This document shows positions 1 through 52,432 of a stretch of 52,432 nucleotides of DNA, piece by piece. The notes below the pieces were generated by a model. The model made no database searches and had not been told where the DNA came from. It worked only from the letters and a program-made list of their open reading frames with translations. Source of the DNA: Opitutaceae bacterium (GTDB lineage: Bacteria; Verrucomicrobiota; Verrucomicrobiia; Opitutales; Opitutaceae); the NCBI GenBank assembly GCA_024711005.1, contig JANJTQ010000124.1, forward strand, positions 1-52,432. The letters are read 5' to 3'. How positions within the stretch are numbered: the stretch's first letter is position 1; each line of letters begins with the position of its first letter. A program made the translations under genes and the position numbers.

Positions 1-135
1 TCGAGCCACGCGGCCGACACGGCCGCGGCGACAACTCGGATCTGTATCTAAAAAACACACCTTGGATGTGCGCCGTGAATAAAAATTAATGCGCGGTTCA
101 TGATGGGTTCATCTGTGTCGGGTAAGGTTTCCCCC

Positions 136-705
136 ATGAGAGCGTTCATGGTTTTTCTGATTGGCATGCTGCCGGTTTTCGCGGTCGCAAGTCCCGTCCC
201 GCTGGCCATTGATCCGGCGCAGTCGCGCATCGAGATTATCGTCAAGGCGACGGTTGATTCGTTTGTGGGCACACTCGATGCCTACAAAACCGACATTGCG
301 GTGGAGGACGGCCAGGTCGCCGCGGCCATCATCACGTTTCGTTTTGCCGATGTGCACACCGGGAAGTCCGGACGCGACGAGGCCATGCACGATTGGCAGG
401 AGACATCGCGCCATCCGGACGGTGTGTTCACCTTGAAGTCGCTGGAGAGAACGGGGGCCGACGGCCGCATGGATGCGCGCGGCTCACTCACGTTTCACGG
501 GGTTTCCCGGGCGATCGCATTCCCCGTGGTGATCTCGACCGACTCGACGCATTACACGATTGCTGGCGAGGCTTCGCTGGATACCCGCGACTTCGGTCTG
601 CCGGTCATTCGCAAGCTGGGCCTGCTGAAGGTGGATCCGCTGGTGCGAGTTCGTTTTCATTTTCAGGGTTCAGTCGGTGGAAACGTGTCCTCGTTGGCGT
701 TATGA
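136..705 (+). CDS. YceI-like periplasmic lipid/isoprenoid-binding protein
   Basis: About 189 aa. An N-terminal signal peptide (hydrophobic stretch after MRAF, ending near the AVASP site) is followed by a YceI beta-barrel. The family pattern is visible: DPAQSRIEI at the barrel start, a central DGRMDARGSLTFHGVSR segment, and DTRDFGLP near the end. YceI proteins form a lipocalin-like barrel that binds polyisoprenoid chains in the periplasm. The ATG at 136 is preferred over 100 because the signal peptide begins there. The stop overlaps the ATG of the next gene by 4 bp (ATGA), so the two are translationally coupled. The partner is a polyprenyl synthetase, which fits isoprenoid handling. The exact ligand is not readable from sequence. 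Confidence 0.85.
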   Translation: MRAFMVFLIGMLPVFAVASPVPLAIDPAQSRIEIIVKATVDSFVGTLDAYKTDIAVEDGQVAAAIITFRFADVHTGKSGRDEAMHDWQETSRHPDGVFTLKSLERTGADGRMDARGSLTFHGVSRAIAFPVVISTDSTHYTIAGEASLDTRDFGLPVIRKLGLLKVDPLVRVRFHFQGSVGGNVSSLAL

Positions 706-1601
706 AACCCGACGCCTACGCCCGCATCAGGAGCGCTCTTGTGGAGAACTGTCCCGGCTCGGTCGCGATCAATTCACGGTTGCGAGACACGCTTTCGTTG
801 GTCGCCGGCAATCCGGGCAAACTCGTGCGCGCCCGCCTCGTTCTTGCCGCGGCGGACAGGCACGGGTTGGAGAGGGGGGCGGCCGAACGGCTTGCCTGCG
901 CGGTCGAGTATTTTCACATCGCTTCGCTGCTGCTCGACGATCTGCCCTGCATGGACGACGCCGCGACGCGGCGCGGTCTGCCTTGCGCCCACCGGCTTTA
1001 TGGCGAGGCGGCGACGATTTTGGGGGCGCTTGCGTTCATCAACCGGGCCTATGCGCTGGCGGGCTTCGCCTTTGCGGCGTACCCCTCCGAGATTCGTCTC
1101 CATGCCACCGCCTGCCTGGATTCATGTCTCGGCCCGTCGGGTTTGGTCGGGGGTCAGGCGGCCGATCTGAGCTTTGCGCAAAGCGATCGCTCGGCTCGTG
1201 CCGTATCGACGATCGCGGTGCGCAAGACCGGCGCGCTCTTCTGGCTCGCGGTGTATTTCCCCGCGCTGCTTGCCGCGCCGTCCGCCGTCGAGCTGCGGCT
1301 GCTCAAGGCGCTTTGCATCTATTGGGGACTCGCCTATCAGGCAGCCGACGACCTGCAGGATGTGATGCTTGATGGCAACGAACGGGCCGGCGACGGCGAC
1401 TTCGGTCACGACGGCGCGCTCATCCGGCCCAATCTTGCGCATGTGCTCGGTGTGTCGGCGGCGCGATCCCGCATCGCGCGTCTGGTGGGACAGGCCTTCC
1501 GCACGATCAACCGGCTCGACGGCCTTTCGAGGCAATGGAGTTACCTCGGCGGGTTTCACCATGAATTTGTCGAGCCCATGGCGGGTGCGGTGGCCGCGTA
1601 A
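702..1601 (+). CDS. Polyprenyl synthetase (trans-prenyltransferase)
   Basis: 299 aa, all-helical trans-isoprenyl diphosphate synthase fold. The first Asp-rich motif is DDLPCMDDAATRRG and the second is DDLQD; GGQAADL and the KTGALF segment are also present. These bind Mg-diphosphate and condense IPP with an allylic diphosphate. A chain of C15-C20 is the usual product for this size, but chain length cannot be assigned safely. Family members are about 290-300 aa, so the gene is full length. The N-terminus is fixed by the ATGA overlap with the YceI-like gene. It could feed quinone, carotenoid or undecaprenyl-type pathways; the neighbouring respiratory genes favour a quinone or heme side-chain link, which is inference. 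Confidence 0.85.
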   Translation: MKPDAYARIRSALVENCPGSVAINSRLRDTLSLVAGNPGKLVRARLVLAAADRHGLERGAAERLACAVEYFHIASLLLDDLPCMDDAATRRGLPCAHRLYGEAATILGALAFINRAYALAGFAFAAYPSEIRLHATACLDSCLGPSGLVGGQAADLSFAQSDRSARAVSTIAVRKTGALFWLAVYFPALLAAPSAVELRLLKALCIYWGLAYQAADDLQDVMLDGNERAGDGDFGHDGALIRPNLAHVLGVSAARSRIARLVGQAFRTINRLDGLSRQWSYLGGFHHEFVEPMAGAVAA

Positions 1602-1626
1602 GGCGGCGTGAACGAGCGGGCACGAC

Positions 1627-2739
1627 ATGCGTTTTCTTTCACTCATCTCGACGAACCTGCGCCGGCATCGATTGCGTGCGTTGATCGGCGTCGCGGGCAT
1701 CGGTTTTGGTGTGGCAGCCATGCTGGCGATTTTGGCCATCGTGACCGGTGCGATCGGCATGTTCGAACGCATCCTGTCGACGGACAGCCATTATTTGGTG
1801 TTCGAGCGCAACGTGTCGGATCTGTTCTTCAGTTCGGTCACCACGGAGCAAGTGCGCGACATCCGCGCGTTGCTTCAAGTCGAGGCGGCGCATCCGCTGC
1901 TCTTCGGCATCGTGTCGGCGGCGGGGAATCCGGTGGTGACTTGTTTCGGAATCGAGGCCGACGATCCGCGCCTCGTGCGTGGCGACTGGCGGGCGGGTAC
2001 GCGGGAGCAGTTTGGCAAGACGCCGGACGAAGTTTACCTCGGAGCCCGGGCGGCGGAGTTCCTTCACGCGGAGTTTGGCGGGACGGTCGAGATCGGGCGC
2101 GGCACGTTTAAGGTCGGGGGGATTTTCAAAAACGAAAACGGTTTTGAGGACGGCGGGGTGTTTCTGCCGCTGCCGGCGGCGCAGGCGTTTTTTCATCGTG
2201 AAGGTGCGGCCTCGGTGGTGGCGGTGAAGTTGCGGGACCGGGCGCAAGGCGCGGCGTTCAAGACGGCGGTCGAGGCGGCGCATCCCGGAGTGATCGCGCT
2301 GGAGAACCGCGAATTCAGTCAGAGCTACAACAGCTTTAAGATTCTCAACTTCACGGCGTGGGCGGTGGGCATTTGCGCGTTTGGTCTCGGTGGCCTGGGC
2401 GTGGCGAACACGATGCTGCTTTCGGTGTTCGGGCGCATCCGGGAAATCGCGGTGCTGCGCGTGTGCGGGTTTTCGGAGCGGCAGGTTGCCGCGCTCATTT
2501 TCGGCGAGGCGACGGTGATCGCGTTAGGCGGGCTCGTGGTGGGTTTTGGTCTCGGCCTGCTGCTGCTCGCGGTGGTCGGACATATGCCCCAGTTTAACGG
2601 CTACGTGCAGGCGCGCGTCGAACCGCTGGTGGTGGTGGGCATCATCGTCACGGCCCTGATCACCGCAGTGGCCGGAGCGATTTACCCCGCCCGCTTCGCC
2701 GCCCGCATTCAACCCGCGGAGGCGCTTCGCTATGAATGA
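1627..2739 (+). CDS. ABC transporter permease, MacB/LolC-FtsX type
   Basis: 370 aa. One membrane helix at residues about 15-45 (RALIGVAGIGFGVAAMLAIL), then a long periplasmic domain (about 50-240), then three helices near the C-terminus (AVGICAFGLGG, IALGGLVVGFGLGLLLL, VVVGIIVTALITAVAGAIYPA). This is the four-helix FtsX/MacB_PCD arrangement of type VII ABC systems, which move lipoproteins or peptides mechanically instead of through a channel. The ending IQPAEALRYE is a typical FtsX-family terminus. The cognate ATPase follows at 2935 after an unusual 195-bp gap that holds a palindromic repeat doublet. The substrate is unknown; linkage to the YceI-like protein suggests an envelope lipid or lipoprotein. 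Confidence 0.85.
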   Translation: MRFLSLISTNLRRHRLRALIGVAGIGFGVAAMLAILAIVTGAIGMFERILSTDSHYLVFERNVSDLFFSSVTTEQVRDIRALLQVEAAHPLLFGIVSAAGNPVVTCFGIEADDPRLVRGDWRAGTREQFGKTPDEVYLGARAAEFLHAEFGGTVEIGRGTFKVGGIFKNENGFEDGGVFLPLPAAQAFFHREGAASVVAVKLRDRAQGAAFKTAVEAAHPGVIALENREFSQSYNSFKILNFTAWAVGICAFGLGGLGVANTMLLSVFGRIREIAVLRVCGFSERQVAALIFGEATVIALGGLVVGFGLGLLLLAVVGHMPQFNGYVQARVEPLVVVGIIVTALITAVAGAIYPARFAARIQPAEALRYE

Positions 2740-2776
2740 TCACAGGACCCGTAGCCAAGCTGGGTACGAAGGGGAA

Positions 2777-2870
2777 AGCCCAATTTGTCACTTATTAAGT
2801 GACAAATATGGCCGGGTCGACGCGTTGTTCGAAAACCGAGTTTGTCACTTAATAAGTGACAAATTGGGCT
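2777..2870. repeat. REPIN-like palindrome doublet A
   Basis: Two near-perfect palindromes lie in inverted orientation. Copy 1 (2783-2807) has 12-bp arms ATTTGTCACTTA with a single central T. Copy 2 (2841-2863) has 11-bp arms TTTGTCACTTA with a central A. With flanks, 2777-2806 and 2841-2870 form a perfect 30-bp inverted repeat around a 34-bp spacer. The centres are 57 nt apart, exactly as in the second doublet at 4312-4392. The doublet sits in the only sizeable gap of an otherwise tightly packed operon. Each unit could also form a hairpin or bind a dimeric protein. Confidence 0.8.
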
Positions 2871-2934
2871 CGGAGTCGGAGGGCGGATTAAGCGTGTCGC
2901 CGGGGGCGGGCGGGTCGAGGCGGGAGGGAGGGAG

Positions 2935-3612
2935 ATGAGCAGGCGAGGTGAGCTTGTCGTGAAGGCGCGCGATGTGTCGAAAACGTACGACCAAGGACGC
3001 ATCCGTGTGCTGCAGGACGTGACGCTCGACGTCGGCGCGGGCGAGGTGGTCGCGTTGTGGGGCGCGTCGGGCTCGGGCAAGAGCACGTTGCTGCACTTGA
3101 TCGGTGGACTGGATACGCCGGATCGCGGCACGTTGTCGGTGTGCGGTCTTGATCCTTGCGACGAGGCCAGTCGCACGGTGCTGCGCCGACGTCATCTCGG
3201 CTTCGTCTTTCAGCTGCACAACCTGATCCCGGATCTCACCGTCGAGGAAAACATCCGGGTGCCCGCGCTCGCTGCCGGTCGTGGTGTCGTCGAGACCGCG
3301 GCGCGCGTTCGCGAGCTGGTCGGGCAGGTCGGGCTTTCCCATCGGATCAGACACCGGGTGCAGGACCTGTCGGGCGGCGAACGGCAGCGGACGGCGATCT
3401 GTCGTGCGTTGATGAACGCGCCGCGTCTGTTGCTCGCGGACGAACCCACGGGTTCGCTCGACGAGCAGACGGGCGGGGCGATTTTTGGGCTGTTGAAAGA
3501 ACTCGCGGCGCGCGAGCGGGTGGCGGTGGTGCTGGCCACGCACGAGCGACGTTTCGCCGAGGCGTGCGACCGGATCCTTCGTATGCGCGACGGGCAACTG
3601 TCGGAGATCTGA
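2935..3612 (+). CDS. ABC transporter ATPase, LolD/MacB type
   Basis: 225 aa, the normal length for LolD-like ATPases. Walker A is GASGSGKST, Q-loop FVFQLHNLIP, signature LSGGERQR, Walker B LLLADEPTG, D-loop SLDE, and the switch histidine lies in LATHERR. It powers the FtsX-type permease encoded at 1627-2739. The ATG at 2935 is preceded by a purine-rich stretch (GGGAGGGAGG) that would serve as a strong ribosome-binding site. Nine bases separate its stop from the next ATG, so it is co-transcribed with the oxidase-like genes. It lacks any C-terminal extension. Transported substrate unknown. Confidence 0.92.
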   Translation: MSRRGELVVKARDVSKTYDQGRIRVLQDVTLDVGAGEVVALWGASGSGKSTLLHLIGGLDTPDRGTLSVCGLDPCDEASRTVLRRRHLGFVFQLHNLIPDLTVEENIRVPALAAGRGVVETAARVRELVGQVGLSHRIRHRVQDLSGGERQRTAICRALMNAPRLLLADEPTGSLDEQTGGAIFGLLKELAARERVAVVLATHERRFAEACDRILRMRDGQLSEI

Positions 3613-3621
3613 GCGGGTGCC

Positions 3622-4971
3622 ATGCAGCCGAGCCTTCCAAATTCGGGTAGCCGCCGAGGTAGCGAGACTGAGTTTCTTCAGTCCTTGAGTTGGTTTGTTG
3701 CGCGCCATGCCTTGGGTTGGTTGGCGATGGCGAATGCGGTGGGGGTGTGGCTTGCGGCCGAGTTGGTGTGGCCGGCGCTGGGCGATGCGCTCGCGCCGTT
3801 GAGTTACGGGCGTTGGATGCCGTTGCACATGAACTGGCAACTTTACGGTTGGTGCGCGTTGCCGCTGGTCGGTGTCTTGCTGGCGTGGTGTGTGGACGGG
3901 CGACATCCGCAGGTGGTCGGGCAGGTTCGTGTTGTGCTGGGCGCATGGTCGCTGGCACTCGTGCTGGGCGGCGTCGCCTGGCTGGGCGGGGTGACGAGCG
4001 GAAAACTGTTTTTGGACTGGCACGGTTGGGCGCGCGCGGTGTTGCCGCTGGCGATGATCGTGTTGTGGACGGTCTGCGCGGCGCATGCCTGGTGGCGGCG
4101 GGATGTGGATAGTGGCCGGGTGAAGGGGCTGCGCGGCGTGATTTTGGCCGGACTGCTGTTTGTGCCGGGGCTGCTTTATTGGTCGGCGGGGCGCGAGGTG
4201 TATCCGTCGGTCAATCCCGACAGCGGCGGGGCGACGGGCACGAGTCTGCTCGGGTCGACGCTGGGCATCGTGACGGTGTTCGGGCTCCTCCCCGTGATGC
4301 TTCGCCTGCCGGTTTGTCACTTATTAAGTGACAAACTGCCGGGTGAAAACGGGCAGGAGCTCAAACCAATTTGTCACTTAATAAGTGACAAACGGGTTTG
4401 GTCCGCGGGGTGGTTTTGGGGGGCGTTGGCGGGGTCGTGGGTGGTGTTTGCGGGGATTGATCATGGCCATGCGTCGCATCACGGGTGGGCGCAGGTCGGG
4501 GGACTTGGTTTGTTGATCGGCTGGGTGCCGCTGGCGTGGGGTTACTTTCGTCGGTTTGAATGGGAGGCGCCGGCGCGACCTTGGTTGTACGGGGCGTTTG
4601 TCTGGTGGCTGTTGCTCGTGGTCACCGGATGGCTGTCGTTTTTGCCCGGCGTTTCGGAACGGTTGAAATTCACCAACGGGCTGGTGGCGCATGCGCACCT
4701 CGCGATGGCGGGGCTGGTGACGAGCGTGAACTTTGTGATCCTGCGTCAGCTTGCGCCGCGGAGGGAACCGCGTGGGAATTTTGCCCTTTGGCAGGGGGCC
4801 TGTGTGGTTCACGTGGCGGCGTTGCTGGCACTCGGTTGGTGGGAGCGGGACTACGCGGGCGATCTCTTTCGCGGAGAAACGTGGACACTGGTTTTATATG
4901 CGGTCCGACTGGCGGCCGGAGCGGTCATGCTGGCGGCGTCCGTGCGCTGGCTGGCGGCAGGAAAGGCGTGA
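3622..4971 (+). CDS. Divergent heme-copper oxidase subunit I-like (CcoN-like) membrane protein carrying a palindromic insert
   Basis: 449 aa with about ten to twelve hydrophobic segments. Features resembling cbb3-type subunit I are the second-helix motif YGRWMPLHMNWQLYGW (a histidine at the usual low-spin heme position), an HH pair in DHGHASHHGW, and an HxH in VAHAHLAMAG late in the protein. The gene product directly downstream has a CcoO-like cytochrome c, supporting the assignment. It is shorter and more divergent than true CcoN, so it may be a non-pumping or non-catalytic relative. Residues about 231-257 are encoded by a doublet of palindromes (VCHLLSDK and ICHLISDK) in a loop between helices, not expected in the family. 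NnrS-like or other heme membrane proteins are alternatives. Confidence 0.6.
   Translation: MQPSLPNSGSRRGSETEFLQSLSWFVARHALGWLAMANAVGVWLAAELVWPALGDALAPLSYGRWMPLHMNWQLYGWCALPLVGVLLAWCVDGRHPQVVGQVRVVLGAWSLALVLGGVAWLGGVTSGKLFLDWHGWARAVLPLAMIVLWTVCAAHAWWRRDVDSGRVKGLRGVILAGLLFVPGLLYWSAGREVYPSVNPDSGGATGTSLLGSTLGIVTVFGLLPVMLRLPVCHLLSDKLPGENGQELKPICHLISDKRVWSAGWFWGALAGSWVVFAGIDHGHASHHGWAQVGGLGLLIGWVPLAWGYFRRFEWEAPARPWLYGAFVWWLLLVVTGWLSFLPGVSERLKFTNGLVAHAHLAMAGLVTSVNFVILRQLAPRREPRGNFALWQGACVVHVAALLALGWWERDYAGDLFRGETWTLVLYAVRLAAGAVMLAASVRWLAAGKA
4312..4392. repeat. REPIN-like palindrome doublet B inside a coding sequence
   Basis: Copy 3 (4312-4336) has 12-bp arms GTTTGTCACTTA around a central T. Copy 4 (4370-4392) has 11-bp arms TTTGTCACTTA around a central A. 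The copies are inverted relative to each other and their centres are 57 nt apart, matching doublet A. The 33-34-nt interior differs from that of doublet A apart from a short GCCGGGT match. Both units read as CHLLSDK/CHLISDK in frame with the host gene. This is the only plus-strand frame of the palindrome without a stop codon; the other two contain TAA or TGA. Confidence 0.8.
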
Positions 4972-4976
4972 ACACC

Positions 4977-5381
4977 ATGAACATCTCGATCACCTGGCTG
5001 GCTCGTCGGCTCGCGCTGGGCGCGGGCGCGATGGATTTTTGCACGGGGCTCGGACTGGTCTTTGCGCCGGGTCTGGTGCTGTCGCTGATGGGCGTGGACC
5101 GGCCGTCGGGCGATGGGTTGGTCTTCCTCCGGTGGATGGGAGCGTTTGTGGGCGCGGTGGGAGCGAGTTATCTGCTGGCGCTTGCGCGCGGCGGCGAAGC
5201 GCGGTTGTGGGGTGTATTGGAATTTACGGTACCGTTTCGGCTTGCGGCCGGTGTGTTCAGCGTGGCGGCCATCGGGCTGGGGTGGTTGGGGTTCGTGTGG
5301 GTGAGCGTGCCGGTGACGGATCTGATGCTGGTGGGCGCGCAGGTGTGGCTGTTGCGAAAGCGAGGGCGGGGCGATGTTTGA
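4977..5381 (+). CDS. Small four-helix membrane protein of the oxidase operon
   Basis: 134 aa with four hydrophobic stretches (about residues 10-35, 45-70, 78-105 and 110-130) and a basic C-terminus. The start is the ATG at 4977, 5 nt after the preceding stop; the frame is also open further upstream, but that part lies inside the preceding gene. No family is recognised. The position between a CcoN-like and a CcoO-like gene, with an 8-bp overlap into the latter, suggests an accessory or assembly subunit of the same membrane complex. That role rests only on context. Confidence 0.7.
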   Translation: MNISITWLARRLALGAGAMDFCTGLGLVFAPGLVLSLMGVDRPSGDGLVFLRWMGAFVGAVGASYLLALARGGEARLWGVLEFTVPFRLAAGVFSVAAIGLGWLGFVWVSVPVTDLMLVGAQVWLLRKRGRGDV

Positions 5382-7209
5382 ATCCACGACGGAGCGGCGC
5401 GTGTTTGGAGCGGCGGTCTTGGTGATCGCGGCGACGTATGGCTATTTTTTGATTTTCGCGGAGTTCGCATTTTTGGAGCTGCTGCGAGAAACGGGCGGCG
5501 TTGGTCGGGTGCGGCTGGCAATGGGGCTGCTGGGTGTCGCGGGAGTGGCGGGCAGCGGGCTGGCGGCCTGGCGCTTTCGGGTGGAGTCCTACGCGAAGGC
5601 ATTGAGGTGGGGTGCGTTTGGCTGTGCGCTGGCGGCCGGGCTGGCGTGGTGTGGTGGATTGAACCTCGCGGCGGTCGGGATCGGGCTGTCGTTGGGGTGG
5701 TTGACGGTGACGCTGGCGGCGGGCTTGCGAGCGACGGTGGGTCCGAAACGGTTGGGGCTGGCGATCGGCCTGGGCACGGGGCTCGCGTATGCGGCATGCA
5801 ATGTGCCGGCGATCTTTCGCGCGACGCCGCAGGCGCAGACAGGGCTTGCGCTCGGGTTGATGCTGGCGGCGGTGGTCGCGACACGAGGGTTGCGGACCGG
5901 GCGGGCGGAGGTCTCTTCGAGCGGCGATTTCGAGCCGAGGCGGGCGGCGGCGTGGACGGTGATTTTGATGGCGTTGGTGTGGATGGATTCGGCGGCGTTT
6001 TACATCATTCAGCATACCTCGGAATTACGCGCGGGGACCTGGGGCGAAGAGCGGAGCCTGTGGGTGAACGCGACCATTCACTTTGTTGTGGCGGTGGGAA
6101 CGGGCGTGGTGCTGGACCGCGGAGGGTTGGGGCGGGTGGTGTGCGGGGCATGGGTGATGTTGGCGTGCGCCTGTGTATTGCTTGGCGAACAGCTGCGGGC
6201 ATTCGTCGGGGCGGAGGTGCTCTACACGGCGGGAGTGTCGCTCTATTCGGTGGCTCTGGTGTATTATCCGGCACGCGGCGGGCGGGCATGGCTGGCGGGC
6301 GTGGTCTTCGCGATCGCGGGCTGGGTGGGATCGGCGCTGGGCATCGGCATGGCGCAGGATCTCAATGCGGTGCCGCTGTGGTTTGTGATAGTGGCGGGTG
6401 TGATCGTGGTGGGATTGCTGCTGGCGAGGCGCCGTGCGCAGGCGAAGCATGCGCTGGCGGTTGCGGCGGTGATCGGGCTCGGGTCGCTCACGTTTCCCGC
6501 TACATCCGCGCGTGCGGCGGACGCTGAGGTACTGCGCGGACGGGAGGTGTTCATCGGCGAAGGCTGCATCCATTGCCATTCGCAGTATCTGCGGCCAAGG
6601 ACGGCGGACGTGATGCGTTGGGGGCCGGAGAAACCGCTGGCCGCTTCGCTGGCGGAGACGCCGCCGTTATTGGGCAACCGGCGTCAGGGGCCCGATCTCA
6701 CGCAGGTCGGCAACCGTCGTTCGCGGGAATGGAATAAATTGCACCTGATCGATCCGCGAGGGGTTTCGCCGGGATCGCGGATGCCCTCGTATGCCTACCT
6801 CTTTCAGGAGGGGGACGGACGCGGCGAGGCGCTGCTGGTTTATCTGGCCTCGTTGGGGGTGGAAACGGACGAACTTCGCGCGACGCAAGTGGGCGAATGG
6901 GCTCCAGCGCCGGGAGTGTCGGGCCGGAGGGAGACTGGTGCGCGGCTGTTTACGCGATTGTGCATGAACTGCCACGGGGCAGAGGGGAAGGGGGACGGTG
7001 TGATGGCGATGCGATTGAGTGTGCGTCCGCCGGACTGGTCGCGCGATGCGTGGCGGCGGGTGGATGCGGCGGATGAAGCCGGGACCCTGGCGCGCATTAT
7101 CAAATTTGGTCTTCCCGGGTCGCCGATGGCGGGACACGAATATCTGCGGGATGAGGAGGTCGTGTCGCTCGCGGCCTATGTGCGAAGCCTGCGTGGGACG
7201 GGACCCTAG
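5374..7209 (+). CDS. Polytopic membrane protein fused to CcoO-like and second cytochrome c domains
   Basis: 611 aa in three parts. Residues 1-375 are a polytopic membrane domain of about ten to twelve helices. From about residue 386 (ADAEVLRGREVFIGEGCIHCHSQYLRP) comes a CcoO/FixO-like cytochrome c with heme motif CIHCH followed by the typical SQYLRP. A second class I cytochrome c carries CMNCH near residue 530 with the GAEGKGDG loop. Methionine candidates for the distal ligand are SRMPSYAY and GSPMAGHEY. CcoO normally has one helix and one heme, so this fusion is unusual. It probably passes electrons to the CcoN-like protein encoded at 3622. It converges with the next gene with a 4-bp overlap. 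Confidence 0.75.
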   Translation: MFESTTERRVFGAAVLVIAATYGYFLIFAEFAFLELLRETGGVGRVRLAMGLLGVAGVAGSGLAAWRFRVESYAKALRWGAFGCALAAGLAWCGGLNLAAVGIGLSLGWLTVTLAAGLRATVGPKRLGLAIGLGTGLAYAACNVPAIFRATPQAQTGLALGLMLAAVVATRGLRTGRAEVSSSGDFEPRRAAAWTVILMALVWMDSAAFYIIQHTSELRAGTWGEERSLWVNATIHFVVAVGTGVVLDRGGLGRVVCGAWVMLACACVLLGEQLRAFVGAEVLYTAGVSLYSVALVYYPARGGRAWLAGVVFAIAGWVGSALGIGMAQDLNAVPLWFVIVAGVIVVGLLLARRRAQAKHALAVAAVIGLGSLTFPATSARAADAEVLRGREVFIGEGCIHCHSQYLRPRTADVMRWGPEKPLAASLAETPPLLGNRRQGPDLTQVGNRRSREWNKLHLIDPRGVSPGSRMPSYAYLFQEGDGRGEALLVYLASLGVETDELRATQVGEWAPAPGVSGRRETGARLFTRLCMNCHGAEGKGDGVMAMRLSVRPPDWSRDAWRRVDAADEAGTLARIIKFGLPGSPMAGHEYLRDEEVVSLAAYVRSLRGTGP

Positions 7210-8174
7210 AGCCGGACGGTTTCGCCGGGTTCGCAGACGAGGAAGGCCTCCGGTGGCAGGCCCGCGGCGGCGCGGGCACGGGCGAGTTCGCGCGGAGGAT
7301 CGTCGAAGCCCTCATCGGTGATGGGAAACGTTCCCCAGTGCATTCCGATACTGGCGCGGGCGCCGAGGTCGCGATGAATCCGCACGGCTTCGGCGGGGTT
7401 GCAGTGTTGCTCGCGCATGAACCAGCGGGGCTCGTAGGCTCCGATGGGAAGAAGCGCGAGATCGGCCGGACCCAGGCGGGCGTGGATGTCATGGAACATC
7501 ACCTCGTCATAGGCGGTGTCTCCGGCGAAAAACACGCTCGCGCCGGGTGTTCTGAGAAAGAAGCCGCCCCAGAGGCGCCGGTTGCGCGAACCGCGCACGC
7601 GGTTGCTCCAGTGGCGGGCGGGCGTGAGGGTGATTTCCATTCCGCGGGCGGTGGTGTGCGACTGCCACCAGTCGAGTTCGATGATGTGATCGCAGGCAAA
7701 ACCAGTCGAACGGAGCAGGTCGCCATTCCCGAGCGGCGTGATGATCAATGGCGAGTGTGAACGCCAGAGTCGGCGCAACGTGGCGCGGTCGCAGTGATCG
7801 TAGTGATCGTGACTGAGCAGGATCACGTTGATGGCGGGTAGGTCGTTGAAGGCGATGCCGGGTGCGCGCGCCCGGCGGGGGCCCACGAGGTTGGCCGGGC
7901 CGATGCGATCGCTGTAGACGGGGTCGGTGAGGACGTTGCCGGCGCGAGTTTGAAGCAGGAAGGTCGATTGGCCGATCCACGTCGCGGCGAGAGGGGAATC
8001 GTCCGTCAACGCGGCGGGCGGGCGGGAGGTTACCGCGGGTTGAGCGGGCCAGGGAGGCGGACGCGTGGATCGTTTCCATCGCCAGACATCGCGCCACGAG
8101 CGGTCGTCGTGATGACGCGGATTGAAAAAGCAGCGTCCGTCGCAGTGATCGGAAAGGGGGAACGGCACGGACAT
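7206..8174 (-). CDS. MBL-fold metal-dependent hydrolase (RomA/NAPE-PLD-like)
   Basis: 322 aa from the ATG at 8174 (MSVPFPLSDHCDGRCFFNP), chosen because family members start with this F-NP segment; the frame extends 41 codons further upstream without family similarity. Metallo-beta-lactamase signatures are WIGQSTFLLQ, LSHDHYDHCD (HxHxDH), FAGDTAYD and a late MHWGTF. The relatives include RomA and N-acylphosphatidylethanolamine phospholipase D-like proteins, which are zinc hydrolases acting on lipids or esters. No signal peptide is evident. The gene is oriented against the upstream operon and appears monocistronic. Confidence 0.85.
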   Translation of the reverse strand: MSVPFPLSDHCDGRCFFNPRHHDDRSWRDVWRWKRSTRPPPWPAQPAVTSRPPAALTDDSPLAATWIGQSTFLLQTRAGNVLTDPVYSDRIGPANLVGPRRARAPGIAFNDLPAINVILLSHDHYDHCDRATLRRLWRSHSPLIITPLGNGDLLRSTGFACDHIIELDWWQSHTTARGMEITLTPARHWSNRVRGSRNRRLWGGFFLRTPGASVFFAGDTAYDEVMFHDIHARLGPADLALLPIGAYEPRWFMREQHCNPAEAVRIHRDLGARASIGMHWGTFPITDEGFDDPPRELARARAAAGLPPEAFLVCEPGETVRL

Positions 8175-8638
8175 AACGGGAAAGGCGTGAGACGATAAAC
8201 TAAGCTGGGATTGCGACCTGTTGGCGAGTTCCGTGGCGGTTGTTGCGGACTTTGTTTCAGCGGAATCACCCGGGTGGCATGTATCGCAAGCCTGCATCGA
8301 TAGATTGCTCGTAGCATCACGTGGGGTCTATCGCCCAGCAGCGTTGGGCGCCTTGCTTTGGCCGGACCGATTTACCTGAAGAGTCTTTTCGGTTCACCTC
8401 ATGTCGCCCCGCTCCCGATTTCTTAGCGCTCTTGCCGTGGTGTGTACGATTGCAGGGATCGGGGGGTTTGGCTTGCGAGCGCCAAAGACGAACGAGAGGT
8501 CACTCCTCACGCCTTCGCCGGCTCCGGGAATCGCCGTTCCTCCGATCCTCGGGGTGGATGGAGAAGCGGACGGTTTGAACGTGGGAGCGAGCTTGCGCCG
8601 GGGATGTTTACCGGGGAGCGGCGGTAATCCTGCGCTAC
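8175..8638. other. Intergenic region without a convincing gene
   Basis: 464 bp lie between the MBL hydrolase start and the glpK stop, both on the minus strand. A 6-bp inverted repeat (CGCCCA 8332-8337 and TGGGCG 8345-8350) could form a small hairpin but lacks a T-tract. A short plus-strand frame beginning at 8401 (MSPRSRFLSALAVVCTIAG) resembles a signal peptide, but it continues into low-complexity sequence and then antisense to glpK. I do not call it a gene. The MBL promoter should lie in the first 100 bp or so. Confidence 0.5.
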
Positions 8639-10126
8639 TCAACTTTTGGTACGCTCCAATGCGCGGTCCCAGCCGGCGCGGAGGGCGGCGATTTCGGCGC
8701 GCGGGCGGGCGGGGCGGAAGATTGTATCCACTGACCAATTACGGGCGATCTCGTCGCGGCCGGACCAGAGGCCCGTCGCAAGACCGGCGAGGCAGGCCGC
8801 TCCGAGCGCGGTCGTTTCGATGCAGCGCGGGCGGATCACGTCCGCGCCGAGCAGGTCGGCCTGGAACTGGAGCAACGGATTGCTTCGCGAGGCGCCGCCA
8901 TCGACGCGCAGTTCCTTGAGCGGGAGTCCGCTGTCTTTTTCCATGCAGGCGATGAGATCGGCCGTCTGGAACGCGATCGCCTCCAGCGCGGCGCGGCAGA
9001 GCTGGGCGCGATTGGTGCCGCGGGTGATTCCCACCATCGTGCCGCGCGCATACGGGTCCCAATGCGGCGCGCCGAGACCGGCGAAGGCGGGCACGAGGAA
9101 CAGTCCGCCGGCGTCGGGCACGGACGCCGCGAGCCGGTCGAGTTCGGCGGCGTCGCGCACCAACTGCAGTTCGTCGCGCAGCCATTGAATGACCGCACCG
9201 CCAATGAACACGGAGCCTTCGAGGGCGTAGTCGGTTTTACCGTCGAGTTTCCAGGCGACTGTCGTGAGCAGGCTGTTGTGCGACACGACGGGTTTTTCGC
9301 CGGTGTGCATCAACGTGAAGCAACCGGTGCCATAGGTGTTTTTGACCATGCCGGGCGTGAAGCAGGCTTGTCCAAAGAGCGCGGCATGTTGGTCGCCGGC
9401 GATACCTGCGATGGGTGCGCCCGCCGGATAGAGGTGGCGGTCGACGTGGCCATAGATCTCCGAACAGGAGCGGATCTTAGGCAGAAGCGCGCGGGGGATG
9501 TCGAAGAGCTTCAACAGGTCGTCGTCCCAGTCGCCGGTGTGCAGGTTGCAGAGGAGGGTGCGCGAGGCGTTGGTGAGGTCGGTGGCGTGAACCTGGCGGC
9601 CGGTGAGCTGCCAGAGCAACCACGTGTCGACCGTGCCGAAGAGCAGTCCGCCGGCCTCGGCGCGCGCGCGGGCACCGGAGATGTTGTCGAGGATCCAGCG
9701 GATTTTTGTCGCGGAGAAATACGGATCGAGACGCAGGCCGGTTTTTCCCGAGACCATCGGCTCGACGCCGTCGCGCTTGAGTTGCGCGCAATAGTCGGCG
9801 GTACGGCGATCCTGCCACACGATCGCATTGTAAACGGGGCGGCCGGTTTCGCGGTCCCACACGATGGTGGTTTCGCGCTGATTGGTGATGCCGACCGCGG
9901 CGATGGCGTTGGTGGAGAGATTGGCGCGGGCGAGGGCCTCGGCGGCGGTGGCGTTCTGGCTCGACCAGATTTCGAGCGGGTCGTGTTCGACCCAGCCGGG
10001 ATGGGGATAGAATTGGGCGAATTCCTTTTGCGCGACGGAAATGATTTCGCCGGCGTGATTGAAAACGATGGCACGGGAGGAAGTCGTGCCTTGATCGAGG
10101 GCGAGAATGTGGCGGGGGTTGCTCAT
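8639..10126 (-). CDS. glpK: Glycerol kinase
   Basis: 495 aa, the standard length. It phosphorylates glycerol to sn-glycerol 3-phosphate with ATP in the cytoplasm. The FGGY-kinase hallmarks are present: [15 protein letters not shown] at the N-terminus, [30 protein letters not shown], and the C-terminal [18 protein letters not shown]. The sequence is close to classical GlpK throughout, with no truncation. No glycerol facilitator or glycerol-3-phosphate dehydrogenase gene is adjacent, so it stands alone. The 233-bp space upstream (10127-10359) holds its promoter region and the end of the methylase gene; I see no clear operator there. Confidence 0.97.
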
Positions 10127-10359
10127 GGGGTGGAATGAGACGGGCAGGGCGAACGGGGCGGCGAAAACTTGAACCGGCCACGGGTGTGCGTGAGCGGAAT
10201 CCGGTTCTGAGCAAGTGCGGCGACTAGAATAGAAAAACAGAAGCGGCGTAACTCTGTGCGTACGGCGTCATAGGTTAGCGCCAGCAAGCATTTCTTGTCC
10301 TTTCCGAGACGCCTGCGCGATCTTCGCGACAGGCTGTCGGATCTCAGGGGGAGGACGAA

Positions 10360-11694
10360 TCAGGCGACGGCTTCCGCTTCGTATGCGCGAAGGCGAGCCA
10401 GAGGTGTGAGGAGATGTTCGCCAAGATGGGAAACCACCGGCACCACTAAGCCATCGCCGATGAGATGATATGCATCGTTGTAATTGGTGGGTAATCGATA
10501 CCGATCCGGCAATCCCATCAATCGTGCGGCTTCCCTAGGCGAGAGGAGGCGAGACCGCACGGAATCTCCTTCGACTATCAGTAGTGTTTGTCTGCTTGAG
10601 CCGCCGCCGGGGGTGCGTAAGCAGCCAGCGATGTCATCGAAGCGGACCTCGGCGCGTTGCACGCCGTTTCTCGTTCTGCGGTAGAGCGCGCCAATCGTGC
10701 GCTTCCGGGTCTGCTGCGCGGCTTCGATCTTCCGCCGATTCACCGGCGACATCATGGCGAGAAGCGTCTTCGTTTCCGCGGGTGTGTTCCACTCGACGCC
10801 CGCGGGATTCGGTTCGATAAGATCCGCCAAGACTTGGGTCCGTGCGGGCGGCAGCGGCAGGTTCCACCAAAGCCAGCGACGACGAATCGAAGGCGGTGCC
10901 TGATCGAAGGCGTCCTCAAGAGCTTCCGTGTGGAAGGGGTGCTGAGGGCAGGAAAGAGTGAGTTCCTCCGGGACCGAACTCCCGCTGCGCGTCGCGATGA
11001 TAAAAAGTCGCGGTCTGGAATGTGGAAGAAAGAGTTCCGCATCAATTACCAGTGGACCGAAGTTGTAGTCCTTGGAGGCCAATGCCTCAAGAATTGCCAA
11101 AAAGTCTCGTCCGCCGTCCGAGGTGATGGCTCCGGTCACATTTTCCAAAACGATGATGTTCGGAGCGCGATCTTCGCGGACAAGCCCCTTCATCAAGTTC
11201 CAAAATCCCCAGAAAGTGCCTGATCGTTCGCCGGCGAGTCCGGCCCCGGCACCAGCCAAGGAGAGGTCTTGGCAAGGGAACGAGGCCCAAGCCATGGAAG
11301 CATGCCCGGGTAACTCGTCGGTCGTCACCTGCTGAACGTCGCGAACCAACAGTTCGTCATCACCCCAGTTAACGCCATAGGCCTTGGCCTTTTTTTGATC
11401 GAGGTCGTTGGCGAATATGCATTGCCAATCTGGGCCCAGCCCCATTCGCGCCATCCCGCCGCCGGCAAAGAACTCGTAAAAGGTCAGCAGACCGCGAGCT
11501 CTTGTGCTTCCGTAGGGAGCATGTTCTTCCCTGAGCAGTTTTTCACGAATCGCCGAGGTGATCCAATCGTTCCGCGAACCGGGGCGACCGGATTGGCCAA
11601 GATGCTGGTCCACGTGCTTGAGAACTTCTTCCGGAAGCCGGAGGCTGGTGCGTCCGCGGGCCAAGTTGGGGCGTTTTTCCATGAAGGTGATCAT
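10360..11694 (-). CDS. DNA (cytosine-5) methyltransferase with N-terminal ribbon-helix-helix-like segment
   Basis: About 444 aa from the ATG at 11694 (11724 and 11682 are alternatives). C5-methylase motifs appear in order: motif I EFFAGGGMARMGLG near residue 75, motif IV catalytic SFPCQDLS with Cys at about 141, motif VI LENVTGA near 184, the RPRLFIIATR segment, a variable target region, and motif X near the C-terminus. The first 55 residues (TSLRLPEEVLKHVDQHL, RNDWITSAIREKLL) resemble a ribbon-helix-helix DNA-binding unit, which could repress its own operon. It protects host DNA from the GIY-YIG nuclease encoded just upstream on the same strand. Base composition is less GC-rich than the neighbours, consistent with acquisition. 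Confidence 0.88.
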   Translation of the reverse strand: MITFMEKRPNLARGRTSLRLPEEVLKHVDQHLGQSGRPGSRNDWITSAIREKLLREEHAPYGSTRARGLLTFYEFFAGGGMARMGLGPDWQCIFANDLDQKKAKAYGVNWGDDELLVRDVQQVTTDELPGHASMAWASFPCQDLSLAGAGAGLAGERSGTFWGFWNLMKGLVREDRAPNIIVLENVTGAITSDGGRDFLAILEALASKDYNFGPLVIDAELFLPHSRPRLFIIATRSGSSVPEELTLSCPQHPFHTEALEDAFDQAPPSIRRRWLWWNLPLPPARTQVLADLIEPNPAGVEWNTPAETKTLLAMMSPVNRRKIEAAQQTRKRTIGALYRRTRNGVQRAEVRFDDIAGCLRTPGGGSSRQTLLIVEGDSVRSRLLSPREAARLMGLPDRYRLPTNYNDAYHLIGDGLVVPVVSHLGEHLLTPLARLRAYEAEAVA

Positions 11695-11815
11695 GGCGGT
11701 GTTGGTGGCGCCACTGCAAGACATCCCTTCGATGTGGCGCCACTTTTGCCGACTCGACCGTCTGCTTCTTTAACTCGGCCGCAGCGGTGGCCCAATTTGG
11801 CGAGTCCCGCTCGCT

Positions 11816-12616
11816 TTAGCTGTCCCGCTCTTCTTCGCTTCCGGGTTTTTTGTCTTCCGACTCTACTTCGGCCGAGAAAAAGTTCAGGCGTTCGTGGGCG
11901 AGTTGCTCAAGACGCTTGGCTTGTACGTGGAGCGTGCGGCGTAAGCCGGGCTTCACGGTGCGTTCCGAGATGATGGAAGCAAGCCTGGCGATAGTCGCTG
12001 CTCGCCGGGCGATCCGAGTGTCGGGATGCTCTCGAATCTTCTGGACCTCCTCGTTGACGATAACCCCCTTGTAACTCTTCGGTAGCGGGACGTCGTTCTT
12101 CTTGGTCGGCAGCTTCTCGTTCAGGACAGCTTTGAAAGACGATAGCGAGAGGCAGTGGAAATAGACGGCGGCTTCAAGATCGTTTAGGTAGGCTGCTGCT
12201 CGCTGGAATTTTTCATGGTAGATCGCCAGCAGCTCTTTTTCATGTTTGGCAGGCTTTTTGCCCAATTTTTTTTGGAGATCGGGAAGCGGCCATACTTCGA
12301 TCGAGTAAACCTCGAATGGATCGAGAACGCTCATGGCCACCGCATCCGTGCGGCGGTTGGTGAGATGACGACGTATGCGGCCGCTCACCTTCTCCTTGCT
12401 TTGGCCGACATAGATGGGCTCGTTGTCGTAGTCAAAAAAGGCATACACGCCTAATGTGCAATCGATCAGGCGCATATTGTCGTTATCGATCGGCTGCTTG
12501 AAGAACGCCACGAGCTCTTTGTTGAGTTCGGCCGTTTCGAATGGGGGCTTTTTGGTGGCCACCCGGGATGCCGGGGCGGCCGACGTTTTGGTGGTCAGCT
12601 TCTTTTTAATGGCCAT
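11816..12616 (-). CDS. GIY-YIG restriction endonuclease, Eco29kI-like
   Basis: 266 aa from the ATG at 12616 (MAIKKKLTTKT); the frame extends 22 codons upstream. The GIY-YIG core is visible as GVYAFFDYDNEPIYVGQS (GVY at 56-58, YVG at 69-71), followed by KVSGRIRRHL, which carries the conserved Arg and His. This arrangement and the adjacent C5-methylase match the Eco29kI/NgoMIII type II restriction family. Eco29kI itself cuts CCGCGG; whether this enzyme shares that site cannot be judged by eye. The gene lies 121 bp before the methylase on the same strand, so the order is nuclease then methylase. GC content is visibly lower than in flanking genes. Confidence 0.8.
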   Translation of the reverse strand: MAIKKKLTTKTSAAPASRVATKKPPFETAELNKELVAFFKQPIDNDNMRLIDCTLGVYAFFDYDNEPIYVGQSKEKVSGRIRRHLTNRRTDAVAMSVLDPFEVYSIEVWPLPDLQKKLGKKPAKHEKELLAIYHEKFQRAAAYLNDLEAAVYFHCLSLSSFKAVLNEKLPTKKNDVPLPKSYKGVIVNEEVQKIREHPDTRIARRAATIARLASIISERTVKPGLRRTLHVQAKRLEQLAHERLNFFSAEVESEDKKPGSEEERDS

Positions 12617-12813
12617 CACAGAAAGCGTTAAGCGCCTAAAGTACGACATGCCAACGACAATTTGTACTGTGATCGCGGGCATGCCGGGGTTTCTTAAGTG
12701 CCCGCGCTCAAAATCCCCGTTTTTTCCGGCTGGTCGGGTCGTTGATCTCTCAGGTGCGCCGCAGGGACGCAGGCTTGCGGGGCGCGGAATGAGCGCTCAT
12801 CGCTGTGTGCCGC

Positions 12814-13599
12814 ATGCCCATCCCTCCCGTCATTTACGAGGACGACACGCTCATCGCTTTCGACAAGCCGAGCGGAATGCTCGTCGCGCCCGATCGCTGG
12901 GACAAGAAGCGCGAGAACCTCATGGGGCTCGTTCACGACAAGATGGGACATGGCGTCGCCAACGTTCACCGGCTCGACGCGGACACCAGCGGCATTGTGC
13001 TTTGCACCAAGGAGAAGGCGGCGCTCGATTTTGTGAGCGGACAATTTCAATCGAAGACCGTCGCGAAGGTGTACCACGCACTTTGCGTGGGAGCGCCGGA
13101 GCCCAAGCTGTTTGTGCGGTCCGACGATCCTCGCGACGCGCCGCCGGCACCGTTGGCGGAAAACGAATTTTTTGTGGATCGCGACCTGATCGAAGACGAG
13201 GCGCAGCCGGGACGCATGAAAACCGTGCGCAAGCACGGGAAGGTGAGCCAGACGGTCGTGAAGGTGCTGGAGCGATTTCAGCAGTTTACCTTCGTCGAGT
13301 GCCGTCCGCTGACGGGGCGCACGCATCAATTGCGCGTTCATCTGCAATACAGCGGATTGCCGATTCTGAACGATCCGTTCTATGGCGACGGAGTGACCGA
13401 GTTGAAACTCTCGCGACTCAAGCGTGGTTACAAAGGCCGGGTCGACGAGAAGCCGTTGATCAGCCGGCTGGCGTTGCATGCGAGCCGACTCACCGTACGG
13501 CATCCGGTTACGCGCGAGATGGTTACCATTGAGGCTCCTTTGTCCAATGACTTCGAGGTCGCGCTCAAGTATTTGCGTAAGTTCGCGTCGCTCAAATAA
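12814..13599 (+). CDS. RluA-family RNA pseudouridine synthase
   Basis: 261 aa from ATG 12814; a GTG at 12805 would add three residues. Family motifs are VIYEDDTLIAFDKPSGMLVAP, the catalytic block NVHRLDADTSGIVL with the invariant Asp, and PLTGRTHQLRVHLQYSGLPILNDPFYG. It isomerises uridine to pseudouridine in rRNA or tRNA. There is no N-terminal S4 domain, so it resembles RluA/TruC-type enzymes more than RluC/D. Monocistronic; it is divergent from the restriction gene with about 200 bp between them. Confidence 0.92.
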   Translation: MPIPPVIYEDDTLIAFDKPSGMLVAPDRWDKKRENLMGLVHDKMGHGVANVHRLDADTSGIVLCTKEKAALDFVSGQFQSKTVAKVYHALCVGAPEPKLFVRSDDPRDAPPAPLAENEFFVDRDLIEDEAQPGRMKTVRKHGKVSQTVVKVLERFQQFTFVECRPLTGRTHQLRVHLQYSGLPILNDPFYGDGVTELKLSRLKRGYKGRVDEKPLISRLALHASRLTVRHPVTREMVTIEAPLSNDFEVALKYLRKFASLK

Positions 13600-13662
13600 C
13601 CGGAAGACGCGCCGCTTGTCCTGCGCGGTTTTCGATGCAAATTGTCCTCAACGCGGAAATCC

Positions 13663-15345
13663 ATGGGAAGATTACTCCAGCTTCTCGGTTTTGCCCTGAC
13701 CGGGCTTTTTCTTCTCGCGGTACACGCAATCGGGTCCGAACGGCGTATTCAGCTGACCGATACGGAGAAAACCTGGATACAGGAGCATTCCATGGTGCAT
13801 TTCGGGTACGATCCCAGTTGGGGGCCGTTCAGTTATCGCGATGATCGCGGCGAGCTCGCGGGGATCGACCGGGATTTTCTCAAGCTGCTGGGGAGTCGGC
13901 TGGGCCTGACGTTCGTCCCGGTGCATTCCGCGTCCTGGCCCGAGGCTTATGAGGGCGCGAAAGCCGGCGCGAGCGAGTTCCTGGTGGGCACGGCCGAGAA
14001 CGAGGAACGGGAGCGGGACTTCCTTTTTACGCGTCCCTACAACTCGTTTCCGGTGGCGTTCGTCGCACGATACGACTCGCCGGTGTTCATCTCGATGAAA
14101 CAGTTGCGCGGGAAGCGAATCGCCCTTGCGGAGGGGTATGTCGGTTCGCTTGTGATCGAACGGGATCATCCGGATGTTCACCGGGTGATGGTCAAGTCGA
14201 TGGAGGATGCGTTTCTTGCGGTGTCCTCGGGCCGGGCGGATGTCGCGCTGACCAACGTGGCCAATGCGAACTTCGTGATCCGGTCGCTCGGGCTGGATAA
14301 TCTCAAGATCGCCGGCGTGGTACCCTACCTCTTCGATCAACGTTATGCGGTGCGCAACGATCAGCCTGTGTTGCGCGACATCCTTGATAAAGGCGTGGCA
14401 TCGCTTACCGAGAGCGATCGCCAGAAAATCCTCAGCCCGTGGGTGAGCGTCGAGTATGAGCGGATCGTTCGCTGGGATTACATCATTCGCTGGGCGGTGG
14501 GCGGGGTGCTGCTGGTGGCCGCATTCATGGGCGTCGCGATCCGGCACACCCGTCGGTTGAAATCCGAACTGGCGCATCGCGCCCGGATCCAGCGGGAGCT
14601 GGAGACTGCGAAACGAAGCCTGGAGGAGGCGATCGAGGAAAAGAGCGGCTTGATGCGCATGGCGGCCCACGATTTGCGCAGCCCGTTGACGGGCCTCATG
14701 CTCAGCATCGAGATTCTTGCCGAAAAAACGCCGTCCGATCAGCGCGAGCCGCTGGAACGGATGATGGCGATGGCGCATCAAATGATTCACATGATTCGCG
14801 ACCTGCTGGACGTGCAGGCACTTGAGGACGGACGTCGCCGGTTGCACATCGAGCCGATCGACGTGACCAAGGAGGTCGACGAAGTCTTGTCCTCCATGCA
14901 GGCGCAGGCCGCGCGCAAACGCATCGCCTTGACCACGGTGTCCGCCCGCCGGGCGCGGTGGGCGCAGGCGGACCGGGCGGCCTTGAACCAGGTGCTCGAT
15001 AACCTGGTATCCAACGCACTGAAATATTCGCCGCTTGATTCCACGATCACGGTGGATGTGGAGCCGGGCCCGGGCGGAAAGCTGGTGCTGCGCGTGCGCG
15101 ACCAGGGACCCGGTATCACTCCGGCCGAGATGCCCCGGTTGTTTCAAAAATACGCTTGTTTGAGCGCGCGACCCACGGGGGGAGAGCAGTCGACGGGGCT
15201 GGGATTGGCGATCGTGAAGCAGCTGGTCATCGCCATGGGCGGAACCGTGCGCTGCGAGAGCGAGCCCGGCGAAGGGGCTGTATTCATCGTTGAACTACCG
15301 GCGGCGACGGACGGCCGGCTGGTTGCCGGCACCGAGGCGGTTTAG
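13663..15345 (+). CDS. Sensor histidine kinase with periplasmic solute-binding (SBP_bac_3) domain
   Basis: 560 aa from ATG 13663, which begins a signal sequence (MGRLLQLLGFALTGLFLLAV). Residues about 30-260 form a family-3 solute-binding domain (VHFGYDPSWGPFSYRDDRGELAGIDRDFL, and GRADVALTN), followed by one membrane helix near 275-290 (WAVGGVLLVAAFMGVAI), a short coiled coil, and a HisKA domain with the phosphoacceptor His at about 336 in AAHDLRSPLTG. The ATPase has N box NLVSNALKYSP, G1 VRDQGPGI and G2 GLGLAIVKQL. It should sense an amino-acid-like or other small ligand in the periplasm. No receiver domain and no adjacent response regulator are present, so it is an orphan kinase. Confidence 0.9.
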   Translation: MGRLLQLLGFALTGLFLLAVHAIGSERRIQLTDTEKTWIQEHSMVHFGYDPSWGPFSYRDDRGELAGIDRDFLKLLGSRLGLTFVPVHSASWPEAYEGAKAGASEFLVGTAENEERERDFLFTRPYNSFPVAFVARYDSPVFISMKQLRGKRIALAEGYVGSLVIERDHPDVHRVMVKSMEDAFLAVSSGRADVALTNVANANFVIRSLGLDNLKIAGVVPYLFDQRYAVRNDQPVLRDILDKGVASLTESDRQKILSPWVSVEYERIVRWDYIIRWAVGGVLLVAAFMGVAIRHTRRLKSELAHRARIQRELETAKRSLEEAIEEKSGLMRMAAHDLRSPLTGLMLSIEILAEKTPSDQREPLERMMAMAHQMIHMIRDLLDVQALEDGRRRLHIEPIDVTKEVDEVLSSMQAQAARKRIALTTVSARRARWAQADRAALNQVLDNLVSNALKYSPLDSTITVDVEPGPGGKLVLRVRDQGPGITPAEMPRLFQKYACLSARPTGGEQSTGLGLAIVKQLVIAMGGTVRCESEPGEGAVFIVELPAATDGRLVAGTEAV

Positions 15346-15398
15346 CGCGACGCACCCGGTGTTCGTTTTCGTTCGGCGAGCGATTGCCTGCGCGTCGA

Positions 15399-16697
15399 TC
15401 AACCGTCCGATCCGGGTGTCCACGGATCGCGACCGAGGAGCAGTTCGCTGAGGCGGACGGCGCTCATGAAGGCGTCTTCATGAAGGCCATGGCGAAAATA
15501 ACCGCCCGCGAAATACGTCTCGGTGCGACCGCCCGCCTGCTCGTTGAGGTGGGGCAATTCGGTTTGTGCGCGGATGGAGTCGAGGCTGAAAACCGGATGC
15601 GTGGTGTCGATTTGCCGGACGACCTTGGCCGGATCGATGGCGTCGGGACGGTTGATGCTGACGAAGTGGTTTTCGCCGTCGGGCGCGCCGTGCAGTTCGT
15701 TTAGCCAATAGTGCATGGACGAGCGGATGCGGCCGTCGGGTGCGCGGGTGAACCGATAGTTGCGGGAGGCCCGGGCGGCAGGGGTGCGGGGAAGCACGGA
15801 TGCATCGGTGTGGAGCGTGGCGACGGCGGTTTCGTATTTGAACGCGCGGAGGAGCCGGGCCTCGTCGGGTGTCGGGTTGACCAGCAGACGCAGGGCCTGA
15901 TCGGCATGCGTGGCGATGATCACCTTGTCGAAGACGTGGGTGGCCCCGTCGGTCGTCATCACGGTGACGCCGCGCGACGGGCCATTGCGGATGACGCGCA
16001 CGACCGGACGTTCGAGCTGGATCGAACCGCGGAAGGGCGCGATCAGCCGGTCGCGGTATTCGAGGGAGCCGCCGTCCACCGTTAGCCAGTGTTGCCGGGG
16101 GCGAATTCCGAGCAGGCCGTGGCTGTGGAAAAACCGCAGGAGCGTTGCCGCCGGAAACGACAACATGGATTCGGGCGAGGCGTTCCAGACCGTGGTGCTC
16201 ATGGGCACCAGATGCAGGTTGAAGAAATCCTCACCGTAGCCGCGTTGCCGCACGTAATCGGCAAGGGTCATGCCGGAGACCGCCGGGTCGTCGAACGCGA
16301 CGGCGGCCTCTTTGTTGAAGCGATTGATCGCAGACAACAGCTTGAGAAAACGGAAGCTCAGCAGGTTTTTGCGCTGGGCGAAGAGGCGGTTCAGGGATGC
16401 GCCGCACCACTCGATTCCAGTGAGATCGTCGCGTACGGACAGCGACATCACGGCCTTCTTGATCGGCACCTTCAGGTCCGCGAAGAGACGTGTGAGCAGC
16501 GGGGAATTATCCTCGTTGTAAACCGTGAAGCCCGTGTCGATGGACGGGAGGCTGTCGGTTTTGACCGCGTCAGCCAGGTGGAGGTGTCCGCCGACATGGT
16601 TATTGGCCTCAAACAGGATGAGCGCGTGGTGGCGGTGGAGAAAGTGGGCGGCGCCCAGACCGGCGATACCGGTGCCGATGATCGCAATACGTGACAT
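15399..16697 (-). CDS. FAD/NAD(P)-binding oxidoreductase (amine oxidase-like)
   Basis: 432 aa from ATG 16697, directly before the Rossmann motif MSRIAIIGTGIAGLGAAHFL; the open frame extends further upstream but starts inside the terminator region. FAD binding is also supported by the LFEANNHVGGH segment and a VIIATHADQAL motif. Family members often lie beside cyclopropane-fatty-acid or lipid-modifying genes; here the desaturase is immediately upstream on the same strand, separated by a strong terminator, so the two are probably transcribed separately. The substrate is unknown, with fatty acyl or carotenoid-like lipids plausible. Confidence 0.85.
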   Translation of the reverse strand: MSRIAIIGTGIAGLGAAHFLHRHHALILFEANNHVGGHLHLADAVKTDSLPSIDTGFTVYNEDNSPLLTRLFADLKVPIKKAVMSLSVRDDLTGIEWCGASLNRLFAQRKNLLSFRFLKLLSAINRFNKEAAVAFDDPAVSGMTLADYVRQRGYGEDFFNLHLVPMSTTVWNASPESMLSFPAATLLRFFHSHGLLGIRPRQHWLTVDGGSLEYRDRLIAPFRGSIQLERPVVRVIRNGPSRGVTVMTTDGATHVFDKVIIATHADQALRLLVNPTPDEARLLRAFKYETAVATLHTDASVLPRTPAARASRNYRFTRAPDGRIRSSMHYWLNELHGAPDGENHFVSINRPDAIDPAKVVRQIDTTHPVFSLDSIRAQTELPHLNEQAGGRTETYFAGGYFRHGLHEDAFMSAVRLSELLLGRDPWTPGSDG

Positions 16698-16758
16698 GGA
16701 ACGCGAAAGAGATGCGCGGCTGGTCGCGACTGGCGAGCGTGCAGTCCGCATTGTGAAT

Positions 16759-16796
16759 AAAAAAAGGGTGCGCAACCGGTGTCGGTTGACGCACCC
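16759..16796 (-). terminator. Rho-independent terminator after the desaturase gene
   Basis: On the minus strand a GC-rich stem (GGGTGCGTCAACCG pairing with CGGTTGCGCACCC, one bulged base, ACAC loop) is followed directly by seven T residues. It lies 52 bp downstream of the desaturase stop and about 60 bp before the start of the FAD oxidoreductase, so it insulates the two genes. Confidence 0.9.
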
Positions 16797-16847
16797 TGCG
16801 GGGATGCCGGGGGCGGAGGGAGATGCGGAGTCCCGCCGTTTGGATTT

Positions 16848-18062
16848 TTACTTGGCGGCGCCGTGATCGGTGTGCCCGGACTCCGCGGTGGGAGCGGAGC
16901 GGCCGAGTTCGTGGGCGAGTTCGGTGACATCCTTGTGGATGGCGCCGCCGTCCGGCTTTTGCGGGATCTGGGTGTTGGCTGCGTTGACCGTGGCGACGGC
17001 GATCGCGGCGGCAGCGGGCAACACGTGGCGCAAGGCCGAAGCGTGTTCCGGGCGGGCGAGGGCGCTGGCCTGCGCCGCGGCGACCGAGCGGGCATGTTCG
17101 GCGCGCATGCCTTCATCGAGGATGGACTGGGGAACATCCTTCAAGCCCCAGATGAGTCCGGTCCAGGAGAGCACCTTGAGGCCGTAGTAGGTCGGATCGA
17201 TTTCCCACCAATAGAAGCCGTTGCGCGTGGCGCTTTGATAGCGGTGGTGATTGTTGTGCCAGCCTTCGCCGAGGCAGATGATCGCGAGGATAAAGCTGTT
17301 GCGCGAATCATCGTCGGTCTTGTAGCGGCGATTGCCCATGAGATGGGCCATGGAGTTGATGCAGGCCGTGCCGTGGAAGAGGGCCGTGGTGCTTACGAAG
17401 AAGCCCCAGATGAGCATCTGCCAACCGTTGGTGCCGAGGCCCGGCGCGAAGCGTTCGAGGAAGGCGCCGAGGCCGAACATCGAGAGCGCATAGAGAATGG
17501 GCACGACCAGGTCGAAGCGGTTGAGCCAGACAAGCTCGGGGAACTTGGCCAGGTCCTTGATCTTGGAGTAGTCGGTGGGGAAGTTACGGCGCGAGGTGAT
17601 CCAGCCTATGTGCGACCAAAGGAAACCGTGGACATGCGGGGAGTGCGCGTCTTCGGGACCGTCCGAGTGCTGGTGGTGATGGCGGTGATGATAGGCCCAC
17701 CAGAGCGAGCCACGTTGCACCGTGGTGCCGGCCCAGAGCGCGAGAAAAAACTGACCCACGCGCGAGGTGCTGTAGGTCTTATGCGAGAAATAGCGGTGGT
17801 GGATCCCGGTCACGGCAAACATGCGCACGAAGTACAGGGCTACGGCGGCCCATGCGGCAAAGTGGCTCACGCCGACCCAGAGGATGCCGAAACAGCCGAG
17901 GTGCAGGACGACAAACGGCATCACGCGCACCCAATCGACCTTGTCGGGTTCGTTGCGCATCTTGTCAGCGCCGTCGGGGCAGTAATCAGAGTCGATCCAT
18001 TGCGTCACGGCGGTGGCCATGCGGCGGAACACGGAGGGAGGGGAGGAGGCGAGATCAGGCAC
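16848..18062 (-). CDS. Membrane acyl-CoA/acyl-lipid delta-9-type fatty acid desaturase
   Basis: 404 aa from a GTG at 18062; ATG at 18020 is an alternative that removes 14 residues. The three histidine boxes of di-iron stearoyl-CoA-type desaturases are present: HHRYFSH, HHRHHHQHSD and GWHNNHHRYQ. Four membrane helices flank them. The enzyme inserts a cis double bond in a fatty acyl chain at the inner membrane. The C-terminal extension after about residue 310 (Ala-rich, then HELGRSAPTAESGHTDH) is longer than in typical bacterial members and low in complexity. Divergent from the MFS gene across a 171-bp intergenic region, which must hold both promoters. A strong terminator follows. Confidence 0.93.
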   Translation of the reverse strand: MPDLASSPPSVFRRMATAVTQWIDSDYCPDGADKMRNEPDKVDWVRVMPFVVLHLGCFGILWVGVSHFAAWAAVALYFVRMFAVTGIHHRYFSHKTYSTSRVGQFFLALWAGTTVQRGSLWWAYHHRHHHQHSDGPEDAHSPHVHGFLWSHIGWITSRRNFPTDYSKIKDLAKFPELVWLNRFDLVVPILYALSMFGLGAFLERFAPGLGTNGWQMLIWGFFVSTTALFHGTACINSMAHLMGNRRYKTDDDSRNSFILAIICLGEGWHNNHHRYQSATRNGFYWWEIDPTYYGLKVLSWTGLIWGLKDVPQSILDEGMRAEHARSVAAAQASALARPEHASALRHVLPAAAAIAVATVNAANTQIPQKPDGGAIHKDVTELAHELGRSAPTAESGHTDHGAAK

Positions 18063-18233
18063 AGGCTTAATAGATTAAAGAAGGTGAAGGAATAGCCGGA
18101 CGTCTGATGGCGCAAGCCGGGTTTCCTCCAAAGCCGTTACAAAAGGCTGGCGCATTTCCTGCAAAACCGAGGCATGCGTGAGTACACCTCGCAGCTTGCG
18201 CCGGATCGCCGGGACGCCTCTACTGCGGCGCAC

Positions 18234-19517
18234 ATGAGTCAAGCCGCGAGCCAACCACCGGTTAAGAAAAGCGAGATCTTTGGCTGGTGCTGCTTCGATT
18301 TCGCCAATTCGGCGTACGTCACGATCATAGTGACAGTGATTTACTTTCCCTATTTCACCAACGTCGTTGCGGCCGGCGCGCCCGCGGCGGCCGCATGGTG
18401 GGGAATCATGCTCGCCATCGCCCAGCTCGCCGTGCTGCTCGTGTCGCCCTTGATCGGCGCGATGGCCGACATTCGGGCGAACAAGAAGACACTGCTCGCC
18501 ACCACCGCCGGGCTTTGCTCGCTGGCCACGGTGTCGCTTTACTTCGTTGGCACCGGCGAGATCGCGCTCGCGCTCGGGTTGGTTGGCCTTGCAACGGCTG
18601 CCTTTTATCTGAGCGAGAACATCTGCGCGGGTTTTCTTCCGGAAATCAGCACGCCGGAAAATGCCGGTCGGATTTCGGGCTACGGTTGGAGCTTTGGGTA
18701 TTTTGGCGGGTTGTTATGTCTCGTGATCGCCTTTGCGATCATCGACGGCGGCGACGGTTCGGAGCGGGTCCCGTTGACCTTCGTGATGACGGGTGTGTTT
18801 TTCGCGCTCGCCGCGTTGCCCACGCTGCTCCTGCTCCGGGAACGAGCGCAGCCCCGGCCATTGCCGCCGGGTATCGGCCTGATCGCCGCCAGTTGGGGAG
18901 AAAACCTGCGCTCGCTGCGGGCGTTGCGGGAGCATCGGGTCCTGTCGCTGTTTTTCCTGTCGCTGTTTTTCGCCACCGCCGGCCTCACCGCGGTCGTCGC
19001 GTTTGCGTCCGGCTTCGCGGAAAAGGAGATCGGGTTCAGCATCAAAGAAGTCATCAAGCTCTTCGTGATTCTTCAGCTGTCGGGCGTGGCCGGCGCCTCG
19101 GGTTTTGGTTATTTGCAGGACAAGACCAGCCCCAAGTTCGCCCTCGTCCTGGCGCTTGCGTTGTGGATTGTCGTTTGCGTCGCGGCCTACGCGTGTCCCG
19201 CCGGAGCGAAGGGCCTGTTTTACGCGATCGGCATCGGGGCCGGCATTGCGATGGGCGCGTTCCAGTCGGGCGGCCGCGCGGTCGTCGCGTTGTTCACGCC
19301 CGAGGGAAAGAGCGGCGAGTATTTCGGTTTCTGGGGCTTCTTCAGCAAACTCGCCGGAGTGGTCGGCCAGCCGGTCTTCGGACTGCTTGTCGCCTGGTAT
19401 GGCTATCGCGCCGCCATTCTGACCAACGCCGGGTTCTTCCTTGCCGGTCTGCTGATCCTTTTGCCGCTGTCGCTATCAAGGCGGGAACAGGAGATCGAAC
19501 GCCAACCGCAGGGTTGA
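18234..19517 (+). CDS. MFS transporter, UMF1/Atg22-like
   Basis: 427 aa from ATG 18234; an ATG at 18174 would add 20 residues of non-family sequence. It has twelve hydrophobic segments and the UMF1 N-terminal signature SEIFGWCCFDFANSAYVTII. The conserved loop after helix 2 reads LIGAMADIRANKKTLL. Atg22/UMF1 permeases export amino acids or small molecules, but the bacterial members are largely uncharacterised. It is monocistronic, ending 3 bp before the convergent SurA-like gene. Confidence 0.85.
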   Translation: MSQAASQPPVKKSEIFGWCCFDFANSAYVTIIVTVIYFPYFTNVVAAGAPAAAAWWGIMLAIAQLAVLLVSPLIGAMADIRANKKTLLATTAGLCSLATVSLYFVGTGEIALALGLVGLATAAFYLSENICAGFLPEISTPENAGRISGYGWSFGYFGGLLCLVIAFAIIDGGDGSERVPLTFVMTGVFFALAALPTLLLLRERAQPRPLPPGIGLIAASWGENLRSLRALREHRVLSLFFLSLFFATAGLTAVVAFASGFAEKEIGFSIKEVIKLFVILQLSGVAGASGFGYLQDKTSPKFALVLALALWIVVCVAAYACPAGAKGLFYAIGIGAGIAMGAFQSGGRAVVALFTPEGKSGEYFGFWGFFSKLAGVVGQPVFGLLVAWYGYRAAILTNAGFFLAGLLILLPLSLSRREQEIERQPQG

Positions 19518-19519
19518 TG

Positions 19520-20284
19520 TTACGGATCGTGGCGCGGGGAGATCGCGCTGAGCACGGTGATGTCGATTTCCACTTTGGCCTTCGCGACGTGCTCGGCGAT
19601 CAGCGCCCGGTATTTCTGCGCTTGGAGGGTGGCGATGATGCGATGGCGGACGTCGCTCAGGGGGCGCTCGGCGACGAAGTCTTTTCGGGAAGCGAAAAAC
19701 TGTTCGACCTCGGCGTCGGAGACCGCGAGGGCCGGCTCTTTGGCGAGGGCGTCCTGCAGTTCCTGGTCCCAGTCGGCTTGTTTGAAGTAGTAGTAACGCG
19801 TCTCGTCATACTGCTTCGGGCCGTAGACGACCTGCTTCTGGTCAAGGGCCTTGAGGCGACGGATGTTTTCATGGGTGAGGCGTTCCTTGAACGCTTGAAA
19901 AGAGATGTCCCGGACGACGCCCTTTTGTTTGGCGAGGCGCTGAACGGTTTTGATCTGCTTGAGTTCGTTGGCGACCCGCTCGCGCAGCTTGCGAATGGGG
20001 TTCTCGGATTGGCCGTCGTCTTTCCAGTAGCCGAGCCGGTCCTCCAAACCCGACTTCTCGTGGAAATAGTTAAACACCTCCGCGACGCGTTCTCTCATGA
20101 CGAGCGTGTATTCGGCGGTGGTCACGGGTTCTCCGTCGATCATCATCACGACGGCGTCGGTGGCCGTCGTGTGAACCGTCGTCGGGCGCTCTTCGGCCTG
20201 CGTGGCCAGAGGGAGGTTCGCGAAGCATGAAAGGGCGAGGGCGGCGAGGCTGAGCCTCAAAGCGGAAAGGGTGTGGAGGTTCAT
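19520..20284 (-). CDS. SurA/PpiC-like periplasmic protein without a PPIase domain
   Basis: 254 aa with a signal peptide (LRLSLAALALSCFANLPLATQA). The mature part begins with VVMMIDGEPVTTAEYTLVMRER, the DG-x-P/I-hydrophobic start of SurA_N chaperone domains, and continues as long amphipathic helices. The parvulin catalytic core is not recognisable, so prolyl isomerase activity is unlikely. It lies 111 bp downstream of the large secreted beta-helix gene on the same strand; a role in folding or export of that protein is possible but is inference. Charged, helix-rich composition agrees with a periplasmic chaperone. Confidence 0.65.
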   Translation of the reverse strand: MNLHTLSALRLSLAALALSCFANLPLATQAEERPTTVHTTATDAVVMMIDGEPVTTAEYTLVMRERVAEVFNYFHEKSGLEDRLGYWKDDGQSENPIRKLRERVANELKQIKTVQRLAKQKGVVRDISFQAFKERLTHENIRRLKALDQKQVVYGPKQYDETRYYYFKQADWDQELQDALAKEPALAVSDAEVEQFFASRKDFVAERPLSDVRHRIIATLQAQKYRALIAEHVAKAKVEIDITVLSAISPRHDP

Positions 20285-20394
20285 CTGGGGTTGAGGTGCG
20301 GGTGTTTTTACCGAGAAAAGCCGCGCCCGCGAGTTATCGCAGGTGCGGCTTGTGTGGGTCGCGAGCGCCCTAGCTACAAGCGCTCGTCTTCGGG

Positions 20395-23253
20395 TCAGGG
20401 CAGATACTCGAAGTAATCGAGGCCGACGTATTTGCTGGTGTAGGTTGGATCGTAGACGGTGGCCTTGAGCGTGTAGGTGCCCTGCGGGAGGGTGGGCGAC
20501 TCGAAGATCATGTAGCCGAACGTCGTGGTGGCGTGGTGGCAGTCGACCAACGTGGTCGTGCCGTTTATGGTCATGTTCAGTTTGCCGAGGTTGGGACCGC
20601 GCTTCACATACAAGCGGGCCTTCGTTCCGGTGAACGTCATCTGGATCGACGCGTTGTGGGAATTGGACACCGACTTGGTGCCGTTGTAGTAGGCGGCATC
20701 GATGCCGTGGGACCAGGCCCCGGTGGTCGTGAGCGAGGCGTCGGTGTCTATTTTTACCGGGCTGGCGGCGCCGACCAGGGCTTCGATCCAGTCGATGACG
20801 ATCTTTTTGCCGCCGGACTCCTTGACCGTGACCTTGAGCGTGTGATTGCCCAACGGCAGGTCGGTGACCTCGAACTGCTTGATCTCATAGTCGATGTGGC
20901 CCGTGAAGCTCACCGGAGAGAACTGGTTGACGGTCACCGGCGGGCGCGTGTCCACCTGTATGTCCATGATGCCGCGATCGTGTCCCTTGGGGGCGAAGAG
21001 GCGCACGCCTGTTCCGTAGAAGTTAAACGTAAGCGTGTTGCCCACGGTGCTGGAGATGGACCGGGTCATCGCATAATACTCCTCGCCCTCGGGCGTGTAG
21101 CGGTCCCACGTGCCGATGGCGGTGCCGGCTTGATCGTCGATGATGGTGACGACGGGCGGGGTCGGAGGCGTGACGGGATACTTTTCGAAGTAGTCCAGTC
21201 CGACGCCGTAACCCGTCGAGGCGGAGTTCTTCGTGCCGGTCAGCGTAAACCGCACCGTGTTGGTTTGGTTGGTCGGCAGACCGGTCACGGTGTGGAGCGC
21301 GGTGCGGTATTGAACGGACGGCCAGTAGCAATCGACGACCGCCGCGGACGTGGTGGAATCGTTGATGAACACGTTCATCTTGCCGAGCGACGGACCGCGT
21401 TTGCCGTAGAGCGTGATGTGGTCGCCGGTGAAGGCGACTTGCAGCCATTGACCGCCGGTCGAGGCGCGCGAGAGCGAGTTGCCGCTGGCGGACAGTTCGT
21501 TGGTCGATGAAACCATGTTGGTGGAACGGGTGACCGCGCCGGTGCTGTTGTTTTCGTAGACCGTGGTCGGGGTCGTTGTCGGCGCCGGAGACCTGCCCGC
21601 GGTCGGGGTTGGGTGCTCGTGGATGCCGATGTCGGGACGGCCGACATAAAGGCCGTTCTGCCAGAAGTCCTCGGTGGGTGCGGCCACGCCGGGGATGGAG
21701 ATCGTCTTGCCGGCGTTGATGCACGGCGAGGTCGCCTGCAGTTTGAACATGTTGTAGTTCGCAGACGAGAAGCCGTCGGCCCCAACGCCCTGCGGGAAGT
21801 TCGGCCCGGCGAACATCGGGTTCGCCACGACCTTGTAGGGGTCGTTCACCTGTGGCACGTGGTTGAAATACGCGTTGTGGGAGAAACGCGGGCCCGTCGG
21901 GTAGATGGCGGACGGCGTGTGGAAGACGTTGTTGGAGTAGTAGGCCTCGGTGCGGTTCGAGAATTTGATGCCCTCGGCCTTGTCGGTGTAGACGACGTTG
22001 TTGTGGACGTGGGTCTGGCTCTTGCCCTCCACGGGCCAGACGTTGAAGCCGCAGCCATAGGCGGTGTTGCGTCCGTCGTTTACGCTCAGGTTGTAGCGGT
22101 AGACCACGGTCTTCTCGTAGTCGACGCCGTCCTTCTGCTTTGGCATCACGATGAGCACGCCGCCTTGGTTGTGGTGGGTGTAGTTGTATTGGAAGATGTG
22201 GTTTCCGGTCGTGCCGTAGTCCACGTCGAAGGCCTGGGAGTCGCCGTTGGCCCCGTTGGTGAACTCGTTGAACGTGTGGGCGACCTCGTTGTATCGGAAC
22301 AGGCTGTTCCGGGTCTGCCAGCAGACCCACATGCCCGCGATCATCACGTATCCTTTTGTTCCATACGCGCCGGCGCGGTAGCCGGTGTTGTATTCGACGA
22401 CCGGAGCGTCGGCGCCTTGCACGAGGATGTGGTCCGCGCCGCCGTTATCCAGGTGATTGTCGGTGATCAGCACGTTGGTCGACCAGGTGGCCGGAGCTGT
22501 CATCGAATACCCGGGAGACTTCATCAGGATGCCGATGCAGTTGTTGCGATCGAGTTGGTTGCCTTCGATCACCAGGTTGTTGAAACGCGAGTGGATGTTG
22601 TCGCTGATGATGCGAAGACCGGCGTTGTCGTAGAGCGCCGGGACGTTGACGCCCCGGTCGCGCTGGGTGTAGCCATGCACCTGGGTGATTTTGCAGTTCT
22701 TGACCTTGATGCCTTGCATGACGAACGGGGTTGTCGAGGTGCCCGCGTTCACGTTGATGCGGATGCCGTCGCGTTTGGCCGGGGTGCTCGCCCAGTTGCT
22801 CACCTCGATGTCCTGAACCGTGACGTAATTGATGTTTTTGACGACGATCGCCGCGTCCACGACTCCTCCGGCGTTGATGATCGGGCGGGGCTCGGTCTCG
22901 GGACCGTAGGCGCCGACGATGATCGGATTGTTCGCGGTTCCGCCCGTGCCGATGTGCACGGCGACGCGGCCGGTGTAATTGCGGTTGCGGCGAAGCAGGA
23001 TGCGATCGCCTTGGCCGTAGGCGCGATTTTCAGTCGGAGCGAGGGACTTCCACGGGTTGTTGATCGTGCCGGCGTCGGGTCCGGTGCCGGTCCCTGTCGA
23101 AAGCGGATCAATGTAGTAGTCGACGGCGTTGGCCAACGGGAGCTGAGACGCGAACAATGCGGCCAAAATGAGAAGCTTCGTTCCCATGGAGGCGCCCGAA
23201 GACGGCCGTATACGGCGGTCCGGACGCAGTTCTGCTGACGTGCGTTTATTCAT
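20395..23253 (-). CDS. Secreted right-handed beta-helix protein with three C-terminal beta-sandwich modules
   Basis: 952 aa. The N-terminus has a basic stretch and a signal peptide (MGTKLLILAALFASQLPLANA, whose Met lies at 23187); either start would export it. Residues about 45-570 are a parallel beta-helix with Asn-rich rungs (VQDIEVSNW, LVIEGNQLDRNN, HIFQYNYTHHNQGG). The opening DPLSTGTGTGPDAGTINNPW is typical of chondroitinase-B/pectate-lyase-like helices. Three related modules of about 125 aa follow, each with an FTG/FYG-x-RLYxKRGP-type strand, the first and third ending in GLDYFEYLP-like sequence. The repeats probably bind glycans or the cell surface. No catalytic residues can be fixed by eye, so lyase, sulfatase-partner or structural roles remain open. 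Confidence 0.85.
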   Translation of the reverse strand: MNKRTSAELRPDRRIRPSSGASMGTKLLILAALFASQLPLANAVDYYIDPLSTGTGTGPDAGTINNPWKSLAPTENRAYGQGDRILLRRNRNYTGRVAVHIGTGGTANNPIIVGAYGPETEPRPIINAGGVVDAAIVVKNINYVTVQDIEVSNWASTPAKRDGIRINVNAGTSTTPFVMQGIKVKNCKITQVHGYTQRDRGVNVPALYDNAGLRIISDNIHSRFNNLVIEGNQLDRNNCIGILMKSPGYSMTAPATWSTNVLITDNHLDNGGADHILVQGADAPVVEYNTGYRAGAYGTKGYVMIAGMWVCWQTRNSLFRYNEVAHTFNEFTNGANGDSQAFDVDYGTTGNHIFQYNYTHHNQGGVLIVMPKQKDGVDYEKTVVYRYNLSVNDGRNTAYGCGFNVWPVEGKSQTHVHNNVVYTDKAEGIKFSNRTEAYYSNNVFHTPSAIYPTGPRFSHNAYFNHVPQVNDPYKVVANPMFAGPNFPQGVGADGFSSANYNMFKLQATSPCINAGKTISIPGVAAPTEDFWQNGLYVGRPDIGIHEHPTPTAGRSPAPTTTPTTVYENNSTGAVTRSTNMVSSTNELSASGNSLSRASTGGQWLQVAFTGDHITLYGKRGPSLGKMNVFINDSTTSAAVVDCYWPSVQYRTALHTVTGLPTNQTNTVRFTLTGTKNSASTGYGVGLDYFEKYPVTPPTPPVVTIIDDQAGTAIGTWDRYTPEGEEYYAMTRSISSTVGNTLTFNFYGTGVRLFAPKGHDRGIMDIQVDTRPPVTVNQFSPVSFTGHIDYEIKQFEVTDLPLGNHTLKVTVKESGGKKIVIDWIEALVGAASPVKIDTDASLTTTGAWSHGIDAAYYNGTKSVSNSHNASIQMTFTGTKARLYVKRGPNLGKLNMTINGTTTLVDCHHATTTFGYMIFESPTLPQGTYTLKATVYDPTYTSKYVGLDYFEYLP

Positions 23254-23471
23254 GGTGATCCAACTCGGGGTAGGAGTTGTTTTGGGTTTTAGGGGTGGGG
23301 TCTGACGGACGGGCGAGAATGACTTCGCCAGCCTGTTCGCATTTCCCCAGCTCGACCCGAGTACACAATCCGCGCGGTGCTCAATTGTTTATCAGCGGGG
23401 CGCGACCTCCCTCCGGCCGGCGCTGGACAGGGCGCGTTTTCCGGCGAGCTTCTTTTGTCCTCCGCTCCGTC

Positions 23472-24968
23472 ATGTCCGAAGACCTTCACGTCTCCTCGCC
23501 CTGGTTATCTCCCTCCGCGGCCGGATGGCGTTTGCAGCACACCTACGCGCAGTTGCCGCGGGCGTTCCATGTCGCGGTCGCCCCCACGCCGGTTCGGCTG
23601 CCCCGGCTGGTGGTGTTCAACCGGCCGTTGGCGGAAGGGCTCGGCTTGTCCGCCGACGCGCTGGCGGGAGGCGAGGGCGCGGCGATTTTCGCGGGCAACT
23701 CCCTGCCTCCGGGCGCTTCGCCGCTGGCGCAGGCGTATTCGGGTCATCAATACGGAAACTTTACGATGCTCGGAGACGGACGCGCCATTTTGTTGGGCGA
23801 GCAAATCACCCCGGGCGGCGAGCGGTTCGACATCCAGCTCAAGGGTTCCGGGCAGACGCCGTTCTCCCGTCGCGGAGACGGACGCGCCGCGCTGGGGCCG
23901 ATGTTGCGCGAATATGTCATCAGCGAGGCGATGCACGCGCTCGGGGTTCCCACCACGCGAAGCCTCGCGGTCGCCGCCACCGGCGAGGAGGTGTGGCGTC
24001 AGGAAGGTGCGGCGCCGGGTGCGGTGCTCACGCGCGTCGCGGCGAGTCATATCCGGGTCGGTACATTCGAGTGGGCGACAACCCGAGGCGACCGGCCCGC
24101 GTTGAACGCGCTCGTTGAATACACGCTGCGGCGGCATTACCCGGAGCTCGCCGACGCCGACAACCTTCCTCGTGCGTTGCTCGAAAGCGCGCTTGAGCGT
24201 CAGGCCGCGTTGATCGCCAGGTGGATGCTCGTTGGCTTCGTCCATGGTGTGATGAACACCGACAACATGGCGCTCTCGGGCGAGACCATCGACTACGGGC
24301 CGTGCGCCTTCATCGACGCCTATGATCCGGCGACGGTGTTCAGTTCGATCGACCGCCACGGACGTTACGCCTACGGCAACCAGCCGGCCATCGCGCAATG
24401 GAACCTCACCCGTCTGGCCGAGGCGTTGCTTCCCGTGCTGCACCCGGACGAAAAATCCGCCATCGGGATCGCCGAGGAAGCGCTCGGGCGCTTCGCGGAG
24501 CGCTTTCACCACCATTGGTTGGCCGGCATGCGTCGCAAGCTGGGCTTGTTCAACGAGGAGCCCGAAGACGCGGCGCTCGCGAAAGCCCTGCTCGATTGGA
24601 TGCGCACGACGAAAGCGGATTACACGAATACCTTCGCGGCGCTGACCACGGGCGCATCTCTTGGCGGAGTATGCGCGTCCGACGAAACCTTTTCCCGTTG
24701 GCAGGAGCGTTGGCTTGCGAGGCTGGAGCGGCAGTCGGAGTCGGCCGAAGAATCCACGCGACTGCGAAGGTCGATGAACCCGGCTGTGATCCCGCGCAAC
24801 CATCTCGTCGAGGCGGCGCTCGCCGCCGCGCAGCGGGGCGATATCGAGGTGATGGAGCGGCTCGTCGCCGTGTTATCCGCGCCCTTCGACCATGACCGGC
24901 ATCCGCCCGAGTTTCGCTCGCCGGGACCGAATGGCGGCGAAGGCTACAAGACATATTGCGGCACATGA
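23472..24968 (+). CDS. selO: SelO/YdiU family protein adenylyltransferase
   Basis: 498 aa from ATG 23472 (MSEDLHVSSPW); the frame is open further upstream but without family sequence. Pseudokinase-fold hallmarks are AYSGHQYGNFTMLGDGRAILLGE, DIQLKGSGQTPFSRRGDGRAALGPMLREY, and the metal site HGVMNTDNMALSGETIDYGPCAF. SelO transfers AMP from ATP to Ser/Thr/Tyr residues of target proteins and is linked to redox stress. The protein ends GYKTYCGT, the usual non-selenocysteine bacterial terminus with a cysteine where vertebrate SelO has Sec. Monocistronic, with a 53-bp gap to the following gene. Confidence 0.95.
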   Translation: MSEDLHVSSPWLSPSAAGWRLQHTYAQLPRAFHVAVAPTPVRLPRLVVFNRPLAEGLGLSADALAGGEGAAIFAGNSLPPGASPLAQAYSGHQYGNFTMLGDGRAILLGEQITPGGERFDIQLKGSGQTPFSRRGDGRAALGPMLREYVISEAMHALGVPTTRSLAVAATGEEVWRQEGAAPGAVLTRVAASHIRVGTFEWATTRGDRPALNALVEYTLRRHYPELADADNLPRALLESALERQAALIARWMLVGFVHGVMNTDNMALSGETIDYGPCAFIDAYDPATVFSSIDRHGRYAYGNQPAIAQWNLTRLAEALLPVLHPDEKSAIGIAEEALGRFAERFHHHWLAGMRRKLGLFNEEPEDAALAKALLDWMRTTKADYTNTFAALTTGASLGGVCASDETFSRWQERWLARLERQSESAEESTRLRRSMNPAVIPRNHLVEAALAAAQRGDIEVMERLVAVLSAPFDHDRHPPEFRSPGPNGGEGYKTYCGT

Positions 24969-25021
24969 TCATGCCCCATCTCGTCGCTCGCATCGGACCC
25001 GCGAAACTTTAGATTCCTCCC

Positions 25022-26104
25022 ATGTCGTCCTTCCATCTCCCCTCTCGCGCCGTCGCTCTCGCCGTCATTGGCGCGATGCTTGCCATTGTGCACATCGTTC
25101 CCGCCGCCTTTGCGGCGGTCACGTTCCCCGACGCCGCCCAGCCGCAGCTTGCGGTGACCGCCGGCGAACGCGTTTTTCTCGCGTATGGCAGCGGCAAAGA
25201 CGTCTTCGTTGTCCGGGCCGATGACGGCGGTGCCACGTTCGCCTTACCGGTGAAAGTGGCGACCGTTCCCGGGCTCAGGCTCGGTCGGCGTCGTGGCCCG
25301 CGTGTCGCCGCGCACGGGGACAACGTCACGGTCACGGTGAACACGAAGGACCTGCTCGCGTTTTCCTCCAACGACGCCGGCCGCACGTGGACCGGCCCTG
25401 TGGTGATCAACGATGTGCCGGAGAGTGCTCGCGAAGGACTCCATGACCTCGCGGGCGGGCCGGATGGGCGCCTCTTCGCGACCTGGCTTGATCTTCGCCT
25501 CGGCAAGATGACGCTGTTCGCCGCCGAGTCTGTCGACGCGGGTCGCACGTGGACGTCAGACGTCATTCTCTATCGTTCGCCCGGGGAGTCCATCTGCACG
25601 TGTTGTCACCCGAGTGCGCTGTTCGATGCCGCGGGCAACCTCGCTGTTATGTGGCGTAATTGGATCGGTGAATCCCGCGATCTCTGGCTGATGACGCGCA
25701 GCGCAGGTTCATCCGACTTTTCCACGCCCGCCAAGCAAGGCGAGGGCACGTGGAAAATCGACGGCTGCCCGATGGACGGTGGCGACATCATCGCCCGCAA
25801 CAATGGTTCGTTTGATACCGTGTGGCAGCGCGCCGGAGAGATCTTCTTTCATGCGGGCGAAAGCGCTGAACTTCGCGTTGCCGCCGGCACCCAACCCGTG
25901 GCGGTTGCCCATGCCGATGGGACCTGGGTTGTTTGGCAGCAAGGAGCCGACCTCTGGTCCGTTCAGCTTTCGTCCGCCCACGTCGCGGGAGTTCCATCCC
26001 TGCTCGTCGTCGGCGCGCGCTTTCCCGTTCTTGCGGCTCTACCCGGAGGCGGTGCGGTCCTCGCTTATGAACGCGGCCCGGACGTCATGGTTGAACGCCG
26101 CTGA
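25022..26104 (+). CDS. Secreted sialidase-like (BNR/beta-propeller) protein
   Basis: 360 aa with a signal peptide ending near AAFA. Asp-box-like repeats occur (SNDAGRTWTGP, SVDAGRTWTSD), the hallmark of BNR propellers such as sialidases. A distinctive ESICTCCHPSAL segment with three cysteines follows the second box and is shared by a subgroup of uncharacterised sialidase-like proteins. The arginine triad of true sialidases is not clearly recognisable, so exo-sialidase activity is uncertain; the family also contains non-enzymatic propellers. It starts 53 bp after selO in the same direction. Confidence 0.7.
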   Translation: MSSFHLPSRAVALAVIGAMLAIVHIVPAAFAAVTFPDAAQPQLAVTAGERVFLAYGSGKDVFVVRADDGGATFALPVKVATVPGLRLGRRRGPRVAAHGDNVTVTVNTKDLLAFSSNDAGRTWTGPVVINDVPESAREGLHDLAGGPDGRLFATWLDLRLGKMTLFAAESVDAGRTWTSDVILYRSPGESICTCCHPSALFDAAGNLAVMWRNWIGESRDLWLMTRSAGSSDFSTPAKQGEGTWKIDGCPMDGGDIIARNNGSFDTVWQRAGEIFFHAGESAELRVAAGTQPVAVAHADGTWVVWQQGADLWSVQLSSAHVAGVPSLLVVGARFPVLAALPGGGAVLAYERGPDVMVERR

Positions 26105-26397
26105 GGTCCGGAAGGACGCCATTCCAAGAGCACGCCTATGGGGTTTCGGCAGGGGGCTTTATCAGGACCCACGGCGACCAAAGCCGGAGGGCGCCATATT
26201 GGAGCACGGTCCCGGTAATCGAAACCACATCGCCTGTGGCTATGAACAATCCTGCGCTACAGGTAGACCGGGGCGGATCTCGTCGGTCTTCGCCGCTGGG
26301 GACACCCTCTCTTTACCGGCGAACACCGTCCCCTATACACTGCGGGGCAGGACCTTCGACCCGATGACATCACGCTGACACGCCCGCCACCTACCTC
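26105..26397. other. Intergenic region with candidate operator
   Basis: 293 bp between the sialidase-like gene and the GH38-like gene. No frame here looks like a gene. The only recognisable element is the copy of the recurrent near-palindrome at 26254-26269. No terminator with a T-tract is evident. Confidence 0.5.
26254..26269 (+). promoter_or_regulatory. Regulon motif copy 1 (GCGCTACAGGTAG)
   Basis: GCGCTACAGGTAGACC matches the recurring GCGCTACARGTAGTAT site in its first 13 bases, including the palindrome CTAC-AG-GTAG. It lies 144 bp before the GH38-like start, in the same orientation as the other copies. Confidence 0.55.
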
Positions 26398-28905
26398 ATG
26401 CACTCCGCTACAAGCCACCTTCGTCCCCGTCGCAAATGGACGGTGCATCTCATTCATCACACGCATACCGACGTCGGGTATACGGATTCGCAGCAGACGA
26501 TCGCCCGTTTCCATGCCGAGTTCCTCGACCAGGCGATTTCAATTGCCCGCCGAGCCGCCGATCCCGCGGGTGATCCCGAGTTGCGCGGCTTCAAATGGAC
26601 CAACGAATGCCACTGGTCCATCGAGCAGTGGCTCGCCCGCAACCCGCCTGAGCGCCACTCCGAACTGCTCGACGTAATCCGGTCCGGGGCGATCGCGCTC
26701 TCCGGCACGTACCTGCACTACACCGAACTCCCGGACGCTCAACTACTGCGCTCGGCGCTCTCCCGCTCCCGGGCGTTTTGCGACCGCCACGACCTGCCGC
26801 TCGATACCGCGCTTTCCGCCGACGTCAACGGCTTCGGCTGGGATTACGCGTCCGCCTTGCTGGACGCGGGTATCCGAAATTTCATGACGTGCGTCCACTC
26901 ACATCACGGCATCGCGCCGATGGGCAGCCGGCAGCTTCCGTTTTTCTGGCAGACGCATGACGGTCGTGAACTCTTCGTCTGGAATGGCGAACATTACCAC
27001 CTCGCGAATGCCCTCGGTCTGGCTCCCGGAGCCGTGTTGACCTACGATTTTGTCGACGAGCTTCGTCCCGCCTTTCGTACCGCCGACACCTTGCCCATCG
27101 CGCTCAAGCGCCTGCCCCGTTATCTCCGCCAGCTTGAAGACGACGGCTATCCCTACGACTTCGTTCCGCTTCACGTCTCGGGCGCGATGACCGACAACGC
27201 TCCGCCGTCCGAGGCGGTTATCCGGTTCGTCCACCGGTGGAATGCCGCCAACGCCGGCGACGACGGATTGATCACGTTGCGCATGGGTTCCCCTTCGGAG
27301 ATCTGTCGTGCCGCGCGCGAGAGTTCCGTGCCGATTCCCCGTCATCGGGGAGACTGGCCGGATTGGTGGTCCGATGGCGTGGCCAGCATCCCCGCCGAGG
27401 TGCGTCTCGCCCGCACCGCGGCCCGCACCCGTCGCTGGCTCGGCCACCTTGCCGGCCGACCCGGGCTGCCTGTGCCGACCGCGCAAGAGTCGGCGTGCAT
27501 GGAGCGCGTTGAGCAAACACTCCGGCTCTTCACCGAGCACACGTTCAACCACTCCGATTCGATCGCCGCGCCGTGGGACATTAACGTCAAGGCCATCGGC
27601 GGCGGCAAACGCGCCCTGGCCTGCGCCGCGTGGGAGGCGTCCGTGGAGGCACGGCATGCCGCCTTCGCCCGTCTGGGTGCGCTTCCGAATCTGGCTCCCC
27701 ATGAAGCCGGCGACCGCTTCTTCTACAAAGTCGTCAATCCGCTCGCCGATGCGGTGACCGATTCGGTCCGCCTCTATCTTGAATCGAGGGACTTCGATCT
27801 GCTTCCGCTCAACCCGTTCGTGATTGATACGCGGACGGGCAAACAACTGCCGTGCCGCGTCAGTCCGGCGCCGCGCGGCGTCACCTGTGATGTCGCTCTC
27901 TCCCTGAACGCGGGCGAGGAAGCCGTACTTGAGTTGCGCACGGGCACGGGGGCGGTTCGCTCGCTTGCCCGTCGTTTCACCGAGGTCGGCATCCCCGACG
28001 ACATCGCCAACAACGACACGCTGGCAGCCGCCATCAATGGAGTCCGCCGGGTGGAGACGCCGTTTCTCCAGATCGATTTTGACGATGTCGCCGGCATCAC
28101 CGGCTGGATCGACAAGGCCTCCGGCGCCAGCCTGCTCGCCTCCGATCGCGCGCACGCTCCGTTCTGCCCCGTGTATGAGGTGACCCCCGTGGCTGGAAAG
28201 ACCGGAGAGGACATGGTCTTCGTCCGCTCCCGCATGGGGCGCAACCGCAAGGGGGCCGACGTTCGGCGCATCGCCGGCTCGCTCGCCTCCGTCGAGTTTC
28301 ACACGGTCACCGAAAATTGGATACCTGTTACGCTTCATTACTCCGTCGAGGGCGTGGTGTGGTGGCGCGTCAGGCTCGACATCTGGCGCAACCAGCCTCG
28401 CGTGGACGTGACTCTGCGCCTGCATAAAAACTCGGTGTGGGAGCCGGAGAATCTTTATGCCGCGCTGCCGTTCGGCCCCGCCGGCAACCAGCTCTGGCTC
28501 GACAAGCCCGGCGCGCCGGTTCGCCCATGGATCGACCAGCTTCCGGACACGCTGGCCGATTGGTCCTGTATTCAAGAGGGGTTTTGCTCGTGTCCGAAAG
28601 ATGGATACACCTCGATCCCGGGCCTGGTGGTCACCACGCCGGACGCGCCGCTGTTGCATTACGGACCGCTGGCCCATGGTCCCCGCCGTGTCATGGGACA
28701 TCCCGCGCTGAACAGCGAAACGCCAATGCCTTATTCTTGGCTGATGACGAATTTCTGGGAGACCAACTTCGACGCGAGTCTGGCCGGGTTCCATGAGTTC
28801 AATTTCCGCGTTGAGTCCGGCGCGCATCTTGCCACGCCGGCCGCGGCGATCGCCCGCATTCACGCGCTCAATCATGGGCTCATCGCGTTCCGCGTAAAAC
28901 CGTAG
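26398..28905 (+). CDS. GH38-like glycoside hydrolase (alpha-mannosidase-related, DUF5054-type)
   Basis: 835 aa. The N-terminus WTVHLIHHTHTDVGYTDSQ is the GH38 zinc-site motif (HxHxD at about residues 21-25), and SADVNGFGW around Asp142 sits where GH38 enzymes carry the nucleophile. A second metal-ligand region appears as GEHYHLANALG. The all-helical mid-domain includes ERVEQTLRLFTEHTFNHSD, and a C-terminal beta-sandwich region ends GLIAFRVKP. GH38 enzymes are Zn-dependent retaining alpha-mannosidases; the variant motif order is closest to a divergent branch (DUF5054-like) whose substrate is unknown. No signal peptide is seen, so it should act in the cytoplasm on imported oligosaccharides. It carries regulon motif copy 1 upstream. 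Confidence 0.75.
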   Translation: MHSATSHLRPRRKWTVHLIHHTHTDVGYTDSQQTIARFHAEFLDQAISIARRAADPAGDPELRGFKWTNECHWSIEQWLARNPPERHSELLDVIRSGAIALSGTYLHYTELPDAQLLRSALSRSRAFCDRHDLPLDTALSADVNGFGWDYASALLDAGIRNFMTCVHSHHGIAPMGSRQLPFFWQTHDGRELFVWNGEHYHLANALGLAPGAVLTYDFVDELRPAFRTADTLPIALKRLPRYLRQLEDDGYPYDFVPLHVSGAMTDNAPPSEAVIRFVHRWNAANAGDDGLITLRMGSPSEICRAARESSVPIPRHRGDWPDWWSDGVASIPAEVRLARTAARTRRWLGHLAGRPGLPVPTAQESACMERVEQTLRLFTEHTFNHSDSIAAPWDINVKAIGGGKRALACAAWEASVEARHAAFARLGALPNLAPHEAGDRFFYKVVNPLADAVTDSVRLYLESRDFDLLPLNPFVIDTRTGKQLPCRVSPAPRGVTCDVALSLNAGEEAVLELRTGTGAVRSLARRFTEVGIPDDIANNDTLAAAINGVRRVETPFLQIDFDDVAGITGWIDKASGASLLASDRAHAPFCPVYEVTPVAGKTGEDMVFVRSRMGRNRKGADVRRIAGSLASVEFHTVTENWIPVTLHYSVEGVVWWRVRLDIWRNQPRVDVTLRLHKNSVWEPENLYAALPFGPAGNQLWLDKPGAPVRPWIDQLPDTLADWSCIQEGFCSCPKDGYTSIPGLVVTTPDAPLLHYGPLAHGPRRVMGHPALNSETPMPYSWLMTNFWETNFDASLAGFHEFNFRVESGAHLATPAAAIARIHALNHGLIAFRVKP

Positions 28906-29086
28906 TCCGGGGCTCCAGCCCAAGCGGACTTGCGACGTGCGCGAGTCCGCGCGATCTCGACCCGGCGCGCGCGGCGTAAACAACCTTGACGGGTTCCCGG
29001 TCCTTGCCTCACGACCTCTGACCGTCGGGTAGCCGCGCGGCCTCGTGTCCCCAAGTCGCGCGAGATGACCGACAATCGCATACGAC

Positions 29087-30106
29087 GTGAGCAACCGAGT
29101 CACCATCCGAGACATCGCCCGGGAAACAGGCGTCCACTTTACAACCGTCGGGCTCGCCTTGCGCAACAGTCCCCGGATCGGCGCGGAAACTCGTCGCAGA
29201 ATCCAGGCGGTTGCGGAAAGCATGGGCTACCAGCCCGACCCGATGTTGTCGGCCCTCAACGCCTACCGGCAAACGCAGCGGCGGCCACATTATCAGGCCA
29301 CGATCGCTTGGATCAACAACTGGCCGGATCGCGGGTTTCTGGATCGCAACGACGATTTCCGCGAATACCACGAAGGCGTGTGCGCTCGCGCGGCGGAACT
29401 TGGTTACGGGGTCGAGGAGTTCTGGATGTGCGGGCGCGATTATTCCTTCGCCAAGCTCGGGCGCGTCCTGAAGGCGCGAAACATCCAAGGCATGATTCTC
29501 GCGCCGCAACCCCAGCCGCATACGGAGATCGACTTCGACTTCGGTGAATTTTCGGCGGTTTCGCTCAGTTACAGTCTGAAGCGGCCGGCATTGCACGTGA
29601 TCACGAACCATCACTTTCGTTCGATGCTGCTGCTGATGCGGCACCTCGATGAACTGGGCTATCGACGAGTGGGGCTGGGCGTGCACAGAAACTGGAACGA
29701 AAAGGTCGGCCACGGCTGGTTCGGAGGTGTTCTCGTTGCAAAGGAGTTGATCACTTCGGGTATGGAAATTCTGCCGGTGCGCATGTTTGACAAACAAGAC
29801 CCGCGGAAGTGGATCAAGGAGGACAGGCCGGACGTGATCGTCTCGCACAAGGAACTCTACGAGCGATTGTTGGCGGCGAACATTCGGATGCCTCGGGATG
29901 TTGGTTTTGCGAACCTCAGCGTGCCGGGAGGTACGACCGATGTCTCGGGAATACACCAGAATAGCCGATTGATCGGTCAGAAGGCCGTGGACGTGCTCGT
30001 CGGCATGCTGCACCGCGGTGAACGCGGTGTGCCGGACATGCCGGTCCACTTGTTGGTCGATAGCGTATGGGTTCCGGGGAAGACCCTGCGGTCGCAGAAG
30101 GGGTGA
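29087..30106 (+). CDS. LacI-family transcriptional regulator (first)
   Basis: 339 aa from a GTG start at 29087. The HTH and hinge are clear: VTIRDIARETGVHFTTVGLALRNSP followed by ETRRRIQAVAESMGYQPDPMLSALNAYR, the long hinge typical of verrucomicrobial LacI/XylR-like regulators. A periplasmic-binding-protein-like effector domain follows (residues about 65-330). No ligand-binding residues can be assigned. It sits between the GH38-like gene and the pseudopilin gene, with motif copy 2 at 30124 just after its stop. It is the obvious candidate to bind the GCGCTACARGTAGTAT sites, but this is inference. Confidence 0.9.
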   Translation: MSNRVTIRDIARETGVHFTTVGLALRNSPRIGAETRRRIQAVAESMGYQPDPMLSALNAYRQTQRRPHYQATIAWINNWPDRGFLDRNDDFREYHEGVCARAAELGYGVEEFWMCGRDYSFAKLGRVLKARNIQGMILAPQPQPHTEIDFDFGEFSAVSLSYSLKRPALHVITNHHFRSMLLLMRHLDELGYRRVGLGVHRNWNEKVGHGWFGGVLVAKELITSGMEILPVRMFDKQDPRKWIKEDRPDVIVSHKELYERLLAANIRMPRDVGFANLSVPGGTTDVSGIHQNSRLIGQKAVDVLVGMLHRGERGVPDMPVHLLVDSVWVPGKTLRSQKG

Positions 30107-30123
30107 ATCAGGCAAACATTGAT

Positions 30124-30139
30124 GCGCTACAGGTAGTAT
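30124..30139 (+). promoter_or_regulatory. Regulon motif copy 2 (GCGCTACAGGTAGTAT)
   Basis: Exact 16-bp match to the recurrent motif, with the inverted repeat CTAC-AG-GTAG. It lies 18 bp after the lacI stop and about 60 bp before the pseudopilin start. Confidence 0.65.
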
Positions 30140-30184
30140 TCCGCCTGCATTGCCGGAGAGCTAAGGGTGCGCGACAGTATTGGC

Positions 30185-30823
30185 ATGAAACCCCGCCTTT
30201 GGATGTCCGATGTCCTCCGTCATTCCCGGACCGGCTTTACCTTGGTCGAATTGTTAACCGTGGTAGCCATTGTGGGCGTCTTGGGTGCCTTGGTTCTGGC
30301 TACGCTCGCTCCGATGCGAGCCAACGCTCGCAAGGCGAAATGCGTGTCGAACCTCCGTTTGGTTGGCGTCGCCTTCGAACAATTTGCGGCGGACTTCAAT
30401 GGCTACTATCCGGCCGTCACCTATAACAAAGGCCAGACCAGCGGGCGGGTGAATCCGAATAAGTTGAATTGGTGGATGGAGCTGAAGCCCTACCTCGGAA
30501 ACTTGGACATCAAAACCATTGGAGGCATTGACGGGAATCCGTTCGCGATTTGTCCGGACGGACTCACCGGGATGAACAGTAAAATAAATTATTATTATCA
30601 AACGCCGCGAGTGACCATCGGGCGTCCGGCCAAGACGATTTTGGCGGGTGATTCCAACTCGCATGCTCTTTCGCTTTGGAGCGGCGCGACCGACACGGCC
30701 GAACATGCCTGTCCGGGACGCCATCGGGGAATGGCCAACTACCTCTTTGTGGACGGCCATGTGAAGACACTCGCGCTGGCGGATGCCAATTTGCTCTACA
30801 GCCGCGATCCGTATGCCCCATGA
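30185..30823 (+). CDS. Type II secretion-like pseudopilin with H-X9-DG ending
   Basis: 212 aa from ATG 30185 (30167 is a possible earlier start). The prepilin cleavage and methylation signal is HSRTGFTLVELLTVVAIVGVLGALVLATL, with cleavage before FTLVE. The C-terminus contains HRGMANYLFVDGHV, the H-X9-DG type motif found in large paralogous sets of pseudopilin-like proteins in Planctomycetes and Verrucomicrobia. Such proteins are exported and N-methylated by a prepilin peptidase encoded elsewhere. Its place in a glycan region suggests a surface or secretion role for the encoded enzymes. Motif copy 2 is directly upstream. Confidence 0.88.
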   Translation: MKPRLWMSDVLRHSRTGFTLVELLTVVAIVGVLGALVLATLAPMRANARKAKCVSNLRLVGVAFEQFAADFNGYYPAVTYNKGQTSGRVNPNKLNWWMELKPYLGNLDIKTIGGIDGNPFAICPDGLTGMNSKINYYYQTPRVTIGRPAKTILAGDSNSHALSLWSGATDTAEHACPGRHRGMANYLFVDGHVKTLALADANLLYSRDPYAP

Positions 30824-30928
30824 CCGACCACGCTCACGATGGTGTCGCGATTCGAAGTGGGCTGGGTACACGGCGGCCGGTCTAGGCAGGCTGGCCAAAT
30901 GAGGCCCGGTTTTCCTCCTTTCGGAATA

Positions 30929-30948
30929 TCCGTGAAGCTATTCACGGA
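30929..30948. promoter_or_regulatory. Perfect inverted repeat with 8-bp arms
   Basis: TCCGTGAA, spacer GCTA, TTCACGGA. It lies 105 bp after the pseudopilin stop and about 135 bp before the Gfo/Idh/MocA start. No T-tract follows, so it is more likely an operator or a stable hairpin than an intrinsic terminator. Confidence 0.45.
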
Positions 30949-31002
30949 ATCCGCGCTTCTGTGTGTGATCGAGTATTGTGCGCGGAGCTTCCCCGAGCAT
31001 GG

Positions 31003-31026
31003 CCCAACCCAACCCAACCCAACCCA
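31003..31026 (+). repeat. Pentanucleotide tandem repeat (CCCAA) of nearly five units
   Basis: Four complete CCCAA units plus CCCA occur in the leader of the Gfo/Idh/MocA gene, 56 bp before its ATG. Such a tract can change length by slippage. Confidence 0.8.
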
Positions 31027-31055
31027 TTAACCACGCCCTGCTTCCACCTGCTCCC

Positions 31056-31071
31056 ATTACTCTACTGAAAC
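31056..31071 (+). promoter_or_regulatory. ATTACTCTACTGAAAC site, possible variant operator
   Basis: Shares ACT-ACTGAAAC with the site at 40661-40675. Its complement carries GTAG and CAG steps like the main regulon motif. It lies 11 bp before the ATG of the Gfo/Idh/MocA gene. Weak evidence. Confidence 0.25.
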
Positions 31072-31081
31072 TCCTTCGTTC

Positions 31082-32137
31082 ATGCGCCCCCAAATCGGCA
31101 TTCTCGGCTGCGGCAAAATCAGCGCAGCCTATCTTAAAACCTTGGGCTCTGTCGGCCGGCCTTACGTCGAGGTTACCGCCTGCGCCGATGTCGCGCCCGC
31201 AGCCGCCCATGCCTGCGCCGACAAGTTCGGCATCCCGCGCGTCCTGACGCCCGAAGCCCTTCTCGCCGACCCCGACGTCCAGTTCATCGCCAACCTCACC
31301 ATCCCCGAGGCGCACGAGGCGGTGACTCGCGCCGCTCTCCAAGCCGGCAAACATGTTTATTGCGAGAAACCCCTCGCCCTGGATTTTTCCGCCGCAGGCG
31401 AACTCCACGACCTCTCCCGTGACCGCGGCCTCATGCTTAGTTGTGCACCCGATACGCTCCTTGGCATCGCCCACCAACGCGCCCGCTACCTCCTCGACCA
31501 AGGCGCAGTCGGCGACCCCGCCGACGCGTTCGCGCACCTGCAAATGGCACTCAACCTACCGTCCGGCTACATGCGCGCCGCCTCCGGCCCGTTGCTCGAC
31601 ATGGGGCCCTACTACATTGGTGCGCTCGTCTTCCTCCTCGGTCCCGTGCATCGCGTCGCCGCGCTTGGTTCACACCTGCCGGTGAAAGACCCGGAAGGTG
31701 CCTTTTTCACCCCTGAGGCCCCCTCGCGCGTTGGAGCAACCCTCGAATTCTCCTCAGGTCTCACCGCGCAACTCTCGCTCCTCAACTTTGGCCAGCCCTA
31801 CACGCCGCGTCTGGAAGTCTTCGGGGCGTCCGCACGCCTCGTCTGCGCCGATCCCAACCAGTTCGACGGCACCGTGCTCGTGGATAACACTAAGCCCGAC
31901 GTCGCGTTTCCCGACTTCCCCTTCACCGAGAACAACCGCGGCGCTGGCCTCATCGAGATGAGCCTCGCCCTGCGCGAAGGCCGCGACTGCCGCCTCAATG
32001 CCGACTTCTGCCTGCACGCCACGGAAATCATCCTGAGCATTCGTCAATCCATCGAGTCCGATCGCGCCGTCACCCTCCAGACCACCTGCGAACGCCCAGC
32101 TCCCATGACGCCGCTGCCCGCCTCCGTCCAAAGTTGA
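31082..32137 (+). CDS. Gfo/Idh/MocA family NAD(P)-dependent oxidoreductase
   Basis: 351 aa. The Rossmann fold starts PQIGILGCGKISAAYLKTL, and the family signature YCEKPLALD follows near residue 96. The substrate domain contains LLDMGPYYIGALVFLLGP, matching the conserved D-x-GxH/YY region. Members oxidise or reduce sugars and cyclitols at a single carbon. No signal peptide, so cytoplasmic. It starts an apparent two-gene unit with the sugar isomerase that follows 48 bp later, a pairing common in sugar and inositol catabolism. The leader holds a CCCAA repeat and a perfect inverted repeat. Confidence 0.92.
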   Translation: MRPQIGILGCGKISAAYLKTLGSVGRPYVEVTACADVAPAAAHACADKFGIPRVLTPEALLADPDVQFIANLTIPEAHEAVTRAALQAGKHVYCEKPLALDFSAAGELHDLSRDRGLMLSCAPDTLLGIAHQRARYLLDQGAVGDPADAFAHLQMALNLPSGYMRAASGPLLDMGPYYIGALVFLLGPVHRVAALGSHLPVKDPEGAFFTPEAPSRVGATLEFSSGLTAQLSLLNFGQPYTPRLEVFGASARLVCADPNQFDGTVLVDNTKPDVAFPDFPFTENNRGAGLIEMSLALREGRDCRLNADFCLHATEIILSIRQSIESDRAVTLQTTCERPAPMTPLPASVQS

Positions 32138-32185
32138 ACCGCGCCCCGCCGAGCCTTCGACCCCCACGCCACACCTTCCTTCTTT

Positions 32186-32950
32186 ATGAAAACAAACATT
32201 GGCATCATCGGCATTGTCGGCCCCGAAATGGAACGCGACTTCTCCGGCACGCTCGCCCGCCTGCGCGAACTCGGTTACCGTGGGATCGAGTTCACTCTCG
32301 ACACCCTCAAAAAACACGGCGGCCCTGCCGCGGTCGGTTCTGTGCTGAAAGCCGCCGACATGAGTCTCGTCACCCTCCATACCTTGCGCGAGCCGCTACG
32401 CGACAATCTCGCCGAACACCTCGACGCGCTCGCCGCCACCGGCGGCAAACACCTCACCATCTCCTGGGGGCCTCTCGATTCCCTCGACTCCATCAAACAG
32501 GACGCCGACCTCTACAACGCGCTCGCCCCCGAGATCCACAAGGCCGGTGCCCGGATTTGCTATCACAATCACGAACACGAATTCCTCATCCGGCTCAACG
32601 GACGCCACGCAATCCACCCTCTGCTCGAGCAGACCAAGACCTCGCTCGCGCTCCACCTTGATGTCGCTTGGGCGGCCTTCGGCGGCGCCAGTCCCGTCGC
32701 CCTGCTTGAGCGCCACGCGGGCCGCGTTCCGCTCGTGCACTTGAAAGACCTCTACGACCTCACCGTGCGCGACTGCTTCACCACTGTCGGCACCGGCTTG
32801 GTGGACATCGCTGGATGCGTCCGCGCCGCAATCACGGCCGGCACCGAGTGGATCACCGTCGAGCAAGATCATCCGCGCGGCATTACCGGCTTCGACCTCG
32901 CCGCCGCCTCGATACTGAACTTGCGCAACCTCGGTCTGCTAATCGCGTAA
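32186..32950 (+). CDS. Sugar phosphate isomerase/epimerase (AP endonuclease 2-like TIM barrel)
   Basis: 254 aa, the usual size. TIM-barrel metal-site motifs include LRELGYRGIEFTLD near the N-terminus, ICYHNHEHEF in the middle, LHLDVAWAAFGG, VPLVHLKDLYD and EWITVEQDHPRG. These match xylose isomerase-like proteins such as IolE/IolI-type dehydratases and epimerases. It should work with the oxidoreductase encoded 48 bp upstream. The exact substrate is not visible. No signal peptide. Confidence 0.9.
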   Translation: MKTNIGIIGIVGPEMERDFSGTLARLRELGYRGIEFTLDTLKKHGGPAAVGSVLKAADMSLVTLHTLREPLRDNLAEHLDALAATGGKHLTISWGPLDSLDSIKQDADLYNALAPEIHKAGARICYHNHEHEFLIRLNGRHAIHPLLEQTKTSLALHLDVAWAAFGGASPVALLERHAGRVPLVHLKDLYDLTVRDCFTTVGTGLVDIAGCVRAAITAGTEWITVEQDHPRGITGFDLAAASILNLRNLGLLIA

Positions 32951-33042
32951 ACCAACCCTTCCCACCAACTTTCTGATCGACCGCAACTGGAACCAAGGGA
33001 CCCCCTGTGCTCTCCGCTTACCCATGCCTGAAACGCGCCTGC

Positions 33043-33058
33043 GCGCTACAAGTAGTAT
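33043..33058 (+). promoter_or_regulatory. Regulon motif copy 3 (GCGCTACAAGTAGTAT)
   Basis: Matches the recurrent 16-mer except for one base in the centre (AA instead of AG). It lies 92 bp after the isomerase stop and 200 bp before the start of the deacetylase operon, in the same orientation as the other copies. Confidence 0.65.
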
Positions 33059-33242
33059 TGAGGTGAAGTTGTCGCGATCACCGCCGAAAACATATTGGGA
33101 TTCTTCCCCCTGGCGACCCCAGTAAACCTTGGGCAGGCACCACCGGCATCGCGGCGTCTCCGCCTGACTTCTGATCCCCCCCGACACCCGCAAAAAAAAG
33201 CGAATGCTGCGCACGTCGCTCACCACCCGTCCCCATTCCTCC

Positions 33243-34664
33243 ATGTCAATAACCATCCTCCGCATCTCGCCCAAACTCTTCGGATTCCTTTTTGGCTGCC
33301 TGCTGGGTTGCGCCTCCGCTGCTTTCGCCTCCGAGGCCGTTATCCCCGCCAACGGCGGCTTTGAAAACAGCTTGGAATCCTGGCGCTACGGCGACGCCAT
33401 GTCGCAAGCAGTGCCTGATGCCGCTCGCACCGGAAAACTCGGCTTGCGTGTCATCGACAACGACAAGGTTAAGGGTTCCAGCCTTTTTAGCAGCAGCTAT
33501 CCCGTGAACCCCGGCCAGACTGTCACGTTGTCCTTCCACGCCCGCTCCGACTCCAGCTTCATCGCCGTCTATCTGTGGCCGCGAAATGCCGCCGGCCGCC
33601 TGGTCAAGGATCCTGCCATTCGCGGCGACGGCGTGCGCCAGGTCGCCATCAAAAAGAGCGAGGATTGGCGTCATTATACCGTCTCCGCCACGATACCCGA
33701 CGGCGCGGAATCCATCTCCATCTGGGTCCACTCTTGGAGCAGCTCCACCGGCACCGCCGACTTCGACGACTTCATCCTCGACGGCATCGCCTCCGGCACC
33801 GCCCCGCTCGTGTCCGCCTCCGAACTCGCGGCCGCCTCCTCCGCCGCCCTCGCCCGTGCCGAAAAGGAAAAGATCCCCGACGAAATCCCCCCGCGCGCGG
33901 CCCCGCCGATCATCATCCTCAAGCTCGACGACCTCAAGCAGGTCAACGGCAACGCCCACCACTCCTGGACCCGCGTCGCCGACTACCTCGCCTCCCGCAA
34001 CATCAAGTCCGGCATCGGCGTCATCTGCAAAACCCTCGAGGAAGCCACCCCTGCATACGCCGACTGGATACGCAGCCGCCACGACTCGGGTTTGGTCGAG
34101 TTCTGGTTCCATGCCTGGGACCACGGCTCTTGGAAAACCACTGACGGCAAAAGCCTCAGCGAATTCGACGGCCGCACCTTTGAGGAACAGCGGCAACGTC
34201 TCGCCGACTCCCAGCGCCTCGCCAAGGAAAAGCTCGGTTTCGCCTTCAAAACCTTCGGTCCCCCCGGCGGCGGCTCCGGCCGTCATCAGGACGCCGCCAC
34301 CGCCAAGGCTATGTGCGAGGACCCCGATCTCAAGGTCTGGCTCTACCCGTCCCCCATCGATGCGATGGGCCGCGAGATCGCTACCGCAGGCAAACTCACC
34401 GTCCTCGACCGCGTCTGGGCTGTGAACATCGAAGCCTCCGTGGGCCAGCCCAGCTACCAGCGCTTCGTCGCCGGCTACGCCCGCAATGCCGATCGTGAAT
34501 ACTTCGTCCTCCAAGGCCATCCCACCCACTGGGACCCCAACCGATTCTCCGAATTCGAAAAAATCATCGATTTCCTCATCGAACAAAAGGCCATCTTCCT
34601 AACCCCGAGTGAATATGCCGCCAGACTCAATGGCCGGCCCGCCCAGCAGGTCTCCGGCAAATGA
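33243..34664 (+). CDS. Secreted carbohydrate-binding module plus polysaccharide deacetylase-like protein
   Basis: 473 aa from ATG 33243, which gives a clean signal peptide (LFGFLFGCLLGCASAAFA); 33204 is an alternative. Residues about 25-195 form a CBM4/9-like jelly roll (GGFENSLESWRYGD, WVHSWSSSTGTADFDDFILDGI). Residues about 225-460 resemble a NodB/DUF2334-type deacetylase: IIILKLDDL carries the first Asp pair and FWFHAWDHGSW the histidine pair. The usual catalytic pattern is only partly preserved, so activity is uncertain. It is the first gene of a three-gene run: its TGA overlaps an ATG of the following gene, and it is preceded by motif copy 3. Confidence 0.75.
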   Translation: MSITILRISPKLFGFLFGCLLGCASAAFASEAVIPANGGFENSLESWRYGDAMSQAVPDAARTGKLGLRVIDNDKVKGSSLFSSSYPVNPGQTVTLSFHARSDSSFIAVYLWPRNAAGRLVKDPAIRGDGVRQVAIKKSEDWRHYTVSATIPDGAESISIWVHSWSSSTGTADFDDFILDGIASGTAPLVSASELAAASSAALARAEKEKIPDEIPPRAAPPIIILKLDDLKQVNGNAHHSWTRVADYLASRNIKSGIGVICKTLEEATPAYADWIRSRHDSGLVEFWFHAWDHGSWKTTDGKSLSEFDGRTFEEQRQRLADSQRLAKEKLGFAFKTFGPPGGGSGRHQDAATAKAMCEDPDLKVWLYPSPIDAMGREIATAGKLTVLDRVWAVNIEASVGQPSYQRFVAGYARNADREYFVLQGHPTHWDPNRFSEFEKIIDFLIEQKAIFLTPSEYAARLNGRPAQQVSGK

Positions 34665-34669
34665 TGACA

Positions 34670-34685
34670 GCGCAACCGGTAGCTA
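34670..34685 (+). promoter_or_regulatory. Weak regulon motif copy 4 (GCGCAACCGGTAG)
   Basis: GCGCAACCGGTAGCTA matches the recurrent motif at 11 of its first 13 positions. It sits just before the likely start codon at 34685. It may be coincidence, because it overlaps coding sequence if the ATG at 34661 is used. Confidence 0.3.
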
Positions 34686-36295
34686 TGATGAGAACGTTTG
34701 TCCTGCTTCTCGTCGTCGTGATGAGTCATGTCAAAGCCGCCGATCGCGTTCGTTGGCGTTCCTCGCTTTATCCCGCGGACTGGACCCCCGGCCACGCCGA
34801 CTCGGAGGGACGCTTCCTGCACGACTTTTCCCACGCCGGCTACCGCCAGGGCGAACAACCGATCCCCGACATCACCGGCCCCGTGTTCGACGTCACCGTC
34901 GCGCCTTGGTCTGCCGACGCCTCCGGCCAACAGGATGCTACCGTGGCCATCCAGCGCGCCATCGACGCGGCAGGAGAGGCGGGCGGCGGCGTGGTCTTCC
35001 TGCCCGCCGGCACCTACCGCGTGGCTCCGTCCGAAGGCTCCCGCTCCGCCCTGCGCATTGACCGACCCCGTGTCGTCCTGCGCGGCGCCGGTGCCGGCCG
35101 CACTTTCCTTTTCAACGACTCCACCTCCATGCGCTCCAAGCGCGTCATTGAGATCTCCCCCCGCCACCCCGTTTCCTGGCAGGCCGAAGGCAAGCCGGTC
35201 CGAGGCGCGAAAATCCTTGAAGACCTTCCGCTGCCCACTCGTCGCATTCCCCTCGACTACGTCGACGACCTCGCCGTCGGCGACCTCGTAATCGTGCGCA
35301 ACGACCTCACCCCAAGCTTCATTAACCGGATCGGCATGGGCGGCAAGTGGACCCCCGGGCAGTCTCCCAACCGCACGCTCCTCTACTGCCGCACCATCAT
35401 CGCTATCGAGCCTGAGACCAGCGTCGTCACGGTGGACATCCCCCTGCGCGGTTTTCTGCACGTCGAGGACAACGCCCGGCTGCTCAAGGTCTCCGGTAAG
35501 ATGATCGAGGAGGTCGGCTTGGAGGATTTCTCCATCGGAATGAAACAGCATCCCGGCGAGGGCGTCGCCGAAGAGGACTGGAACAAACCCGGCACCATCG
35601 GCTACGACGCCAACAACTCCGCCGCCATCTTCCTCACCCACACGCAAAACTCTTGGGTCCGCCGCGTTAGCTCCTACGCCCCCACCGGCAACGACCCCAG
35701 GGTCCACATCCTCTCCAACTCCATCAAACTCCACCGCTCCCGCCTCGTCACCGTCGCCGGCTGCGATTTCCGCTTTCCCCAATACCGCGGCGGCGGCGGC
35801 AACGGCTACCATTTCACTCACAACGGACAGGACAACCTCATCCGTGACTGCCATGCCGAGGGCGCACGCCACAACTACGACTTCGGCACCATGCTCGCCA
35901 GCGGCAACGTCATCCTCGACAGCATCGCCAAGGACGGCCGTCTCGCCTCCGACTTCCACATGTTCCTTTCGCTGGCCAATCTCATCGACAACCTCACCTG
36001 TGACGGCGACTTCATCGAGGCCCGCGCCTTCCGGCCCTGGGGCGGCAATCCGGTCCACGGCGTCACCACCACGCAGTCCGTCTTCTGGAACACCTGCGGC
36101 CTGCGCCCCTCCAAGGAGCGCGCGGTGCTCGTTTACTCGCACCAGTTCGGCGAGGGCTACGTGATCGGCACGCGCGGACCGTTCGCCTTCGTGGACTCCA
36201 GCGACTTTGTCGAAGGTGAGGGAAGGGGAGATTCGCTCATTCCGCGTTCACTTTACCTCGATCAACTTCAACGCCGCCTTGGTCCACAATCATGA
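34685..36295 (+). CDS. Secreted pectate lyase-like right-handed beta-helix protein
   Basis: 536 aa from ATG 34685, which begins a compact signal peptide (MMRTFVLLLVVVMSHVKA); an in-frame ATG at 34661 overlaps the preceding stop. The Pectate_lyase_3 entry motif is DASGQQDATVAIQRAIDAAGEAGGG followed by VVFLPAGTYRV, where the helix begins. Rungs continue to about residue 480 (YHFTHNGQDNLIRDCHAEGARHNYDFG). No Ca-binding or catalytic set can be placed with confidence. Such proteins cleave or epimerise uronate polymers in the periplasm or outside the cell. The stop overlaps the next ATG by 4 bp. Confidence 0.82.
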   Translation: MMRTFVLLLVVVMSHVKAADRVRWRSSLYPADWTPGHADSEGRFLHDFSHAGYRQGEQPIPDITGPVFDVTVAPWSADASGQQDATVAIQRAIDAAGEAGGGVVFLPAGTYRVAPSEGSRSALRIDRPRVVLRGAGAGRTFLFNDSTSMRSKRVIEISPRHPVSWQAEGKPVRGAKILEDLPLPTRRIPLDYVDDLAVGDLVIVRNDLTPSFINRIGMGGKWTPGQSPNRTLLYCRTIIAIEPETSVVTVDIPLRGFLHVEDNARLLKVSGKMIEEVGLEDFSIGMKQHPGEGVAEEDWNKPGTIGYDANNSAAIFLTHTQNSWVRRVSSYAPTGNDPRVHILSNSIKLHRSRLVTVAGCDFRFPQYRGGGGNGYHFTHNGQDNLIRDCHAEGARHNYDFGTMLASGNVILDSIAKDGRLASDFHMFLSLANLIDNLTCDGDFIEARAFRPWGGNPVHGVTTTQSVFWNTCGLRPSKERAVLVYSHQFGEGYVIGTRGPFAFVDSSDFVEGEGRGDSLIPRSLYLDQLQRRLGPQS

Positions 36296-37356
36296 GATCT
36301 CCTGTCTATCTCCATGGCGCCGCGCCGGTCGTCGATGCGTCGGCCGAACACGTGCTCTTCGCCTTCTCCGACCGCGAACAGGCGCTGTTCTTCCCCGAGG
36401 CTCGACCTGAACTCGCCGCCGGTCGTGCCGCGTGGTCCCGTCTTGATCCGGAGTCTCTCGACGCCGAGGGCTGGGCCGACGCCCTGCGCGAACGCCGCCC
36501 CACCGTGCTCGTCACCGCCTGGAGCGCCAAACCCGTGCCGGTCGACTGGATCGACTCCGACGACTTCTCCCTGCGCTACGTCTGCCATATCACCGGCTCG
36601 CTCAAGAAAATCATGAGCGATCGGCTCTACGCCCGCGGCGTGCGCGCCACCAACTGGGGCGCATCGATCAACCACACCGTCGCGGAACACGCCTTGCTGC
36701 TCGTGCTGGCGCTGCTGCGTGGAGCCGCCCAGTGGCCGGCGACGATCGCGCAAGGCGGCTGGACGGTCGACCATGTGGAGCGCCTCCGCTCGCGCACCCT
36801 GCGTGGCAAGCGGGTCGGACTGCACGGCTTCGGTGCCATCGCCCGCGAGATCGCCCCGCTTCTCGCTTCCTTCCGCCCCGAACGCGTCTCCGCCTACTCC
36901 CGCGGCGTGCCCCCGTCCTTCATCGTCGAACACGGCGTGCAATCTTGCCCGAGCCTGGAACGCCTCTTCGCCGAGAGCGACGTGGTGATCGGCTGCGAGA
37001 GCCTCACGCCGGAGAACCGCGGCTCGGTGGATGCGCGTGTCCTTGGACTGCTTGCTGACGACGCCGTCTTCGTCAATGTCGGCCGAGGCCAGATTGTGGA
37101 CGAGACGGCCCTGCTCGCCGAGGCGGCCTCCGGACGCCTCCGTCTCGGCCTCGACGTTTTCCACCGCGAGCCCCTGCCAGCCGACTCGCCGTTGCTCGCC
37201 GCCCCCGGTATCCTGCTCTCCCCGCATATCGCCGGCCCGACTTGGGACACCTACCGCGTCTGCGGCGATCACGCACTCGACAACCTCCGCGACTACCTCG
37301 ACGGCAAACCACTCGACGGCGAAGTGGCCGCCGACTTCTTTGCCCGCATGACCTGA
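36292..37356 (+). CDS. D-isomer-specific 2-hydroxyacid dehydrogenase family protein
   Basis: 354 aa. The NAD-binding motif is GKRVGLHGFGAIAREIAPLL, followed by VNVGRGQIVDETAL, LDVFHREPLP and LSPHIAGPTW, which holds the catalytic His. It should interconvert a 2-keto acid and a D-2-hydroxy acid, such as a glyoxylate, phosphoglycerate or sugar-acid derivative. The gene follows the lyase-like gene with a 4-bp ATGA overlap. A cytoplasmic dehydrogenase coupled to secreted enzymes suggests it processes an acid released from the same polymer. Motif copy 5 lies 8 bp after its stop. Confidence 0.88.
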   Translation: MRSPVYLHGAAPVVDASAEHVLFAFSDREQALFFPEARPELAAGRAAWSRLDPESLDAEGWADALRERRPTVLVTAWSAKPVPVDWIDSDDFSLRYVCHITGSLKKIMSDRLYARGVRATNWGASINHTVAEHALLLVLALLRGAAQWPATIAQGGWTVDHVERLRSRTLRGKRVGLHGFGAIAREIAPLLASFRPERVSAYSRGVPPSFIVEHGVQSCPSLERLFAESDVVIGCESLTPENRGSVDARVLGLLADDAVFVNVGRGQIVDETALLAEAASGRLRLGLDVFHREPLPADSPLLAAPGILLSPHIAGPTWDTYRVCGDHALDNLRDYLDGKPLDGEVAADFFARMT

Positions 37357-37364
37357 CCATTAAC

Positions 37365-37380
37365 GCGCTACAGGTAGTAT
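37365..37380 (+). promoter_or_regulatory. Regulon motif copy 5 (GCGCTACAGGTAGTAT)
   Basis: Exact 16-bp match to copy 2. It starts 8 bp after the dehydrogenase stop and lies about 118 bp before the PEP-CTERM gene start. Confidence 0.65.
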
Positions 37381-37482
37381 CATCGACGCCTTTACCCATC
37401 CCAAGCTCTCATCCAAGCTGATTAAAACGACCTGAATCCGTTGGTTCGTTTTCTCTTTCCCCAAAAATTCCAACACACACCC

Positions 37483-38313
37483 ATGAAAACTCCAGCCCGC
37501 CTCCAGACCTCCCCCGTTCGCTCGCTCGTCGCCGCCCTGCTGCTCGCCTCCACCGCCGCCGGCCTGCACGCCGGTCAGATCAGCTCCGCCTCCTACGTCA
37601 ACGACTTCACCAGTGACGCGGATGATTTTGCCACGCTCAAGACTTGGACGCTCGATACCAACAGCCCCGGCTTCTTTGGCCACAATGATGTCGCCAGTGC
37701 GACCGGCAGCTATGTTGCCTCCGTCGAGCACACCCTGCTCGGTGGAGCGGCCGCTTCTGCTTCCGATTTCACCTTCGAGTCCACGGTGGTTTACACCGCC
37801 TCGGGCGTCGGGTCCACCAACCGACTCGGTGTGCTCTTTCTTGCAGGCGACGCCGCACTTACTCCCGCCACCGCCTATTCCTTCTACCTGCGAGGCACCG
37901 CTTCGAGCGGTTTCAGTCTGTTTCTGGAGCGCGCTGGCGTTGCCGTCGCCTCGGGCGGCAGCAGCAACGATGAATTGCGCGACTACTTTGGCGCCACCCT
38001 CACTTTCAATGTCACCGCGTCGTATTTGGACCAAGTCGGGGGAGACGGTATCAATGACGCTTTGAAACTTGATGTAACGCTGAGCTCCTCCTCCAAGGAC
38101 TCCATCAGCCTGACCTTCACCGACACCGATCCGCTCATCGGCAGCCATTTCGGGCTGTTGGGCAGAGACGACTCAAACACCCAAACCTTCAACGCCCAGT
38201 GGGACTCCGTCAGCCTGACCACCATCCCCGAGCCCTCCACCATCGCCTTGCTCGGCGGCTTGGCCGCCCTGCTCGGCGCGATCGTCACTCGCCGCCAAAA
38301 ACGCGCCGCCTAA
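37483..38313 (+). CDS. PEP-CTERM sorting-signal surface protein
   Basis: 276 aa from ATG 37483 with a signal peptide (VAALLLASTAAGLHA). The mature domain is a beta-rich fold with repeated Ser/Thr-rich strands and no clear family. The C-terminus has TIPEPSTIALLGGLAALLGAIVTRRQKRAA, the PEP-CTERM motif followed by a helix and basic tail that is processed by an exosortase. This implies an exopolysaccharide-linked surface protein and an exosortase elsewhere in the genome. Motif copy 5 lies upstream. Confidence 0.9.
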   Translation: MKTPARLQTSPVRSLVAALLLASTAAGLHAGQISSASYVNDFTSDADDFATLKTWTLDTNSPGFFGHNDVASATGSYVASVEHTLLGGAAASASDFTFESTVVYTASGVGSTNRLGVLFLAGDAALTPATAYSFYLRGTASSGFSLFLERAGVAVASGGSSNDELRDYFGATLTFNVTASYLDQVGGDGINDALKLDVTLSSSSKDSISLTFTDTDPLIGSHFGLLGRDDSNTQTFNAQWDSVSLTTIPEPSTIALLGGLAALLGAIVTRRQKRAA

Positions 38314-38438
38314 AAGCCGCTCGCTTACCTCCGGGGAGGAGACCGGTTCGATCCGCCGCTCCCTTTTTTTTGCAGCCCCACCCGGGCACCAAGGCCACTG
38401 CCTTGCCCTGCTTTTCATCCTATTTCCCTCCCGACCCC

Positions 38439-40415
38439 ATGAAACCCCAAATACCCCTCCGAACCACGATCCTCCGTCTTTGCCTTCTCGGCCTGTCCGT
38501 CGGCGCGCTCCACGCCGCCGATTACTACTGCGACCCCGCCATCGGCAGCATGTCTAATCCCGGCACCTCCAGCAGCCCGTGGAGCACCCTCGAGGCCGTG
38601 TTCACGGCCAACAAAATTTTCGCCGCCGGCGACGTCATCCACCTGCGTGACGGCCACCATGGCTACCCGACGATCAAGGGTGCCAACTCCGGCGACGTCA
38701 CCATTCAGGCCCAGTCCGGCCATTCGCCGACCGTAAAAAAAATCATCGCAGAGAGCCCCGCCGCGCACTGGGTGATCTCCGGCCTAAGCATCAGCACCGA
38801 AACCTCCGGTACTCCTGACACCGGCGGACTCGTGGTCATCCCCGACGGTTGCAGCTACATCACGGTGCAGGATTGCCTCCTCTACGGCGCGACCGACACC
38901 ACGGGCTGGACGGCGAGCGACTGGGCCACCAAGGCCAACTCCGGCGTCCGCACCCACGCGCCCTATACTGTCCTACTCCGCAATACCCTGCGCAACGTTG
39001 GCGCCGCCATCGCCATCATGCCCCAGGCCCACCACACCCAGGTGACGGAGAACCTCATCGAGAACTTCTGCTACGACGGCATCATCGGCCTCGCGAACGA
39101 CTCGACCTACGAATACAACGTTGTGCGCAACAGCTACAACCTCGTTGACTCCTACCACCGCGACGGCTTCCAGAGCTACTCCTACAGTTACTATCCCGGC
39201 GGCACGCCCGGCTACGGTGTCGTATCCAACGTAACATTACGCGGAAACACCTTCATCAGCCAGACCGACCCGAACCAACCTTTCAGCACCTAGGATGGGC
39301 ATAACATGCACGGCATCGGCTGCTTCGATGGCATGTTCGACGGCTGGGTCGTCGAGAACAACCTCATTGTTAACGGTAGCGCCCCTGGCATCGTCTTCCT
39401 CGGCGCGACCAACTGCCGCATCGTCAACAACACGGTGATCCGCAATCCGCTCAAATCCACCCACGCGCACCCCATGATGGAGGTAAGCGCCCACAAGTGG
39501 GACCAAGGGCCCTACTCCAATGTGTACTCAAACAATAATCTCGTGCGTAACAATATCGCCGGCGGCGCTAAGTTTTGGCACTCCACCAACCTGACCAGGG
39601 ACCACAACCTCTTCGTCACGGACTACGCCACCGGCTATTTTGCGGACTACGCCAGCTTCGATTTCCGGCCGCTGTCCGGCGGCCCGCTGGTTGACACGGG
39701 CGATGGCACTCTCGCCCCGACCATCGACCTCGACGGCAATCCCCGCCCGCGCGGGACGGCCCATGACATCGGTGCCTACGAATACGGCACGCTCTTCGCC
39801 GACAACTTCGAGTCCTACCCCTCTGGTGCCAACATCGGTGGGCAGCCGGTCGGCACCACCACTTGGTCCGCAGCCGGCACCGGCTCCGGCGGCTCAGCCA
39901 CCCTTTCCTCGGCCCAGTCCTACGGTGGCGGCTCGCAGGCGCTCTACCTCGTGCAGACCGCGACTGGCTTCCGCCCCCGCGCCACGCTCGACCTCGTCAA
40001 TGGCGGCTTTATTCCCTCGGCCTTGACCAAGGGCTCGGTGTCTTTCGCTGTGTGCGAGGACCCGAGCAATCCCTTCGGCACCAATTATTACACCGTGAAC
40101 ATTGGTGGCATGAGTCTGTCGCGGTACGCCTCCGGAGGCGTCAGTCGGTTCTATTTTTCTGTCAGCGGCGGCTCCGGTGCCACCGTTTACTTCACGGGCG
40201 CTCAGCACACCTACACCCCCGGCGCGTGGAACTTGATTGAGGTTGCCTTCGACAACACCGCCAAGGCCGCCTCGCTCTACATCAACGGCGGCTTCGCCGC
40301 CACCGTCACCGGTTCGTCGGCCAACTTCACCGTCTCCGCCTTCACGCTCGGCCTCTACTCCAGCAGTGCGACTAGCGACAAGGTCTTCTTCGATTCGGTC
40401 GAGGTGAACCAGTAA
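38439..40415 (+). pseudogene. Beta-helix/LamG-like secreted protein gene interrupted by an in-frame TAG
   Basis: A single reading frame of 659 codons runs through with one stop, TAG at 39291-39293. The first part (38439-39293, 284 aa) has a signal peptide and beta-helix rungs (DYYCDPAIGSMSNPGTSSSPW, then NLIENFCYDGIIGLANDS). The text continues directly after the stop as DGHNMHGIGCFDGMFDGW, the typical rung that should follow. The rest ends in a concanavalin-like module (FADNFESYPSGA, then KVFFDSVEVNQ). So it is a nonsense mutation, a sequencing error, or stop readthrough; TGG or CAG by one base are the likely originals. Everything else in the frame is intact. Confidence 0.8.
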
Positions 40416-40739
40416 ACCTAAATTCGGCGATAGGAGGTGCGATCGTCGGGTGAGTCCGACAAAACCGGAAGACCCCGACGCTATCGCCTCCCCGGCCATC
40501 CCATTGGCGTCTTCCCGCGCCAGCGTCAGTTTTCACGTACGATCGGCGGCCGTGGTCGCAACTCGTTCGTCCGACAAGGTCCGGCTCCAGATGGGAATCT
40601 CGGCATCCTGTTGCATGCGCCATGTAATTCCGGCGGCCTGTGAATATAGGGCACGCCTGCATTTACTACTGAAACAGGCGGACTCCAAATCGATGTTTTC
40701 CGCTCACGTCAACTCGAACAACCCCAGAACAAACGCACT
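40416..40739. other. Intergenic region with nested inverted repeats
   Basis: 324 bp without a convincing gene. At 40426-40488, GGCGATAG pairs with CTATCGCC (8 bp) and CGTCGGG with CCCGACG (7 bp), enclosing a smaller GTCGG/CCGAC hairpin; this is a strongly structured segment just after the preceding stop, but no T-tract follows. Further on at 40654-40680 is the CGCCTG/CAGGCG repeat described separately. The remainder holds the promoter region of the low-GC gene. Confidence 0.5.
40654..40680 (+). promoter_or_regulatory. Inverted repeat CGCCTG...CAGGCG enclosing TTTACTACTGAAAC
   Basis: Perfect 6-bp arms flank ATTTACTACTGAAA, which resembles the site at 31056 (both end in ACTGAAAC) and, inverted, the TACTAC half of the main motif. 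It lies about 60 bp before the next gene. A possible operator for that gene. Confidence 0.35.
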
Positions 40740-42260
40740 ATGAATACCCCCCTCCATTGGCTCCGTAGCGGAGCTATTGCTACACGAATGGAACGACAGG
40801 CGCGCCATGCGGCTGCAATCGCTGGCGCAATTTGTATGGCTGCATCTACTGCCCTCGGTTTTGATTATGGAGATCTCCCTGCCGACCGAATGCCAGATGC
40901 AGGCTGGAGCGATGTCCAGTGGTTCGACCCCGGTTCTTGGACGACCATTAATGTCAACACAGCGGGACTGCCGGCTAACAACAGCGGAGTCAACGCTTCC
41001 ACGGGAGTCAGTGCTATCCTTGCGGCTCACCCTGGTGAGCGCGTGATTCTTTCGTTCCCGGCGGGAACCTACTACTTTTACAGCGACTTACAGATCACGA
41101 GGGGCGATGTCCGGATTCAAGGGGCTGGCATGAGCCAGACGATCTTCAAGCTTAGCATTCCGGCCACAAGCGTCGGTGGAATCGGATTTAAGGGAGGCGG
41201 GTTTTCCACTTCCGTGGGGATTACGAATTCACCGTGGCGAGGCACAACATACGTATACGTGTCGGATGATAGTACATTTAACCCAGGCGATTATGTGCAA
41301 GTGTATCTAAAGGATGTCTATTCGTCTGGGACATCGGAGACCTCGGACTACTTCTATGGACAGATTTGCAAAATCAGTTGGATTGACCGAGCCGCCCACA
41401 AGATCGTGTTCACTCAAAAACTGGGTCTTGACTATCCGTCGGCCGATTCACCGAGGCTGAAGAAGATCAGTATGATCGAGAACGTTGGCGTCAGCGATGT
41501 TCAGGTTTGGAGGGTGCGGGACAATGCGGACTATTCGAAGAACATTTGGATGAAGTGGGTTAACAACGGTTACGTGGCCGATGTGAATTCAAAGTACTGC
41601 GCCAATGAGCATATTTCGTTTATCTATAGCCGGAACATTGTGGCCGCACGAAATAAGGTTCACGATTCGTATGACTACGGCGAGGGGGGGCATGGATACG
41701 GTATCGTGGCGAATTATTGCACGACGAATGCACGCATTTCTGATAACAAACTCTGGACCCTCAGGCATCATATCTTGCTTCAAAAGGGCGCGAATCATTG
41801 CGTGATTAGCTATAATTCGCTGGAAACGAGTTACATGAATGGGGACTGCATGCCCCTGCATGGGGATTTTTCAAACAATAACCTGTTTGAGGGGAATATG
41901 TTTGATGCCAGCTACGCGGATAGCGCGTGGGGCGCGAGTGGTCCCCGGAACACCTGGTTCCGAAACAACGCCACGAGCTATGTGGGTTCCGGGAACGTAG
42001 ATACGGACGAGCAAAATGTCGTTGGGAATTACTTGGGAGCGATTTGGTACTCGGGCCAGGACCACTACTTGGGTGCCAACAAGCAGACGAATGGCGTGGA
42101 GCTTTGGGGGCAACTGACCTCAAGTTCAGTCATTCCCAATTCGTTATATCTTACTAGCCAACCAAGCTTTCTGTCGGGGAAAGCATGGCCTTTATTTGGA
42201 CCGGACGTGACAAGTTGGGGTAGCGGCAACACCTTGCCAGCTCGAGACCGGGCGAAGTAA
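40740..42260 (+). CDS. Secreted beta-helix (pectate lyase-like) protein with low GC content
   Basis: 506 aa. N-terminal signal sequence with the hydrophobic core IAGAICMAASTALG. The entry strand AHPGERVILSFPAGTYYFYSDLQITRGDVRIQGAGMSQTIFKL is a pectate lyase-like beta-helix start, and later rungs include NKVHDSYDYGEGGHGYGIV and NNNLFEGNMFDASYADS. No Ca2+-lyase residues can be placed. Codon use is clearly less GC-biased than in all neighbours (many AT-ending codons), which suggests recent horizontal transfer. Preceded by an inverted-repeat candidate operator; its stop lies 62 bp from that of the convergent LacI gene. Confidence 0.8.
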   Translation: MNTPLHWLRSGAIATRMERQARHAAAIAGAICMAASTALGFDYGDLPADRMPDAGWSDVQWFDPGSWTTINVNTAGLPANNSGVNASTGVSAILAAHPGERVILSFPAGTYYFYSDLQITRGDVRIQGAGMSQTIFKLSIPATSVGGIGFKGGGFSTSVGITNSPWRGTTYVYVSDDSTFNPGDYVQVYLKDVYSSGTSETSDYFYGQICKISWIDRAAHKIVFTQKLGLDYPSADSPRLKKISMIENVGVSDVQVWRVRDNADYSKNIWMKWVNNGYVADVNSKYCANEHISFIYSRNIVAARNKVHDSYDYGEGGHGYGIVANYCTTNARISDNKLWTLRHHILLQKGANHCVISYNSLETSYMNGDCMPLHGDFSNNNLFEGNMFDASYADSAWGASGPRNTWFRNNATSYVGSGNVDTDEQNVVGNYLGAIWYSGQDHYLGANKQTNGVELWGQLTSSSVIPNSLYLTSQPSFLSGKAWPLFGPDVTSWGSGNTLPARDRAK

Positions 42261-42321
42261 TGGACGTGACTGACCTAAAAAGGCCTCAAATCTTCGGCGG
42301 GCGGGAAAGATGCGGGCTGGT

Positions 42322-43338
42322 TTACTCCCTGTAAACGCTCGGCCCGTCCACCCACGCGGGTTCGACCAGCAACTGGCGCTCCGCCGACTCCCCGCGGTCG
42401 CCGCGGTGCAGCATGCCGATCAACAGATCCACCGCCGCCGCGCCCACCTTGTCGAAATGCTGGTCGATCCCGGACCACGCGCCGGCCGCATCCGCTTCCA
42501 GCGAGACAACTCCAACCACCTCGGATACCCTCGTCCGCAGCCCGCGCAACGCCGTCAGCACCGGCTCCGGTCTCGCCGTCAGGATCACGTCCGGCCGGTG
42601 CTCCCGAAGCCACGCCCGAAACGCTCCCGTAGCGAACGAGTCCATAAGCAAAGGCGACGGCACCTCGCCCCCCGCCGTCTCCGCCAGATAGGCGCCGAGC
42701 CACCTCCGTCCCACGCGCTCGTTGACGCCTTCCGCCAACACCAGCCCCGGACGCGTCAACCCGCGCTCCCGGCACCGGCGCATCGCCAGCACCATGCCTT
42801 GGAAGTGATCCGACGCCACCCGCGCCACGTTCGGCTTCACGAGCGAGTGCCCGATCGTCACGCAACAAAACGGCCCGCAATCCAAGGCCAGGCTCCCCTG
42901 CGTTTCCCGCAACGGCGCGATCACCATCCCGTGGATGCCGCGCTGCCTCAACACCCGGGCAAACGCCTCCGGCCGCAAGCGCTCTTCGCCCAGGCAAAAC
43001 TCCTCCAGCTTATACCCGTTGCGCTCCGCCCGCTCCACCGCCGCCGCCTGAATCCGCCGAAAGCTCGGCGCCAAACCCGCCCACTCGCCGCGCCTTCGTC
43101 CTTGCGTGACAAATGCGATTACCGACTGGAACCGCGCCGGCGCCACCGCCCGGCGATGACTCATCAACGCCGCCACCAGCGGATTCGGCCGGTAGCCCAG
43201 TCGCTCCGCCGCCGCCTTCACCCGCCCGCGCGTCGCCTCCGGAATCCGCGGATCGTCGCGCAACGCCCGCGACACCGTGCCGCGGTGCACCCCCGCAGCG
43301 TCCGCCACCTCCTGCATCGAAACCGCCGTCTTTCCCAT
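42322..43338 (-). CDS. LacI-family transcriptional regulator (second)
   Basis: 338 aa from ATG 43338 (MGKTAVSMQEVADAAGV); the open frame runs seven codons further. HTH: VSMQEVADAAGVHRGTVSRALRDDPRIPEATRGRVKAAAERLGYRPNPLVAALMSHRR, a textbook LacI DNA-binding and hinge segment. A type 1 periplasmic-binding-like effector domain fills the rest. Divergent from the unknown-GH125-FAD operon with 93 bp between starts, so it most likely represses that operon in response to a sugar. A palindrome with a central CG (43341-43356) sits right before its start, the expected autoregulatory operator. Its N-terminus is related in type to the first LacI gene but the sequences differ. Confidence 0.93.
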   Translation of the reverse strand: MGKTAVSMQEVADAAGVHRGTVSRALRDDPRIPEATRGRVKAAAERLGYRPNPLVAALMSHRRAVAPARFQSVIAFVTQGRRRGEWAGLAPSFRRIQAAAVERAERNGYKLEEFCLGEERLRPEAFARVLRQRGIHGMVIAPLRETQGSLALDCGPFCCVTIGHSLVKPNVARVASDHFQGMVLAMRRCRERGLTRPGLVLAEGVNERVGRRWLGAYLAETAGGEVPSPLLMDSFATGAFRAWLREHRPDVILTARPEPVLTALRGLRTRVSEVVGVVSLEADAAGAWSGIDQHFDKVGAAAVDLLIGMLHRGDRGESAERQLLVEPAWVDGPSVYRE

Positions 43339-43340
43339 TT

Positions 43341-43356
43341 TGCGCAACGATGCGCA
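43341..43356. promoter_or_regulatory. LacI-type operator, TGCGCAACGATGCGCA
   Basis: Inverted repeat TGCGCA-A-CG-A-TGCGCA centred on a CpG step, the layout of LacI-family operators. It begins 3 bp upstream of the lacI ATG and 76 bp upstream of the divergent operon's first ATG, so it could control both promoters. Confidence 0.6.
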
Positions 43357-43431
43357 CAACGGGTGTTTTGATCAAGCCGCGTCTCGCCGCGAGCCTGAGT
43401 CCTGCATCGCAGCACTCTTTTTTTCCCGCCC

Positions 43432-45294
43432 ATGAACATCCGCCCCGCGCTCTGGCTCTTGCTTTCCAACCTGCGACATCCCGATGTCGCTGCCGTCGCC
43501 CCGACCCTCGCCTGGATGGCCGCCGACGCCGGCGCCGCGTTCGAACTCTATCTGGAGTGCCGCCGCGACGGCAGCCTCTTCGCCGAGACCGGCAGCACCG
43601 TGCTCGGCGGCCATCACCACCACCAGTTCAACTATCTGTGCGCCGCGTTCGACGTGCGGATCGTCCGCCTCGGCCCGACCTCCGTGTTCGACTCCTCGAT
43701 CGGGGCCTTCGGCCTGCCCGTGATCGCCGAGGCCGACGACGCCGCGCGGCTCTACGCCCGGCTGCTCCGGCTGCCCGGCACGGTCAAACCGGAGCACATC
43801 GTCCTTCTGCCCTCCGCGGAGGTGCGCGTTGGCCGCGACCGCCTCGCTCTCGCGCCCTGCCTGTTCCCCGAGATTCTGTATCGCCGTGCGTTGGGTTTTC
43901 GCGCCGCGCAGGCGAAGCACGCCGCCCGGCTCGCCGCCGCGCACGACGTCTCATCGGCCCACGCCGTCTTTCTCGATGCGCGCGAAACCCGCGCTGCGAA
44001 CGCGAGCTTTCCCGAGCTGCGCGTCGTCGATCGCGTCGGCCCGAAGGACGACTGGGACACGCTGACCCTGCGCACCGCCCGCCGCTGGAAACACGAGGCG
44101 CGCGGTCTCGTCTTCGGCGACCCGCCGGCGGTCTTGTCCCAACTCGCGGCGCATTGCCGCCACCAGCGCGTCGCGGTGTTTTCCCCGGCGGTTTTTCCGA
44201 CCGGGGGCAAGGTCGCGGTCTCCGACTATGTCGAGGCGCGCTCCGCCATTTCCGCCGAGGCCGCCGCCCTCGCGGTCGAGCTGGGCAACCGTGTCATCAG
44301 CGGACGCCAGACCTGCGATGGCGACATCTTCGAGTGGTCCCGGCAGGGCGTGTGCATCCAGATCATCGACCCCAACCGCCCGGCCTTTCCCATCGTGGAA
44401 ACCGTGCGCCACGCCTGGGCCGAGCCACCGGCCGCCGCGCCCGACCACGAACCCTCTGACGCGCAACTCGTCCGCTGGGCCGACGAGGGCCGCGTGCTCA
44501 CCTCGCTGGTTTTCCACTCCGGCGAGGTCGCCCACAACGAGGCCATGCTCGCGCTGGTGGACTTCGCCGTCAGCCAGGGGCTCAAACTCGGCCTCGGCGT
44601 GCACGCTGCGCGCTACGAGATCTGTCCCCAGATGTGGGAATTGCTCGGTGTGCCCGTGGAGCGCGGCGGCGCGCTCGGTCTCGTCGAACCCCTGCTGCAC
44701 AGCGGCGGTCTCGGCGTGCTGGCCGAGTGCAACTGCCCGCCCGAGATCCTGCGCGAACACTGCGAACGCGCCCTCGCACGCATCCGCGACATCGCCGGTC
44801 CGCGCGGCGCGCCGCGCGGCTACTACGCGTTCATGGACTCCAACCTCGACCGGCTCGACTCGGTGCGCGGCGACCTCTTCGCATCCATTACGAGCGCCGG
44901 CCTCGACTACGTCGTCTCGTCCGCGCTGCCCGGCCGCAACCGCGTGCTCTGGCGCTCGGCCGACCGCCGCCGCCTCGCCCTCAACCAGTCGCCGCGCGTG
45001 GTGCACGTCGCCTCGCCCTTCGTGCGCGCCACCACCCCCGAGGACCTCGACACGGCTGGCGGCGCCGCCGGCGCGGGCTGGATGCTCGCCGCGCTCGACG
45101 CCCCGGTCATCTCCTTCGCGCCCTACATCTGGGACAAGGGCTCCCGCTTCATGGCGCTTGTGGCCAAACTCCGCGAGGGCTCCCGCATCAACGTCACCCC
45201 GCGCACGATCGCGCGCTACGCCCGGCTGCTCGACAAACGCGGCCTCCTGCCCGCCCCGGTCACCCACGACAACCAACCCGCCGTTTTCGCATGA
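43432..45294 (+). CDS. Uncharacterised large cytoplasmic protein, first gene of the GH125 operon
   Basis: 620 aa, not recognised. No signal peptide and no transmembrane helix. The N-terminal third has LECRRDGSLFAETGSTVLGGHHHHQFNYL with a histidine cluster; the middle contains GRQTCDGDIFEWSRQGVCIQIIDPNRPAFPIVETV, and the C-terminal half has TIM-barrel-like alternation (SLVFHSGEVAHNEAMLALVDF, LKLGLGVHAARYEICPQMW, YYAFMDSNLDRLDSV). Asp, His and Glu residues in those strands could form a metal or acid catalytic site. Its stop overlaps the GH125 ATG by 4 bp, so it is translated with the exo-mannosidase and probably processes the same glycan. The LacI operator is just upstream. Confidence 0.85.
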   Translation: MNIRPALWLLLSNLRHPDVAAVAPTLAWMAADAGAAFELYLECRRDGSLFAETGSTVLGGHHHHQFNYLCAAFDVRIVRLGPTSVFDSSIGAFGLPVIAEADDAARLYARLLRLPGTVKPEHIVLLPSAEVRVGRDRLALAPCLFPEILYRRALGFRAAQAKHAARLAAAHDVSSAHAVFLDARETRAANASFPELRVVDRVGPKDDWDTLTLRTARRWKHEARGLVFGDPPAVLSQLAAHCRHQRVAVFSPAVFPTGGKVAVSDYVEARSAISAEAAALAVELGNRVISGRQTCDGDIFEWSRQGVCIQIIDPNRPAFPIVETVRHAWAEPPAAAPDHEPSDAQLVRWADEGRVLTSLVFHSGEVAHNEAMLALVDFAVSQGLKLGLGVHAARYEICPQMWELLGVPVERGGALGLVEPLLHSGGLGVLAECNCPPEILREHCERALARIRDIAGPRGAPRGYYAFMDSNLDRLDSVRGDLFASITSAGLDYVVSSALPGRNRVLWRSADRRRLALNQSPRVVHVASPFVRATTPEDLDTAGGAAGAGWMLAALDAPVISFAPYIWDKGSRFMALVAKLREGSRINVTPRTIARYARLLDKRGLLPAPVTHDNQPAVFA

Positions 45295-46637
45295 ACAACC
45301 CCCGCCTTCCTTCCCGTCGTCCGCTGGCGGACCAACGCACCTTCACCAGCCCCGCCTGCGAACGCCTGATCGACGAGATCGCCGCGACCATCGCCGACGA
45401 CGAACTGCGCTGGCTCTTCACCAACTGCCTGCCCAACACACTCGACACCACCGTCGCCTTCTCGCGCGACGTCGACGGCCGGCCCGACACCTACGTCATC
45501 ACCGGCGACATCGACGCCATGTGGCTGCGCGACTCCGCCGCCCAAGTCTGGCCCTGTCTCCCGCTCGCCCGCGACCACGCCGACATTCGCGACCTGCTCG
45601 CCGGCGTCGTCCGCCGACAGACCGCCTGCATCCTCCTCGATCCCTACGCCAACGCCTTCTACCGCGAAGCCCGGCTCGGCGAATGGCGCGACGACGGCAC
45701 GCTCATGGTCCCCGGCGTGCACGAGCGCAAGTGGGAGCTCGACAGCCCGTCCTACTTCCTGCGCCTCTCGCATGGCTACTGGCGCGCGACCGACGACCTC
45801 GCCCCGCTCGACGCCCGCTGGCGCGAGGCCGTGCGCGCCGTGCTCCGCCTGCTGCGCACCGAGCAAGGCGGAGTGCCTGGCCGCTCACCCTACCTGTTTA
45901 CGCGGCCCGGAAGCACCGATTCCCTGCTCAACGGCGGCGTCGGCGATCCCGCCAAGCCCTGCGGCCTCGTGCGCTCCGCGTTCCGCCCGTCCGACGATTT
46001 GTGCAAGCTGCCCTACCACGTGCCGTCCAACGCCATGGCCTCCGTCGCCTTGCGCGAGACCGCCGACCTGCTCGACACGCTCGGCGACCACGCCGACGCC
46101 GACGAGGCCCGCGCGATTTCCCGCGAGATCGTCGCGGCGCTGGAAACCCACGCGGTCGCGCACCATCCCGCGCTCGGCGAGATCTGGGCCTACGAGGTGG
46201 ACGGCCACGGCTCGGTTTGCCTGATGGACGACGCCAACATCCCCTCGCTCCTCTCGCTGCCCTACCTCGGCTTCTGCGCGAAGGACGACCCGCGCTACCT
46301 GCGCACCCGCGCCTTCTGCCTCGGCGAAACCAATCCCTACTTCTTCCGCGGCGCCACCGGGGAGGGCGTCGGCGGCCCGCACGCCGGCCTGCGCACGATC
46401 TGGCCCTTGGCTGTCGTCATGCGCGCGCTCACCGCCGTCGAAGACGCCGAGATCCTCGTCTGCCTGCGCCAGCTGCGCGCCACCCACGCCGGCACCGGCT
46501 TCATGCACGAGACCTTCGACGTCGAGGACGCCGCGCGCTTCACCCGCCCGTGGTTCGCCTGGGCCAACACCCTCTTCGGCGAACTCGTCGCCACTCTCCA
46601 CCGCGAGCGCCCGCATCTGCTCGCCCGCCCGCTCTGA
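45291..46637 (+). CDS. GH125 exo-alpha-1,6-mannosidase family protein
   Basis: 448 aa from ATG 45291. Family GH125 (formerly DUF1237) motifs are TGDIDAMWLRDSAAQVWP near the N-terminus, HERKWELDSPSYFLRL, VRSAFRPSDDLCKLPYHVPSNAMAS and the C-terminal GTGFMHETFDVEDAARFTRPWFAWANTLFGE. Members remove terminal alpha-1,6-linked mannose with inversion of configuration, using conserved Asp/Glu residues. No signal peptide, so it acts in the cytoplasm on imported oligosaccharides. It is second in an operon behind an unknown protein and before a FAD oxidoreductase. Confidence 0.92.
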   Translation: MNNPRLPSRRPLADQRTFTSPACERLIDEIAATIADDELRWLFTNCLPNTLDTTVAFSRDVDGRPDTYVITGDIDAMWLRDSAAQVWPCLPLARDHADIRDLLAGVVRRQTACILLDPYANAFYREARLGEWRDDGTLMVPGVHERKWELDSPSYFLRLSHGYWRATDDLAPLDARWREAVRAVLRLLRTEQGGVPGRSPYLFTRPGSTDSLLNGGVGDPAKPCGLVRSAFRPSDDLCKLPYHVPSNAMASVALRETADLLDTLGDHADADEARAISREIVAALETHAVAHHPALGEIWAYEVDGHGSVCLMDDANIPSLLSLPYLGFCAKDDPRYLRTRAFCLGETNPYFFRGATGEGVGGPHAGLRTIWPLAVVMRALTAVEDAEILVCLRQLRATHAGTGFMHETFDVEDAARFTRPWFAWANTLFGELVATLHRERPHLLARPL

Positions 46638-46659
46638 AAAACACCGCCACCGCTTCCCC

Positions 46660-49083
46660 ATGATCACTCAAACACCCGAGGAACTCACCTTCGATCTCGT
46701 CGTCATCGGCGGCGGTCTCGCCGGTCTTTGCGCCGCCGTCGCCGCCGCCCGCCGCGGCGCGGAAGTCGCGCTCGTGCAGGATCGCCCTGTGCTCGGCGGC
46801 AACTGCTCCAGCGAGGTCCGCGTCGTGCCGCACGGCGCCACCCACTCCAACGCTTGGGCGCAGGAAACCGGCCTGCCCTACGAACTGCTGCTGCGCGAAC
46901 GCTCGCTCAACCACGTCACTTTCTTCGATCACGGCCTGATCAACAGCCGCTTCGATCTTACGCTGATCGAGTTTGCCCGCGCCGAGCCCCGCCTGCGCGT
47001 GTTCTACAACACCACCGTGCGCACGGTGGACTCGTCGCCTGCCGATCCGGCCGATGTCGCCGCCCCGCGGTCCACGCCCAACGGCCTCGGGCGTGTCGGC
47101 GGCCACGACCGCGTCATCCACGCGGTGCGCGGCTCGCAGCTCGGCAGCGAAAAGGAATTCGTTTTCCGCGCCCGCCAGTTCATCGACGCCACCGGCGACG
47201 GCACCGTCGGCTTTCTCTCCGGGGCCGATTTTCTCTACGGTCGCGAGGCGCGCTCCGAGTTCGGCGAAAACCTCGCCCCGCTCGTCGCCGACGACGCGAC
47301 GATGGGCTCCACCATCACCATGCAGGCGCGCGACACCGGACGCCCCGCGCCCTTCGTTCCGCCGCCCGGCATCCGCCGCTATCGCAGCCTCGCCGACCTC
47401 GGCCTCAAGCGCAGCCTCTACCACCTCGAAAAACCCGTCTTCGGCGGCTACTGGTGGCTGGAGATCTGCAACCCCTTCCACCAGATCGCCGACAACCAGG
47501 CCATCCGCGACGAACTCCACGCCCACGTGCTCGGCGTGTGGGACTACATCAAAAACCACGGCGAACACCGTGAGGCCGTCGCCAACCACGCCCTCGAATG
47601 GATCGGCATGGTGCCAGGCAAACGCGAAAGCCGCCGCCTCGTCGGCGACGTCGTCGTGCGCGAGCAGGACGTGCACCACGATCGCCGCTGGCCCGATGGC
47701 GTCGCCTATGCCGGTTGGTGGATCGACCTGCACATCCCCGGCGGCATCCTCAACAAGACCGACCCCGGCGAACGCGAAAACGCCGACCGCAACTACAAGC
47801 ACTGGATTCGCATCCCCCCGTTCACCCTGCCTCTGCGCGCCTTCTACAGCCGCAACGTCCGCAACCTCTGGATGGCCGGGCGCTGCCTGAGCGTCACCCA
47901 CGTCGCGCTCGGCCCCTCGCGCGTCATGCAGACGCTCGGCCACATGGGCCACGCAGTCGGCCTCGCCGCCGCCTACGCGCTCGAGCACGGCCTCTCGCCG
48001 CGCGAGGTCGCCGCGCCCGACGGTCCGCACATCCAACCCCTGCGCCAGCGCATGCTCCGCGACGACGTGCGCCTGCTCGGCGTGCGCAACGCCGATTCCG
48101 ACGATCTTGCGCGCGACGCGGTCGCCTCCGCCTCCGGCGAGGCCGCTTTCGATCTCGGCGAGGCCGACACCGCGCGCTGGTTCCGCCTCGGCCCGCCGCG
48201 CCCCGCCACGCCGCTCTCCTCCGAGGCCCTCGGCATGGTCGTGCCCGTGACCGCCGGCCGCATCGACACCGTCTCGCTCTTTCTGCGCAACGAATCCGAC
48301 CGCGCCGCCCGCCTTCTCGTCGGCGTGCAGCCGATGGCCCGCATCTGGGACCGCGACGACCGCCCGTCGCTTGCCTCCGTCGAAATCGAACTCCCGGCCG
48401 GACACGAGGGCTGGTGTGATGCGCCCCTGGCCGCAGCCGTCGAACCGGGACGCCCGTATCGCATCACCCTCGCGGGCCCGTCCGGAGTCCTCTGGGCCGC
48501 GGCCGGCCGCAACGAACCGGGCTCGACGATGCAGTATCTCCACGTCTGCCCCGGCGGCCCGGAGGAAAAAAACCGCGCGCTGCCCGGCTTTCAACCCGCC
48601 GAGGTGGACATCCCCGCCTACCGCCATTGGCGGCAGTTGACCGGTTGTCCGCTGGCGCTGCGTCTCGCGCCACTCTCGCGTCCCTTCGGCGCGGCCAACA
48701 TCAACAACGGTCACGCTTGGGTCGAAGCGATGCCCAACCTCTGGGTGTCGGATCCGGCGCGGCCGTTGCCGCAGCATTGCGACCTCATGTTTCCCGCCCC
48801 GCGTCAGGTGGGCCGCGTGGAGCTTACGTTCGACACCAACCTCACCCGCGCGATGCAGGGATCGGAGGGATACTACCGCGCCCCCGAGTGCGCCCGCGAC
48901 TGGCGCGTGTGGGCTCGCGTCGACGGCGCGTGGCGGACCGTGCACGAGGCCCGGGACAACTTTCAGCGCAAGTGTGTCGCGCGCTTCGAGCCGGTCCCGA
49001 CCGACGCGCTCCGGCTCGAAATCCTCGTCACCAACGGCGCGCCCGAGGCGCGCGTTTACGAGCTACGCGCCTACGCCGAGTGA
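46660..49083 (+). CDS. FAD-dependent oxidoreductase (FAD_oxidored) with C-terminal beta-sandwich domain
   Basis: 807 aa. The N-terminus FDLVVIGGGLAGLCAAVAAARRGAEVALVQDRPVLGGNCSSE is the Rossmann FAD motif of the PF12831 family. The FAD domain continues to about residue 470 with an NVRNLWMAGRCLSVTHVALG motif. Residues about 500-805 add two beta-rich regions (IEVELPAGHEGW, then VGRVELTFDTNLTRAM), the last one resembling an F5/8 type C carbohydrate-binding fold. These proteins are frequent in polysaccharide loci, but no reaction is established. No signal peptide. It follows GH125 by 22 bp, so the three genes form one operon. Confidence 0.88.
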   Translation: MITQTPEELTFDLVVIGGGLAGLCAAVAAARRGAEVALVQDRPVLGGNCSSEVRVVPHGATHSNAWAQETGLPYELLLRERSLNHVTFFDHGLINSRFDLTLIEFARAEPRLRVFYNTTVRTVDSSPADPADVAAPRSTPNGLGRVGGHDRVIHAVRGSQLGSEKEFVFRARQFIDATGDGTVGFLSGADFLYGREARSEFGENLAPLVADDATMGSTITMQARDTGRPAPFVPPPGIRRYRSLADLGLKRSLYHLEKPVFGGYWWLEICNPFHQIADNQAIRDELHAHVLGVWDYIKNHGEHREAVANHALEWIGMVPGKRESRRLVGDVVVREQDVHHDRRWPDGVAYAGWWIDLHIPGGILNKTDPGERENADRNYKHWIRIPPFTLPLRAFYSRNVRNLWMAGRCLSVTHVALGPSRVMQTLGHMGHAVGLAAAYALEHGLSPREVAAPDGPHIQPLRQRMLRDDVRLLGVRNADSDDLARDAVASASGEAAFDLGEADTARWFRLGPPRPATPLSSEALGMVVPVTAGRIDTVSLFLRNESDRAARLLVGVQPMARIWDRDDRPSLASVEIELPAGHEGWCDAPLAAAVEPGRPYRITLAGPSGVLWAAAGRNEPGSTMQYLHVCPGGPEEKNRALPGFQPAEVDIPAYRHWRQLTGCPLALRLAPLSRPFGAANINNGHAWVEAMPNLWVSDPARPLPQHCDLMFPAPRQVGRVELTFDTNLTRAMQGSEGYYRAPECARDWRVWARVDGAWRTVHEARDNFQRKCVARFEPVPTDALRLEILVTNGAPEARVYELRAYAE

Positions 49084-49113
49084 AGCGGCGCGGCGCGCGG
49101 CCCGTCCCGGGCA

Positions 49114-50520
49114 TCACTTCTCCGGGGCGACGTCGAGGTCCGCGAGCCCCAGGCTGTTGCCTGCCTCGCAGATCACCGCGAGGCCGAGCGGATAGGCCCC
49201 CTTCGCCTGCGCGTCGGGGCGGATCACCACCCCGATCGTCTGCGACTCGCCGGCGGCGAGCTCGCCCTCCCAATCCTGCGAGCGGGGCCCGTCGTTCTCC
49301 GGGCGCAGCGCCTCGACGAAGCCCACCGGCCACAGGCGGACGCGCAAGGACTTGTCGGTAGGGTTCACGGCGCGCAGCACAACCTCCGTCCGCTCGCCTC
49401 GCGTCACCGGACGCTCCGGCGCGACGACCTCCACGCGCACCGGTCCGCCGCCGCGCGGCAGACGTCCGGTCACCTCGCCGTATTCGTAATACATCGGCAT
49501 CGGGCGGAGCGTCATGTTCGGCTCCACGCGGTTGAGCCCGTAGAGATCCCCGCGCTCGTTGGCCGAATACCAAGTAACCAATCCACATTGCGCGGCGAGC
49601 TCGCGCAGGGCGATGCCTCCCTCGCGGGCCTTGGCCTCCTCGCTGTCGAGCACGCCGGGGCCGCGCCGCCAGCCGCCGCTTTGGAAGCCGACCTCGGTCA
49701 CCCATATCTCGCGGACGACGCCAGCGGCGGCGAGCAGCTCCGCCGTCGCGCGATTGCGTGAGGACACGGCGGCCCCGGTCTTGCCGTAGGGGTGCGTGGT
49801 CACGCCGTCGAAATAGCGTGCCCAGCCGTCCTCCAGGAGCCGGGGCAGCCAGACGTCGAACACCATCGAGGCGACGAACACGCGGTTCTCCGGATTCGCC
49901 CGCTTCGCGGCGTGGTGTCCGATTTTCAGATACTGTTTGTAGTCCCCGTAGGCGCCATTGAAGCCCTCGGTCCATAGGTCGGGCTCGTTGAGAATTTCCC
50001 AAGCGCCGATCCGGCCGTCGAAGGCGCGCACGGCGTTTTCCACGAAGCGTTCCCAGTCGGCCCAGTCGAGCGGCGGCCAGAAGGCCCCCGCGATCTTGGT
50101 CGGCGCTGCGCGTTTGCGCTCCTCGGTCTGGTCGCGCTCGCCGGATTTTCCGCTGGCCCAAGAGGGCGTTCCGTGCAGAAAGGCGATCGGCGTGGTAATG
50201 CCGTAGCCGGCCAATTCGTCCACCCGCGCGACAAGGTCGGCGAAATCGACGCGTCCGCGTTCCGGCTCGACGCGACTCCAGTTCACCCCCATGCGCACGC
50301 TGTCCACCCCGGCGCAGGCCAGCAGCTTGAACGCGGTGTCGCGCAGGCGCGGCTCGAAACGCGGCATGTCGTGGGCGCTGTCCGGCGTGGTGATTCCCCA
50401 GCGGGTCGGCGCGGGACGCGACGGCTCGGCCTCCGCTCGGGACGCGAGGACCGACAACGCGACACAGATCGCCGCGAGGAGCTCGAAGAGAGGGGTGACG
50501 GTGCGGCGGCGCTGCCTCAT
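49114..50520 (-). CDS. Secreted clan GH-A glycoside hydrolase (GH39/GH5-like)
   Basis: 468 aa from ATG 50520, the start of a signal peptide (LLAAICVALSVLASRAEA). TIM-barrel cues are VDSVRMGVNWSRVEPERGRVDF, the acid/base motif WEILNEPDLW with Glu at about 179, and WVTEVGFQSGG with the nucleophile Glu at about 276. The C-terminus after about 370 is a beta-rich module (VRVEVVAPERPVTRGERTEVVLRAVNP). Clan A retaining hydrolase; the closest layout is GH39 or GH5-like, with substrate unknown. The ATG overlaps the stop of the upstream zinc-ribbon gene by 4 bp. It converges with the FAD oxidoreductase gene. Confidence 0.82.
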   Translation of the reverse strand: MRQRRRTVTPLFELLAAICVALSVLASRAEAEPSRPAPTRWGITTPDSAHDMPRFEPRLRDTAFKLLACAGVDSVRMGVNWSRVEPERGRVDFADLVARVDELAGYGITTPIAFLHGTPSWASGKSGERDQTEERKRAAPTKIAGAFWPPLDWADWERFVENAVRAFDGRIGAWEILNEPDLWTEGFNGAYGDYKQYLKIGHHAAKRANPENRVFVASMVFDVWLPRLLEDGWARYFDGVTTHPYGKTGAAVSSRNRATAELLAAAGVVREIWVTEVGFQSGGWRRGPGVLDSEEAKAREGGIALRELAAQCGLVTWYSANERGDLYGLNRVEPNMTLRPMPMYYEYGEVTGRLPRGGGPVRVEVVAPERPVTRGERTEVVLRAVNPTDKSLRVRLWPVGFVEALRPENDGPRSQDWEGELAAGESQTIGVVIRPDAQAKGAYPLGLAVICEAGNSLGLADLDVAPEK

Positions 50521-50738
50521 AACGCGCGCTGCTCGTCCAGCGTCACGCGCCGGCCCATCCAGTGGAATTTTTTCTGGATGTCGCGATACATGCCGCGGGC
50601 CTCGGACTCCTGGCCCTGGAAGCTGCACTTGGGACAGCGATGGTGATCGCCGCCCGCGTGGATCATGAGCACGTCGATGTCCCGTGAAAAACACACGGGG
50701 CAGCGCATCACATTGCGGTAGGAATTATCTTGAGACAT
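50517..50738 (-). CDS. Small zinc-ribbon protein
   Basis: 73 aa starting MSQDNSYRNVMRCPVCFSRDIDVL. Two Cys pairs (CPVC and CPKC, 19 residues between them) form a zinc ribbon; a short amphipathic helix follows (MYRDIQKKFHWMGRRVTLDE). No signal peptide. It overlaps the 3' end of the upstream gene by 31 bp and the start of the GH-A gene by 4 bp, so it is buried in an operon. It could bind nucleic acid or act as a small adaptor; nothing more can be assigned. Confidence 0.75.
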   Translation of the reverse strand: MSQDNSYRNVMRCPVCFSRDIDVLMIHAGGDHHRCPKCSFQGQESEARGMYRDIQKKFHWMGRRVTLDEQRAL

Positions 50739-52432
50739 GAGTTGAGGGTGCCGTCGCCCCGGAGGGAGCGGGTGAGCTTGAGGGTGAAGTAGGGACTGAA
50801 CAAATGACCGGCGCAGACGGCGGCGGTCGCCGGACCGGCAACGTCGTCGGCGACGCACAACTCGAGGCGGGCGTTGACCTGCGGGATGGTCGCGGCGGCG
50901 CGAGTCGCCGCGGTCGACTCGCGCCAGACGCCGTCGTAGTCGAACGCATGGCGCACAGGCGAGGCGCCGTCCGCCTCGAGCACGATACCGTACAGATCCT
51001 CGGGATACTCCGTGCGGCCCGGCGCGCCCTTGAAATACTCGGTCACGGTCAGCGTGGCGCCCGGGTCCGACAACCCGGACACGGCGCGCTCGATGCCCAG
51101 GGCGCCGTCGCGGGTGAAGCGGTAGGTCGTGACAAGCGAGCCGGCGGGACCGTCGGCGAATTTGAACCGGACCGGCGAGAGACGGATCTCGGTGCTGTCG
51201 CCGGTGCGGTTGACGGAGACAACCTTGGTTTGGAAGTCGCACAGGTCGATGGTCTCGGTTCCGTGCGTCAGCAGCAGCGTGGTGCGAGCGCCGTCGTAGC
51301 AATGGTGCGCGCTGCCCGAGCGGTGCTGGGACTGGATGAGATACGGATAGGTGCCGAGGTCGCGGTGCGGCGTGTCGGGTCCGGTGGCGACGGCGACCTT
51401 GCCGGCGTAGGGTCGCAGGTCGCCGATCGAGCCGCCCTGGTCGGCGTTGATGGTCACGCGCCAGGCCGGGTCGCAATACCAAAAGTAGTGCTTGCCGGAA
51501 CCATAGAGCATCTCCTTCGCAAGATACACCTCGGGCGTGCCGGCGGGCTTGTGCGCGCGATGCCAGTCGCCGTATTCGGCGAGGGTGAGGTCGGTGAGTT
51601 CTCCCTGCTTTTTCAGGCCGGCCATGTAACGCAGGAATTTCTCGTAGAGCTCCCACGCGACCTCGGGCGGGTATTCGCTGTTGTGGTTCCAGTCGAGCCA
51701 GCTGGGGCTCACGAAGGTGTTGTAGTAGGAGTGCCCGCCGTTCCAGTCGGCCTGCATGCGGAACTGATCGACGAGGTTGAGATCGTAGGGGCAGAAGCTG
51801 GCGTCATTGCCCATGCCCCGGATCACGTTGGGCGAATGGCTCGCCCAGAAGTCGTTGCGACCCTCGAAGGAAAGGCTCATGTCGCGCAACAGGTGCGGCA
51901 CGGCGACGATGTCGGCGGAATCGGTCGCATCGGCCGCGGGGCGCAGCGTGTGCGAATTGGCCGGGAACCAGGGGTTCCATGGCATGCCCTCGTTAAACAA
52001 ATACCAGGAGTGGTTGCAGCCGTGGAAGACGCGCACGCCTTCCTCGAAGCAGCCGCCGATCACGGTGCGCACCTCGGGCGCGAGGCGCTTGAGCACGGCC
52101 AGCGAGGAGGAGTCGAAGTGATACGAGCCGACCGAGGCGGGGGCGGAGCCGAACACCTCGCGGAACTTGGCGAAGATAAGGGCGAGGGCGCGCTCCTTGC
52201 GCTCGCGGTCGAGCAGCCAGATGCAGAGCTGGCCGTTGGTGATTTCGGAAAGGCCGGGGCCGCGCAGTCCGTGCAGGGAGAGCGCGACCTCGTCGCCGAA
52301 GCGGTCGCGGTCGGCCACCGCGCCGGCCACCGCGCGCGGGTCGAAAAGATCGTGGTAGAACAGGAAAATCGTGGTCTTGAAACCAAGACCGTGGGCGAAC
52401 TCCTGCTGCCGACGATAAATGTCGTAGTGCCC
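50708..52432 (-). CDS. Uncharacterised polysaccharide-deacetylase-like enzyme (possibly DUF3863-type), N-terminus outside the window
   Basis: About 575 residues visible; the reading frame is open through the window edge, so the start lies beyond 52432 and the frame's internal GTG is not the true start. Features include GHYDIYRRQQEFAHGLGFKTT-like text at the edge, SLHGLRGPG, SYHFDSSSLAVLKRLAPEVRTVIGGC, a NSHTLRP stretch, and YCDPAWRVTINADQGGS. The pattern of strands resembles a NodB/TIM-type fold known in uncharacterised families such as DUF3863, but I am not certain. A C-terminal beta-sandwich region follows. Downstream come the zinc-ribbon and GH-A genes, in one operon on the minus strand. 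Confidence 0.7.
   Translation of the reverse strand, partial: GHYDIYRRQQEFAHGLGFKTTIFLFYHDLFDPRAVAGAVADRDRFGDEVALSLHGLRGPGLSEITNGQLCIWLLDRERKERALALIFAKFREVFGSAPASVGSYHFDSSSLAVLKRLAPEVRTVIGGCFEEGVRVFHGCNHSWYLFNEGMPWNPWFPANSHTLRPAADATDSADIVAVPHLLRDMSLSFEGRNDFWASHSPNVIRGMGNDASFCPYDLNLVDQFRMQADWNGGHSYYNTFVSPSWLDWNHNSEYPPEVAWELYEKFLRYMAGLKKQGELTDLTLAEYGDWHRAHKPAGTPEVYLAKEMLYGSGKHYFWYCDPAWRVTINADQGGSIGDLRPYAGKVAVATGPDTPHRDLGTYPYLIQSQHRSGSAHHCYDGARTTLLLTHGTETIDLCDFQTKVVSVNRTGDSTEIRLSPVRFKFADGPAGSLVTTYRFTRDGALGIERAVSGLSDPGATLTVTEYFKGAPGRTEYPEDLYGIVLEADGASPVRHAFDYDGVWRESTAATRAAATIPQVNARLELCVADDVAGPATAAVCAGHLFSPYFTLKLTRSLRGDGTLNSCLKIIPTAM

Follow-up and report, generated by a model that had tools for sequence, protein, structure and literature searches.

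The window, a stretch of 52,432 nucleotides from an Opitutaceae genome, carries an ABC permease gene (1627..2739, + strand; Pfam MacB_PCD and FtsX domains), an ABC transporter ATPase gene (2935..3612, + strand; Pfam ABC_tran) and a membrane-protein gene (3622..4971, + strand) whose match to Pfam COX1 is weak and below the curated cut-off; this last open reading frame adjoins a gene with a Pfam FixO / cytochrome c assignment. Between and within these genes lie four exact copies of the palindrome TTTGTCACTTA-W-TAAGTGACAAA, hereafter type A, forming two inverted doublets. Copy 1 (2784..2806, centre 2795) reads TATTA on the + strand and copy 2 (2841..2863, centre 2852) on the - strand, while in the second doublet copy 3 (4313..4335, centre 4324) is on the + strand and copy 4 (4370..4392, centre 4381) on the - strand. 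The centre-to-centre distance is 57 nt in both doublets and their spacer sequences are unlike; the four palindromes, two inverted pairs, 57-nt spacing and differing spacers described in an earlier sequence-only reading were thus all confirmed. The 11-mer arm, searched with at most one mismatch, has 8 matches in the window (0.15 expected), all 8 of them within the four palindromes, and a window scan for a 9-bp stem with a TATT(A/G/C) loop returned these four palindromes only.

Doublet 1 (2777..2870) is intergenic, downstream of the ABC permease gene and upstream of the ABC ATPase gene, and has complementary outer arms (AGCCCAA / TTGGGCT). Folded as one long hairpin, it has a predicted free energy of -55.3 kcal/mol (2774-2873, RNA parameters). 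The orthologous gap holds a single copy in G009 (type A) and in G010 (type A').

Doublet 2 (4309..4395, + strand) lies in frame inside the membrane-protein gene, where it encodes residues 230-258 (VCHLLSDKLPGENGQELKPICHLISDK). To compare the site across genomes, the protein was aligned with 15 homologues, one from G010 and 14 from other genera. The doublet is missing from 14 of the 15 homologues, which have 2-8 residues where the window gene has 29, and in the fifteenth (G032) this loop holds just one palindrome, of another sequence (CTTGTCACGTATTACGTGACAAG). On the alignment, doublet 2 is therefore derived, having been inserted where the loop of the window gene tolerates it. A 491-aa antisense open reading frame (2845-4320, - strand), which overlaps both the ATPase gene and the oxidase-like gene, is probably spurious; our simple gene caller missed the in-gene pair because it preferred this antisense frame.

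In the own genome, G000 (5.01 Mb in 351 contigs), 53 copies of the palindrome were found at no more than two mismatches, and the reversed control gave 0. The palindrome is therefore not restricted to the two window loci; its reported confinement to a 1.6-kb stretch holds within the window and fails genome-wide, and the proposal of a REP-like mobile palindrome is supported, as the repeat is dispersed, forms inverted doublets, is missing from some sites and also lies within genes. Among 52 of these copies examined, 38 are exact, 12 have one mismatch and 2 have two. A search of 56 genomes, G000 among them, matched the window palindrome type in 10. The looser core TNACYTAWTARGTNA gave counts of 54 in G002, 74 in G004, 80 in G009 and 56 in G010; G015, G021, G029, G030 and G032 had 6-8 each, and the control gave 0-2 per genome. 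The core ACCTATTRGGT adds G072 (45), G034 (24), G067 (16) and G069 (13) and remains at control level in genomes from the order's other families. By core counts rather than stem-by-stem inspection, ten Opitutaceae genera stand above control. Several G000 contigs end a few bases from a palindrome (C35:4-26, C306:9-31 and C309:12191-12213, where the contig ends at 12217), which is what an assembly interrupted at its repeats would show.

From the fetched loci we collected 330 distinct quasi-palindromes, a set that fetching biased toward type A: 151 are exact type A, 66 exact type B (AGTGTCACCTATTAGGTGACACT) and 18 exact type A' (TTTGTAACTTATTAAGTTACAAA), and the rarer ones include type D (AGAGTAACC-TATTG-GGTTACTCT). 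In common terms the family is a TATTR loop in a 9-bp stem, and the stems vary by type yet stay complementary. Scanning 1.7 Mb of loci for this stem and loop found 344 hairpins; for the first 150 loci alone the count was 178, versus 0 after local shuffling. The own genome also has a second family of hairpins, of type D and in the SNPIGY phase (L001:987 and L184:3724), these being the two D copies examined among 32 ACCTATTRGGT cores counted there. In G034, hairpins of the form CAAGTAACC-TATTG-GGTTACTTG (L374-L376) are often flanked by CCAT / ATGG, a possible lineage-specific tag.

Outer arms (CCAANCCRR / YYGGNTTGG) prolong the palindrome and are often partly complementary. They pair better within copies than when permuted, the observed pairing being reached in 0/2000 permutations for type A, 6/2000 for B and 28/2000 for A'. 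In G010, the C/A letters of the two arms occur as 18 AA, 11 AC and 0 CC, versus 19.0, 8.9 and 1.0 expected; they vary independently, which means that this genome does not hold the arms to strict pairing. Exact half-sites fall within palindromes in 297/297 cases, and with none outside palindromes, a reading as DNA uptake sequences was rejected. Carriage by viruses was likewise rejected, as a pattern scan of viral_contigs gave 0 matches.

The doublet is not the main unit among the 52 examined G000 copies: 38 are single and there are 7 doublets, with spacings of 57, 57, 57, 56, 47, 46 and 44. Over all loci, 54 distinct doublets have spacings of 44-47, 51-54, 56-59, 66, 77-78 and 89-91. The 57-nt geometry of both window doublets is thus common elsewhere but not universal, and a strict 57-nt rule was rejected (range, 44 to 91). 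The best period of the 54 spacings is 11.15-11.35 bp, which none of 1,000 uniform draws reached; with each distance used once, 28 of 1,000 did. As the 54 doublets are not independent, we take the phasing of about 11.2 bp as a lead. A spacing of 54 bp is found in eight G072 doublets and in one more from G034; the spacers of the G072 doublets (L359-L367) are weakly alike around a ACTCCCGAGCGA-like center, as in shared-core REPINs. Larger arrangements also occur: at G002:C2:108236-108520 (L281-L287), four type B palindromes form an in-frame array with a 90-bp period, giving a peptide repeat of roughly 30 residues near the end of a gene that, judged by eye, looks like an RND efflux gene.

An intact palindrome has one open phase per strand, since its stop codons close the others. 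The open-phase peptides are CHL[LI]SDK for type A, CHL[LI]GDT for type B and SN[LP][LI]GY for type D. The simple gene caller, whose gene calling is crude and whose 54 rows include 2 duplicates and so represent 52 sites, placed 17 of the 52 distinct G000 copies within genes, excluding the missed window pair. Sixteen of these 17 are in the open phase, and the sole exception, L175, has lost the central stop through one base change. A codon-model classifier applied to four genomes placed 20/20 open in-gene copies in the open phase; one further in-gene copy was out of phase (L180:2463), and the simple caller sets that copy between two open reading frames. The classifier is too cautious, calling most flanks non-coding, those of the window in-gene pair included.

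We compared 314 sites from sixteen genomes or record sets, each flanked by 150 bases or more. Of these, 151 are occupied in another species too, making 48 orthologous groups, and 28 of the 48 contain more than one palindrome type (18 of 48 when A', B' and D2 are counted as A, B and D). The sequence-only reading had held that the same insertions at orthologous loci in all distant relatives would suggest a regulatory or coding function; the sharing of 151/314 sites goes that way, yet the mixing of types in 28/48 groups does not, as it is unexpected for a plainly inherited coding or regulatory site. Type mostly follows species, and both A and B are present in G009 and in G001. Of the 16 groups in which G002 shares a place with an A or A' site elsewhere, 14 have B in G002, one has both B and D, and one has D. 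Orthologous A-A pairs (67 scored of 74) are 98% identical in the core and about 50% identical in gapless flanks. Where types differ at shared sites, both stem arms have changed together.

Two genes illustrate this, and in both of them empty sites are known. In what we take to be a folK-pabB-type fusion gene, G000 and G004 have type A at the first linker site, G010 has an A/A' hybrid, G001, G007, G009 and G011 have type B, and G012 has GCATAACCTAATAGGTTATGC; the site is unrecognizable in G002, empty in G003 and G005, and outside coverage in G008. A second linker in this gene has another mix of types and is empty in G001, G003, G008 and G011. The other gene, presumably a cysteine desulfurase, has type A in G000, G004 and G009, a hybrid in G010, type B in G001 and G011, a D-like palindrome in G002 and degenerate ones in G008 and G012, whereas G003, G005, G006 and G007 have shorter genes that lack the site. 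Between G000 and G011, the desulfurase right flank is identical at 31/34 positions, the left flank at 22/34 and the 23-bp palindrome at 16. In a tree of both proteins with gappy columns removed, G001, which has type B, groups with G009 and G010 (support, 0.955), and this group nests in a clade (0.855) that otherwise has A or a hybrid at the desulfurase site. Taken with the pattern of types, the tree makes point mutation with inheritance alone an uneasy fit; palindromes that were replaced again and again while their places stayed fixed would fit, as would recurrent co-adaptation with a binding protein. We infer that palindromes have been replaced in place at orthologous sites, and it is this change of type while the place is kept that is, from the genome comparisons, new here.

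These palindromes are probably best explained as copies of a hairpin element of Opitutaceae that is mobile, REP-like and non-autonomous, and we judge the family to be RPE-like inside genes, with apparent in-place replacement of types. An enzyme acting in trans would copy the hairpin, probably from folded single-stranded DNA, and new copies would tend to insert at, or convert, related copies already in place; one type would thereby sweep the genome while old positions persisted. Doublets would form when a second copy landed beside a resident one, or would arise by neighboring duplication. Selection would purge copies that close or break genes, which would leave palindromes in linkers and loops. 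The sharing of almost half of the sites between species counts against freely moving elements, which need not show such sharing.

The enzyme that the sequence-only reading had suggested was a RAYT, and a REP/REPIN family of the classical kind, driven by a RAYT that acts in trans or has been lost in some genomes, would account for inverted doublets that are predicted to fold as long hairpins; Y1_Tnp (PF01797) matches are moreover present in 11/13 genus members and 7/8 other genomes. The distribution of the two does not agree, however, as G012 and G029 have palindromes and zero Y1_Tnp matches, whereas G003 has a Y1_Tnp match and is palindrome-free by the patterns used. Of 54 Y1_Tnp matches in total, 48 loci were fetched with up to 1.5 kb per side (20 of 26 matches in the genus, and 28/28 in the 8 other genomes), and no family hairpin was found in them, bar one chance-like 7-of-9 stem (L137); a linked RAYT was rejected on this result, and RAYT mobilization finds no support. 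GTAG or CTAC lies within 10 nt either side of the stem in 0/148 type A and 2/65 type B copies, which, together with the excess of singles over doublets, also speaks against such a family, and we regard it as quite improbable.

Only slightly better placed, and still unlikely in our view, is the possibility that the palindromes are recognition sites of a chromosome-organizing or regulatory DNA-binding dimer, held by selection and changing with the specificity of the protein; matS, Noc and SlmA sites are examples of sites for such proteins. Dyad symmetry, positions common to several species, near-identical A-A cores between diverged flanks, types that mostly track species and the independent arm letters of G010 would all be accounted for. 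The TATTG loops, however, break the dyad, A and B occur together in G009 and G001, doublets and arrays lie within genes, and outer arms pair in a copy-specific manner; the 23-bp core, in its near-invariance, also seems to exceed by far the length and strictness that recognizing a site in a 5-Mb genome would call for. Hairpins kept as RNA elements, acting in termination or mRNA stability, would be consistent with the predicted stability of the hairpins and with the position of some copies shortly behind genes, but many copies lie within coding sequence and the copies showed no fixed placement with respect to genes, making this by some way the least probable explanation.

If the mobile hairpin element is the right explanation, it can be extended into a more specific proposal, which we put forward tentatively and with rather less than an even chance of being correct. 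A candidate hairpin-copying system may overwrite dispersed 23-bp palindromes in place with the newest type, those in housekeeping genes included, leaving position and close flanks unchanged; G009 and G001 would be genomes in which A is part-way through replacing B, and doublets would be set in steps of about 11 bp. Such overwriting, if true, would mean that dispersed mini-elements are converted in a sequence-targeted way with no linked RAYT. With so many type-changed orthologous sites, natural genomes can be used to test conversion, re-insertion and the co-evolution of protein and site against one another.

Rickettsia palindromic elements (RPEs) are palindromes inserted in frame in unrelated proteins, and those of the RPE-1 type are about 100-150 bp long. 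The Opitutaceae palindromes also lie in frame within unrelated proteins, but are shorter and belong to another phylum, the likeness being one of description; we know of no type change at shared sites in RPEs. We found no published report of the palindrome family among open-licence PMC papers, and PMC12306157 mentions neither Opitut nor Verrucomicrob. The spread and persistence of REP-like palindromes are usually credited to a RAYT gene, and the Opitutaceae family shows no linked one in the 48 loci fetched. According to excerpts of PMC3116915, the REPINs of Pseudomonas fluorescens SBW25 are doublets, predominantly extragenic and mostly linked to a RAYT. Short palindromes, inverted doublets that form one hairpin, favored distances and several types per genome are common to the REP/REPIN sequences excerpted there and to our family, whereas the Opitutaceae palindromes are mostly single and often in genes, and no linked RAYT was found (PMC3116915).

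Also comparable are the GTAG and CGTC REPs of PMC3733652, which also discusses RPEs; in its excerpted text these REPs are small stem-loops with alternative, compensated stems, occurring as singles, as dimers with 20-100 bp spacers and in groups. REPs inside genes are described in the same text, for GTAG REPs most numerously in Opitutus terrae, so that intragenic REPs in Opitutaceae are an already known phenomenon, and CGTC REPs are given 8-9 bp stems, 4-5 nt loops and no dedicated transposase (PMC3733652). The Opitutaceae family shares the compensated stems, the singles, dimers and groups, and the in-gene copies, and its size matches that of CGTC REPs, but no conserved GTAG or CGTC tag stands beside the stem; CGTC or GACG lies within 10 nt either side in at most 11/148 type A and 4/65 type B copies. 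It may nevertheless be identical with one of the O. terrae families, the comparison being one of tags (PMC3733652). TGTC, there a variant of CGTC, is present in types A and B, but within the stem. Perfect palindromes in coding sequence are also reported, in the excerpted part of PMC6649704, from mitochondrial genes of an animal group, the Nematomorpha, where they reach 284 bp; we claim no relation. For annotation, the motifs CHL[LI]SDK, CHL[LI]GDT or SNLLGY in Opitutaceae proteins should be read with the warning that they can be repeat-derived.
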